This document shows positions 1-48,166 of a DNA stretch of 48,166 bases, one piece after another. The notes below the pieces were generated by a model that did not search any database, was not told where the DNA came from, and saw only the letters and a program-made list of their open reading frames with translations. Origin of the DNA: Dehalococcoidia bacterium (lineage in GTDB: Bacteria; Chloroflexota; Dehalococcoidia; Lucifugimonadales; VXLM01). A program made the translations under genes and the position numbers. The stretch is from contig VXLM01000120.1 in NCBI GenBank assembly GCA_009841605.1, positions 1-48,166 on the forward strand, in the 5' to 3' direction. Numbering within the stretch: the stretch's first letter is position 1; every line of letters begins with the position of its first letter.

Positions 1-183
1 GGCGAAGACTGTGCCCACTGATATGGCGAATCCTGTTCCCTGCCACACCATGAACACGACCGCCCCCCCGACAATTAACAGGTTGGCCCACAGCTCCACG
101 TTGCCCCTCGCAAATCGCGCAAATTCCCGGGGCGAGCGGGCGAGTCTCAGCATGTCGGCAATGGCAGTTACGTCGATCTGCAA
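1..183 (-). CDS. livM: Branched-chain amino acid ABC permease, LivM-like (N-terminal fragment, cut by window edge)
   Basis: Only the first 61 codons are present; the rest lies beyond base 1. The likely start is TTG at 183-181, four bases after the stop of the preceding LivH gene and behind an AGGGAGTAGG-like ribosome site; an ATG at 153 is the alternative. The fragment has a basic, amphipathic lead (RLARSPREFARFARGN) followed by a hydrophobic segment starting at about residue 33. The call rests mainly on position: LivM normally follows LivH in branched-chain amino acid importers, and this gene is translationally close to livH. The fragment alone is too short to prove the family. Confidence 0.6.
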   Translation of the reverse strand, partial: MQIDVTAIADMLRLARSPREFARFARGNVELWANLLIVGGAVVFMVWQGTGFAISVGTVFA

Positions 184-187
184 AACC

Positions 188-1573
188 CTACTCCCTTGGC
201 AGGAGGCCCTTGGGCCAGAACGACAGGAAGAGGATGAGGACCATGAACGATATGACGTCCTTCCACTCCCCGGCAAGATCCCAGATGCCGAACTGCTCGA
301 TCATGCCCAAAGCGAACCCGCCCACGATTGCGCCGTACAGGTTGCCTATGCCTCCGACCACGGAGGCTATCCAGCCCTTCAGCAGGAGCAAGAGGCCCAT
401 CCTCGGCTGAATGGCCGTGTCGTGGCCGCTAAGCAGCCCTGCCATAGCCGCGAAGACCGCGCCGATGAAGAACACGATCGCGATGATGACGGTGGTGTTT
501 ATTCCCACCACCTTCGAGACCTCTTCGTCGTCGCCGATGGCCCGCACTGCCTTGCCGAATGAGGTCATTCTCAAGAGGAACAGCAAGAAGACGAAACCGA
601 TAATGGCCACCCCGATGGTGAAGACGTTGAACCCCTTGATGTTGCTGCCCAAGATCGTCCACGGAGCGCTGCCGAAGGCCTCCGGAAGCGGACGTGGATT
701 GCTCTCGAAGATGATGGAGGTCGCGGCGGTGATGGCCAGAAGGATGCCGAGCGTGGCGACGAGCATGATGAGGGGCGACCTTGCGCGCTCGCGCATGTAC
801 ACGTAGAGACCTCGGTAAAATGCTACGGCGACGATCCCCGCCATCAGGCAGGACACTCCCCAGCTGACGTAGAGGTTCGATCCGGGTGCGTTTGCGATGA
901 GAAACGCGCAGTATCCTCCCAGTGCCACCCCGACGATCCCCGCCATGATCAGAAAGGGTGTAGCCCTCGGCGTCGGAAGTGCGAGTCGAACGCCTCGGAA
1001 CAGGGCCCAGCCCGCAATAAACGCCACCAGGATGCCTATCGCCGGGCTAACGATGACGTGGGTGTCGTCGGTGAAGCTCAGAACGAGCCCCATGTAGCCC
1101 CCGGCGCCGACGGCCAAGAGCCCTCCGACTGCGTACAGGACTCTTCGGTCGAAACGAGGTCGCAGCTTGTGGAAGAATGCCTCGTAGAGGGCCCACGCGA
1201 CCACTCCGGCGGTCACGGCGGCAAGCATGACATTGACGTAGGGGTTTGTGTAATCGTTACCGCCGAAGCCGTCCTGTGACCTGAGGTAGAAGACGCCGTA
1301 AGCTCCTATGGCTGCCGCCGCCCCGTAGTACAGATCGAAGAACCATACGGTACTGTAGACGATGGTGAAGCCCATCGCGAGCAGGGCGTAGATGGCTCCT
1401 ACGGCCAGGCCGTTGAAGGCGAACTGCACGGCCTGATCAGGGGACTCGGTGATCTTCCATGCGAGATACGCGACTACGGCTACCGTCATCGCCGTCGCTA
1501 GGATTCTGCTGTGACCATTATCACTGGGAAGCAGACGGCTCCACCAGGCGAACCTCAGTCTTTTGAGACTCAT
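188..1573 (-). CDS. livH: Branched-chain amino acid ABC permease LivH, with expanded transmembrane region
   Basis: Inner-membrane permease of a Liv-type importer. The N-terminal GLAVGAIYALLAMGFTIVYS stretch and the C-terminal MTSFGKAVRAIGDDEE motif (the loop that contacts the ATPase in LivH proteins) are typical. At 461 residues it is about 150 longer than the usual 290-310. The extra length lies at residues 110-231, where a hydrophobic unit of about 61 residues occurs before the canonical copy at 232-292, giving three tandem units. The gene follows the binding-protein genes and precedes LivM. The ATPases LivG and LivF are not in the window and probably lie beyond base 1. Confidence 0.9.
   Translation of the reverse strand: MSLKRLRFAWWSRLLPSDNGHSRILATAMTVAVVAYLAWKITESPDQAVQFAFNGLAVGAIYALLAMGFTIVYSTVWFFDLYYGAAAAIGAYGVFYLRSQDGFGGNDYTNPYVNVMLAAVTAGVVAWALYEAFFHKLRPRFDRRVLYAVGGLLAVGAGGYMGLVLSFTDDTHVIVSPAIGILVAFIAGWALFRGVRLALPTPRATPFLIMAGIVGVALGGYCAFLIANAPGSNLYVSWGVSCLMAGIVAVAFYRGLYVYMRERARSPLIMLVATLGILLAITAATSIIFESNPRPLPEAFGSAPWTILGSNIKGFNVFTIGVAIIGFVFLLFLLRMTSFGKAVRAIGDDEEVSKVVGINTTVIIAIVFFIGAVFAAMAGLLSGHDTAIQPRMGLLLLLKGWIASVVGGIGNLYGAIVGGFALGMIEQFGIWDLAGEWKDVISFMVLILFLSFWPKGLLPRE
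698..1246 (-). repeat. Threefold tandem repeat of about 61 residues inside LivH
   Basis: Residues 110-170, 171-231 and 232-292 of LivH align with no or almost no gaps. Shared positions include Y/I-V near the start, a hydrophobic helix ending in A-x-A-(L/F)-(Y/F), a basic loop (HKLRPR / ALPTPR / YMRER), and a second glycine-rich helix (GGLLAVGAGGY / AGIVGVALGGY / ATLGILLAITA). Ordinary LivH proteins have one such unit, corresponding to the third copy. The similarity was judged by eye at protein level. Confidence 0.65.
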
Positions 1574-1597
1574 CTACGTATAGGGCCTCTGTCTAGA

Positions 1598-1630
1598 CTC
1601 CCGCGCCGTTCAAATATGACGGCGCGGGAG
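1598..1630 (-). other. Intercistronic 12-bp perfect hairpin between livK and livH
   Basis: CTCCCGCGCCGT at 1598-1609 pairs perfectly with ACGGCGCGGGAG at 1619-1630 around a 9-nt loop. There is no T-run after it on the minus strand, so it is not a standard intrinsic terminator. Its position after the binding-protein gene and before the permease gene is classical for a processing or stabilising hairpin that leaves more binding-protein mRNA than permease mRNA. Confidence 0.6.
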
Positions 1631-1714
1631 GCCTTGCATTCAGATGGACTACGCTCATCGGTCGTCCACGATGTGAAGCTATACCAATCGGCATCGAGGA
1701 CAGAAAGGAGTGAG

Positions 1715-2902
1715 CTACTCTGTCGGAGCGCCTCCAAGGACCTTGTAGCCGTTATTGTCTTCGGTTCTCTCAGCCACGGGGAGCACCTGCACGACCACGT
1801 TGGAAAGGCCCACGACTTCGCCCTTGTCGTCGAAGCTGTAGCCTACCCCAATAGCTCCGCTCCAAGTAATGTCGTAGAGACAGTCCCTGAAGCCGTCCGC
1901 GTCCTGATCGTCACCCGTCTTCTTGAGGCACTCAGCGGTGATGTACACGTCATCGTAAGCCGACCCGAGGTACCACGGCAGGGTGACCTGGCCGTAGCGG
2001 TTCCTATAGTTGCCAAGAACCTCTTGCGCCTTGTTGTTGGCAGGATCGAGGTCCGCCGTGATGGCCTTCAGGCCCGTGGCGGCGTCCCCGGCGATCTTTA
2101 GAGCCTCAGACCCGACGGGTACGACCTCGGAGTAGATATTCCCTTCGTAGCCCAGTTCCCGTAGCTGCTTGACGATGGTCCCGCCACTGAATTCCCCCTG
2201 CGCGGCCAGGAGAACGGCATCAGGGTTTGCGTTGAGCAGCTTGGTCAACTGGGTCCTGAAATCGGTGGTCTCTGACGCGTACTGCTCCTCCGCCACGACC
2301 TCGCCGCCGCGCTTCTCGAACTGCGCGACGGAGGCCCGCCTCACGCCCTCGGCGTAGTCGGTGGACTCGTTGATGGTGGCGAGCTTGCGGATCCCGTCCG
2401 CCCACAGCACGTTACCGGTGTCGATGCCAAGCTGCGCGTCACTCATCGCCGTCCGGAAGATATAGTCGCCGGCCTCGGCGATGTCCGGGTTCGTTGCAAG
2501 CCCTGAGAACATCACCACGCCGTCGGCCTCCGCGAGAGGCGCCGCTCCCAGCATGGCGCCGCTGCACGATGTGCCGAGGATGATCTTCACTCCGTCCACG
2601 TCAGTCAGCTTGTTGTAGGCGGTGATCGAGTCTTGGGCGCTGCACTTCGAGTCTTCGACGACTAGCTCGATCATACGCCCGTTGATGCCGCCGGCCGCGT
2701 TAATCTCTTCAACGGCCAGCTGCTTAGCCTGATTGGCCACCTGCCCGTAGGTCTCGCCGGGACCTGTAAGCGACTCCATGACTCCTATGCGAAACGGTTC
2801 TCCGTCTCCCTCATCTTCATCATCTCCACAAGCCACGACCACCGACACCAGAACCGCCAGCAAGCCTAATGCGACAATTCGTTTCCATGAGAATAATTGC
2901 AT
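1715..2902 (-). CDS. livK: Branched-chain amino acid ABC substrate-binding lipoprotein, copy 1
   Basis: Extracytoplasmic Leu/Ile/Val-type binding protein (periplasmic-binding fold type I). The start chosen is the internal ATG at 2902, because it has an AAAGGGGG ribosome site seven bases upstream and yields a clean lipoprotein signal: MQLFSWKR, a hydrophobic core, then VVAC with the lipid-attachment Cys at about residue 25. An acidic linker (DDEDEGDGE) follows, then FRIGVMESLTGPGETYGQV and the conserved AVEEINAAGGINGR segment. Length 395 residues. It has its own candidate promoter (2955-2983) and is a close paralogue of the protein at 3070-4254, so the two may have different ligand preference or expression. 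Confidence 0.92.
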   Translation of the reverse strand: MQLFSWKRIVALGLLAVLVSVVVACGDDEDEGDGEPFRIGVMESLTGPGETYGQVANQAKQLAVEEINAAGGINGRMIELVVEDSKCSAQDSITAYNKLTDVDGVKIILGTSCSGAMLGAAPLAEADGVVMFSGLATNPDIAEAGDYIFRTAMSDAQLGIDTGNVLWADGIRKLATINESTDYAEGVRRASVAQFEKRGGEVVAEEQYASETTDFRTQLTKLLNANPDAVLLAAQGEFSGGTIVKQLRELGYEGNIYSEVVPVGSEALKIAGDAATGLKAITADLDPANNKAQEVLGNYRNRYGQVTLPWYLGSAYDDVYITAECLKKTGDDQDADGFRDCLYDITWSGAIGVGYSFDDKGEVVGLSNVVVQVLPVAERTEDNNGYKVLGGAPTE

Positions 2903-2954
2903 GACAAACCCCCTTTTCGTAAGGATGCTCCCTATAGGCTGATGCTTCCGATAC

Positions 2955-2983
2955 GTTTTATCACCGCTACGTGAGTCTTGCAA
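2955..2983 (-). promoter_or_regulatory. Candidate sigma-70 promoter of livK copy 1
   Basis: On the minus strand TTGCAA (2983-2978) is followed after 17 bases by TAAAAC (2960-2955). It sits 53 bases upstream of the ATG at 2902 and downstream of the first binding-protein gene, so copy 1 could be expressed separately. Confidence 0.4.
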
Positions 2984-3069
2984 GTACGTGAACCACGTTG
3001 AAATTACGAATCATTCACAATTCGATCATGCGTGGACCAACACAAACGCATCACGCCGTGCGTAACACC

Positions 3070-4254
3070 TTACTCTGGCTGATCGTCGCCTAGGACGCGA
3101 TACCCAAAGTTCTCCTCGGTCCTCTGGGCCGGGGGAAGGACCTCGACGACAGCCCTTGACAGCCCTACGACCTCGCCGTCTTCGTCGAAGCTGTAGTTGT
3201 CTCCGAGAGCGCCGCTCCAGGTGATGCCGTACAGACAGTCTCGAAATCCGTCGGCGTCCTGATCGTCTTTGGTCTGCCTGAGGCATTCCGCCGCGATCTG
3301 CACGTCGTCATAAGCCGAACCGAGGTGCCACGGCAGGGTTATATAATTGAAACGTTTCCGGAAGTTGGCAAGCACTTCCTGGGCCTTAGCGTTGTTGGGG
3401 TCGGGAGCGGCCGTGATTGCCTTGAGGCCTGTTGCCGCATCGCCCGCGATATTGAGTGCGGTCGTTCCCACCGTGATCGTTTCCCCGTAGATCGGCCCCT
3501 CATATCCCAGCTCTCGCGCCTGTTTGACGATGGTGCCCGCCGAGAACTCGGACTGCGGCGCTATGTGGAGAGCGTCCGGGTTGGCATCAATCAGCTTCGT
3601 CAGCTGCGATCGGAAGTCCGTGGTGTCGGAGCCGTATCGTTCCTCGGCGATGACCCTGCCGCCGTTCTTCTCGAACTGGGCAACCGAGGTGCGCCTCACA
3701 CCCGCGGCGTAGTCGGTCTCTTCTGTGATGGTGGCAAGCGCTTGGACTCCGTCCGCCCAAAGAACGTCGCCCGTTCTGATGCCCACCTCGATATCGCTGA
3801 TCTGCGTGCGGAAGATGTAGTCGCCCGCGTTGGCGATGTCGGGATTGCTGGCAAGGCCCGAAAAGAGCACCACTCCGTCAGCCTCGGCGAGCGGCGCTAC
3901 GCCGAGCATCGCGCCGCTGCACGATGTGCCGAGGATGATCTTCATCCCGTCCACGTCGGTGAGCTTGTTGTAGGCATTAATCGCGTCCTGAGCGCTGCAT
4001 TTCGAGTCCTCAACGACAAGCTCCAGCATACGCCCGTCGATCCCGCCCGCCGCGTTGATCTCGTCCATGGCCATCTGCTTGGCATTGTTGGCCACTTGCC
4101 CGTAGGTCTCACCCGCGCCCGTGAGGGATTCCATGACGCCTATCTGATACGGGCTGTCATCACCCTCCTCGTCCGTCCCGCAAGCCACGGCCAGAAGAAT
4201 GACCATTACCGGCAGTCCTATCGTGAAGATCGATTTCCAGGACGAGAATCGCAT
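3070..4254 (-). CDS. livK: Branched-chain amino acid ABC substrate-binding lipoprotein, copy 2
   Basis: 394-residue Liv-type binding lipoprotein and first gene of the importer locus. ATG at 4254 has an AAGGAG site eight bases upstream. The signal peptide is MRFSSWKSIFTIG plus a hydrophobic core and the lipobox LLAVAC; an acidic linker (GTDEEGDDS) precedes the fold. The body begins YQIGVMESLTGAGETYGQVA and matches copy 1 almost throughout, including the ILGTSCSGAMLG stretch and DDQDADGFRDCLY near the end. By eye the two are about 70 percent identical, indicating a tandem duplication that has diverged appreciably. Confidence 0.92.
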   Translation of the reverse strand: MRFSSWKSIFTIGLPVMVILLAVACGTDEEGDDSPYQIGVMESLTGAGETYGQVANNAKQMAMDEINAAGGIDGRMLELVVEDSKCSAQDAINAYNKLTDVDGMKIILGTSCSGAMLGVAPLAEADGVVLFSGLASNPDIANAGDYIFRTQISDIEVGIRTGDVLWADGVQALATITEETDYAAGVRRTSVAQFEKNGGRVIAEERYGSDTTDFRSQLTKLIDANPDALHIAPQSEFSAGTIVKQARELGYEGPIYGETITVGTTALNIAGDAATGLKAITAAPDPNNAKAQEVLANFRKRFNYITLPWHLGSAYDDVQIAAECLRQTKDDQDADGFRDCLYGITWSGALGDNYSFDEDGEVVGLSRAVVEVLPPAQRTEENFGYRVLGDDQPE

Positions 4255-4364
4255 GAAATAACTCCTTAGATCTGCTGTTGCTCCCCCACCTCATCAACGG
4301 ACTGCGTCGCCGGGTGTTAGAGATACTGTCTCGATTGGCTAATGCATAAACCGATCCCAAGAGA

Positions 4365-4370
4365 ATTATA
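4365..4370 (-). promoter_or_regulatory. Candidate -10 element of the liv operon
   Basis: A perfect TATAAT lies on the minus strand at 4370-4365, 111 bases upstream of the first binding-protein start, in the divergent gap with the RNase D gene. No good -35 element was found at the proper spacing, so this is tentative. Confidence 0.35.
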
Positions 4371-4443
4371 CCCTAGAACAAATGACCGCCAGCATCAGTC
4401 GTCCTGCACCCGGTTAACCCTTACCCCTCTCCCCACCTGGTTG

Positions 4444-4452
4444 TGGTACACT
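4444..4452 (+). promoter_or_regulatory. Extended -10 promoter for rnd, suggesting a leaderless mRNA
   Basis: TGGTACACT (TGn plus TACACT) ends at 4452, ten bases before the chosen ATG at 4462. Transcription would begin about at the start codon. No Shine-Dalgarno sequence is visible before the ATG, which agrees with leaderless initiation. Confidence 0.4.
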
Positions 4453-4461
4453 CCCGCGTCG

Positions 4462-5682
4462 ATGAGTCAACACCACCGAACCGACACTAAACCCCGCAAA
4501 GGATCATCTTCGCCTCCCTCGCAACGGCGCGGTCGAGCGCCGACCAAAGACTACGAGTTGATCACCGATGACAACCGCTTCAGGCGGGTCATCGAGCAAA
4601 TCTCCAGGGAGCCCCGAGTTGCCTTCGATCTCGAGTCGAACGGCTTCTTTCGGTACCCCGAACGCATCTGCCTCATCCAGCTATTTGCTTCTGGCCGCGT
4701 CTGCTTGATAGACCCCCTCGCCATCGACGACATGAGTCCCCTGGGCGAGGTCTTGTCGAGCCCCGCCGTCGAGACCGTGCTCCACTCCGGCGACCACGAC
4801 ATTCGAAGCCTCGACCGTGACTGGGGATTCCACGTTGGAAACCTCTTCGACACAAGCATTGCGGCTGCCTTCGTGGGGAGCGAGCGTCTCGGACTGGCCT
4901 CGACTCTGCAGGACTTCATGGGGATTGAAATTCCGAAAGAAAAAAACATCCAGCGCTCGGATTGGTCCATTCGCCCGCTGAGCGACGCGGCTTTGACATA
5001 CGCCGCCGGGGATGTTCTGCACCTTTTCGGCCTGCGAGACAAGCTCGTCGAAAGACTTGGCGCGCTCAACCGACTCCATTGGGTCAGAGAGGAGTGCGAC
5101 CGGCTGGCGGCGATTCGCTACAACCCGCCCGACCCGGAACTGGCGGTCTTCGCAGTCAAGGGATCGCGCGATTTGGACGGCCATGGACTTTCCATATTGA
5201 AGGCGCTGATGGAGTATCGGGAACACCATGCGCTCCGGCTAGGTAGGCCACACTTCCGCGTGATTCCGGACGCCGCATTGTTGACGCTCGCGGCGGAACC
5301 CAAGTCTGATCTGCGTGATGTGCGGGGCCTCGGAATGTTTGCGCGGGGCAGACTGGCGGCAGGGCTTCGAGACGCCATCAAGAAAGGTATGGCCGCCGAG
5401 CCTCTCCAAAGACCGCGACAGCCACGCGGCCGCCGACTCTCCCGCGCCGAGCGTGCGAAAGTGGGGCAGCGGCTGGACAAGCTCAGGGCTTGGCGCACGG
5501 AACACGCAAAGAGACTTTCACTGGCAGTTGGCCTCCTCTGGCCCATGGCGAGTCTGCAAAGGCTTGCTTCGTTCCCCGACGACCTGGAGACCGAGCTTGA
5601 AGCGCCGGGGATCAGGCAATGGCAGCGCGAGGAGTTCGAGGAATCGCTTCGACGGCTGGTCGACCAAGAGTTTCGGTCGTAG
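4462..5682 (+). CDS. rnd: Ribonuclease D (DEDD 3'-5' exoribonuclease with HRDC domain)
   Basis: 406 residues from the ATG at 4462; an upstream in-frame ATG at 4342 would add 40 residues that do not look like RNase D. After a basic, Ser/Pro-rich lead of about 28 residues comes the DEDDy nuclease: VAFDLESNGF (D56, E58), the HSGDHDIRSLDRD segment, and the YAAGD motif near residues 180-184. An HRDC nucleic-acid-binding domain follows at roughly 240-320 (DLDGHGLSILKALMEYRE). The family trims 3' ends of tRNA and other stable RNAs in the cytoplasm. The gene ends 13 bases from the end of a convergent exoribonuclease gene. Confidence 0.9.
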   Translation: MSQHHRTDTKPRKGSSSPPSQRRGRAPTKDYELITDDNRFRRVIEQISREPRVAFDLESNGFFRYPERICLIQLFASGRVCLIDPLAIDDMSPLGEVLSSPAVETVLHSGDHDIRSLDRDWGFHVGNLFDTSIAAAFVGSERLGLASTLQDFMGIEIPKEKNIQRSDWSIRPLSDAALTYAAGDVLHLFGLRDKLVERLGALNRLHWVREECDRLAAIRYNPPDPELAVFAVKGSRDLDGHGLSILKALMEYREHHALRLGRPHFRVIPDAALLTLAAEPKSDLRDVRGLGMFARGRLAAGLRDAIKKGMAAEPLQRPRQPRGRRLSRAERAKVGQRLDKLRAWRTEHAKRLSLAVGLLWPMASLQRLASFPDDLETELEAPGIRQWQREEFEESLRRLVDQEFRS

Positions 5683-5695
5683 CGCCACGCCAACC

Positions 5696-7732
5696 CTATT
5701 GCGTTTCCGCCGATTGCTGCACGTGGAGGAAGTAGGCCTGCCGACGCCACAGGTCGACTCCCGTCAGCTTGAGTGTCACCGTCGTTCCCGGCTCAATCAT
5801 GTTAGGCAACTCGGCGCGGACGCGGAACGGGTACTCGTCAAGGTCGAGCGCGGCAAGACGGCGAGGCTCGTTCTCCAGAACATAGGCTGTGAAGTGGTCG
5901 GCCTCATCAGGGGACCCGAGTCGCGTCAACATCAGGTACTTGAGGAACCAGTATCGACGCCGCGCCTCCTCGATCCGGGACACCTCTCTCATTTGAACCT
6001 CGGCGCGCTTGGCCACCGACGAAATATCGTCGGCGGAATAGACCGGCTCGCCTGACGCGAGAAAGTGGCTGATCTGCCGCTGCATTACGAGGTCGGGGTA
6101 TCGTCGCAGGGGAGAGGTGGCCTGGATGTAGGCATCTACGCCGAGACCGACGTGTGGGGTCGGTGTCACACTAATGACCGCTGGTGTGAACCTTCGCATG
6201 AGCCGGTATCGCTGGAGCCGAGTCAGCGGGCGAAGGACTCCTTCCTCGTCATACAGGTCGAGGTCGGCCACATCAGGCGCGGACTGCGAACGGTACGACG
6301 CCGGAAGGTCGTTGACCTTGCAGTAGTCGGCCATCAACGAGTTGCACAGCACCATCATCTCGGAGACGAGGTCACGGGCCGGCGTGCTTCGAGCGACCAC
6401 CCTCACGTCGATGTCGGTCGGGGCGGTGACCTTGATGATCATCTCCTCGCGGTTCACGTTGAACGCGCCCGCCCGCTCCCGCTGCGCAAGAAGGGTTTGT
6501 GCGAGTTCGCTGAGAGGTTGCAGGACGCGGTGCCATCCGCGCGTCTCGTCTGCAATCGCGTCGTCCGCCTCGACATAGGAAATGGCGGCCCGGCTACGTA
6601 TGAGAGACGGTCTGATCTCGTAGTCCTGCACCTGTCCCGACTCGTCGATGCTGACGAGCAGGCTCACGGCCGGACGAACTTGGTCGGGATCGAGGCTTCC
6701 AACGTGGTGGACGAATTCCGGCGGGAGCATCGGTATCGAGCGATCGGGGAGGTAGAGGGTCGCCATCCTCCGGTCCGCTTCCATGTTCATCGCCCCGTCG
6801 ATGGCTACGAGCGCGCCTGCGTCCGCGATGTGAACGCCGAGGCGGAATCCGTCGTCGACCGTCTCTATGGAGAGCGCGTCATCACGGTCTCGTGTGTCCG
6901 CGTCGTCGATGGTGAAGGTGTCGAGTTCCGTGAGGTCGAGCCGCTCCCGGTCGTCCGAGAGAGAATTTCGAGGAATAGCCTCCGTCTCTTCGAGCGCGGC
7001 TTTAGAAAAATCCTCCTCGATCTCGGCGCGGTGCAGCTCCAATGGCTCGTCATCCGAAAAGACTCCCGCCCCCGCAAGCAGGTCGAATGCCCGGCGCTGG
7101 AGATCGCGAGTCCCGTCCGACGCATCGTGCAGCAAGCTGTGCGCGGCATAGCTGCGGGTATATTCGTCACCATGTACGGCGAAGCCCCTAATGTGTTCCA
7201 AGAAATTCTCGTGCAGGCGTGACATGGGATCGGGGAGAGTCCCGGAATTCAAGGAGGCCATGAGGGTCTCGGCAGCCTCGGCATTCTCCGCCTCCCGCCG
7301 CCGCCGGGCACGAAGAGCCTCAAGTTCCTCCTCCGTACGAGGAACGTGCCCCCCGTCTTGAAGGACGAAGTAGTCGGAGCCGTGATCGAGATGCAGCGTC
7401 AGGGCGACCATCTCTGCTGGCCCGAAGTCGCTGTCATAGTACAGATCGGCGATCTCTTTAACGCTCATAGCGATCTGTTCGTCGACCGCTACCTCCCAGA
7501 CTTCCGATAGGTCTATTTCTTTGGTCGCCTTCTCCGCCCCGTCGCGAAATTTCAGGAAACCTTCGTAGTCGCGAGGGACGATTCCTGTCGCGTACAACAC
7601 GCGATCGGCGGGCAGCTTGGCCTGCTTGTTGCGACCAAGTGCGAGGGTGACACGCGACGGGGTCCTGTCCACGTAGCGCAGGACGGTTGCTCCCTGGTTC
7701 AGTCGGGCGACCACAATCTCATCAGGTTCCAT
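5696..7732 (-). CDS. RNB-domain exoribonuclease (RNase II/R type)
   Basis: 678 residues. The central RNB catalytic domain, roughly 264-590, begins FTIDDADTRDRDDALSIE, carrying the clustered aspartates that bind Mg in this family, followed by RLGVHIADAGALV and later SPLRRYPDLVMQRQI. The N-terminal 250 residues show no clear cold-shock repeats, and the C-terminal 60 residues look like a small OB/S1-like barrel (TTVTLKLTGVDLWRRQAYF). It degrades RNA processively from the 3' end. ATG at 7732. It is shorter than typical RNase R and closer to the RNase II-like proteins of Chloroflexota and cyanobacteria; which subgroup it belongs to is uncertain. Confidence 0.88.
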   Translation of the reverse strand: MEPDEIVVARLNQGATVLRYVDRTPSRVTLALGRNKQAKLPADRVLYATGIVPRDYEGFLKFRDGAEKATKEIDLSEVWEVAVDEQIAMSVKEIADLYYDSDFGPAEMVALTLHLDHGSDYFVLQDGGHVPRTEEELEALRARRRREAENAEAAETLMASLNSGTLPDPMSRLHENFLEHIRGFAVHGDEYTRSYAAHSLLHDASDGTRDLQRRAFDLLAGAGVFSDDEPLELHRAEIEEDFSKAALEETEAIPRNSLSDDRERLDLTELDTFTIDDADTRDRDDALSIETVDDGFRLGVHIADAGALVAIDGAMNMEADRRMATLYLPDRSIPMLPPEFVHHVGSLDPDQVRPAVSLLVSIDESGQVQDYEIRPSLIRSRAAISYVEADDAIADETRGWHRVLQPLSELAQTLLAQRERAGAFNVNREEMIIKVTAPTDIDVRVVARSTPARDLVSEMMVLCNSLMADYCKVNDLPASYRSQSAPDVADLDLYDEEGVLRPLTRLQRYRLMRRFTPAVISVTPTPHVGLGVDAYIQATSPLRRYPDLVMQRQISHFLASGEPVYSADDISSVAKRAEVQMREVSRIEEARRRYWFLKYLMLTRLGSPDEADHFTAYVLENEPRRLAALDLDEYPFRVRAELPNMIEPGTTVTLKLTGVDLWRRQAYFLHVQQSAETQ

Positions 7733-7808
7733 GAATCCAGCCTACAGCGTATGAGATGGGTACGCTAGTCGAAGACGGCGCTCGAACACGGGCAGATGGA
7801 AGTATCCC

Positions 7809-8483
7809 TCAAGCGGAAGGCGCTTCCGTCCGCGATGGCATATCCGAGTCGTCAGATGGTTCGATGGGTTTGGTGCTTCCGTTTCTCAAGCCCACTATGG
7901 GCTTCATGACGCCCACAAGGAGCCGCAGCACAAACTCCAAGGCTATGAGGAAGACCAGATAGTAGAAAATGGTCTCGCTGTAATCTCCGGCCATTCTCAG
8001 CCTGTCCAGGGAATCCGAAACGGAAGAGAATGACGAATTGATGAGCAGAGCGCTCAGTACCGCGAAAGGCAGGATCTTGGCCAGGTCCCGAGCGAGGTCT
8101 TCCTTGTAGTAGGCCGTGACGCGGATGGCGCTGACCGTGACGAGGGCTATAAGTAGCGTTTGCGAGAAGGTCTGATCTTTGGACAAGAAAGCCAATATCA
8201 CCGTCAGGACTGCGAACCAGAAGAACGCGAATACCGGGAAAAGAAGGAGGTACTTGACGACAAAGAGAATTCGGTGAAGGAGAGACCTCATCCATCGGAA
8301 GCTAAGCCCTTCATATTTGCCTATATCCAACTCGAATACGTCCCTGGCAGCCACGAACCGGTAGAACTTGAAAACAAAGATCGCAAAGATGGACATGCCG
8401 AGAACGTAAACCAACACGGGCCACAACGCGTCCATGGCGTCATTGATATTCAGTCCCTTGGTAAAGATGTCGTTTATGTCCAT
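7809..8483 (-). CDS. Hypothetical integral membrane protein
   Basis: 224 residues, family not recognised. ATG at 8483 has a GGGAAGG ribosome site. About five hydrophobic segments can be seen, at roughly residues 22-45, 78-105, 108-125, 138-155 and 173-195, separated by short charged loops (YKEDLARDLAK, SDSLDRLRMAGDYSE). The C-terminal 25 residues are polar, probably a cytoplasmic tail. It lies between the exoribonuclease gene and a noncoding stretch with a palindromic promoter, and does not form an obvious operon. Confidence 0.75.
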   Translation of the reverse strand: MDINDIFTKGLNINDAMDALWPVLVYVLGMSIFAIFVFKFYRFVAARDVFELDIGKYEGLSFRWMRSLLHRILFVVKYLLLFPVFAFFWFAVLTVILAFLSKDQTFSQTLLIALVTVSAIRVTAYYKEDLARDLAKILPFAVLSALLINSSFSSVSDSLDRLRMAGDYSETIFYYLVFLIALEFVLRLLVGVMKPIVGLRNGSTKPIEPSDDSDMPSRTEAPSA

Positions 8484-8823
8484 GAGCCTTCCCTTCGGTG
8501 GGTGGAGATCAAGAGTTCCCAGGCGGCCGCGATGCGAATACCAGCTTCACTCTCCGCACACGGGACTTGATTGCGAAGCACATATGTGCTACATTAGCCG
8601 ATGTAGACGATTTGATCCGCGATGCCGAGGACGAATCAGAGAACGCTGACACAACCGGGCGGAGCCCCTTACGACTAACAGGAATACTCATTGCAAAGAA
8701 AGAAATGTCCGAATATGTCAGGAAATGTCAGGTTAAAACAGCCCCCTCCCCACTCCCTAGCAATACTTTCCACTTTCTGTTCCCCCAATTGTCAGGCAAA
8801 TCTTGAGGGGGAGTCGTTCCGTA
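8484..8823. other. 340-bp gap without a convincing gene
   Basis: The gap contains the palindrome-bearing promoter at 8567-8595 and three copies of TGTCAGG between about 8716 and 8803. One plus-strand frame (8498-8806) stays open and its middle part, with segments such as ADVDDLIRDAEDESEN, looks protein-like, but it has no ribosome site and no recognisable family. It may be a decayed gene or a region producing a small RNA. Confidence 0.4.
8567..8595 (+). promoter_or_regulatory. Candidate promoter with a 14-bp perfect palindrome in the spacer
   Basis: TTGATT (8567-8572) and TACATT (8590-8595) are 17 bases apart. The spacer carries AGCACATATGTGCT (8577-8590), a perfect palindrome and therefore a candidate operator. 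No convincing gene follows within the 220 bases before the LLM gene end. The site could instead control the membrane-protein gene that starts 90 bases away on the other strand. Confidence 0.4.
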
Positions 8824-9897
8824 TCAAGGCAATCGAGGAATCACCTCGTTCTTTAGAAGGGTGATCGATCGCTCCCACTGCTCTCGCGGCTCCCACTCGT
8901 GACCCATTGTCAGGAGGATGCCGAAGCCGCCGACGCCGTGATAGAGTTCCTCTAGCCGTTCCACCACGTGGTCGGGACTGCCGACGATGAAGATGTTGTC
9001 GAGGACGTAGTCGAGGGTGACGTCGGAGTCGGGCATGTCGGGGTCGTCCTTGAGCAGGTCGATCCGCTTGGTGTAGGGCAGCATCCGCATGAAATACTGC
9101 GCGAAGTCGCGGGCCAGGGTGCCCTCCATGACCTCCTTCCGGGCCTGCTCGGTGGTCTCGGCGACGTACACCTCGCGGGCGATGCGCCACGTCGACCGGT
9201 CGGGGACTCGCCCCGTCTTCTCTGCGCCCCTCTCGACGGCTTCCCAGTGGGTGCCGATTACGGACGGAGGAACGATATTGATGCTCATGGGAATGAAGCC
9301 GCGCTCACCCGCAACGACGAGAGTACCCGAGTTGGGAGATACTCCCGCGACGCCGATGGGCGGGTGCGGAAGCTGGTACGGGCGGACGTGAAGGTCGAGG
9401 CCGATCTCGCCGATAGTCTCCGGCACGTTGAAGTCCCAGTACTTGCTCTTGTACCGGCCGGGTTTGGGGTCACGCCAGAGCTGCAGCACGAGTTCCAGGG
9501 AGTCGCGCGACATGGCGAGATGCTCTCCCTTGCTCGGATCGAAGCCGAAGACCTCGAAGTCTCCAACGAAGCCGCCGGAGCCGACACCCCAGTGGAAGCG
9601 TCCTTTGGCCATGTGGTCGAGCTGCGCGATGCGGTGGGCCAGCATGAAGGGGTTATGGTTCGGGAGGCAGGAGACGCCGGTGCCGAAAATGATGTTGTCG
9701 GTCAGGCCGAGAGCCTGCGCGATGAAGAGGTCGGGCGCGGGAATGTTCTCCCACTGGGCCGTGAAGTGTTCGCCGATCCAAGCCTCACGATAGCCCAGCT
9801 TATCGAGCGTGATCATCTGCTGCAGATCGTCTTCAAGCGTCTGGGTAAGGTTAGAGCCGGGCGGATGCAGCGGCATCGTGAAGTAGCCCAGTTCCAT
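8824..9897 (-). CDS. LLM-class flavin-dependent oxidoreductase
   Basis: 357 residues with the bacterial luciferase-like TIM barrel: start MELGYFTMPLHPPG, then LDKLGYREAWIGEHF, GTGVSCLPNHNPFMLAHRIA and GRFHWGVGSGGF, all typical of the luciferase/limonene-monooxygenase group. Such enzymes use FMNH2 (or F420) and O2 to oxidise organic substrates in the cytoplasm; the substrate cannot be read from the sequence. ATG at 9897 has a strong TTGGAGGAA ribosome site. The EamA exporter gene lies just upstream on the same strand (42-base gap), so the two may be cotranscribed. Expansions of this family are known in SAR202 Chloroflexota. Confidence 0.88.
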   Translation of the reverse strand: MELGYFTMPLHPPGSNLTQTLEDDLQQMITLDKLGYREAWIGEHFTAQWENIPAPDLFIAQALGLTDNIIFGTGVSCLPNHNPFMLAHRIAQLDHMAKGRFHWGVGSGGFVGDFEVFGFDPSKGEHLAMSRDSLELVLQLWRDPKPGRYKSKYWDFNVPETIGEIGLDLHVRPYQLPHPPIGVAGVSPNSGTLVVAGERGFIPMSINIVPPSVIGTHWEAVERGAEKTGRVPDRSTWRIAREVYVAETTEQARKEVMEGTLARDFAQYFMRMLPYTKRIDLLKDDPDMPDSDVTLDYVLDNIFIVGSPDHVVERLEELYHGVGGFGILLTMGHEWEPREQWERSITLLKNEVIPRLP

Positions 9898-9939
9898 ATT
9901 TGTTCCTCCAATGGTTGTCTTGGTGCGGATGGTACCACT

Positions 9940-10833
9940 TCAGGTCGACTGTGGCACGGTCCGGTCGAAGCGGCGAATGACGATTCCGCCGATGATGAAC
10001 ACCAGCCCGATGATCGACGACAGCAGAATCGTCTCCCCAACGATGACGGCGATCAGCGCGAGCGAGACGAACGGCGAGAGGAAGACGAGGTTGCTGACCT
10101 GCGCGGTTGTCCGGGAGAGCGACAACGCCCGCATCCAGAGCACGAAGGTTATGCCCATCTCGAAGACGCCCGCGTACGCCGACCCGCCGATGCCGCGAAG
10201 GTCAAGGGGAGGCGGGCCTGCCAGTATGAAGGCGGCGATGGTGACGAATACCAGCCCGAAGGAAAAGCTCAGGAGCAGCTTGACGACCTCGTCGCGCTTG
10301 TCCCGGACGTTGGTAAGCCAGAACGTCGCCCAGATGAACGCGCTCCCGACCGCCAGCCCTGTGCCGAGCGGGTCGTCGAAGCGAAAGCCCAGTAGATCGC
10401 CGCGCGTCGAGATCACAAGGACGCCGAAGAAACTCACCAGAATCGCCGCCAGGGATACCCGTCCAATAGGCTGCTTGAGCAAAGGCACCGAGAGGATGAC
10501 CACCACCACGGGCCAGGTGTAGTTGAGGGGTTGGGCTTCCTGTGCGGGGAGACGGTCGTAGGCCTCGAACAGGACGAGGTAATACAGGAAGGGGTTGAGG
10601 AATCCGAGCGCGGCGGATCGCAAATACTCCTTAGGCGTACACGAGAAGACCTGCCCCAGCTTCCGCTGCCACGCCGCGACCACAAGGAACACCAGCGCTG
10701 ACACCAGCGTCGCGTAGAGCAGCATGTGCGGCACTTCGACGTAGCGCAGCGACACCTTGAACGCCGACGCCACCGTCGACCACATGAGTACTGCGGTCCC
10801 CGCGTATAGGTATGCTTTGGTCTGTCTGTCCAC
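9940..10833 (-). CDS. EamA/DMT-family transporter
   Basis: 297 residues from a GTG at 10833 (GTG GAC AGA CAG). The open frame continues upstream to 11295, but that part is antisense to the hydrolase gene and does not resemble a transporter. The protein has about ten hydrophobic helices and two EamA halves, the first beginning AYLYAGTAVLMWSTVASAFK and the second with TGLAVGSAFIWATFWLTN. These drug/metabolite transporters export small metabolites. No strong ribosome site precedes the GTG, so the exact start is less certain. It is divergent from the metallo-hydrolase gene at 10933. Confidence 0.82.
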   Translation of the reverse strand: MDRQTKAYLYAGTAVLMWSTVASAFKVSLRYVEVPHMLLYATLVSALVFLVVAAWQRKLGQVFSCTPKEYLRSAALGFLNPFLYYLVLFEAYDRLPAQEAQPLNYTWPVVVVILSVPLLKQPIGRVSLAAILVSFFGVLVISTRGDLLGFRFDDPLGTGLAVGSAFIWATFWLTNVRDKRDEVVKLLLSFSFGLVFVTIAAFILAGPPPLDLRGIGGSAYAGVFEMGITFVLWMRALSLSRTTAQVSNLVFLSPFVSLALIAVIVGETILLSSIIGLVFIIGGIVIRRFDRTVPQST

Positions 10834-10932
10834 AACTTTGGGCCGCTCTGGTGGTGCCCAACATTGTAGTCGTTCGTAGGAAGGATTTTCTGCTAAACTC
10901 ACACCGATTTCTCGCTGAAGGAGACCCTCGAT

Positions 10933-11796
10933 ATGGCCCGCCTTACCATCCTCGGGGCCGGAACGCCGACCCCTACACCCGCCCGGTACGGCACCTCGTA
11001 CGTGCTGGAGGTCGGCGGGGAGCAGATCATGGTCGACTGCGGCCCTGCCGCGACGCACAAGCTGGTCAAAGCCGGGCTGTGGCCGACGGAGATCGACTAC
11101 CTGTTCTTCACGCACCATCACTTCGACCACGACGTGGACTATCCCTGCTTCCTGCTGACTCGGTGGGACCAGAGCATCGGCAAGGAGAACGTTCTGCAGG
11201 TATTCGGGCCGACGCTGACCGAGCAGCTGACGCACCGAATCCTGGACGAGAGCGAAGGCGCGTTCTCCCACGACTGGAAGGCGCGTGTGAACCATCCGGC
11301 CAGCCAGAAAGTCTACGTGAACCGGGGTGGCACGCCTCCCCGGATGCCCCCGGAGGTGAGCGCCAGGGACATCACGGCAGGCAGGATTTTCTCCGGGTCA
11401 AGCTGGGAGGTCACGGGGGCGGATGCCGTCCACGTCCAGCCGTACCTCGATTCGCTGGCCTATCGCATCGACAGCGACGAGGGCAGCGTGGTCTTCACAG
11501 GGGATACCGAGCCGTGCGACTCCGTGACGAAGCTTGCCGAGGGAGCCGACGTCCTGATAACGATGTGCTGGGACGAGGAAGAGCACATGCGCGAGCGAGG
11601 TGAGCAGCACGGGGCCATGGGCAACGTGGGTTCAGCGAAGATGGCCCAGGAAGCGGGGGTGAAGAAGCTGGTGCTCGCCCACGTTGGACCGCACCTGGCG
11701 CAGCACCCGGTCATGGAGAAGGGCATCGGTGACGCGAAGAAACATTACGACGGCGACCTCGTGTTCTCCGAGGAGTTGATGTCGTTTGAGATCTGA
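10933..11796 (+). CDS. Metallo-beta-lactamase-fold hydrolase (RNase Z/arylsulfatase-like)
   Basis: 287 residues. ATG at 10933 has a GAAGGAGA ribosome site. The zinc-binding motif HHHFDH (H61, H63, D65, H66) follows YLFFT; further metal ligands are likely at GDTEPCDS and AHVGPH. The N-terminus LTILGAGTPTPTPARYGTSY resembles the RNase Z/AtsA branch of the superfamily, but the exosite arm of true tRNase Z was not recognised and several sequence insertions occur. A general hydrolase acting on a small ester or lactone is the likeliest role; the substrate is unknown. Confidence 0.85.
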   Translation: MARLTILGAGTPTPTPARYGTSYVLEVGGEQIMVDCGPAATHKLVKAGLWPTEIDYLFFTHHHFDHDVDYPCFLLTRWDQSIGKENVLQVFGPTLTEQLTHRILDESEGAFSHDWKARVNHPASQKVYVNRGGTPPRMPPEVSARDITAGRIFSGSSWEVTGADAVHVQPYLDSLAYRIDSDEGSVVFTGDTEPCDSVTKLAEGADVLITMCWDEEEHMRERGEQHGAMGNVGSAKMAQEAGVKKLVLAHVGPHLAQHPVMEKGIGDAKKHYDGDLVFSEELMSFEI

Positions 11797-11815
11797 GACT
11801 CCTGGCAGATTACCG

Positions 11816-12709
11816 CTACTTGGGGTAGGGACGGGCCAGACGGCTCATCAGTCCTTCTCTGCGGAGCAGATGCCTGATTTGCCACTCAAAGTCGGGCAGG
11901 GCGCCTTTCTCTTCCAATGAGGTCTCGATCGACTTTTTGACTCCGATAAACATCCACGCCCAGTAGACGGGCATGAGCAGCTCCCAGTCCAGGTCGGACA
12001 GCTTACACACCTCTTCGTAGCCTTCGATGACCTCATCCTGATATCCACGCCAGGAGTTGGCGAAGTCGGCTACCCGGTAGTTCAGGTGGGTTGCCTCAAA
12101 GTCCAATACACCGGTGAGATTTTCGCCTTCGTACAGGAGATTCCAAGGGGTAAAGTCGCCATGCAGGACGGTAGTGACCGCTTCGTCGAGGTCGAGACGG
12201 TCAAAGACCTGCGCCGCTTGGTCGACGTGCCACCTCATGACGTGTCCCTCTGACGGACGGCGTTGCTCATAATTCCGTATCGAGTCGATGAGTCCGGGGT
12301 CGCCGATCACTTCGTCCGATAGACCAAACCCTCGACGTTGTCCCCTTCTTGTGAGCGAAGCCGTAGTTTGGTGTAGTTCAGCCAGAAGCCGTCCCCTCGC
12401 CCGGCGTTCTTCGGGCTCATTGCTCGCGCGGCATGTCCCCGGAAGGAACTTGAACAGACACCAGGTCAGTCGGTTGATCTGAATCGGCTCTTCTACGGCC
12501 GAGGGAACCGGCCAGCCCGCATCGTCCAGGCGTGCCAATACTTCGAGCTCATAGGCAATGTGAGGGAACGCCTCGTCTGAATAACCGCGAACCACCAGTT
12601 GGCTGCTTTGGTGTTCGACAAGCCAATGTTGGTTAAGTCGACCACTCATGTAGCTGACGGGAGAGATTTCCCACCGTTGCAGGACTACATCGGGGATCTG
12701 CGAAGTCAC
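11816..12709 (-). CDS. APH-family phosphotransferase (aminoglycoside/choline kinase-like)
   Basis: 297 residues from a GTG at 12709. The kinase-like fold is shown by LHGDFTPWNLLY (H183, D185, N190, the catalytic loop) and VLDFEATHLN (D203, metal binding), with an N-terminal lobe including QLVVRGYS and a helix ELEVLARLDDAGWPVP. Members phosphorylate aminoglycosides, choline, homoserine, fructosamines and other small alcohols, and the true substrate cannot be told. It sits 14 bases after the GH10-like gene on the same strand, so the two are probably cotranscribed. The ribosome site is weak. Confidence 0.82.
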   Translation of the reverse strand: MTSQIPDVVLQRWEISPVSYMSGRLNQHWLVEHQSSQLVVRGYSDEAFPHIAYELEVLARLDDAGWPVPSAVEEPIQINRLTWCLFKFLPGTCRASNEPEERRARGRLLAELHQTTASLTRRGQRRGFGLSDEVIGDPGLIDSIRNYEQRRPSEGHVMRWHVDQAAQVFDRLDLDEAVTTVLHGDFTPWNLLYEGENLTGVLDFEATHLNYRVADFANSWRGYQDEVIEGYEEVCKLSDLDWELLMPVYWAWMFIGVKKSIETSLEEKGALPDFEWQIRHLLRREGLMSRLARPYPK

Positions 12710-12723
12710 TTGAGGGTAGGGAG

Positions 12724-14268
12724 CTACTCGTACCGTACTTCGACCCTGATCTGCCGGAGTTCAAGGTCGTCCTTGCGTTCGGGGTCTTCGGACACGAGCT
12801 TGACCTCGACCGTGTTCATTCCCCGTTGGAGCATTGCCGGGGCGAGATCGTAGGCGAGAGTTTCACCCGGAAGCTCCTCGGTCTTCGTCTCGGACGGGTA
12901 CTTGTTCCACCCTTCCTCGTAGAAGACGTGGGTCCAGCCGTCTCCCTTCGTGGGAGCGTCCGACAGCGTCAACCCGTTGACGGCCACTCCGACCACATCG
13001 TTCTCGGCAAGGCCCCCAAACCTGAGGCCGAGGGTCGTGTGCGCGTTCCGAAAGCTCTCCGGCATGTCCATCGCGACCTTGACGCCTGATCCGGTTGAGG
13101 TTCGACGAAGAGTTACGGGAAGCTGGGCACGCGGAATCGCGTTGAGGAACGTGAGATGGAGATGCGAGGTAGGGGCGAAGCGAGAACGATCGTCGGTCTC
13201 GTAGCGCTTGTCCATGCGGCGGAGACCGTCGCGGTCGATGAGGTCTGCGAGCACGCGGCGCTTCCACTCCTGCGGCATGGAGTAGAAGTTGAACAGGTAC
13301 AGGCCGTCGACACCGGCGTCCCAATAGCGCGAGGCAATTGCCCTGAGTGTGAGCTCATCCACGGCGGGACGGTACGCCTCCAGGCAACCGTAGATGAGAG
13401 TTTCCGTGCCCTCGGCGAGGTCCACGAACTCCCTGATCGGCATCTCGAACGGGACGAACCCGCCTCCCGCCACGACCACGTCGACGAGATAGGATTCCAC
13501 CCACTCTCGTATGTCGAGGCCCAGTCGCTCGCAGCGCTCGATGGTCGCGGGAACACGCACCATGAGATCGAGTCCCTTTCCGCGCACCTCGCCGATCTCG
13601 TCCATCCGGCGGCGTATCTTCTCGACCATGTCGGTCATTAGGTAGCGGTTGGAGTAGGCCTCCTCGATGTTGAAGTGGGTAGGGTGGCGGAAGAAGTCGA
13701 GCTCCACCCCGTCGACGTCCCAACGCTCGACCGTCTCTAGGACGATGGAACTCATGTAGTCGCGCACCTCTGGCAGGGCATAGTCCAGGCCGGTGCCGAC
13801 TCCCCACTCCATGCTCGGCTCAGGCAGGTCCACGCCCTTGCCGATGGTGAGCTCAGGGTGCTCGCGGCGGAGCTTTCCGAAGGCGGGGTCGTCCGGGTCG
13901 ATGTCGTAGTGCTCGTTCATGCGAACCGAGGGGAGGAAGTCCATGCCGAGGCGGTGGCACTGCTCGGTCATGACGGCCATGGGGCCTCCGTGGTGGTCGA
14001 TCATGTGTCGGAGGTTGTCCCCTCGATTGCGCTGGCGACGGTCGCCCCGCTCGGCGTAGGCCTCGGAGGTGCGCTCTCCGATGTCGGTCTCGTAGTCATA
14101 CACGTCGTGGCCGCCGACGGAGTATAGCCAGCCATCGACGGGAGATCCCTCGTGCGGCTCGATCATGTCGAACCACATGATGTCCGGCGTCAGGGGCGGC
14201 TTGGTCTCCGCCATGATCCAGGCGTCGTCGTTATCGTAGACTCGTCGAACTTTTCCGCTGCGTGGCAT
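12724..14268 (-). CDS. GH10-like (GHL) glycoside-hydrolase-fold protein
   Basis: 514 residues, no signal peptide, hence probably cytoplasmic. The N-terminal three quarters look like a TIM barrel: HRLGMDFLPSVRMNEHYD, then WDVDGVELDFFRHPTHFN, with E189 and D191 at the end of a strand where GHL proteins carry acidic catalytic residues, and later DAGVDGLYLFNFYSMP. The last 120 residues are beta-rich (RRGMNTVEVKL, LELRQIRVEVRYE) and may be a carbohydrate-binding sandwich. No substrate can be assigned. ATG at 14268 has only an AGGA site. Probably cotranscribed with the downstream APH-like kinase. Confidence 0.7.
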   Translation of the reverse strand: MPRSGKVRRVYDNDDAWIMAETKPPLTPDIMWFDMIEPHEGSPVDGWLYSVGGHDVYDYETDIGERTSEAYAERGDRRQRNRGDNLRHMIDHHGGPMAVMTEQCHRLGMDFLPSVRMNEHYDIDPDDPAFGKLRREHPELTIGKGVDLPEPSMEWGVGTGLDYALPEVRDYMSSIVLETVERWDVDGVELDFFRHPTHFNIEEAYSNRYLMTDMVEKIRRRMDEIGEVRGKGLDLMVRVPATIERCERLGLDIREWVESYLVDVVVAGGGFVPFEMPIREFVDLAEGTETLIYGCLEAYRPAVDELTLRAIASRYWDAGVDGLYLFNFYSMPQEWKRRVLADLIDRDGLRRMDKRYETDDRSRFAPTSHLHLTFLNAIPRAQLPVTLRRTSTGSGVKVAMDMPESFRNAHTTLGLRFGGLAENDVVGVAVNGLTLSDAPTKGDGWTHVFYEEGWNKYPSETKTEELPGETLAYDLAPAMLQRGMNTVEVKLVSEDPERKDDLELRQIRVEVRYE

Positions 14269-14351
14269 GAGAGTGTCCTATTTATTTCTTGGGATGCCCA
14301 CTGCTAGATTGTGCTGAGTCCATTGTCCGTTGAAGAGGAGATAGTCGTGTG

Positions 14352-15323
14352 CTAGCGATATCTCATACGCATCATCTGCATCATCTGTCCTTGATCGTTG
14401 ACCTCTTCGTCGCGAATCTCACGTCCGGTCAAGTGAAGGAACACATCATCTAGCGTGGGCCGTCGCAGGCCGATGGACTGAATCCCGCCTTCGTAGCTTT
14501 GTACGAACCGGGGCAGAAACGACTCTCCGTTGGGGACGCGCACGGTGATAGCGCCGTCACGGACCTCCGGTTCGAGAGAGTGCCTGTCACGCAGTTCCGA
14601 CTCGGCGTGCGAGATGTCGTCGGTCCGCAGAGTCAGCAAGTCTCCCCCCACCTGGCTCTTGAGATTGTCCGGGGTGTCGAGGGCAACGATCTCGCCGTGG
14701 TCGATGACGGCGATGCGGTCGCAGTTCTCAGCCTCGTCCATGTAGTGGGTCGTGAGAAAGATGGTGAGGTCCTCCTCACGGCGCAGATCGCGAATATACT
14801 CCCAGATGCGGTTGCGGGTCTGCGGATCGAGTCCCAGCGTCGGCTCGTCGAGGAACAGCACGCGTGGCAGATGAATGAGCCCACGAGCGATCTCCAGTCT
14901 TCGCTTCATTCCGCCGGAGTAGGTGCGTATGTGTCCCTTGCGTCGATCCCAGAGGCCCATCAGGGTCAGGAGCGCCTTCGTTCGTTCCTTCCGCACGTCT
15001 CTGGGGACTCCGTAAGCCATGGCATGAAACATAATGTTCTGCTCGGCGGTAAGGTAGTCGTCGAGCGTCGTGTCTTGGAACACGAGGCCGATGGACCGCC
15101 GAACCTCGTTCTTTTCACGGACGATATCGTGACCGTTGACGGTGGCTCCGCCCCCGCCCGGCTTGACGAGTGTGCAGAGCATGTTGATCGTGGTGGTCTT
15201 GCCGGCGCCGTTTGGTCCCAAAAAGCCGAAGATTTCACCGGCCTCCACGTCGAACGATACGCCCTTTACGGCTTCGATCTTCCCGTAGCTCCTGGTAAGG
15301 TCTTGGACCGAGATTATCGACAT
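14352..15323 (-). CDS. ABC transporter ATP-binding protein, DrrA/daunorubicin-resistance type, without adjacent permease
   Basis: 323 residues. Walker A GPNGAGKTT, signature YSGGMKRRLEIARGL, Walker B VLFLDEPTLGLDP and switch TTHYMDEAENCDR are all intact, and the C-terminal 80 residues match the DrrA accessory region (IQSIGLRRPTLDDVFLHLTG). Such ATPases normally pair with an ABC-2 permease encoded next door. Here the downstream neighbour is the GH10-like gene and the upstream one is divergent, so the partner must be elsewhere. The extreme C-terminus is rich in methionine (GQMMQMMRMRYR). No Shine-Dalgarno is seen before ATG 15323. Confidence 0.9.
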   Translation of the reverse strand: MSIISVQDLTRSYGKIEAVKGVSFDVEAGEIFGFLGPNGAGKTTTINMLCTLVKPGGGGATVNGHDIVREKNEVRRSIGLVFQDTTLDDYLTAEQNIMFHAMAYGVPRDVRKERTKALLTLMGLWDRRKGHIRTYSGGMKRRLEIARGLIHLPRVLFLDEPTLGLDPQTRNRIWEYIRDLRREEDLTIFLTTHYMDEAENCDRIAVIDHGEIVALDTPDNLKSQVGGDLLTLRTDDISHAESELRDRHSLEPEVRDGAITVRVPNGESFLPRFVQSYEGGIQSIGLRRPTLDDVFLHLTGREIRDEEVNDQGQMMQMMRMRYR

Positions 15324-15362
15324 GGAGGTGTAGCGCGAAGGTAGTTTTGCGTAGGGCGTTGA

Positions 15363-15368
15363 TATAAT
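15363..15368 (+). promoter_or_regulatory. Consensus -10 element of the SAM-recycling operon
   Basis: A perfect TATAAT lies 46 bases before the first start codon at 15414. A recognisable -35 is lacking: GTAGTT at 16-base spacing is the best fit. Confidence 0.45.
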
Positions 15369-15413
15369 GCCTGTAGCCGACCATCAGCCTACCACACATC
15401 AAGGGGCGCGGAC

Positions 15414-15674
15414 ATGAGTGAATTCGGATTGAACGTCAAGGGCGAGACTGGCAGCCGAAGAGTGGAATTGGAATGCGAGCACCAAAATGGTCTCGTGTAC
15501 GTCGTTCGAGCGGAGAAGAACTGGGTCTGCTCCGATGACCTCCTCCACGTGCACTCGCTCGCGGGGTTCTTCAGGGAGCTGGCGGAGCTTGAAGACTCTA
15601 ACGTCCGGGAGGTCATGCAGCGATGGGGGGTCTACTACCGGAGCCGCCCGCTCGCGGAGCAGGAGAACGAATAG
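15414..15674 (+). CDS. Small hypothetical protein at head of the SAM-recycling operon
   Basis: 86 residues, family not recognised. ATG at 15414 follows an AAGGGG ribosome site at good spacing. The protein is soluble and mixed alpha/beta in appearance, with a beta-like first half (RRVELECEHQNGLVYVV) and a charged helical second half (AGFFRELAELEDSNVREVMQ). It ends 25 bases before the MTA phosphorylase start on the same strand, so it is probably part of that operon. Confidence 0.7.
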   Translation: MSEFGLNVKGETGSRRVELECEHQNGLVYVVRAEKNWVCSDDLLHVHSLAGFFRELAELEDSNVREVMQRWGVYYRSRPLAEQENE

Positions 15675-15699
15675 GCGTCGCGCTAGGAAGTGAGCAGCG

Positions 15700-16560
15700 A
15701 TGGCTGAAGCCGAGATAGCATTCATCGGAGGTTCCGGGCTGTACGACATCGACGGTCTGACGGACCCCGATCAGGTATCCATCGACACGCCGTTCGGCCC
15801 GCCGAGCGACGCTTTCACGATAGGAACGCTTCAAGGGCGGAGGGTTGCCTTCCTCGCTCGACACGGGAAGGGTCACCGCCATTTGCCGAGTGAGATACCG
15901 TTTCGAGCCAACATCTACGCACTCAAGCTATTGGGAGCCGAGCGCATCATTTCGATCAGCGCAGTTGGGAGCCTGCAAGAGAGTATTGCGCCGTTGGACA
16001 TGGTTGTGCCCGACCAGATCATCGACCGGACACGAGGCCGCGTGAGCACGTTCTTCGGGAACGGAGTGGCGGCACACGTCGGGTTCGCGGACCCGTTCTG
16101 CTCGGAGCTCCGACAAGACCTCGTGGAGACTGCAAGTAATACGTCGGTCACCGTCCACGACGGAGGTGTTTACGTCGTCATGGAGGGGCCGCAGTTTTCC
16201 ACGCGCGCCGAGTCGCAGTTGTACAGGTCTTGGGGTGCAAGCATCATCGGAATGACGGCGTTGCCGGAGGCCAAGCTAGCCCGTGAAGCTGAAATTTGCT
16301 ACGCGACCTTGGCGCTGGTGACAGACTACGACGTTTGGCACCGGACGGAGGCTGAGGTCTCGGTTGACCTCGTCGTGGCGAATCTCATGAAGAACGTGGC
16401 GACGACCCAGGCACTCCTGCCCGACCTAGCCGCGTGCATTCCCGAATCGAAGCCGTGCGACTGTCAATCGGCCCTTGAACGCGCTATAATCACAAGCCGC
16501 GACCTGATACCCGACGAGGCAAAATCGAGGCTGTCGGCGATCATCGGTCCATACCTGTAA
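15700..16560 (+). CDS. mtnP: S-methyl-5'-thioadenosine phosphorylase (or close PNP-family relative)
   Basis: 286 residues, matching the family length. The protein splits methylthioadenosine with phosphate to adenine and methylthioribose-1-phosphate. Family motifs: IAFIGGSGLYDIDGL at the N-terminus, FLARHGKGHRHLPSEIPFRA (phosphate and substrate loop), ISISAVGSLQE, MEGPQFSTRAES, and IGMTALPEAKLAREAEICYA, including the methionine of the substrate pocket. ATG at 15700 with an AGGAAG site. SAM synthetase and SAH hydrolase lie downstream, which fits a role in clearing MTA made from SAM. Confidence 0.9.
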   Translation: MAEAEIAFIGGSGLYDIDGLTDPDQVSIDTPFGPPSDAFTIGTLQGRRVAFLARHGKGHRHLPSEIPFRANIYALKLLGAERIISISAVGSLQESIAPLDMVVPDQIIDRTRGRVSTFFGNGVAAHVGFADPFCSELRQDLVETASNTSVTVHDGGVYVVMEGPQFSTRAESQLYRSWGASIIGMTALPEAKLAREAEICYATLALVTDYDVWHRTEAEVSVDLVVANLMKNVATTQALLPDLAACIPESKPCDCQSALERAIITSRDLIPDEAKSRLSAIIGPYL

Positions 16561-16603
16561 ATCGAGAACGACGCGCAGGGCGTCGAGTGTGGAGGTGTAG
16601 AAG

Positions 16604-16957
16604 ATGCCGAGGAGAGAGGCGAACGAGCCTTACTACAGACTCACCATCGCTGAGGCGGCCGAGATGTACGAGGACGACGACTCGGTCGTGGTGGACGTAC
16701 GCCGTGAGGATGAGTACCTGTCGGGACACGTGACGGGCGCACTGGCGATCCCGGTTGACGACCTGCTGATGCGGATTGAGGAGCTACCGATGGATAAGAA
16801 GCTGCTCTTCATCTGCGCGCAGGGTGTACGGAGTGGTCTTGCCGCCGAGATGGCCGGCGCCATGGGTATTGACCCCGAAAATCTGTACAACATCGAGGAC
16901 GGCACGCCGGGATGGATTGAGCAAGGCCTTCCCACGAGCTACGGCGCCGACGGTTAG
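16604..16957 (+). CDS. Single-domain rhodanese-like protein
   Basis: 117 residues, one rhodanese domain. VVVDVRREDEYLSGHVTGA is the conserved N-terminal motif, and the active-site loop CAQGVRS starts with the catalytic Cys (C71). Rhodaneses carry persulfide sulfur to acceptors such as cyanide or thiol proteins. ATG at 16604 follows GTGGAGGTGTAGAAG. It lies 43 bases after mtnP and 22 bases before the ribosomal-peptide ORF, so it belongs to the same transcription unit. A specific link to sulfur recycling is plausible but not proven. Confidence 0.88.
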   Translation: MPRREANEPYYRLTIAEAAEMYEDDDSVVVDVRREDEYLSGHVTGALAIPVDDLLMRIEELPMDKKLLFICAQGVRSGLAAEMAGAMGIDPENLYNIEDGTPGWIEQGLPTSYGADG

Positions 16958-16979
16958 ATCCATTCCAAGAGGGGCGTTG

Positions 16980-17087
16980 ATGAACAAGCGGAAGCGTGTG
17001 GCGTGGAGAAAGCACCGCAAGCACCTAAGAAACTCCAGGCACGCCGCAAGGCCGAGCGCGAGCGGGCGAGTTAACGCACGAGCATGA
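16980..17087 (+). CDS. 35-residue basic peptide resembling ribosomal protein bS22 / AURKAIP1-COX24 domain
   Basis: ATG at 16980 follows AAGAGGGG at ideal spacing, and the stop TGA overlaps the ATG of the PfkB gene (ATGA), so translation is coupled. The peptide starts MNKRKRVAWRKHRKHLRNSR and contains 16 Arg/Lys/His in its first 24 residues. From memory of the family, bS22-like proteins share the pattern K-R-K-R-x2-x2-KHRK-x-LR-x2-R, which this peptide follows closely. It probably binds rRNA in the small subunit. Its position inside a SAM-recycling operon is unexpected. The family assignment is by eye and would be settled by a profile search against the COX24_C family. Confidence 0.7.
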   Translation: MNKRKRVAWRKHRKHLRNSRHAARPSASGRVNARA

Positions 17088-18031
17088 CCGTCCTTGTAGT
17101 AGGGTCGGTGGCGTACGACTCCGTAGAGACGTCCGCAGGCCGCCGGGATGACGCACTCGGCGGTTCCGCCACCTTCTTCTCCGTAGCATGTAGTAACTTC
17201 GCGCCGGTTAGCCTCGTTGGGGTGGTAGGCGAGGACTTCCGAGACGGCGACGTGGAACTGTTCCGCTCCCACGATGTTGATGTCTCCGGACTGGAACGAG
17301 TCGAGGGACAAACGTTTCGGTGGTCGGGGGTCTATGGCCCGGAGGACGTGAATACCCGAACGACCCTGGACACGCAGTTGAACGTGTTCGCTGATTTCGC
17401 GCCAAGGCTGAGTGATACCCAACGTGTATCCCCTTGCCTGTTCCTTGCGAATATCGCACCGTCTCTCCAGCTTGATGTCCTCAAGCAGATGCGTGAACGC
17501 CCCAAGCTGGTCGCGCTCGACACAATGAATTTCTGGATCGAGGGGAATGGAGCGGAGCTAAAAGAGGTCGTCCGGCAGGTCGACATCGTGTTCATGGACG
17601 AGAACGAGGCAAGGAGCTTTACGGAGTCCGTGAACCTCATGCAGGCGGCACGAGCCATTCACTCGATGGGTCCAAGCACTGTGGTGGTCAAGCGAGGAGA
17701 ACACGGCGCGATTCTGTTTCATGACGGGCAGCCCTTCCTGACGCCCGCCGTGCCGCTGGAGCATGTCATCGACCCGACGGGGGCGGGAGATACGTTCGCG
17801 GGAGGATTCCTGGGATATCTCGCCGCGACGGAGGACCTTAGCGAGGCAGGATTCCGGCGGGCAGCAGTCACGGGGTCGGTAATGGCGTCGTTCGTCGTTG
17901 AGGGGTTCAGCCTCGAACGCCTTGCGGAAGCGACGAGTGAAGAGATCGAATCGCGATTCCGGCAACTTGCGACGTTGACACGGTTCGAGCCATTAGCGGA
18001 AGATGAATCATTGCCGAGGAGAAACAGATAA
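17084..18031 (+). CDS. PfkB-family kinase, possibly adenosine kinase
   Basis: 315 residues. The anion-hole motif DPTGAGDTFAGGF (catalytic D236) and the glycine pair in DALGGSATFFSVA are those of ribokinase/PfkB kinases. The start overlaps the stop of the preceding small ORF by the ATGA arrangement. It lies directly before SAH hydrolase and SAM synthetase. SAH hydrolysis yields adenosine, which must be removed to pull the reaction forward, so an adenosine-phosphorylating role is a reasonable inference. Sugar or nucleoside specificity cannot be read from the sequence. Confidence 0.85.
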   Translation: MTVLVVGSVAYDSVETSAGRRDDALGGSATFFSVACSNFAPVSLVGVVGEDFRDGDVELFRSHDVDVSGLERVEGQTFRWSGVYGPEDVNTRTTLDTQLNVFADFAPRLSDTQRVSPCLFLANIAPSLQLDVLKQMRERPKLVALDTMNFWIEGNGAELKEVVRQVDIVFMDENEARSFTESVNLMQAARAIHSMGPSTVVVKRGEHGAILFHDGQPFLTPAVPLEHVIDPTGAGDTFAGGFLGYLAATEDLSEAGFRRAAVTGSVMASFVVEGFSLERLAEATSEEIESRFRQLATLTRFEPLAEDESLPRRNR

Positions 18032-18069
18032 TCGAGAGCCTGCCGATCATGGCAGGATGAGGAGTATAA

Positions 18070-19350
<1,281 letters not shown>

Positions 19351-19378
19351 AGTAAATAACGAGGATTCGGAAACCCCA

Positions 19379-20596
19379 ATGACATCCAGCTTCGCGAACT
19401 CACCGTCTTACCTGTTCACGTCGGAGTCCGTGACCGAAGGGCACCCGGACAAACTCTGCGACCAGATATCGGACGCCGTTCTCGACGCATTCATAGCAGG
19501 AGACCCCAGGGCGCGAGTTGCCTGTGAGACGGCCACGACCACCGGCCTCGTCGTCGTCATGGGTGAGATTTCATCGTCCAACGACCGCGTGGACGTTCGA
19601 GGGGCCGTTCGACAAGCCATCCGCGACGCCGGATATACGAAGCCCGAATACGGGTTCGACTACCGGTCGTGTGCGGTGATGGTATCTCTTGACGAGCAGT
19701 CGCCCGACATCGCTTCGGGTGTCAGCAAGTCACTTGAGGTTCGTGACCAGGACGAAATAGACGAGGAAGAGGTCGAGAGTCTCGGCGCGGGCGACCAGGG
19801 AATGATGATCGGCTACGCGACCAACGAGACGAAGGAGTTGATGCCGCTGCCCATCATGCTGGCGCACAAGCTGACGCGCCGCATGTCGGAAGTCCGGCGG
19901 GAAGGCTTGATGCCGTACTTACGACCAGACGGGAAGTCGCAGGTTACGGTCGAGTACGAGATGGGCAGGCCCAAGCGCGTGGCAACCGTCGTGATGAGCA
20001 GCCAGCACGACGCCGAGACCCAACAGTCGGTAATCCACAATGACCTCGTCGAGCATGTCGCTCACGAGGTCATTTCTTCGTCTTTGCGGGACGGAGACAC
20101 CCAGTACCACGTCAACCCTTCGGGACGATTCGTCACGGGGGGGCCGGTTGGGGACGCGGGACTGACGGGACGCAAGATCATAGTCGACACCTACGGCGGG
20201 TTCGCGCGACACGGAGGCGGCGCGTTCTCAGGCAAGGACCCCACGAAGGTCGACCGCTCTGCCGCGTATGCCGCGCGATGGGTTGCCAAGAACCTGGTCG
20301 CCGCGGGGCTGGCCGACCGGCTGGAAATACAACTTGCCTACGCGATAGGCGTGGCTCGTCCGATGTCGATCTCCGTGGAGACCTTCGGATCGGGCCATGT
20401 GGGCGACGCCGAGATAGTCGGGCTGGTGGAACGCAACTTCGACCTGCGTCCAGGCGCGATTATCCGCGACCTCGGGCTTCGTCGACCGATCTACAAACAG
20501 ACCGCTACGTACGGTCATTTCGGTCGAGATGACCTCGACCTGCCCTGGGAACGGACCGGCAAGGCCGAGGCGATCAGGGCAGAGGCCTTCGGCTAA
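19379..20596 (+). CDS. metK: S-adenosylmethionine synthetase
   Basis: 405 residues from ATG at 19379; longer in-frame starts run into ahcY and are rejected. It makes SAM from methionine and ATP. Motifs: [19 protein letters not shown] (ATP/Mg site), [12 protein letters not shown] (signature 1) and [19 protein letters not shown] (signature 2 region). The ribosome site GAGGA is about 13 bases upstream, a long spacing. Last gene of the SAM-recycling operon, placed after SAH hydrolase. Confidence 0.96.
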
Positions 20597-20636
20597 GAGG
20601 GCTCATATTTGGCATCTCCTGGCTCGCTTTGGGGCT

Positions 20637-20650
20637 CAAATCGTGATTTG
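20637..20650. promoter_or_regulatory. Inverted repeat CAAATC-GT-GATTTG
   Basis: Two 6-bp arms separated by two bases lie in the 148-bp gap between metK and the SelA-like gene, about 95 bases before the latter's ATG. It might be an operator. No clear promoter was identified around it. Confidence 0.25.
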
Positions 20651-20744
20651 GACGGCTTCTCTGTCACTCGATGTAGGTACAGAGAGTAGTTACCAATACC
20701 GTCAATGTTGAATCAGAGGTGTCCACTCTGACAGGAGAATTGGA

Positions 20745-21908
20745 ATGGTCGTGAAATCAGTGGACGCAGTAGACGCTCTCAGACGCAGAGGAAGCGTCTA
20801 CGAGCGATTCGGCGTTCATCCGATCATCAATGGGAATGGAACGCAGACCATTCTCGGCGGATCGATCATGGAACCGGAAGTCGCGGAGGCGATGGCCGAG
20901 GCGAGCCGGACGATGGTCGTTCTCGAAGAGCTGAACGAGGCGGCTGGACAGCTCATCGCCGAGCATACCGGGGCCGAGGCGGGACTCGTCACAAGCGGCG
21001 CGGCAGCGGGGCTGACGCTGCAGGCAGCAGCGGTGGTCGCCGGAGAAGATCCGGAAAGGATCGCTCTGCTTCCCGAAGCGGCCCATGATCGAAACCAAAT
21101 CGTCATCAAGAGTTCGCACGATAGCGAGTTCACGCAGGCATGGCGACAGGGCGGCGCGCGGTTGGTGTGGGTCGGCAATGAGGAGACGTGTCACGACTGG
21201 GAAATTGAGTCTGCCATCAGCGGCGAGACGGTGGCTCTGGGGTTCATAGCCTCCCGTTGGCACCCCGACTCGTTCGAGGGACTGTCCAAGTTCGTGGAGA
21301 TCGCGCACGGTCACGGACTGCCGCTTCTCGTCGATGCCGCCGCCATGCTTCCTCCGGCAGAGAACCTTCGACGATTCATCGAATACGGGGCGGATTTGGT
21401 CTCGTACAGCGGCGGAAAGGCGATCAAGGCACCGCAGTCGACGGGCATACTGTGCGGGCGAGCGGATCTGATCGCCGCGGCCAAGCTAAACGCCAGTCCG
21501 CACTACTCCATCGGACGCCCGATGAAGGTCGCCCGAGAGGAGATCGTCGGTCTCATGGCCGCGCTGGAACTGTACGTGCGGCGAGACCACGAGGCCGATA
21601 TGCGGCGCTGGTTCAGCGAGGGACGCACGATAGTCGACGCGGTGATAGAGATACCCGGAGTCACTGCCACCATTGAGCAGGACGACTGGCTCAGGCCGGT
21701 GCCGGAGGTCTCGATTGCCTTCACCTCCGAATGGGGAGGCAGGTCGGCTGAAGCGATAGTCAATGCCCTCGCCGAGGGCGATCCGCCAATCATCATCGAG
21801 GCCAGCCGACGCGACGACGAGGATATTTTCATCAATCCCCACGGCCTCATGCCGGGTGAGGCGGAGCTGATCGCCGAGCGGCTGCAGGTGGAGTTTGAGG
21901 CTGGGTAG
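20745..21908 (+). CDS. SelA-like PLP-dependent enzyme (fold type I), copy 1
   Basis: 387 residues. ATG at 20745 with AGGAGAA. The fold-type I signature is clear: GAEAGLVTSGAAAGLTL (cofactor phosphate loop), LLVDAAAMLPP with D197 contacting the pyridine, and SGGKAIKAPQSTG with K225 as the Schiff-base lysine. It belongs to the group related to SelA and to D-glucosaminate-6-phosphate ammonia-lyase. It lacks the extra N-terminal domain of true SelA (about 460 residues), and no selB or tRNA-Sec is seen nearby, so a lyase or racemase role in amino-sugar or amino-acid metabolism is more likely. A paralogue is at 37382-38518. Confidence 0.85.
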   Translation: MVVKSVDAVDALRRRGSVYERFGVHPIINGNGTQTILGGSIMEPEVAEAMAEASRTMVVLEELNEAAGQLIAEHTGAEAGLVTSGAAAGLTLQAAAVVAGEDPERIALLPEAAHDRNQIVIKSSHDSEFTQAWRQGGARLVWVGNEETCHDWEIESAISGETVALGFIASRWHPDSFEGLSKFVEIAHGHGLPLLVDAAAMLPPAENLRRFIEYGADLVSYSGGKAIKAPQSTGILCGRADLIAAAKLNASPHYSIGRPMKVAREEIVGLMAALELYVRRDHEADMRRWFSEGRTIVDAVIEIPGVTATIEQDDWLRPVPEVSIAFTSEWGGRSAEAIVNALAEGDPPIIIEASRRDDEDIFINPHGLMPGEAELIAERLQVEFEAG

Positions 21909-21983
21909 GCCGTTGTTCTTCCAGCGAGGAGTCTTACTCTCGCCTTCCTTGAGGCCTGCCTTCAGGCAGAGGATGTAAGCTCC

Positions 21984-23402
21984 ATGCCAATAAAGTTCGG
22001 GACCGACGGATGGCGCGGTGTGATCGCCGAGGACTTCACGTTCGACAACGTTCGTCTCTGTGCCCAAGGGACAGCGGACATGCTGTCGGCGAATGGCGAC
22101 GACCGGTCGGTCGTCGTGGGGTATGACACTCGATTCGGATCGGAGCGATTCGCGGTGGCGGTGGCGGAGGTGTTTGCAGGGAACGGTCTGGGCGTGCTTC
22201 TCGCGGACAGGCCGACGCCCACGCCCGCGATTGGATTTAACGTGGTCGCCAGGGGAGCGGGCAGTGGGGTTGTCATAACGGCGAGTCATAATCCGCCGGA
22301 GTGGAACGGCTACAAGTTCAAGCCGGACTATGGGGGCAGCGCTTCGCCGGAGATCGTGGCGGAGCTTGAAGGATACGTTGGCAATGCCGAGCGGCTGGGA
22401 CACTCCAAAGTCACCGCGCTTGCTGAGGGCGTCAAGAGTGGACTCGTGGAGTATTTCAACCCTGAGCCGCTGTATCTGGAGAATCTGGGGCGGCTGGTCG
22501 ATCTCGACCGCATCCGGCGGGCGGGATTGCGGATCGTGGTCGACTCGATGCATGGGTCAGGCGGTGGGTACCTCGCAAAGCTCGTCTCGGGCGGGACTAC
22601 GTCGGCGGTGGAGCTTCGTGGTGAGAGGAACCCGAGTTTCCCCGGCATGGCGCAGCCCGAACCGCTACCGCAGAATCTCGCGGGGCTTATTGCTGAGGTG
22701 GCGGAGTCCAATGCAGACGTGGGCCTCGCCACGGACGGCGACGCCGACCGTCTCGGCGTTGTCGATGAGAGCGGTCGATTCGTGACGACTCTCGAGGCGT
22801 TCGCCCTGCTGTGTTATTACCAGTTGGAGGTCCTCGGAAATCGTGGACCTCTGGTGCGGTCGATCACCATGACCAGCATGATCGACAAGCTGGGAAAGGC
22901 ATACGGCGTGCCGGTGTTCGATACGCCGGTGGGCTTCAAGTACCTTGGGCCGGTGATGATGCGCGAGGACGCCCTGACCGCAGGCGAAGAGAGCGGCGGG
23001 TATGCCTTCCGGGGGAACATACCGGAACGCGACGGCATTCTGAGCGGGCTGATGATTCTCGATTTGATGGTCGGGGCGGGCAAGACCGTGTCCGAACTGC
23101 TTTCGGTCCTGAGGGATAGGGCCGGCCCCCACTACTATGATCGACTCGACCTTCATTTCGATGCGGCAGAACGCGAGGCCATCGCGCAGCGAGTCGCGTC
23201 GGCCCGACCTCTCCAGTTCGCAGGACGACGAGTTGAAGATATCGACACCAGGGACGGCTATCGGTTCATTCTGCCGGAAGGCTTCTGGACATTGATCCGC
23301 TTCTCGGGCACCGAGCCGCTGCTTCGCATCTACGCAGAGGGTGACTCACCCAATATGGTCCGGGCTCTCCTGTCGGAAGCGCGGTCCTTGGCGGGCGTGT
23401 AG
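21984..23402 (+). CDS. Phosphoglucomutase/phosphomannomutase family protein
   Basis: 472 residues of the alpha-D-phosphohexomutase family, which interconverts hexose-1- and hexose-6-phosphates. All four signature loops are present: VITASHNPPEWNGYK (phosphoserine S101), ATDGDADRLGVVDE (metal site), GEESGGYAFRGNIPERDG (sugar recognition) and RFSGTEPLLRIYAE (phosphate binding). ATG at 21984. It is followed by two large membrane proteins of the GT-C type, so it may supply a sugar-1-phosphate for surface glycans. Glucose, mannose or glucosamine specificity cannot be decided by eye. Confidence 0.9.
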   Translation: MPIKFGTDGWRGVIAEDFTFDNVRLCAQGTADMLSANGDDRSVVVGYDTRFGSERFAVAVAEVFAGNGLGVLLADRPTPTPAIGFNVVARGAGSGVVITASHNPPEWNGYKFKPDYGGSASPEIVAELEGYVGNAERLGHSKVTALAEGVKSGLVEYFNPEPLYLENLGRLVDLDRIRRAGLRIVVDSMHGSGGGYLAKLVSGGTTSAVELRGERNPSFPGMAQPEPLPQNLAGLIAEVAESNADVGLATDGDADRLGVVDESGRFVTTLEAFALLCYYQLEVLGNRGPLVRSITMTSMIDKLGKAYGVPVFDTPVGFKYLGPVMMREDALTAGEESGGYAFRGNIPERDGILSGLMILDLMVGAGKTVSELLSVLRDRAGPHYYDRLDLHFDAAEREAIAQRVASARPLQFAGRRVEDIDTRDGYRFILPEGFWTLIRFSGTEPLLRIYAEGDSPNMVRALLSEARSLAGV

Positions 23403-23435
23403 GCGCCACTTTGGAGTCCATTCATCAGGACTGGA

Positions 23436-23464
23436 TTCACTCGCGATAGCCGTTTCGATAGAAT
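23436..23464 (+). promoter_or_regulatory. Candidate promoter placing the DUF2298 transcript start at its ATG
   Basis: TTCACT (23436-23441) and TAGAAT (23459-23464) are spaced by 17 bases. The -10 ends six bases before the ATG at 23471, so the mRNA would be leaderless; indeed no Shine-Dalgarno sequence precedes this ATG. Confidence 0.4.
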
Positions 23465-23470
23465 ATCCCC

Positions 23471-25798
23471 ATGCTTGATGTTGTCCTGTGGTTGATCGCC
23501 GCTTATGCTCTCGCGCTGGCGGCCTTTCCTCTCTGCTATACCCTGCTTCCCAACCTTCGTGATCGAGGCGCGAGCATTGCCATGCCGTTCGGCATTATCA
23601 CGGTAGGCTACGCCTCGTGGATTCTGAGCGTCCTGCGGGTCGTGCCAAGCACACAGGTGACAGTCGTCATCTTGTTGCTTCTGATGGCGGGCGTGTCGGC
23701 TTGGATAGTGCGGTGTAACTGGCGAGAGATTGCTGAGTTTATCGTCCGGGAGTGGAAGACACTGGCGCTCGGCCAGGTCGTCTTCCTCGGCGTGTTCTCC
23801 GTGTGGATCACCTACCGGTTCTACGATCCCTCAATCAACCATACCGAGCAGCCGATGGACTTCATGTTCCTGAACAGCACGGCGCGGTCAATGCTGGGAA
23901 CGCCGGAAGACGCATGGCTCAGGGGCGATGGCATCAGCTACTACTACTTCGGCTACTGGAACTTCGCCTTGCTGACCAAGCTCACGGGCATCATATCCAG
24001 CGTGACATACAACCTCTCCCTAGCGCTTGTTCCCGCAATGGCAGCGACCGGCATGTACGGTCTCGTCTCCAATCTTGTGAGGGCGGATCGAGCCAAGGTC
24101 AAAACTGCCGTCCTTACGGGAATGGTGGCTGCCCTCATACTCGTATTCCTAGCAAATCTGGAGGGCGTGCTGGAGTTCATGCGTGCAAACGGCATGGGCT
24201 CCAACGGCTTTTGGAGTTGGATAGGCGTCCAAGGACTAACGGCCCCGGCGGGAAGCCTTACTCAAGAGTGGTGGCCCACAGAGAACTGGTGGTGGTGGCG
24301 CGCCACCAGGGTAATCGGCAGCTTCGATGCCGGAATGCAGACCGACTACACGATCCATGAATTCCCCGCGTTCAGCTACGTGCTTGGCGACCTGCATCCG
24401 CACGTGATGTCGGTGCCGTTCGTAGTGATGTTTCTTGGGTTCTTGTGGAACTTTTGGCGCGGCCCTTCGGTGTGGTCGTGGAGCGACTGGAGGTCGTACC
24501 TTTCGCTCTTCGTGATCGCCTTCCTGCTTGGCGGTCTTGGCTTCACGAACATGTGGGACCTTCCGGTGTTCGGCCTGGTGTTCTTGCTCATAGCGGCGCT
24601 CAAGGTGTACCGGAGCGGAAAGACACGTATCCGTGACTTGGTGTTGGAGACGGCGCCGCTTGCGCTGCTCGTGGGTGTCGTGGCGTTCATACTCTATTCG
24701 CCGTATTTCCTCACTTTCACCAGCCAGGTGGGTGGCATCGGAGCATTGAGCGGCCCTGGGACTCGCAGCCTTCACTTAGTGCTCGTATGGGCCCCTTATA
24801 TCGTGGCTATGGCGCCCTTCGTCGTAGTTGTCTACTCGCGCACGACAATCAGAGAGGACTGGACACGAACGACACTCTACGCAGTCGCGGCGGGGTTTCT
24901 ACCGTTCATGGTCTGGGTCCCTTTGCACATAAACGGCGGCGGTGACCCCGCCGGGATTATCGGTCGGTTCATCCAGGTCTTGCCTCTTGCTCTGCTCGTC
25001 ACACTAGCGGCCTATGCAACCCTGTGGCTCATTGGCGAAGGGAAAGCGTCGGAGGGGATGATATTCGTCATGGCCCTCGCGACCCTCGGACTGGCGCTGA
25101 TGATGGGGCCGGAGCTTCTCTTCGTCGACGACTCATTCGGAGGAGCGCACGAGCGCATGAATACCGTGTTCAAGCTCTACTATCAAGCTTGGACGATTCT
25201 CGCGGCGGCAACGGGCTTCGTCATATACTATTGGATCAAACTTACTCGAGAGACAAAAGATTCTTCCCGCTTGCTGTTGCGATTCTGGGGAGTTGCGTTC
25301 GTACTCGTGCTGGTGGGGGCGTTGTACTACACACCTGCTGCGATTGCCTCCAAGGCGGAGTTGTACGGCGAAGACAGGACGCTAGACGGCCTCCAGCACG
25401 TTGAGCGATTCGTCGGCCCCGAATATCGCGCCATCGAGTACATCCGGGAGAACGTCGGAAACGACTCCGCGATACTGGAAGCGGTCGGGGGAGGGTACTC
25501 AGAGCACGGGCGCATCGCATCGAGTACCGGTGTACCGACTGTGCTCAACTGGCCTGGACACGAGATGCAGTGGAGAGGGTCGTCGACACCGTTTGCGGGT
25601 CGAGAACAGGATGTACAGACGATCTATCAGACGCTCGATATCAGTGAGGCCGTCTCGTTGTTGGACAAGTACGACGTTGACTACGTCTACATCGGTGCTC
25701 GCGAACGCACAAAATACGGAGATGCCGGTCTCGGGAAGTTTGCCCAGTTCATGACACCTGTCTTCTCCGAGGCTGATGTCGTTATATACAGAAGGTAA
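23471..25798 (+). CDS. DUF2298 (Chlor_Arch_YYY) multi-pass membrane protein
   Basis: 775 residues with roughly a dozen or more hydrophobic segments. The N-terminal part includes FYDPSINHTEQPMDFMFLNS and GDGISYYYFGYWNFALLTKL, and the middle part HEFPAFSYVLGDLHPHVMSV; these Tyr/His/Asp-rich external loops are the mark of the family found in Chloroflexota and archaea. By fold it resembles GT-C glycosyltransferases that use lipid-linked sugars. The last 180 residues appear soluble (IEYIRENVGNDSAILEAVGG). No enzymatic role is established. It is next to an Agl23-type protein with a 40-base gap, so they probably work together at the cell surface. Confidence 0.88.
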   Translation: MLDVVLWLIAAYALALAAFPLCYTLLPNLRDRGASIAMPFGIITVGYASWILSVLRVVPSTQVTVVILLLLMAGVSAWIVRCNWREIAEFIVREWKTLALGQVVFLGVFSVWITYRFYDPSINHTEQPMDFMFLNSTARSMLGTPEDAWLRGDGISYYYFGYWNFALLTKLTGIISSVTYNLSLALVPAMAATGMYGLVSNLVRADRAKVKTAVLTGMVAALILVFLANLEGVLEFMRANGMGSNGFWSWIGVQGLTAPAGSLTQEWWPTENWWWWRATRVIGSFDAGMQTDYTIHEFPAFSYVLGDLHPHVMSVPFVVMFLGFLWNFWRGPSVWSWSDWRSYLSLFVIAFLLGGLGFTNMWDLPVFGLVFLLIAALKVYRSGKTRIRDLVLETAPLALLVGVVAFILYSPYFLTFTSQVGGIGALSGPGTRSLHLVLVWAPYIVAMAPFVVVVYSRTTIREDWTRTTLYAVAAGFLPFMVWVPLHINGGGDPAGIIGRFIQVLPLALLVTLAAYATLWLIGEGKASEGMIFVMALATLGLALMMGPELLFVDDSFGGAHERMNTVFKLYYQAWTILAAATGFVIYYWIKLTRETKDSSRLLLRFWGVAFVLVLVGALYYTPAAIASKAELYGEDRTLDGLQHVERFVGPEYRAIEYIRENVGNDSAILEAVGGGYSEHGRIASSTGVPTVLNWPGHEMQWRGSSTPFAGREQDVQTIYQTLDISEAVSLLDKYDVDYVYIGARERTKYGDAGLGKFAQFMTPVFSEADVVIYRR

Positions 25799-25838
25799 AT
25801 GACCTCAGACATGTGCATCATACGAGTAGAGTAGTTCA

Positions 25839-28139
25839 TTGACCGTCGAGCAGCCCACGTCCGGCCGGTACACGGCAAAGCGCGCAATCTACATCGCGAC
25901 CTACGTCGTGCTGGCCGTCGCTGCTGCTGCTATGCGGTTCTGGGAGTTGGGATCGCGCGCATTCCACCATGACGAGAGCCTCCACGCCTTCTACTCCTGG
26001 AATCTGTACGCCGGCGAGGGGTATATCCACAACCCGATGATGCACGGCCCCTTCCAGATGGAGGCCACCGCCGGGCTGTTCTTCCTATTCGGCGACACCG
26101 ATTACACGGCAAGACTGCTCTATGCCATCGCCGGCACGGCACTGGTTCTAATGCCGCTCCTCTTCCGGTCGCGGCTCGGACACTGGGGGGCGCTGTTCAC
26201 TTCGATGCTGCTCGCGTTCTCTCCCGCGATGCTGTATTACAGCCGCTTTGCCCGAAACGATATTCTCATGGCGGTGTGGGCCCTTGGCATCGTCATCGCG
26301 ATGTGGAGGTATCTCGACGAAGACGCAAAGGGGTCCGAAGAGGAGCCGACCGCCCTGGAAACGGACGATGAAGAAGCCGCAGATCCTCCACCCAAGATGG
26401 GCAAAGCAATTTACCTGTACATTACGGCAGCCCTTCTCGCTTTCGCCTTCGCCTCGAAGGAGAGTGCTTACCTCATCACCGGGACCATGGGGCTCTACCT
26501 CGTACTGGTGCTCGTGAGCCGCAACTGGAACGCCGTGAAGTCGAAGGTCAACGTAGGCGTGGACTCACCGCCTGTCGCCGCCCTCAAGATCATGGGAGGC
26601 TGGATTAACCATCTTGAACGCGGTCTTGAGATGCGGGGCATATCGAAAGAGGCCGGTTTCCTGGTGTTGCTGATCACCATTACCCTGCCGCTGTGGGGGG
26701 CGTTCATCAGCATCCTCCAGGACACACCGCTCCTCGACTGGAGCGGACTGACCCTGGCAGGTCCCGTAGGAGGGTCGGGACCGATCGGCTCTCCTGTCGG
26801 GGGCGGACTGGTCGTCGCCTTCCTCGTCACGGCGTTCCTGATCTTTCTTGCGATGTCTTACGGTCTGAAGTGGAATACGTCGGTCTGGTGGAAGGCCGCC
26901 GCGATCTTCTACGGGCTGTACATCCTGATGTACACGTCGTTCCTCACCAACGGATTTGGCATAGGCTCCGGCGTGTGGCAGTCGCTCGGCTACTGGGTCG
27001 TGCAGCAGGGCGAGGGGAGAGGCAGCCAGCCCTGGTACTACTACACCATCATAACCACCCTGTATGAATTCTTGCCCTTACTCCTCTCCGTCATCGGCAG
27101 CGTGTACTTCCTCCGCAATCGTGACAAATTCGGGATGTTCCTGGTGTACTGGGTCTGGACGACCTTCCTGCTCTACACCATAGCCAGCGAGAAGATGCCT
27201 TGGCTCCTGGTCAATATCACCCTCCCAATGATCGTCCTCTCGGGCAAGTTTCTCAACGACATCATCGTGCGTGTTGAGTGGAGGAAGGTCTCGGTTTTTG
27301 GCGGCGTCCTCACACTGGTCGGCGTGCCTTTATTCCTGGCCCTCCTGTGGAATCTGACTTTCCTCGGCCTTGATGGCAACGAAACGGTTGCCGGCCTTCA
27401 AGTCGATGTCTTGGGTATGGCCCTCGCAGTGGTCGCCATTGTCCTTATAGTTGCCGGCTATTTTCTCGCGCGCAGAATCGGTCCCGCCGTCTTTGCGACG
27501 ATTGGCCTAGTCTCAATAGCGGCGATACTGCTAGTACTAAGCGGGCGCGCGGGCCTGATAGCGGCCTTCCAACACGGGGACATCCCTGTCGAGATGCTCG
27601 TCTATACCCAGACCTCGCCCGACATCCACAATCTGGCTAGACAGTTGCGTGAGCAGGACGCACAACAGGACACTTCTATCGCCGCCATTGATGGTACAAG
27701 CGGCTTCCATTGGCCGTGGTACTGGTACCTGCGGGGGAGAGAAGACATTAAATACACGAACTACGGCACAACAGGAGGGCTGAACCCGTCGAACTCGCCG
27801 ATTGCACTCGTACACTCGACCAACAAAAGCACGGCGGACCCGTCCTTTGCTGAAGTGTATTCCGAGCCGCAGCTTCTTAGGCAACGGTGGTGGTTCCCAG
27901 AGGCCGTCTATAGAGGGTATAACGACCCTCAGCACTTCGGCATAGGAAAACTCTTCGCCGACCCCGTGGACCGGCAGACCTGGCGGGAACTCGCCGACTA
28001 CTTCCTCTACCGAAATCTCTGGACCAATAACGGAGCCTGTGTACCCGCTGAGGACGACTTCTCGTGCCTCGGCAGCGAGAACGCATATATCTATCAGCGC
28101 CCAGACGCAAATGCGCCGTTCGTCCCTCGCTATAAGTAA
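25839..28139 (+). CDS. Agl23/TIGR03663-type membrane protein (GT-C, glycosyltransferase 39-like)
   Basis: 766 residues from a TTG at 25839 behind GAGTAG; the first ATG in frame would cut into the first membrane helix, so TTG is preferred. The first extracellular loop, RAFHHDESLHAFYSWNLYAG, has the acidic residues expected of GT-C enzymes (D, E after HH), followed by HNPMMHGPFQMEATAGLFFL and SRFARNDILMAVWALG. About 12 membrane segments follow, with an acidic cytoplasmic insertion near residues 165-185 (EEEPTALETDDEE). The C-terminal 190 residues are soluble. The archaeal namesake is linked to protein N-glycosylation; here a surface glycan or glycoprotein role is inferred. Confidence 0.88.
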   Translation: MTVEQPTSGRYTAKRAIYIATYVVLAVAAAAMRFWELGSRAFHHDESLHAFYSWNLYAGEGYIHNPMMHGPFQMEATAGLFFLFGDTDYTARLLYAIAGTALVLMPLLFRSRLGHWGALFTSMLLAFSPAMLYYSRFARNDILMAVWALGIVIAMWRYLDEDAKGSEEEPTALETDDEEAADPPPKMGKAIYLYITAALLAFAFASKESAYLITGTMGLYLVLVLVSRNWNAVKSKVNVGVDSPPVAALKIMGGWINHLERGLEMRGISKEAGFLVLLITITLPLWGAFISILQDTPLLDWSGLTLAGPVGGSGPIGSPVGGGLVVAFLVTAFLIFLAMSYGLKWNTSVWWKAAAIFYGLYILMYTSFLTNGFGIGSGVWQSLGYWVVQQGEGRGSQPWYYYTIITTLYEFLPLLLSVIGSVYFLRNRDKFGMFLVYWVWTTFLLYTIASEKMPWLLVNITLPMIVLSGKFLNDIIVRVEWRKVSVFGGVLTLVGVPLFLALLWNLTFLGLDGNETVAGLQVDVLGMALAVVAIVLIVAGYFLARRIGPAVFATIGLVSIAAILLVLSGRAGLIAAFQHGDIPVEMLVYTQTSPDIHNLARQLREQDAQQDTSIAAIDGTSGFHWPWYWYLRGREDIKYTNYGTTGGLNPSNSPIALVHSTNKSTADPSFAEVYSEPQLLRQRWWFPEAVYRGYNDPQHFGIGKLFADPVDRQTWRELADYFLYRNLWTNNGACVPAEDDFSCLGSENAYIYQRPDANAPFVPRYK

Positions 28140-28179
28140 GCGAGCGATTCTGCCAGCTTGTCTCCCATGTCTCTTCGAT

Positions 28180-28208
28180 TTGACCGATGTTGGCACGTGA
28201 CCTACTAT
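28180..28208 (+). promoter_or_regulatory. Sigma-70-type promoter upstream of the DinB-like gene
   Basis: TTGACC (28180-28185), a 17-base spacer and TACTAT (28203-28208) form a good promoter, predicting a leader of about 80 bases before the ATG at 28295. Confidence 0.55.
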
Positions 28209-28294
28209 GAACCGGGACGCTAAACGTCTGGAAATGACGCAAAATGGCGTAGATTCCCGGATATCTCACATGTAATTCTCCAGAGGACACACCG

Positions 28295-28783
28295 ATGAAT
28301 CTCGCGGCAATCCACTCACTCTTCGACTACAACTACTGGGTGAACCAGCGGATACTGGATACTGCCGCGGGTCTCTCTCCCGAGCAATTCACGGCTGCCG
28401 CCGGGGTGAGCCACGGCAGTTTACGAGGAACATTGGTCCACGCGTTGAGCGCCGAGTGGGCGTGGAGGCGGAGGTGCCAGGGCAGTTCTCCTCCCGGGCT
28501 CCTTTCAGAGGATGAATTCCCCGACCTGGAGTCCCTTGCTCGCCGCTCGCGCGAAGAGGAAGGAGCCATGCGCTCCTACCTCGCCGGCCTCACCAACGAG
28601 GACCTCACCTCCATAATCAGATACAGTCGCACCGAAGGTACATCGTTCGAGACGCCCTTGTGGCAGATTCTCCTTCATGTGATCAACCACGGCACGCAGT
28701 CGCGCAGCGAAGCCGCCGTCATTCTCACGCAATACGGCCACTCGCCCGGCGACCTCGACTATATGATCTTCCTTCGCGAGTAA
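28295..28783 (+). CDS. DinB/YfiT-like metal-binding four-helix protein
   Basis: 162 residues. The start MNLAAIHSLFDYNYWVNQRIL with the H-x-x-x-Y/W-N pattern, the LRGTLVHALSAEWAWRRR helix (H49) and HVINHGTQSRSEAAVIL (H128, H132) match the DinB superfamily, where three histidines bind a divalent metal. Functions across the family include thiol-S-transferases and damage-inducible proteins of unknown activity. It has its own promoter and stands alone between large membrane protein and MFS genes. Confidence 0.85.
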   Translation: MNLAAIHSLFDYNYWVNQRILDTAAGLSPEQFTAAAGVSHGSLRGTLVHALSAEWAWRRRCQGSSPPGLLSEDEFPDLESLARRSREEEGAMRSYLAGLTNEDLTSIIRYSRTEGTSFETPLWQILLHVINHGTQSRSEAAVILTQYGHSPGDLDYMIFLRE

Positions 28784-28908
28784 GGGCTGCGTCTCTTGAA
28801 CAGCATCTCGCGTGGTGATTGTCCCGTTGCGGTTGAGGGATAGGGGGAAAGTGATAGCCACGCGTCCCCGTTTGGAGCCGGCGGGGCCGTTCAGATGAGG
28901 TAGCTCCC

Positions 28909-30162
28909 GTGCGGGTTCGAAAAGCCTTCTCAATTCCTCCGCTCAGCAAGCGCCAACGTGGCGTTCTTGCGCTGGTTTCCCTTGCATCGCTCACCACAAG
29001 TTACGGAACAGCCATCATGGTGCTGGCTCTGCCGCAGATCCAGAGCGGACTCAGCATCGAAGACGCGGCAGTCAGCGACGTTGCGGCCGTCATCAGGTTC
29101 GGGTCGCTCCTGGCCGTCCCGGCAGTTCTTGTGGCCGACCGTGTCGGACGTCGGCCTGCGCTTATATTCGTCGTTGTCGCGAATGTTGTCTTGACTGCGG
29201 CCACGGGTGCGGCTCCGTCCATGGAGGCGTTTGCGACACTGCAGTTCCTTGCGCGCATTTTCCATACGGCGACCGGTATTGTGGCCGCCGTCTACATAAC
29301 CGAGGAGTTCCCCACCGATCACCGGGGATGGGGATTCGGAGCGCTGGCAATTCTAGCCGGCGTGGGCGCCGGATTGGCGCTCTTCATGTTCGGCATGATC
29401 GAACAGCTGCCCTTCGGTTGGAGAACACTCTATTTCTTGGCGCTCCCCGCGTTGGCCCTTCTCCCGCTCCTGCTTCGAGGACTCCCCGAAACGCAGCGGT
29501 TCCTGAGTGCCCAAACACAATCGCACCGGTCCTACGTGTCCTCTCACCTGAGGCCTATCTTGAGCGTGGCGACGGCTTACCCAGGACGGTTCGCCGCTCT
29601 GGCTGTAGTCATTTTGGTGGTGGCGATCTCCAACGTTGCAGCGGGGCTCTATGGCCCCACATACCTGCAATCTGAGCACGACTATTCGCCGGCCCGCCTC
29701 TCGACCATTCTTCTCCTCACGGGGATTGTCGGCGCGGCCAGCGCACTCTATCTTGGGAGTCTTAGCGACCGTTTTGGACGCAGACGGTTGGCGGTCTTGC
29801 TCCTCGTAGCAAGTCCCTGCGCCATGGTCGGTTTTTACGAAGCATCAGGGACGTTGCTACCGGTGCTGCTGGTGACATTCGCCCTGGTCGGTACGGGAGC
29901 GGACGTCTCATTGGCCGCTATGGGTAAAGAGCTGTTTCCCACCTCGTATCGGTCTACGGTTTCCGGGTTCGTCGCCATGGTGGCGGCCACAGGTGGTGTG
30001 ATCGGACTCTGGACACACGGACGACTCTTCGATCTGATCGGCGACCAATGGACGGCCGTCAGCGCCCTCGCCGCGTTGGGCCTGCTTGCGCCGTTCATCC
30101 TCGCATTCACGCTCCCGGAAACGAATCGGCGAGCGCTGGAAGAGATTTCGCCGGAACGATAG
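28909..30162 (+). CDS. MFS transporter (sugar/organic-acid type)
   Basis: 417 residues from a GTG at 28909 with a GATGAGG ribosome site. Twelve hydrophobic segments are visible. The loop between helices 2 and 3 reads VADRVGRRPALIF, the MFS signature, and the matching loop in the second half is GSLSDRFGRRRLAVLLL. TEEFPTDHRGWGFG and KELFPTSYRSTVSGF, one in each half, are typical of the metabolite:H+ symporter and sugar transporter branch. Substrate unknown. The gene ends 10 bases from the end of convergent pth. Confidence 0.87.
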   Translation: MRVRKAFSIPPLSKRQRGVLALVSLASLTTSYGTAIMVLALPQIQSGLSIEDAAVSDVAAVIRFGSLLAVPAVLVADRVGRRPALIFVVVANVVLTAATGAAPSMEAFATLQFLARIFHTATGIVAAVYITEEFPTDHRGWGFGALAILAGVGAGLALFMFGMIEQLPFGWRTLYFLALPALALLPLLLRGLPETQRFLSAQTQSHRSYVSSHLRPILSVATAYPGRFAALAVVILVVAISNVAAGLYGPTYLQSEHDYSPARLSTILLLTGIVGAASALYLGSLSDRFGRRRLAVLLLVASPCAMVGFYEASGTLLPVLLVTFALVGTGADVSLAAMGKELFPTSYRSTVSGFVAMVAATGGVIGLWTHGRLFDLIGDQWTAVSALAALGLLAPFILAFTLPETNRRALEEISPER

Positions 30163-30172
30163 GGAGGCGCGA

Positions 30173-30793
30173 CTAGTTGTACACGTTCATGGCGCGTTCG
30201 ACTCCCTCGGAGAGAGCCATGACTATTGCATCGGTGGCGCGGTCGATCCCTTCGTCAATCGCCCGCCGCTCCTCCTCGCTCGGTCTGCTGAGTACGTGCT
30301 CAATGTCGCCAACCTGACCCTCCGGCCTCCCTATGCCTATTCGAATCCGAACGAACTCCTGAGTGCCCACGGCGCCGATGATGGACTTCATGCCGTTGTG
30401 GCCGCCGTCGCCGCCTCTGGCCCTGATGCGCACCTTCCCGGACGGAAGCGCCATCTCGTCATACACAACGATAAGGTTCTTCGCCGTCGCGCGAAACCGT
30501 GTAGAGAGGGACGTAATTGCACGCCCACTTTCGTTCACGTACGTACGCGGCTTTGCAAGGACGACGCAGTGACCAGCCACATTCTGCTCCGACGTGTGCA
30601 CGAGTCGATGCGAACGTGTAGAGCCGCCGGGGTAGCTCTCCGCAATCCGGTCGATACACCAAAACCCAACGTTGTGTCGGGTGCCTTCGTACTTCGCCCC
30701 CGGATTTCCAAGACCGACAATGATAGTAGGAACGGCACCGGGATCGCGCTGGTCGTCCCGTCCGAGAAACTTGGCGAATGCACCGCGTATCAC
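30173..30793 (-). CDS. pth: Peptidyl-tRNA hydrolase
   Basis: 206 residues from a GTG at 30793 with AAGGCGG upstream. Releases tRNA from peptidyl-tRNA that drops off ribosomes. IIVGLGNPGAKYEGTRHNVGF carries the conserved Asn and catalytic His; VVYDEMALPSGKVRIRARGG carries the catalytic Asp, followed by GHNGMKSI. The family core usually starts at the strand IIVGLGNPG. Here about 23 residues precede it, because no start codon exists closer to the core (the codon before PTIIVG is GTT). The open frame continues further upstream to 30949 but that part is not family-like. tRNA-Asp is nearby on the other strand. Confidence 0.92.
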   Translation of the reverse strand: MIRGAFAKFLGRDDQRDPGAVPTIIVGLGNPGAKYEGTRHNVGFWCIDRIAESYPGGSTRSHRLVHTSEQNVAGHCVVLAKPRTYVNESGRAITSLSTRFRATAKNLIVVYDEMALPSGKVRIRARGGDGGHNGMKSIIGAVGTQEFVRIRIGIGRPEGQVGDIEHVLSRPSEEERRAIDEGIDRATDAIVMALSEGVERAMNVYN

Positions 30794-30960
30794 CGCATAC
30801 CGCCTTAACGTATGGGGCCGGGCTTGGCCACTGAGGATGACTGCGATTCTATCAATCGCGTTCCTAGTCGTGAAGATATTGCGTCTATTCGATTCCGAGT
30901 AGCCTTCCGGCTCTTGCTTCTGGTAAGAGCACCCTGCCGAACAAAACATAGCCCCGAAAC

Positions 30961-30990
30961 TTGACCGCAGGTAGACTAGGCAACTACAAT
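30961..30990 (+). promoter_or_regulatory. Promoter of the tRNA-Asp gene
   Basis: TTGACC (30961-30966), an 18-base spacer and TACAAT (30985-30990). The predicted start point lies about 25 bases before the tRNA 5' end. Confidence 0.6.
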
Positions 30991-31023
30991 CTACCGTAGG
31001 CCTTGAGCCTATCCGCGATTCGC

Positions 31024-31100
31024 GGCCCCGTGGTGTAGCGGTTTAACATACTGCCCTGTCAAGGCAGAGATCGCCGGTTCGAATCCGGTCGGGGTCGCCA
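31024..31100 (+). tRNA. tRNA-Asp (anticodon GTC)
   Basis: A complete cloverleaf of 77 bases including an encoded CCA. The acceptor stem GGCCCCG pairs with CGGGGTC (one G-T pair), and the discriminator base is G, as expected for Asp. The anticodon stem CTGCC/GGCAG encloses CTGTCAA with anticodon GTC at 31058-31060. The T arm reads CCGGTTCGAATCCGG. A promoter precedes it at 30961-30990; no clear terminator was found after it. Confidence 0.97.
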
Positions 31101-31399
31101 CACACTCCTCCTTGCCTTCAACGGCGTACTGAACAACTTATCGGCGGTGCTCCATCAGTACCTGTCCCATGGACACCGGCGTGACCTCATTCCCTTGCCC
31201 TTGCGCATCAGCCTCACCTGCCGGTCCGTATTAATTAGATGCGTCGCGTCTTCTTCGCATGATACAGCCAGACGGTAGTGGAGGTGAGGGTATCCCATCT
31301 CGCAGAATCGCATTCCCGTAGCCTGTTAGTGCAACCCCCAGCTCTGAACTCGTACCTATCACTTCTGCTATGAAGTTTTGAGTGTAAGCACTGAATTTC
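31101..31399. other. 299-bp gap, nothing identified
   Basis: Between tRNA-Asp and the end of the sialidase-like gene I see no gene, repeat, terminator with T-run or promoter that I can defend. A 61-codon minus frame at 31231-31416 runs out of the neighbouring gene's 3' end and lacks a ribosome site. Confidence 0.5.
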
Positions 31400-32521
31400 C
31401 TACACGTACACGTCACTCTCGGACCAAGTACTGCCGCCTATGAAGCGGATGCCATCCTCGGAGTGGTAGTAGTAGGTCGAGAGGATGCGCCCATCCTTCT
31501 TCTGGATGGAGGACGGATAGCCGAGGTCCATGTGGAGGCCATCGTCGCGGATGACGACCTCATTGTCCATGTCCCAGGTCTCGCCTTGGTCTTCGCTGAA
31601 AGCAGCACGGATGCCAAATGGTTCTCGTCGGTAGCCATAGGTGCAGAGAATGCGACCGCTGTCCAGTTCGATGAGGTTGCAGGGGTAACCCCAGATAGGA
31701 CTTTTCTTCAATCCGCGCCAAGTCCAGCCGTCGTCGGTGGAGTAGGCCTGGTACATGTGGTCGTCGCCAGCGCCGGTACGCATCATGGTCAGCAGCCTCC
31801 CATTGGCAAGGCGAAGCAGCGGCGGTTCGCCGAAGCGAAGCTGACCGTTTGGATCGTACGCGACCGTCGAAGGGCGGCCCCATGTCTTGCCCTGGTCGTA
31901 GGACCTGACAATGTACACTCGACCGATCTCCTCCGGGCTTCCCATCCCGTGGAAGGGCAGCAGCCAAGTCCCATCGGGCAACTCGACAACCCCTGTCTTG
32001 CCGGTATGAGACCAGTATGTCATCGATTCGACGGTGAATGGCTCAGCCGGTGCGAAGGTGTGGCCGTTGTCGTCGGAGCGGTACAAATACAGGCTGTCCC
32101 AAACCATGCGCCCGAAGTTTCGTCCGGGACGCTTAGGCAACACCCACTTCTCATTCTCGACCTCGGCGCTTTGCTCGTCTGTCCAGCCGGAGAAGAGACG
32201 CATGTTGTTGACGATTATCTGGCCCGAAGACACCTGCGCGATCATCGCGAGGTTCAGGTCCTGATCGCCGCCAGCGTCGACGATGGTAAGCGAAGCAGGG
32301 TCCCAGGTCTCGCCGTCGTCGGTCGAGCGTATTAGGGCCGTCCGAGAGCCCGGGTCCTGATGATGGTGGACGTGGACGGCGTTGCACAGTCCTTCGTAAT
32401 CGTTCGGAGGCCGAACGGGCGCCTGCCGGAAGACGGTCAGGAGGTCGCCGTTCTGTAAACGAATAACCTCCGGAAACGCGCAGTGAAAATCGGTCCCCTT
32501 GTAAATCGTGATGTGTTCCAT
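31400..32521 (-). CDS. Sialidase/BNR-fold protein (exo-alpha-sialidase-like)
   Basis: 373 residues from the ATG at 32521, chosen over an in-frame TTG at 32536 because TGAGGAGGG lies just before it. Five Asp-box motifs mark a six-bladed propeller: STDDGETWD, SDDNGHTF, SYDQGKTWG, STDDGWTW and SEDQGETWD. The N-terminal FPEVIRLQNGDLL corresponds to the R-I-P-like segment of sialidases. There is no signal peptide, so it would act in the cytoplasm, which is unusual for a secreted sialidase and suggests a different glycan or sugar-acid substrate. It follows the Gfo/Idh/MocA gene by 11 bases on the same strand and is probably cotranscribed. Confidence 0.82.
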   Translation of the reverse strand: MEHITIYKGTDFHCAFPEVIRLQNGDLLTVFRQAPVRPPNDYEGLCNAVHVHHHQDPGSRTALIRSTDDGETWDPASLTIVDAGGDQDLNLAMIAQVSSGQIIVNNMRLFSGWTDEQSAEVENEKWVLPKRPGRNFGRMVWDSLYLYRSDDNGHTFAPAEPFTVESMTYWSHTGKTGVVELPDGTWLLPFHGMGSPEEIGRVYIVRSYDQGKTWGRPSTVAYDPNGQLRFGEPPLLRLANGRLLTMMRTGAGDDHMYQAYSTDDGWTWRGLKKSPIWGYPCNLIELDSGRILCTYGYRREPFGIRAAFSEDQGETWDMDNEVVIRDDGLHMDLGYPSSIQKKDGRILSTYYYHSEDGIRFIGGSTWSESDVYV

Positions 32522-32532
32522 CGCTGCCCTCC

Positions 32533-33555
32533 TCAAAGTTCAGACGGGTTGATTGCTCTGCCGGTATTCAAGCTCTCTTCAATGGCATTGCAAACTTGTA
32601 TGACTCGTATCATCTGCTCGGGAGATATGTCGCTTGTCCTTTCGCCTCGCAACACTTGAACGGCCTCTCGGACGCCATTGGGATAATGGTCTGCGGCCAT
32701 GCCCCGCGACATTGACGTCGAAGGTTTGCTCGCCGCCTCGCCGACTGCTGTGCCGAACGACGCCGCATTGCCAGAGAGGTCGCGCTCGTCGTCGGAACTA
32801 TCGATAACACCCTCGCTGCCTATGGCACGCTTGTGAAAATGGTACGCGCCGTCGCCGATGAGAGCCAGTGTTATAAGGGTGCCGTCGTTATAAGAACAGG
32901 TCGCGGTGATGTTTGACTTCTCAACGCCGGCGGGGTGCTCGATGGCGTAGATCGAGTTCACGTCGATGCCGTGCAAGTGAAGCATGAGTTCGACTGTGTG
33001 TATCGAGTAAAAGATAAGACCACCGTAGTGGTTCTGCCGCATCGCAGGACCGGTGTAGCTTGCGTAACGGACGGGGCCGATTTCGCTCATTCGCCGTTTG
33101 AAGTCAACGGTGTCGGAGCCGTAGCGCAGGGTCGAGAACGAGACCATTGGCACGCCCGCGCCTTCCGCTAAGGTGACGAACTCTCGTGCGTCGTCGGGCG
33201 TAACGGTGAAGGGCTTATCCACGAACACCGGCTTGCGCGCATTGATGGCGACCCGAGCCAAGTCAAGGTGCATTCCCCCGTGTCGAGAGACCACGAACAC
33301 GATGCTGGCGTCGGCGACCGCTTCTTCGGGACTCGATGCGACGTTCGGTATCGAAACCTTCTCTGCGACCTCGCGAGTGCGAGCGTCGTCTTCGCCCCAA
33401 ATGGCGTGAACCGTCGCGGTCTTGGATGTAGGTCTCGAAACTGACCATCCGCTATCGGACGAGATCCGTTCCATGCTGGAGCAGGCGCTCGGCGTCGAAG
33501 AGGCGGAGCGAAGCTGTCGCTGGGTCGAAGTTGCCCCGACAGTTGGCCGAGTCAT
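32533..33555 (-). CDS. Gfo/Idh/MocA-family oxidoreductase with atypical N-terminus
   Basis: 340 residues. From about residue 48 it follows the family: ATVHAIWGEDDARTREVAEK, then a stretch ending VVSRHGGMHLDLA, and the central KPVFVDKPFT in which the EKP-like lysine of the active site sits. The C-terminal part (HYGGLIFYSIHTVELML) carries the substrate-side histidine. The first 45 residues, however, are Ser/Thr-rich and lack the GxGxxG dinucleotide motif expected at the N-terminus. ATG at 33555 has a weak ribosome site. Either the enzyme has lost or altered cofactor binding, or a frameshift scrambles the start. Confidence 0.72.
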   Translation of the reverse strand: MTRPTVGATSTQRQLRSASSTPSACSSMERISSDSGWSVSRPTSKTATVHAIWGEDDARTREVAEKVSIPNVASSPEEAVADASIVFVVSRHGGMHLDLARVAINARKPVFVDKPFTVTPDDAREFVTLAEGAGVPMVSFSTLRYGSDTVDFKRRMSEIGPVRYASYTGPAMRQNHYGGLIFYSIHTVELMLHLHGIDVNSIYAIEHPAGVEKSNITATCSYNDGTLITLALIGDGAYHFHKRAIGSEGVIDSSDDERDLSGNAASFGTAVGEAASKPSTSMSRGMAADHYPNGVREAVQVLRGERTSDISPEQMIRVIQVCNAIEESLNTGRAINPSEL

Positions 33556-33704
33556 TAGGAATCGGCTCTGCCCTGAACCCTACGAAACCGGTTCGATGCA
33601 TCGCGCGAAGTTTTCGCCAACGTGCTTGGCGGAGGCGACACTCTCATTGACCCGCTTAGACCCCGATGGTAGCCTTTCGCCAGATATGCTGGAGGCGCAT
33701 CGCG

Positions 33705-34460
33705 ATGGGCCGCTTCGGGAAAAAGAGAATCGGACTGCTCACGCCCGCCGGAAACACGACCATCGAGGACGATTTCGCTAGGTGGATGCCTGACTCCCTC
33801 CGGTTGCACGTCAACAGGCTGTTCACCGGATCCCCTCGCAACCCCAACACCCCTGAGGGGCTGCTGACTGGGCTGCAGGAGATGGGCGATGCAGTCGAAG
33901 AGCCTGCCCGTTTGTTGGGCACTGCGAAGGTCGATGTCATCGCCTTCGGCTGCACGGGCGGGAGTTTCCTGAACGGGCCTGGCTATGACCGGGAGATCAC
34001 CGAGAAAATCTCCGCCGCTGCCGGAGGAGCAAAGGCGGTCACCGCCGCCGGAGCCGTCACGGATGCCCTCAAAGAGCTTGGAGTCAGGAAGATCGCAGTC
34101 TGCACGCCATACCCTGAGGAGTTGAACGAACGACTGCGAAGCTTCTACACGGCTGCCGGCTTTGACATCGTAAGCTTCGCCTACGAAGACGGTGGAATCC
34201 CGCAGGACAGCGTGGCCGATGCGCGAGAGACGGCCCTCCGCATGGCTTTGGGCGTGGACACGCCGGAAGCCGAAGCCATTCTTATCAGTTGTACGGCATT
34301 CGAGGGAGCCGGCGAGTCGGTCGAACTCATCGAGGATCTCACCGGCAAACCGGTCGTCACGTCCAATCAAGCCACCTTCTGGGCATGTCTGCGTGCGCTG
34401 GGAGTGAGCGAACACATACCTGGGACCGGAAGGCTAATGGCTGAGGGTGTGGCCGTCTGA
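33705..34460 (+). CDS. Maleate isomerase / Asp-Glu racemase-like protein
   Basis: 251 residues from the ATG at 33705, chosen over 33666 because GGAGG stands nine bases before it. KKRIGLLTPAGNTTIEDDF and the two cysteine motifs FGCTGGSF (C83) and LISCTAFEG (C196) match the maleate cis-trans isomerase/arylmalonate decarboxylase group, which uses two cysteines across a symmetric site. It would act on a small dicarboxylic or hydantoin-like acid. It is divergent from the Gfo/Idh/MocA gene and is followed at once by two NHL-repeat genes. Confidence 0.85.
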   Translation: MGRFGKKRIGLLTPAGNTTIEDDFARWMPDSLRLHVNRLFTGSPRNPNTPEGLLTGLQEMGDAVEEPARLLGTAKVDVIAFGCTGGSFLNGPGYDREITEKISAAAGGAKAVTAAGAVTDALKELGVRKIAVCTPYPEELNERLRSFYTAAGFDIVSFAYEDGGIPQDSVADARETALRMALGVDTPEAEAILISCTAFEGAGESVELIEDLTGKPVVTSNQATFWACLRALGVSEHIPGTGRLMAEGVAV

Positions 34461-34563
34461 TGGGCAGTTCGACTTTGTCCGGTTCCGTCCCGGTAAGGGC
34501 ATTACCCGATCTCACTGCATAAGCAAGCGGGTTGAGCACGTTCACCTCTGCGGGGATCCGAAT

Positions 34564-35658
34564 TTGAGAGAACCTACGGTCGAACTACTGGACACGATTG
34601 GCCCGCCCTCGGGCGGCCATGGCGACATAGAGTTCTCCAACCCGTCCGGACTCACATGCGACGCCGCTGGCAATTTGGTAGTTGCCGACACGGGCAATCA
34701 TCGAATCGTCAAGATCGACGGCGATGGAAACCTCCTCTGGAGCTTGGGAGCTCGAGACGACCGGGGAGCGCCCCGGCCCGGCACCGCACAGGGAGAGTTT
34801 TGGAGCCCTCAGGCAGTATGCGCTGACTCCGAAGCCAACATCTACGTTGCCGATTCGCGAAATTGCAGAGTACAGAAGCTCTCACCTGATGGCGAACCGA
34901 TCACGGCCTTCGGCAGCTGGGGTAACGACTATGGCCAATTTGGCGGCGAGGGCCCCATCGGCATAGCGGTCGATGAGAAGGGACGAGTGCTCGTCTCCGA
35001 CAGCCACACCGTTCTCGGTGGAAACCACAGGATTCAGAGGTTCGACTCCGAGGGGGACTATCTCGACCAGTTCGGCAGCTACGGAACGGGTCTCGGCCAG
35101 TTCGCCGGTTCCGTGCCCATTCGGGAGTACGGGCTGGACTTCGGTCCCGGCATCGGCCCCGGTCCCATCGGCCCGGCGGGCATAGCCATCGACGCTGAAC
35201 CGGGCTTGCTTCTCGACCGCAATAATCTTGGCGGCGACATCTACGTAGCCGACTGCGACAATGACCGCATCGTGTCGTTCCGCGGCACAGGTGAGCCTGC
35301 CGGTGTCCTGGGATTAGGTGCCGTGCGAAGACCCCGTCAGCTGGCAATCGACAGCACGGGACGGCTCTACGTGTCGGGCGTGCACTCCCACGAACCGCCC
35401 TACGCCGTACATGACATCAATGATCCGCACAGGTGGCGTATCGAGCCCGAATGCCGCTGGGTCACCGTATTGAACAAATCGGGCGCCGTAATAACAAGAA
35501 TCGGTACGCCGGAGGCCCACGACATCATGGAGCACCAACTTGGAAGAGGACTCCACTCGCACGGGCACGGGCTGGCAGTCAGTCGGACGGATGAGAGCAT
35601 CGTCTACGTTCAGGGAGGCAACTGCATCTTCAAGTTCAGGGTGGACTGGGGAGAATAG
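34564..35658 (+). CDS. NHL-repeat beta-propeller protein, copy 1
   Basis: 364 residues from a TTG at 34564 with GGGGAT eight bases before it. This start is supported by exact register with the downstream paralogue: LREPTVELLDTIGP aligns with MVGPRFEMLAAFGP. An upstream GTG at 34447 would overlap the isomerase gene. NHL units are seen as NPSGLTCDAAGNLVVADTGN, IYVADSRNCRVQKLSPDG, GIAVDEKGRVLVSD and IYVADCDNDRIVSF, a propeller of about six blades. No signal peptide. Some NHL proteins are peptidylglycine lyases or lactonases; here the function is unknown. Confidence 0.82.
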   Translation: MREPTVELLDTIGPPSGGHGDIEFSNPSGLTCDAAGNLVVADTGNHRIVKIDGDGNLLWSLGARDDRGAPRPGTAQGEFWSPQAVCADSEANIYVADSRNCRVQKLSPDGEPITAFGSWGNDYGQFGGEGPIGIAVDEKGRVLVSDSHTVLGGNHRIQRFDSEGDYLDQFGSYGTGLGQFAGSVPIREYGLDFGPGIGPGPIGPAGIAIDAEPGLLLDRNNLGGDIYVADCDNDRIVSFRGTGEPAGVLGLGAVRRPRQLAIDSTGRLYVSGVHSHEPPYAVHDINDPHRWRIEPECRWVTVLNKSGAVITRIGTPEAHDIMEHQLGRGLHSHGHGLAVSRTDESIVYVQGGNCIFKFRVDWGE

Positions 35659-35666
35659 CGCGAGAG

Positions 35667-36692
35667 ATGGTCGGCCCACGATTCGAGATGCTGGCGGCGT
35701 TTGGCCCATACGAAGGCGGATGGAGGGATGGCGAGTTCCATAACCCGGAGGGTCTCGCCTGCGACAGTGAGGGCAACATTTACGTCGCCGATGAGATGAA
35801 CCACAGGGTGCAGAAGCTTGACCCTGACGGTCGAATGCTGTCGAAGATCGGTGCGATAGGGGCCGACGGACGACCACGTCCGGGCACGGCTGCCGGCCAG
35901 TTCAAGATGCACCGCGCCGTCCACATCGATCACGAAGACAACCTCTACGTGGGAGACAGTCAGAACAACAGGGTCCAGAAGTTCGACTCATCAGGCCGCT
36001 TCCAGCTTATGTTCGGGAGCCAGGGCAATGGACTCGGGCAGTTTGGAGGAGTGAGTGGGCCTAACGGTGTTGCGGTGGATGAGGACGGCTTCATATACGT
36101 TACGGACACGCACACAGCGCTTGGAGGCAATAACCGTGTCCAGAAATTCGACCCTCGCGGAAGGTTTGTTCTCGCCTTCGGAGAGCACGGGACGGGGCCT
36201 GGGCAGTTTTCCGGCAAGGTAGGTCCGAGATCACCGACCGGGTATTCAGTTGGCGGACTCAACCCGGAGGGGCCCTACGGCATCGCAGTCGGTCCAAAGA
36301 GTGGAGACCTCTACATCGCGGATACGGACAACGGACGAATCCAGGTGTTCGACCGCCAGGGCAACTTCATCAGGCTCTTCGGAGAGGGCATCATCTATGG
36401 CCCTCGCCAGATCTGCCTCGACAGCAATGAGAATATCTACGTCAACGGCTTCCACATGGCCCCGGACATGGAAGGCCTGGGAGACGCGCGATGGACCTGG
36501 GCCGAGGTCCGGTACCTATGGGTCCTTGACAGCGAGGGCAACCTGCTCGGCAAGATCGGCAGCGAGGATGCAAACGGACTCTTCGAGCACGGGGGCGGCC
36601 GCCACCATGCGGTGACGCTCAGCAAGATCGACGAGAGCGTCCTCTACTTTCAGGCGGGCCACATGATCCTGAAGTACAAGATTCACTGGTGA
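35667..36692 (+). CDS. NHL-repeat beta-propeller protein, copy 2
   Basis: 341 residues, eight bases after copy 1. Start MVGPRFEMLAAFGPYEGG, then NPEGLACDSEGNIYVADEMN, NLYVGDSQNNRVQKFDSSG, GVAVDEDGFIYVTDTHTALG and LYIADTDNGRIQVFDRQGN. It shares length, blade order and the C-terminal E-H-x-x-G-R motif region (FEHGGGRHHAVTLS) with copy 1, so the pair is a tandem duplication. No signal peptide. The surrounding genes suggest catabolism of a sugar acid or related compound. Confidence 0.85.
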   Translation: MVGPRFEMLAAFGPYEGGWRDGEFHNPEGLACDSEGNIYVADEMNHRVQKLDPDGRMLSKIGAIGADGRPRPGTAAGQFKMHRAVHIDHEDNLYVGDSQNNRVQKFDSSGRFQLMFGSQGNGLGQFGGVSGPNGVAVDEDGFIYVTDTHTALGGNNRVQKFDPRGRFVLAFGEHGTGPGQFSGKVGPRSPTGYSVGGLNPEGPYGIAVGPKSGDLYIADTDNGRIQVFDRQGNFIRLFGEGIIYGPRQICLDSNENIYVNGFHMAPDMEGLGDARWTWAEVRYLWVLDSEGNLLGKIGSEDANGLFEHGGGRHHAVTLSKIDESVLYFQAGHMILKYKIHW

Positions 36693-36704
36693 GGGATCAA
36701 TCGG

Positions 36705-36794
36705 TCACACGTAGAGGTTGTGCGCCCACTCCAACTTCATCGGTGTCGTCTTGGGTGTGAGCGCCGCATGCTTAGGCCGTGTTGTCGATAGAAT
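36705..36794 (-). pseudogene. Possible C-terminal remnant of an unidentified protein
   Basis: On the minus strand an open frame ends at the TGA 36707-36705. Its last residues include AALTPKTTPMKLEWAHNLYV, which has the composition of a real protein end rather than chance translation. There is no ribosome site for the internal ATG and no room for a full gene before the VOC gene at 36839. The parent family is not recognised. Confidence 0.3.
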
Positions 36795-36838
36795 CATCCA
36801 TACGTTCGGCGTACATGACCCGGTCGTGGTTATGCCCC

Positions 36839-37216
36839 TCAGTCGGTGATGTATGTGTGAGTGATAACCTCCCACACGTGCCCGTTCTCGCAGTCGAAGT
36901 AGAACCCTCGTCCGCGGTGCTTGTGATTGATCTTTCCGTCCGTTCGAAAGCGTGGCCCGCTCCCAAACGGGATCCCCTCGTTTTTGACCCGCTGTAACAC
37001 CTCATCAAACTCCTCGTCCGAAGCCAGAAAGGCGTAGTGATTGGATTGTGGGTCATCCGAGTCATCGAAGTCGAGCGTCAAAGTATCGTTGACCTTCACC
37101 GGCGCGAAATGTCCCCAGGTGCCCTCATACTTCAGTCCGAAGATGCGGGCGATGAACTTCGCGGAGTTCACCTTGTCGTGAGTGGGCACGATTGTGTGGT
37201 CTAGCTGCAGTGCCAT
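36839..37216 (-). CDS. VOC-family (glyoxalase/bleomycin-resistance fold) protein
   Basis: 125 residues from an ATG at 37216 with a strong AGAGGAGGA site. One VOC module pair: LQLDHTIVPTHDKVNSAKF with the first metal-ligand histidine (H7), the middle strand LTLDFDDSDDPQSNHYAFLA, and the C-terminal GRGFYFDCENGHVWEVIT with the last metal-ligand glutamate. VOC proteins bind a divalent metal and act as dioxygenases, isomerases, lyases or resistance proteins. It lies among catabolic-looking genes with its own ribosome site and no tight operon partner. Confidence 0.85.
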   Translation of the reverse strand: MALQLDHTIVPTHDKVNSAKFIARIFGLKYEGTWGHFAPVKVNDTLTLDFDDSDDPQSNHYAFLASDEEFDEVLQRVKNEGIPFGSGPRFRTDGKINHKHRGRGFYFDCENGHVWEVITHTYITD

Positions 37217-37266
37217 TGCGGTCCTCCTCTAAGATCGTGTCCGTGTCAATCGAAACCGCTCGTTGC

Positions 37267-37311
37267 GAGCTTGTCGAACCATGAACGGCGGTTCGACCCT
37301 TCGACATGCTC
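37267..37311. repeat. REP-like intergenic inverted repeat
   Basis: GAGCTTGTCGAA (37267-37278) and TTCGACATGCTC (37300-37311) pair at 11 of 12 positions around a 21-base loop that itself holds GGTTCGACC. The pattern resembles the TTCGACAAGCTCAGG-type repeats that occur between genes in many uncultured bacteria. A single copy is seen here. Confidence 0.45.
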
Positions 37312-37381
37312 AGAGTCTGCCTCGTAATCCGATACTCGTGTGAACGGATCTCGCTCGCCTCCGTGTAAGAGTCTCCAGTGG

Positions 37382-38518
37382 CTATTTTGCAAAAGTTTCG
37401 GCCACCCGCTGCGAAACGACTTGCTCCTCGCCCGGCTGCATGGTGTGCGGCGCGATGACTATCCCCTTCGCCGATGTGGAAACCAGCACGGCGGGATCGC
37501 CAGCGCCCAATTCTTCCACGACCTGCTCCTTCGTCATTCCTAAGGCGTTCTCATCCCACTCGACATACACAATCGCAGTGCCTTCGGGAGCCGCCCCGCC
37601 GGGTCCGGGAGCCGAAGTCGGGGGCGCGGCCTCCACGTGGCTCCGTACATTCGGGATTCGAGAAATCGCCTCGGCCATGTACCGGGCACGATCTTCGTAT
37701 TCCTGGGCCTCAGCCTTCTCGAACTCCTCAATGGAGAACAACTCCAGCGCCGTGACAACACCGGCAATTTCCTCCTTGCCGACCTTTGGTGGGCGTCCGA
37801 CGCCGTGATTGGGGCTAGCGTTCATGGTGCAGGCCTTGATCAGGTCCTTCCTGCCCAGTATCAGGCCGGTCGACTGCGGACCCCGTATTCCCTTGCCGCC
37901 GCTGAAAATGGTCAGGTCCGCCCCCATGTCGGCCCAGCGGCGCAGCGCCGAGAAAGGCGGGAACTCCGCGGCGGCATCGACGATCACCGGCACTCCGTGC
38001 TTGTGTCCAATATCGATCACCTGCTCGATTGGCAGATCGGACGGTGGAGAGTATGCGACGAAGTGGACGATGGCAGCAGTCTGTTCATTGATCGCCGACT
38101 CCAGGTGGTAGTCCTCCGTCGCGTTAGCCAGTCCGATCTCGATGAGCTTTGCTCCGGCCAGCCGGATCATCAACTCGTAGTAGTTCCGCTGCATGACCTG
38201 GATGATGACCTCATCCTTCATCCCCTTGGTGTTGGGCAGTTGGTGCACCTTCGCATTGTCCTTGCCCGTCATGCAGGCTGCCACGCTGAGCGTCACCCCC
38301 GCCGCGGCCCCCGCGGTGATATACGCGGCCTCTACTCCGGCAAGCTCGGCCACCCGCTGCCCGGCCTTCTCAAGGAGCTCCGGCAGCCTAACATATGATC
38401 GACTCGCCTCTGCCATCGCCTCCACAACCTCCGGTCGCATGATTGACCCGCCAATGGCCGTGCCGTTCCCGACTCCGTTGATAACGGTCTTCACTCCCAG
38501 TCGCTCGTAGAAGCCCAT
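37382..38518 (-). CDS. SelA-like PLP-dependent enzyme (fold type I), copy 2
   Basis: 378 residues from an ATG at 38518 with AAGGGGG. It starts MGFYERLGVKTVINGVGNGT, matching YERFGVHPIINGNGTQT in the paralogue at 20745. Motifs: AAYITAGAAAGVTLSVA, VIVDAAAEFPP (D181), FSGGKGIRGPQSTGLILG (Schiff-base lysine K209) and MNASPNHGVGRP. It lacks the N-terminal domain of true SelA. Members of this branch include D-glucosaminate-6-phosphate ammonia-lyase, and a role in an amino-acid or amino-sugar catabolic route is possible. It has its own upstream promoter. Confidence 0.85.
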   Translation of the reverse strand: MGFYERLGVKTVINGVGNGTAIGGSIMRPEVVEAMAEASRSYVRLPELLEKAGQRVAELAGVEAAYITAGAAAGVTLSVAACMTGKDNAKVHQLPNTKGMKDEVIIQVMQRNYYELMIRLAGAKLIEIGLANATEDYHLESAINEQTAAIVHFVAYSPPSDLPIEQVIDIGHKHGVPVIVDAAAEFPPFSALRRWADMGADLTIFSGGKGIRGPQSTGLILGRKDLIKACTMNASPNHGVGRPPKVGKEEIAGVVTALELFSIEEFEKAEAQEYEDRARYMAEAISRIPNVRSHVEAAPPTSAPGPGGAAPEGTAIVYVEWDENALGMTKEQVVEELGAGDPAVLVSTSAKGIVIAPHTMQPGEEQVVSQRVAETFAK

Positions 38519-38598
38519 CAGTGCTATACCCCCTTAGCCGCAGTAGTTCGTCGCCTAATCAAGAATGCCTGCATGAAATCCCTTCCGTCATCGTGGAG

Positions 38599-38626
38599 AT
38601 AATATACCGTCGTTCACGAAAATCAA
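38599..38626 (-). promoter_or_regulatory. Candidate promoter of SelA-like copy 2
   Basis: On the minus strand TTGATT (38626-38621) and TATTAT (38604-38599) are spaced by 16 bases, 81 bases before the ATG at 38518. Confidence 0.5.
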
Positions 38627-38677
38627 GGAGAATGGCGAAGGAGGAGGTCCGTTCAATCTGTCGACTGTATAGCTAGG

Positions 38678-38706
38678 TTGTCGGTCCAGTGAGCGCGTAG
38701 TAAAGT
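38678..38706 (+). promoter_or_regulatory. Weak candidate promoter of cbiB
   Basis: TTGTCG (38678-38683), a 17-base spacer and TAAAGT (38701-38706), 48 bases before the cbiB ATG. It is followed by a short inverted repeat CCACA-TC-TGTGG. No cobalamin-riboswitch motif was found in front of this gene. Confidence 0.3.
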
Positions 38707-38754
38707 AGCCACATCTGTGGGCAACATTTATAACTATCCGTCATCTCTCTGACT

Positions 38755-39711
38755 ATGCCTTCATCCTGGTACGACGCTTTTGTCCTCAATGCTTTGGTCA
38801 TTCTATTGGCAGTGGCGCTTGATCTTCTCTTGCCTGAGCCGCCTGCCATAGTCCACCCTGTAGTTTGGATGGGGAAAGCCATCAGCGCCTTTGAGCGTGT
38901 CGCGCCCACAGGACGGGTGGCAGGCCTCTTTTTCGGATGTGTAGTCGTCATCGTTATCGTGGGGCTTTCGGGTGGCATCTCTTGGCTCGCCATGGCGGCC
39001 CTTAGTGCTGTGGGACCAGCGGCCTACGTGATAGGTGGAGCGGTTATTCTCCGCACCTCATTCACGGTAAGGGGATTGATGTCGGCAGCGGATCGGACAC
39101 GCACAGCCTTGGAGGGAGGCCATTTGGACGAGGGGAAGGAGAGTCTGAAAAGCCTGGTCAGTCGCGATGCTGAGGACCTCAGTGCGTCGCTGGTGGCCGC
39201 CGCCGCGATAGAGTCGGTGGCCGAAAATACTACGGACAGCTTTATTGCACCATGGCTGGCGTTCGCGGTGTTTGGAGTGCCGGGCGCGGTCGCCTTCAGA
39301 GCGATAAATACGCTGGACAGCATGATGGGTACCCGAGGTCGGTACGAATACTTTGGCAAGACGGCGGCGCGTTTGGACGATGCGGTAAACCTCATACCCG
39401 CCCGATTGAGTGCATTACTGTTACTGGTAAGCGGCGGATTCAGTAGACTGCCGCTCGCTCGCGGGTGGCGGACCATGATGCGGGACCGGCACTTGACGGC
39501 CAGTCCCAATGCAGGCTGGACTATGGGCGCCATGGCAGGACTGCTTGGAGTCAGGTTGGAGAAGCCGGGACACTACTGCTTGGGCGAAGGTCTGCGTGAG
39601 CCGGAGACTGAGGATATCGGCAAGTCCATGGCCATGGCCAAGCAGACGGCGGCGCTTGGGATGGTCGCAATGCTGATCGTCCTCGCGGCAAGGCACGTCA
39701 TCTTTGGTTGA
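38755..39711 (+). CDS. cbiB: Adenosylcobinamide-phosphate synthase
   Basis: 318 residues, integral membrane protein. It joins (R)-1-amino-2-propanol phosphate to adenosylcobyric acid. Motifs: LDLLLPEPPAIVHPVVWMGK near the start, SRDAEDLSASLVAAAAIESV and AENTTDSFIAPW in the central loop, FRAINTLDSMMGTR, and DRHLTASPNAGWTMGAMAG near the end, all typical of CbiB/CobD. ATG at 38755 has no strong ribosome site. It lies upstream of cobQ on the plus strand, facing the riboswitch-controlled operon. Confidence 0.93.
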   Translation: MPSSWYDAFVLNALVILLAVALDLLLPEPPAIVHPVVWMGKAISAFERVAPTGRVAGLFFGCVVVIVIVGLSGGISWLAMAALSAVGPAAYVIGGAVILRTSFTVRGLMSAADRTRTALEGGHLDEGKESLKSLVSRDAEDLSASLVAAAAIESVAENTTDSFIAPWLAFAVFGVPGAVAFRAINTLDSMMGTRGRYEYFGKTAARLDDAVNLIPARLSALLLLVSGGFSRLPLARGWRTMMRDRHLTASPNAGWTMGAMAGLLGVRLEKPGHYCLGEGLREPETEDIGKSMAMAKQTAALGMVAMLIVLAARHVIFG

Positions 39712-39730
39712 GGGGAGACGAGTACCTAGA

Positions 39731-39826
39731 ATGGCAACGGTTCACGGCGGGTTGGATGAAGTGGGACTGCGCTCCCTGGGCGTCCTGCTGGCTCAAGCGC
39801 TAAAGGAAGTGATGGAGCATGAGTAG
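39731..39826 (+). pseudogene. 31-codon ORF between cbiB and cobQ, possible internally deleted CobD/CobC aminotransferase
   Basis: The frame starts with ATG at 39731 and its TAG overlaps the start of cobQ. The first 18 residues, MATVHGGLDEVGLRSLGV, resemble the conserved HGG...GL...LG opening of threonine-phosphate decarboxylases (CobD/CobC), and the last 13, LLAQALKEVMEHE, resemble the helical end of such aminotransferases. A full gene would have about 350 codons. This locus, between cbiB and cobQ, is a common place for that gene. The interpretation is inference; it may also be a short leader ORF that couples cobQ translation. Confidence 0.4.
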
Positions 39827-41345
39827 TCGCCGCACGGCCAAAGTCATCATGGTGCAGGGGACGTCGTCCCATGCGGGCAAGTCCGTGCTGGCTACCGCGC
39901 TCTGCCGAATCTTTGCCCAAGACGGTCTTCAGGTGGCCCCGTTCAAGGCGCAGAACATGTCGCTGAACTCGTATGCCACTCCCGATGGCGGTGAGATTGG
40001 TCGCTCGCAAGCAGTGCAGGCGTCGGCGGCAATGACGGCTCCGAGGGTGGAGATGAACCCCGTGCTGCTCAAGCCGGAGGGTGACAGGCGATCTCAGGTT
40101 GTGGTGATGGGAAAACCCATGGCTGTCGCCTCGGCGCGTGAATACTACGAGCTGAAGCCGATGATATGGGAGACGGTGACCTCGGCGCTGGCTACGTTGC
40201 GGGCAGACTATGACGTTGTGGTGATCGAAGGAGCCGGGAGCCCGGCGGAGGTCAACCTGAAGGAGCAGGACATCGTCAACATGCGCGTGGCCCTCCATGC
40301 CGACGCGCCGGTCCTGCTGGTTGGCGATATCGACCGCGGAGGCGTCTTCGCGCAGCTTGTCGGAACGATGGTCTTGCTAGAGCCGGAGGAACGAGCGCTG
40401 GTGAAGGGCCACGTCATCAACAAGTTCCGAGGCGACCCTTCGCTGCTCACATCGGGACTCGGTTTCTTGAAAGAACGAACCGGCGTGCCGGTCGCGGGGG
40501 TGATTCCTCACTTCTCGGACATCCACATTCCCGAGGAGGACTCCCTTGGACTGACCGCCGAATCCGACAATGTCGACGAAGCTGTGGTCGACGTTGCGGT
40601 CATGCGACTGCCGCATATCGCCAACTTCGACGATTTCGACCCGTTGCGTCACGAGCAGGGCGTCCGCGTGCGCTACGTGGGTCGTGCTGAAGAGTTCGGC
40701 GCCCCCGATCTCGTCATCATCCCAGGGAGCAAGACGACGATCGCGGACCTCGAATGGTTGCGCGTTCAAGGTCTCGAGGAGCGCATCCTGGTCGCGCGCG
40801 GAGGTGGGACGCCGGTAGTAGGCATCTGCGCGGGATACCAGATGCTTGGCGAGAGACTCCTTGACCCCGACCGAGTCGAGTCGTCCAGAGAGGAGGCGCA
40901 AGGCCTGGGATTGCTGCCAACGTCTACAACGTTCCTAGGAGAAAAATCCACGCATCAGGTGACCGGACGAGTGGCGGAAGGTGGAGGTCTCCTGAGTGGT
41001 TGCCAGGGCACAGAGGTCACGGCCTATGAAATCCACATGGGCGTTACGTCAGGGGATGTTCCTTCCCGGCCGTTCCTCTTGGAAACAAGATCAGGCGGGC
41101 GAGTAGACATGCCCGACGGCGCACTCGACGAAGAGGGGCTCACTCTGGGCACGTACCTGCACGGCCTCTTTCACAACAGAGCCGTGCGTCGCTCGGTGCT
41201 GGAGCATGTGGCGCGACGCAAGGGCGTGATCCTGCCGGACGCCGGGGAGGATGTCGAACCCAGCGCGGAGTACGACAAGCTGGCTGCTCTCGTACGCGAG
41301 AACCTCGACATGGAGCTGGTCTACCGCGTGACGGGGCTGGCGTAG
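39819..41345 (+). CDS. cobQ: Cobyric acid synthase
   Basis: 508 residues. Amidates four side chains of adenosylcobyrinic acid a,c-diamide using glutamine and ATP. The N-terminal ATPase domain begins VIMVQGTSSHAGKSVLATAL (P-loop variant) and FKAQNMSLNSY; the C-terminal class I glutamine amidotransferase domain has VVGICAGYQMLG with the nucleophile C337 and GTYLHGLFHN with the catalytic histidine. ATG at 39819 uses AAAGGAAG inside the short upstream ORF. Converges with cobU, 30 bases apart. Confidence 0.95.
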   Translation: MSSRRTAKVIMVQGTSSHAGKSVLATALCRIFAQDGLQVAPFKAQNMSLNSYATPDGGEIGRSQAVQASAAMTAPRVEMNPVLLKPEGDRRSQVVVMGKPMAVASAREYYELKPMIWETVTSALATLRADYDVVVIEGAGSPAEVNLKEQDIVNMRVALHADAPVLLVGDIDRGGVFAQLVGTMVLLEPEERALVKGHVINKFRGDPSLLTSGLGFLKERTGVPVAGVIPHFSDIHIPEEDSLGLTAESDNVDEAVVDVAVMRLPHIANFDDFDPLRHEQGVRVRYVGRAEEFGAPDLVIIPGSKTTIADLEWLRVQGLEERILVARGGGTPVVGICAGYQMLGERLLDPDRVESSREEAQGLGLLPTSTTFLGEKSTHQVTGRVAEGGGLLSGCQGTEVTAYEIHMGVTSGDVPSRPFLLETRSGGRVDMPDGALDEEGLTLGTYLHGLFHNRAVRRSVLEHVARRKGVILPDAGEDVEPSAEYDKLAALVRENLDMELVYRVTGLA

Positions 41346-41375
41346 CCGATGGGTATGCGGGTAGGTCGCACCCGG

Positions 41376-41939
41376 CTAACCGAGGGAAGTATCGCCACTT
41401 CGAGTGGACGACTTGAGCTCCAACGGCAGTCCTGCGGCCATGAGGTACACGTCGTCGGCCTTCGCGGCCACGAGTTGATTCACACGACCTAACTCGTCGG
41501 TGTAGATCCGGCCCAGTTCGGTAGGAGGCACGACGCCAAGACCCACCTCGTTGCTGACGACGATCCAGGATGCGTTGCCGGTGCGGTACAGGTCCAGAAG
41601 CCTCTGAGTTTCCGCAAGGATGTCCTGCCGGGCCAACTCGACGTCCTGGTCTCTGAGCAGGAGATTGCTGACCCAGAGCGTCAGGCAGTCGAGCAGGACG
41701 GTGTCGTAGTGATGCTGCAGTGGCGTTAACGCCCCCACGAGATCGACGGGTTCTTCAAGGGTGTCCCAGTGGGGTGATCTGCTTTCACGGTGAGCCTCTA
41801 TGCGGGCCTGCATGTCCGCGTCACCTGCCTCGGCGGTGGCTACGAAGAGAACGCTTTCGCCCTTCGCGGCCAGCCTCTGGGCGTAGGCGCTCTTGCCCGC
41901 CCGGACGCCTCCTAGGACCAACGTCAGTCGCTTGCTCAT
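41376..41939 (-). CDS. cobU: Adenosylcobinamide kinase / cobinamide-phosphate guanylyltransferase
   Basis: 187 residues. It phosphorylates adenosylcobinamide and transfers GMP to make adenosylcobinamide-GDP. The P-loop is LVLGGVRAGKSAYAQRLA (the usual Ser before the Gly-Lys-Ser is Ala here), followed by FVATAEAGDADMQARI, RSPHWDTLEEP and LLDCLTLWVSNLL, then WIVVSNEVGLGVVP. Last gene of the riboswitch-controlled operon, separated from cobS by 84 bases that hold a 22-codon ORF overlapping this start. Confidence 0.94.
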   Translation of the reverse strand: MSKRLTLVLGGVRAGKSAYAQRLAAKGESVLFVATAEAGDADMQARIEAHRESRSPHWDTLEEPVDLVGALTPLQHHYDTVLLDCLTLWVSNLLLRDQDVELARQDILAETQRLLDLYRTGNASWIVVSNEVGLGVVPPTELGRIYTDELGRVNQLVAAKADDVYLMAAGLPLELKSSTRSGDTSLG

Positions 41940-42004
41940 GTGGTGCCCCCTCCGCTCGTTGATGTCAGTCGACCGGCGTCTCGTAGGAGGAACTGGCTTC
42001 CCAT
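41936..42004 (-). CDS. Possible 22-codon ORF overlapping the cobU start
   Basis: MGSQFLLRDAGRLTSTSGG begins at the ATG 42004-42002 and the TGA overlaps the cobU ATG in an ATGA arrangement. It could be a translational coupling leader or chance. No family is recognised. Confidence 0.2.
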   Translation of the reverse strand: MGSQFLLRDAGRLTSTSGGGTT

Positions 42005-42023
42005 CAATCGTCTCCGCACCTGC

Positions 42024-42785
42024 CTACCAAAGTGGTGTCTGATATAAGTCGGGAATCACACGAAACAGCGCAATCCCCAAGAGCAAAACTGTCACTTCCG
42101 TCAACTCGTTCACGGCGCCGTAGGTGTCGCCGGTCATGCCGCCGAGCATGCCGGATATCCAGCGGCCAAGCCCTAACGAAACGACGATAGCCGCACCCAG
42201 CAGCACCAGCCCGCCGATTCCAAGCAGCGCTCCGCCCGCCACTGCGGCAGTGGCGAATCCAAATACAACGTGCCACGGTTGAGCGCCGTCCTTGAACACC
42301 CTGCCGAGACCCTGCTCTCTGGCATAGGGGAAGGCGGCCATGGTGCACAGCATCCCAAAGCGCGACATGCACGGGAACACTACCAGTAGACCTATCTGGA
42401 GGTCGCCCATGATGCTCATCAGCAGACTCCACTTTAGGAGGATGAGCGCCGCGCCGCCAATCACGGCGAACGCGCCGACATGCGAATCTCGGAGTATTTC
42501 CAGTCGTCTCTCCGGCGAGTGACCGCCGAACAGGGCGTCGCAGGAATCGAGGAATCCCTCGGTGTGTATCGCGCGGGTCAACACGAGCATGGCTACGGCC
42601 AACAGCGCGCCCACTACGGGCGAAGGCAGAGCCTCCCTTGCCGCGAAATCCAGTGCGGCAAGGATGCCACCGAGCGCAAGTCCGACGAGAGGGAAATAGG
42701 CCCGCGCAGGCCCCATCTCCGCTGGGTCTCGCGGGGCGAACGGGAGGATCGTCAGGAATCCGACGGCCAGCCGCAGGTCTCTCAA
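42024..42785 (-). CDS. cobS: Adenosylcobinamide-GDP ribazoletransferase (cobalamin synthase)
   Basis: 253 residues, several membrane segments. It joins alpha-ribazole to adenosylcobinamide-GDP. The start is a TTG at 42785 that overlaps the cobT stop (TTGA); MRDLRLAVGFLTILPF matches the usual CobS beginning, supporting that start. Other motifs: FPLVGLALGGILAAL, TEGFLDSCDALFGGHSPERRLEILRDSHVGAFAVIGG, the conserved acidic loop that binds metal, and GDTYGAVNELTEV near the end. Confidence 0.93.
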   Translation of the reverse strand: MRDLRLAVGFLTILPFAPRDPAEMGPARAYFPLVGLALGGILAALDFAAREALPSPVVGALLAVAMLVLTRAIHTEGFLDSCDALFGGHSPERRLEILRDSHVGAFAVIGGAALILLKWSLLMSIMGDLQIGLLVVFPCMSRFGMLCTMAAFPYAREQGLGRVFKDGAQPWHVVFGFATAAVAGGALLGIGGLVLLGAAIVVSLGLGRWISGMLGGMTGDTYGAVNELTEVTVLLLGIALFRVIPDLYQTPLW

Positions 42786-43861
42786 TGTGCTCGTCCGTGT
42801 TCTTCATCGGGCTCCCTTTTGGAGACGCCCGCCTCGTCGAAGGTCGCCATGTCTGACAGGGTCGCAGCGGCGGCATCGATCAAGCCCATGGCCAGCACCG
42901 CTCCCGTCCCCTCGCCGAGCCTCATGTCGAGATCGAGGAAAGGCCAGAGCCCCATGTGCGACAGGGCGATGCGGTGTCCCGTCTCGGCGGACAGGTGCCC
43001 GGCGACGAGGTAGTCTCTGACGTTGGGGCAGAGGCTGTGCGCGATGAGACCCGCAGCGCCGGAGATGAAGCCGTCGAGCACGACGACCCGTCGGGCGAGC
43101 GCACCTCCCAGCACCACGCCGGCCAGCACGCCGATCTCGAATCCGCCCACCTTGGACAAGACATCGAGAGGGTCGTTGGGGTCGGGTAGGTTGACCTCCA
43201 TGGCGCGCTCGACCACGGCGATCTTACGCTCCAACTCACTGTCGTTTCGGCCCGTTCCTCGCCCCGTCGTCTCGCCCGGAGGCGTGCGAGTCAGGGCCGC
43301 GACAATTGCGCTCGACGCCGTGGTGTTGCCGATGCCCATATCGCCCGTGCCGATGATGTCGGCCCCGTTCTCAGCAGCCTCCAGCGCGAGCCGAATGCCT
43401 TCGTACATGCATGCCTCGGCTTGGTCGCGAGTCATGGCGGGGCCCTGCGTGATGTCGTCAGTCCCCCGTCCCACCGCGACTACGTGCAGTTCGGGATGGT
43501 CGGGCAGGGGAGTTGCCACACCGGCGTCGACGATTATCAGGTCAACCCCCGCCTTTCGCGCCATGACATTGATCGCCGCTCCGCCCCCGAGGAAGTTAAG
43601 CACCATCTGGGCTGTGACCTCTTTGGGATAGCCGGTTACGCCCTGCGCCACCACGCCGTGGTCACCGGCGGCCACGATGATCGTCTTGCCCCGCAGCATG
43701 GGTCGATCGGTGGCGAATATGCCCGCAAGCTGGATGGAGAGCGCTTCCAGTCGTCCGAGGCTGCCGGGCGGTTTGGTGAGACGCTCCTGTCGAAGCCGGG
43801 CGGCCCGCTTTGCCTTATGGTCGGCGGGTGTGATGCGCCCGATGACTTCGTCGAGACTCAT
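42782..43861 (-). CDS. cobT: Nicotinate-nucleotide-dimethylbenzimidazole phosphoribosyltransferase
   Basis: 359 residues, family length. It makes alpha-ribazole phosphate from nicotinate mononucleotide and a benzimidazole base. Motifs: RLTKPPGSLGRLE, IVAAGDHGVVAQGVTGYPKE, NFLGGGAAINVMARKAG, GDMGIGNTTASSAI, and the C-terminal HMGLWPFLDLDMRLGEGTGA which includes the catalytic Glu region. It overlaps cobS by four bases and starts two bases after cobO. Confidence 0.95.
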   Translation of the reverse strand: MSLDEVIGRITPADHKAKRAARLRQERLTKPPGSLGRLEALSIQLAGIFATDRPMLRGKTIIVAAGDHGVVAQGVTGYPKEVTAQMVLNFLGGGAAINVMARKAGVDLIIVDAGVATPLPDHPELHVVAVGRGTDDITQGPAMTRDQAEACMYEGIRLALEAAENGADIIGTGDMGIGNTTASSAIVAALTRTPPGETTGRGTGRNDSELERKIAVVERAMEVNLPDPNDPLDVLSKVGGFEIGVLAGVVLGGALARRVVVLDGFISGAAGLIAHSLCPNVRDYLVAGHLSAETGHRIALSHMGLWPFLDLDMRLGEGTGAVLAMGLIDAAAATLSDMATFDEAGVSKREPDEEHGRAH

Positions 43862-43863
43862 CG

Positions 43864-44439
43864 TCAGAACTCTATGCCGCGCTGCGCCTTGATGCCTTTG
43901 TCCTTGTAGGGGTGTTTAATCAGTTTCATCTCGGTGACAAGGTCTGCGCAGTCGATAAGCTCCTGCGGGGCGTACCTGCCTGTGATGATGACGTGCATCG
44001 TGTCCCGGCGGCTTTGCAGGGTTTCGACGACCTCCGAAACGGGGACCCAGCCGTAGTGCATTGCGTAGGTGAACTCATCGAGAACGATGATGTCCTCGTC
44101 GCCGTTCAGGATGGCTTCCTTGCAGTGGTCCCACTGCTCCATCGCGAGGGCGGCCGTGCGGTCCATGTCCTTGGAGAGCCAGGTGAATCCGTCTCCCATG
44201 GACTCGATCGGGATGTCGAGCTTCTTGGCCGCCCGGTGCTCGCCGAACCGCGCGCCCGTGTGCTTGATGAACTGGAACATCCTGATCTTGAAGTCCCGTC
44301 CCCACGCGCGGAATATCACTCCCAGGGCGGCGGTCGTCTTGCCCTTGCCCTCGCCGGTATTCACGATGACGAGGCCGTGCCTGACACGAGGCCCCTTGAC
44401 TACCTTCGTCGGGGGTGTCGCCGGATCGCGTTCGCTCAT
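43864..44439 (-). CDS. cobO: Cob(I)alamin / cob(I)yrinic acid a,c-diamide adenosyltransferase
   Basis: 191 residues of the BtuR/CobO/CobP type. It attaches the 5'-deoxyadenosyl ligand of coenzyme B12. LVIVNTGEGKGKTTAALG is the ATP-binding P-loop, followed by RIFRAWGRDF-like text (VIFRAWGRDFKIRMFQFIK) and DIIVLDEFTYAMHYGWV. The N-terminal 25 residues are polar. It lies between btuD and cobT with gaps of 10 and 2 bases, in the riboswitch operon. Confidence 0.94.
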   Translation of the reverse strand: MSERDPATPPTKVVKGPRVRHGLVIVNTGEGKGKTTAALGVIFRAWGRDFKIRMFQFIKHTGARFGEHRAAKKLDIPIESMGDGFTWLSKDMDRTAALAMEQWDHCKEAILNGDEDIIVLDEFTYAMHYGWVPVSEVVETLQSRRDTMHVIITGRYAPQELIDCADLVTEMKLIKHPYKDKGIKAQRGIEF

Positions 44440-44449
44440 GGGTCACCTC

Positions 44450-45337
44450 TCAGGCTGGATCTTTTACTCCGTGGCTGTCTGGGACTCTCGTCCTTTCAGC
44501 TACGGCGCTTGAGCGAAGTCCCGTTCCGTTTTGCGAGTGCTCGTCCGCAGGACCGATCAGGCTGATCGCCAGAGAACCCGTAATCGGGTCTTGGTACACC
44601 GCAGACTTCACGCCGAAGGCGGACTCAATCGTTTCCGGCGCGAGGACCTCATTCGGCGGCCCTTCGGCGAGCACTCGTCCGCCACTCAGCAGCACCAGCT
44701 TGTCGCAGTAGCGCGCCGCCATATTCAGGTCGTGGATGGCGGCAACGGCGGTGAGGCCGTCATCGACGAGCTGGCGCACGAGATCGAGCACCTTGAGCTG
44801 GTGAAGGACGTCCAAGTTTGCCGTGGGCTCGTCCATTAGGAGAATGCGGGGCTGCTGCGCCAGCGCCCGTGCGACGAACACGCGCTGCCGCTCTCCGCCG
44901 GATAGGGTGTCGAGCGTCCTATCGGCAAATTGTTCGATCTCGGTCAGCCGCATGGCTTCCCGGGCAATTCGGTCGTCTTCCCTCCCCTCGATCTGGAAGC
45001 GACCCAAGTGAGGATACCGGCCCATGAGGACAAGCTCCATGGAGGTGAAGCCGTAGGTGTAAGGCGCGATCTGGGGAACGAGCGCGAGGGTTGCCGCCGC
45101 GTCCTTTGGCGACATCGACATCAGGTCTGAACCTTCCAGATGTATCGAGCCCTGGCGATATCGCAGGATTCCCGATATCGTCCTTAACAGCGTCGTCTTC
45201 CCCGCTCCGTTGGGCCCGATCAGACCAACGAGTTGCCCGCGTTCGGCCTGGAGATCCACGCCGTCCAACAGCGTCTTCCCCTCGACCTCGTGGGTAAGGT
45301 TCTGTGCGCTGATTGCCTGTGGCCTGCTGCCGTTCAT
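44450..45337 (-). CDS. btuD: Cobalamin/iron-siderophore ABC transporter ATP-binding protein
   Basis: 295 residues. Walker A GPNGAGKTTLLRT, Q-loop LALVPQ, signature LSGGERQRVFVARALAQ, Walker B ILLMDEPTANLD and switch HDLNMAARYCDK. The FecE/BtuD type is indicated by operon position after a BtuF-like lipoprotein and a FecCD permease. The C-terminal 45 residues beyond the usual core (ISLIGPADEHSQNG onwards) are polar and probably disordered. Starts six bases after btuF. Confidence 0.92.
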   Translation of the reverse strand: MNGSRPQAISAQNLTHEVEGKTLLDGVDLQAERGQLVGLIGPNGAGKTTLLRTISGILRYRQGSIHLEGSDLMSMSPKDAAATLALVPQIAPYTYGFTSMELVLMGRYPHLGRFQIEGREDDRIAREAMRLTEIEQFADRTLDTLSGGERQRVFVARALAQQPRILLMDEPTANLDVLHQLKVLDLVRQLVDDGLTAVAAIHDLNMAARYCDKLVLLSGGRVLAEGPPNEVLAPETIESAFGVKSAVYQDPITGSLAISLIGPADEHSQNGTGLRSSAVAERTRVPDSHGVKDPA

Positions 45338-45343
45338 ATCGTG

Positions 45344-46474
45344 TTACTCGGCCAGACTGAAGGGTGTGTTCGATGGCTCCGGGAACTGCTCCGGCCAGAG
45401 AATCCGGGCGAGGTCCTCGGCACCGCGGATGTTCCAGTAGGAGAGCGTGGTGAAGTGCTTGCCCTCAACGATATGGACCTGGTCGTTCTTGATAGCCGGA
45501 ATCTCAGCGAGGGCCTCATTGGAGAGAAGTTCTTGACGGAACTCTTCAGCGCCGAACTCCAGGGGTTGGGCGATGAAGATGACATCCGGGTTCATGGCAA
45601 TGACACCTTCGAGGCTGGTTGTCTGGTTTCCTTCGATGCCGGCTTCCTCAGCAGCGTTGATGCCGCCCGCCGCCGTGATGACGCCGCCCTCGGTGGAGTT
45701 GCCTCCCGCCGTCCACAGCTTGTCGGAGTACTGCGTGAGTGCGAGCACCTTGGGCTTCGGCTCTGCCTTGCCGGTCACGGCTATGAGGGACTCGTGCCGA
45801 TCGCTCACCTCAGTCGCGAATTCGATGGCGCGTTCCTCCTCGCCAAAAATATATCCCATGAGGAGGATACTGTTAATCCGCGCCTCGGGGTCGTGCTTCA
45901 ACTCGGTCTGAACGACGGGTATCCCCGTTTTCGACAGAGCCTCGATCGCCTCCGCCGGGAAAAACGGGCTGGTGACGACCACGTCCGGCGCCTGGGCGAC
46001 GATTGTCTCCGGGTCGCGCGAGATCTCGGCTATGTCTTGGACTAGCGAGGCGACGTTGGAGTAGGTCGCGTTCTTCGTGGAGCTCCCCACTCCGACGAGC
46101 TGGTCCAGCGGCACAAGCGCTAGCGCCATTTCGTCGTGTCCCACGGAGGCGGTAATGATGCGCTCCGGCTTGGCGGGGATACTGACAAGGCCGTTCAGCC
46201 CCTCGACTTCACGCGGCCAGTCGAGGTTGGTCGGATCAATGATTCCCCGGACGCCTTTGAACGACTCGCTTAAAGGCACGGGTGTTGGGGTAGGTACGGT
46301 TGTCGGGATGGGCACCGCTGTCGGGACCGCCGTGGGGGCAACGGTGGGCACCGCAGTTGGGGCCTGTGTAGGAACTGCTGTTGGGGCCGGGGAATCCGAC
46401 GAACATGCCGCCAAAGCCAGTGCGGTAAGCATGGCTAGAAGGATTACGGGGAATCGAAATTGTCGCATGGTCAC
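45344..46474 (-). CDS. btuF: Corrinoid-binding lipoprotein of an ABC importer (BtuF-like)
   Basis: 376 residues from a GTG at 46474 with AAGGAG five bases upstream; an ATG two codons later is the alternative. Lipoprotein signal: basic start MRQFR, hydrophobic core, and LALAAC with the lipidated Cys at position 24. A 39-residue Pro/Thr/Ala/Val linker precedes the Fe/B12 periplasmic-binding fold: ERIITASVGHDEMALALVPL, AQAPDVVVTSPFFPAEAIEAL and NPDVIFIAQPLEF. Specificity for corrinoid is inferred from the riboswitch and cobalamin genes in the same operon. Confidence 0.9.
   Translation of the reverse strand: MTMRQFRFPVILLAMLTALALAACSSDSPAPTAVPTQAPTAVPTVAPTAVPTAVPIPTTVPTPTPVPLSESFKGVRGIIDPTNLDWPREVEGLNGLVSIPAKPERIITASVGHDEMALALVPLDQLVGVGSSTKNATYSNVASLVQDIAEISRDPETIVAQAPDVVVTSPFFPAEAIEALSKTGIPVVQTELKHDPEARINSILLMGYIFGEEERAIEFATEVSDRHESLIAVTGKAEPKPKVLALTQYSDKLWTAGGNSTEGGVITAAGGINAAEEAGIEGNQTTSLEGVIAMNPDVIFIAQPLEFGAEEFRQELLSNEALAEIPAIKNDQVHIVEGKHFTTLSYWNIRGAEDLARILWPEQFPEPSNTPFSLAE
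46274..46390 (-). repeat. PTAVPT-type tandem repeat encoding the BtuF linker
   Basis: Residues 29-67 of the lipoprotein consist of imperfect copies of (A)PTAVPT, ending IPTTVPTPTPVP. The DNA repeats are degenerate, so the repetition is older at protein level. It probably forms an extended spacer between the lipid anchor and the binding domain. Confidence 0.75.
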
Positions 46475-46502
46475 TGTTACTCCTTGTTATTGAGGTTTGG
46501 CC

Positions 46503-47582
46503 TTATAGAGAGTAGGTCTGACGCTTGTTTTTGATGAGTAGGAAGATGAAGAACGGCGCGCCGACGAAGGCCGTCAGAACGCCCACACGGAACTCTGCCG
46601 GCTGGACGATGGTCCTTGCGACGGTATCGGCGATAATGACGAAGACGGCTCCCCCCGCGGCGCTCATGGGGATCAGGACTCGATGGTCGGGTCCGAGCAC
46701 GAGACGTAGGATGTGCGGCGTCACGAGGCCGACGAAGGCGATGGTGCCGCTAACCGCCACGGCCGCCCCCGTCCCCAGGGCCGCCGCCGCCAGGAGGACC
46801 GGACGGGCCATGCCCACCCGGACGCCCATGGAACGGGCCTCGTCGTCGCCCAGCATGAGCAGGTTCAGATCGCGTGCCATGAGTACGATCACGGCGGTAG
46901 CGCCGAGGATGAGCGGCGCGGAGATGCGGACGTGCTCCCAGGAGCGCGAGTCGAGTCCTCCGGCAAGCCAGAAGAGTATCTCGCGGAGCGCCTCGTTGTC
47001 AGGTAGGAGGATGATGATCGCGGAGACGACCGCGCCGAGGAATGCGTTGACCGCCACTCCCGCGAGCAGGAGGGTGGCCATAGAGAAGCGCCCGCCGACC
47101 GCTGCTATGCCGTACACAAGGAACGAGGCCGCTATGGCGCCCACGAAGGCGAAGGTGGGGAGAGCGAGGAAGAACAAGCCTGTCAGGCCCGTGGCGATGG
47201 CGACGACCGCGCCCACCGCTCCGCCCGCGGAGACGCCGATGATGCCGGGATCCGCCATGGGGTTGCGGAAGAGGCCCTGCATAGTGGCTCCTGCCACCCC
47301 CAAGGCCATCCCAACCGAAGCGCCTACGACGATCCTGGGAAGCCTGATCTGCTCGATGACGAGCTGCTCGGTACGTCCGAAATCGGCCAGATTGAGGCCG
47401 AAGTATGACAGCAGAATGGAGGCGACATGACTTGCGGGTATGTTAACCGGCCCGAGACTCAGTGAGATGAGTGCGGTTGCCAGAATAAGCAACAGCAGGG
47501 CGGATGAGCCAACGGCCAACCGGGTGGAGACGCCCGACTGTCGATAGCCCCGCAGCGCCGTTATGCTCGCCGTCCTCAACAA
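46503..47582 (-). CDS. btuC: Cobalamin ABC transporter permease, FecCD family
   Basis: 359 residues with about ten membrane helices. LRLPRIVVGASVGMALGVAG-like motif (IRLPRIVVGASVGMALGVAG), MQGLFRNPMADPGIIGVSAG and SGTIAFVGLVTPHILRLVLG are FecCD/BtuC hallmarks. The start is a TTG at 47582 with GGAGG six bases upstream; the GGAGG lies in the 3' arm of the riboswitch terminator and the TTG overlaps the T-run. A second TTG follows immediately. First gene of the cobalamin operon. Confidence 0.9.
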   Translation of the reverse strand: MLRTASITALRGYRQSGVSTRLAVGSSALLLLILATALISLSLGPVNIPASHVASILLSYFGLNLADFGRTEQLVIEQIRLPRIVVGASVGMALGVAGATMQGLFRNPMADPGIIGVSAGGAVGAVVAIATGLTGLFFLALPTFAFVGAIAASFLVYGIAAVGGRFSMATLLLAGVAVNAFLGAVVSAIIILLPDNEALREILFWLAGGLDSRSWEHVRISAPLILGATAVIVLMARDLNLLMLGDDEARSMGVRVGMARPVLLAAAALGTGAAVAVSGTIAFVGLVTPHILRLVLGPDHRVLIPMSAAGGAVFVIIADTVARTIVQPAEFRVGVLTAFVGAPFFIFLLIKNKRQTYSL

Positions 47583-47617
47583 AAAAGACCTCCGCGGCTC
47601 TCCGCATGAGGTCTTTG
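47581..47617 (-). terminator. Intrinsic terminator of the cobalamin riboswitch
   Basis: On the minus strand AAAGACCTC (47616-47608) pairs with GAGGTCTTT (47592-47584), with an inner GCGG/CCGC stem, and the hairpin runs into a T-tract of about six bases ending at 47581. Placed between the aptamer and btuC, it is the expression platform. The 3' arm contains the btuC ribosome-binding GGAGG. Confidence 0.9.
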
Positions 47618-47685
47618 CTTCGCTCCGTTCGGGACATATGCCCGACGACCGAGGGACCCTCTCTAAGGCGGAGAGCGGTCACCTT

Positions 47686-47847
47686 CCGTTCAGGCAGGTC
47701 TCCTGGCTCGCGGATGGATTCTCTTCGCCTCGCCCTTCCCATCGAGTGCTCGACAGTGGGCTTCGGCCCCAAATCCCGCATACAGTGGCGCTACCGCGGC
47801 GGACTCTCACCGCCTTCCCTATTCTCCCTGGGTGGGCACCTGAACGG
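47686..47847 (-). ncRNA. Cobalamin riboswitch (B12 aptamer)
   Basis: On the minus strand the conserved elements occur in order: AGGTGCCC, AGGGAA, GGTGAGAGTCCGCCGCGG, CGCCACTGT, and the B12 box AGCCAGGAGACCTGCC. The closing P1 stem is a perfect 9-bp pairing of CCGTTCAGG (47847-47839) with CCTGAACGG (47694-47686). High adenosylcobalamin would favour the closed aptamer and shut off the operon of import and lower-ligand assembly genes. Confidence 0.96.
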
Positions 47848-47875
47848 GCAGTGCTTCTATGTGATTGTGCCAGTG

Positions 47876-47905
47876 ATAATATGACCCTCGACGGAGGGCT
47901 GTCAA
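47876..47905 (-). promoter_or_regulatory. Consensus sigma-70 promoter of the cobalamin operon
   Basis: TTGACA (47905-47900) and TATTAT (47881-47876) are 18 bases apart on the minus strand. The spacer contains the inverted repeat CCCTC-CGTC-GAGGG. The predicted transcript start near 47869 gives a leader of about 290 bases containing aptamer and terminator. Confidence 0.85.
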
Positions 47906-47943
47906 GAGGGGATTTTCGTAATCCGACGAACTGATGACGCTCA

Positions 47944-48166
47944 TCACCCCGGGCCGAAGCGCGACGGGAACGGGTGGCGCTCGATGATGAGTTCCGCGTC
48001 CTCTACCACGAGCGTTCCGATCACCCCCTTCGCTCTCTCATCAAGCGTGATCGACAGAACGTTCCGGCCCTTGCGGGGCCTGACGCCTTCCAGCACGAAC
48101 TCCAGCCACTGGCCCCAGTAGGCGTCGATGAAGCTCCCGTAGGCGCGACGGCACAGCTCGTTCTCC
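47944..48166 (-). CDS. C-terminal fragment of an unidentified protein (cut by window edge)
   Basis: The last 73 codons of a minus-strand gene; stop TGA at 47946-47944. The visible part has a short helix (CRRAYGSFIDAYWGQWLEFV) then strand-rich sequence (NVLSITLDERAKG and GTLVVEDAELIIERHPF). It resembles the beta-sandwich end of some sugar-active or GHL-type proteins, but no family can be claimed. It lies upstream of the cobalamin promoter with no visible terminator. Confidence 0.65.
   Translation of the reverse strand, partial: ENELCRRAYGSFIDAYWGQWLEFVLEGVRPRKGRNVLSITLDERAKGVIGTLVVEDAELIIERHPFPSRFGPG

Follow-up and report, generated by a model that had tools for sequence, protein, structure and literature searches.

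The leader of the btuC gene in a marine SAR202-type Dehalococcoidia raises the question of whether one and the same hairpin might stop transcription as the terminator of a cobalamin riboswitch and, in those transcripts that escape it, hide the ribosome binding site of a gene whose first codon lies in the terminator tail. The stretch of DNA analysed as a whole, referred to as the window, is 48,166 nucleotides long; the nearest relatives of its source are metagenome-assembled genomes of SAR202 and of other Dehalococcoidia, with the best BtuC relative (85% identity) found in a SAR202 bin. On the minus strand, the elements follow one another in the order promoter, aptamer, P13, spacer, hairpin, U6 and btuC. 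The putative promoter (47876-47905, sigma-70-like, TTGACA-18-TATTAT) is proposed from a consensus match only, at 11 of 12 positions; its TTGACA is found again at a comparable position in several relatives. The aptamer (47676-47858) matches the cobalamin riboswitch family RF00174 over its full length (1-189) with 104.8 bits (cut-off 31.5, E 2.3e-26), represents the only RF00174 match in the source genome, and is predicted to bind adenosylcobalamin or a related corrinoid. The gene that follows, btuC (46503-47582, minus strand), encodes the permease of a B12 ABC transporter (Pfam FecCD, 314 bits) and precedes, on the same strand (41376-46474), btuF, btuD, cobO/btuR, cobT, cobS and cobU (Pfam Peripla_BP_2, ABC_tran, CobA_CobO_BtuR, DBI_PRT, CobS and CobU, respectively). 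The seven genes, whose Pfam matches place the aptamer in the leader of B12-related functions, cover B12 import, adenosylation and nucleotide-loop assembly and, because of their close spacing on the same strand, probably form one B12 uptake and salvage operon. On the opposite strand, cbiB-like and cobQ-like ORFs (38755-41345, judged from their translations) run towards cobU and have no riboswitch of their own. Elsewhere in the window, a tRNA-Asp (GTC; 31024-31100, plus strand) is the sole other structured RNA detected, and two adjacent, similar ORFs on the minus strand (1715-2983 and 3070-4254), resembling substrate-binding proteins of branched-chain amino-acid type ABC transporters, witness a tandem duplication.

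The hairpin at the btuC junction occupies positions 47584-47616 of the minus strand and is composed of a 5' arm (AAAGACCUC), a loop side (GCGGAGAGC, 47605-47597) and a 3' arm (GAGGUCUUU); its stem is formed by AAAGACCTC (47616-47608) and GAGGTCTTT (47592-47584), with an inner stem TGCGG/CCGCG and the loop AGAG. The 3' arm embeds GGAGG (47593-47589), all the bases of which are paired in the hairpin. Since the 3' end of the 16S rRNA of the same genome is GGCTGGATCACCTCCTTT, which contains CCUCC, this motif is a full Shine-Dalgarno (SD) match. Six bases (47588-47583) separate it from the TTG at 47582-47580, the first candidate start of btuC, which is located 1 nt beyond the last paired T (47584) and shares the last two bases of the U6 tail (47586-47581). 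This placement of the motif in the terminator arm, its spacing and the overlap between the TTG and the T-run had been noticed before from the sequence, and all three proved exact. The isolated 33-nt hairpin folds with -20.3 kcal/mol, and just one in 200 dinucleotide shuffles of the 101-nt junction is at least as stable as the junction itself (z -2.86); in its minimum-energy fold, the tail UUUGUU, UUG included, is also paired with AGCGAA (47624-47619). The tail score, of the d'Aubenton-Carafa type, is 5.45, against a median of 2.27 at control sites, where a value of 3.5 is reached by 3.7% of 813 sites. A simple terminator scan is not significant on its own (one found, 1.1 expected), and the case therefore rests on comparative data.

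RF00174 is present in 176 of the 197 genomes of the order. The comparison of leader-btuC junctions in relatives, which had been suggested as a check, was carried out on 62 distinct leaders with a btuC-like gene downstream, most of them from the same order. The shared layout was defined as an SD-like motif paired in a hairpin stronger than -15 kcal/mol and located 2-12 nt before the start; it was recovered in 51 of the 62 leaders, 45 of which start with TTG and 6 with GTG, whereas the ordinary SD-preceded ORFs of the same loci start with ATG (16), GTG (15) and only in 3 cases with TTG. A terminator-like tail (score of at least 3.5) follows the hairpin in 47 of the 51 leaders, a far larger share than among the control sites. 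The same trend is observed when the 28 btuC leaders with GGAGG are compared with 451 other GGAGG sites drawn from related loci: in the 8 nt after the motif, at least five T are found in 89% of the leaders versus 0.9% of the other sites, and at least six in 46% versus none, the mean number of T being 5.6 versus 1.59 (1.79 in the 8 nt of 34 real SD-to-start spacers). An SD sequence in the terminator, with a TTG start, is the rule in this order. The sequence-only reading had considered a first codon in a terminator tail to be unusual; the survey does not bear this out, and the class to which such leaders belong had already been described (PMC2258182). In the close group GGAGG is almost invariant, and RNAalifold recovers the sequestor hairpin with scant covariation, the SD side not being free to change. 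Leaders of related genomes do not count as independent, but in more distant groups the same layout is built from quite different stems (CCTCCAGC/GCTGGAGG, ATCCCTGCC/GGCAGGGAT and ACCCTCGAC/GTCGAGGGT); these groups combine strong U-tails with a weaker SD-like motif (AGGG or GGGA), and sequestration may be less important there. In the fourth genome of the genus (G001), the cobalamin riboswitch match is only weak, at 40.8 bits, and BtuC is matched in part nearby; this genome is absent from the leaders with the shared layout.

As for the start of btuC, a second in-frame TTG, absent from the sequence-only reading, is located at 47579-47577 (spacing of 9 from GGAGG), and apart from the two TTGs there is no start ahead of the constrained coding region. 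In codons 3-25, the changes at the first, second and third positions are 1, 0 and 10 relative to one of the two closest relatives and 1, 1 and 4 relative to the other, i.e., 10/11 and 4/6 of them fall at third positions; the frame is therefore translated from directly after the TTGs. This test was performed on the two closest relatives, as length differences spoilt the use of 15. Upstream of the TTGs, no change is found in 128 nt in the closest relative, and a single base, within the hairpin, differs in the second one. In several relatives, the TTG adjacent to the hairpin is the sole in-frame start ahead of the conserved part of the protein, and the frame of one leader (L007) is closed by a stop six bases upstream of it; the btuC leaders compared do not share any later start codon preceded by a ribosome site of its own. 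The proposal that btuC begins at the TTG is thus supported by coding-type change from codon 3 and by relatives devoid of an alternative, with the refinement that the start would be either of the two TTGs, between which the sequence does not discriminate.

Between the aptamer and the hairpin, P13 (47655-47676, minus strand) pairs CUCUC (47675-47671) with GAGAG (47663-47659) around the loop CGCCUUA and is kept in relatives. Its two strands, GCUCUCCGC (47676-47668) and GAGAGGGUC (47663-47655), are predicted to serve also as the strands of an antiterminator/antisequestor: the former is the exact reverse complement of GCGGAGAGC, in the 5' side and loop of the hairpin, and the latter would pair with GACCUC, in the 5' arm, this second pairing being nested within the first. 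Both pairings would disrupt the terminator and free GGAGG. P13 alone reaches -6.6 kcal/mol and the antiterminator duplex -23.5 kcal/mol, so the antiterminator, in which a P13 strand is complementary to the 5' side of the terminator, is the stronger of the two. As long as the 3' arm is missing, the nascent RNA adopts the antiterminator fold (-34.4 kcal/mol), and the full RNA adopts the terminator fold (-49.6 versus -35.5 kcal/mol with the 3' arm kept free). Since the terminator is favoured by about 14 kcal/mol at equilibrium, the ON state has to be maintained kinetically, and the sequence of folds, with a weak P13, implies that a ligand-stabilised P13 would decide the outcome during synthesis.

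The P13 strands are co-evolving with the 5' arm of the hairpin. When the P13 region of each of the 51 leaders was paired with its own hairpin, the mean duplex energy was -22.7 kcal/mol, compared with -20.2 (sd 0.45) with permuted partners; permutations as good as self-pairing were 0/3000 overall and 11/3000 within groups, counts that are not true probabilities in view of the kinship among leaders, and a spacer control had the opposite sign. Compensatory changes relative to CUCUCCGC/GCGGAGAG are present in L085 (CUCUUCGC/GCGAAGAG) and L134 (CUUCGU/ACGAAG); likewise, GCGGA/UCCGC is changed to GCGAA/UUCGC in L085, L029 and L194, and to ACGAA/UUCGU in L134. On the aptamer side, the loop next to the GAGAG loop is L5, GCGGUAGCGCC, whose GCG is complementary to the CGC of L13; this complementarity is conserved, no covariation being seen, and is consistent with an L5-L13 kissing loop. 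A different switch, in which the GAGAG aptamer loop would pair with GCUCUC, was rejected, as relatives carry GAAAAU at the loop while CUCUCC is constant.

On the whole, it appears probable that an OFF-type cobalamin riboswitch with a dual expression platform controls this btuC-led operon. When a corrinoid is bound, L5 of the aptamer would kiss L13 and keep P13 closed, so that the downstream hairpin would form and RNA polymerase would stop at the U-tract; in a transcript that had been read through, GGAGG and the UUG start would lie inside the same hairpin and ribosomes would be blocked. In the absence of corrinoid, both P13 strands would form base pairs with the hairpin, in its 5' arm and loop, acting at once as antiterminator and antisequestor, so that transcription would proceed with GGAGG free. 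Of the proposal that one hairpin plays two roles, the combination of an intrinsic-terminator shape with a buried SD sequence stands on comparative evidence, while the mechanism itself is what we infer from it.

Other explanations of the same hairpin can be envisaged. It might merely hide the SD sequence, the U-rich tail being an incidental spacer. Leaders that look translation-only do exist: L007, L017 and a related lineage of another class (L209, L210, L214, L216, L217, L222, L223 and L225) keep P13, the hairpin and the SD sequence, with the U-run replaced by TGAGGC, TGGGGC or CAGGA. Judging from these poor tails, termination is not universal, and the near-invariance of GGAGG in the close group also agrees with a purely translational control. 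Yet the U-richness after the stem is far above that of other GGAGG sites and of real SD-to-start spacers, and the distant groups hold strong U-tails even though their SD motif weakens, which makes this explanation an unlikely one for the leader analysed here. In the tail-less lineage, the start is GTG in L217, L222 and L223 (position 124 after the B12 box) and TTG in others, as if the U-tail had held the start at TTG.

Even less credible is an ordinary terminator whose overlap with the SD sequence is incidental, with translation beginning further downstream. The strong conservation of the U-tail would fit it, and so would three leaders of the same order (L090, L101 and L104), which look transcription-only, with a terminator and then a separate start some distance on; against it, codons 3-25 evolve like a coding sequence, several relatives offer no alternative in-frame start upstream of the conserved region, and the lineage without the U-tail retains the SD sequence and the hairpin. 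A constitutive hairpin not wired to the aptamer, to which the equilibrium stability, far above that of the alternative fold, might point, is the most improbable of all, given the co-evolution of the P13 strands with the 5' arm, the preference of the nascent RNA for the antiterminator and an intact aptamer.

Returning to the dual platform, the start appears to be UUG because the U-tract fills the place required for it, five to ten bases past the SD sequence. There is an even chance, in our judgement, that in this order the terminator, the ribosome-site sequestrator and the start codon have been fused into an element of about 45 nt, the U-tract of which gives the UUG, and that its layers can be lost separately, loss of the tail leaving a translation-only leader in which UUG is free to become GUG, and detachment of the terminator leaving a transcription-only one. 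In L090, L101, L103 and L143 the terminator tail reads T6-7 GTTG, with a TTG that is not likely the start; a U-run followed by GUUG seems to be a common terminator tail in this order. A layout nearly identical to that of the leader analysed here is also found in L208-L210, L214, L216, L217, L219, L222, L223 and L225, from genomes listed in the same phylum and in another class, which suggests either that the B12 operon was transferred together with its riboswitch or that the bins are misplaced.

Predictions of dual platforms exist for single leaders, but their retention in evolution has seldom been demonstrated; in the present survey, the SD sequence in the terminator, the UUG in the tail and a co-evolving antiterminator are retained in dozens of related leaders, and the natural one-layer variants are ready controls for measuring the contribution of each layer. 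Should the fusion have occurred as proposed, the order could serve as a natural series in which to study what leads a riboswitch to rely on a single layer, whichever it is, or on both. In addition, a btuC start that is a UUG inside a terminator is easily miscalled in annotation. The kind of platform is already known; the part for which no description was found in the literature searched, the coverage of which is incomplete, is its lineage-wide fixation with UUG in the tail, and no paper on SAR202 cobalamin riboswitches was found in the same search.

Dual transcription and translation attenuation was named as a class by Barrick and Breaker in 2007 (PMC2258182), who defined it by a terminator that lies within 10 nt of the start and whose 3' side contains the ribosome binding site. 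In the btuC leader, the post-aptamer hairpin (-20.3 kcal/mol, U6, tail score 5.45) is 1 nt from the TTG and has GGAGG paired in its 3' arm, and the leader is best read as such a platform, both layers of which are predicted to act in the cell. Like those platforms, it has the ribosome binding site within the 3' side of the terminator, beside the ORF; it differs from them in the UUG start in the U-tract, in the order-wide conservation and in a P13 antiterminator that would also be an antisequestor. In the metE riboswitch of P. megaterium (PMC10653944), P13 is stabilised by the kissing loop and one of its strands acts as the antiterminator, a logic established by mutation; the btuC leader would share the repressing logic, the P13 strand as antiterminator and a P13 weaker than the antiterminator, whereas metE is described as transcriptional and here both P13 strands are predicted to pair and the SD sequence lies in the terminator. 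In the E. coli btuB riboswitch (summarised in PMC10653944), an L5-L13 kissing loop promotes the hairpin at the ribosome binding site, as it would here; btuB, however, is translational and has no intrinsic terminator at the start codon. Finally, the c-di-GMP riboswitch Bc1 of B. thuringiensis (PMC11218506) likewise joins a riboswitch leader and terminators to a combined effect on transcription and translation, but with two terminators, no ligand response in vitro and an incoherent dual effect, whereas both layers of the btuC leader are expected to work in one direction.
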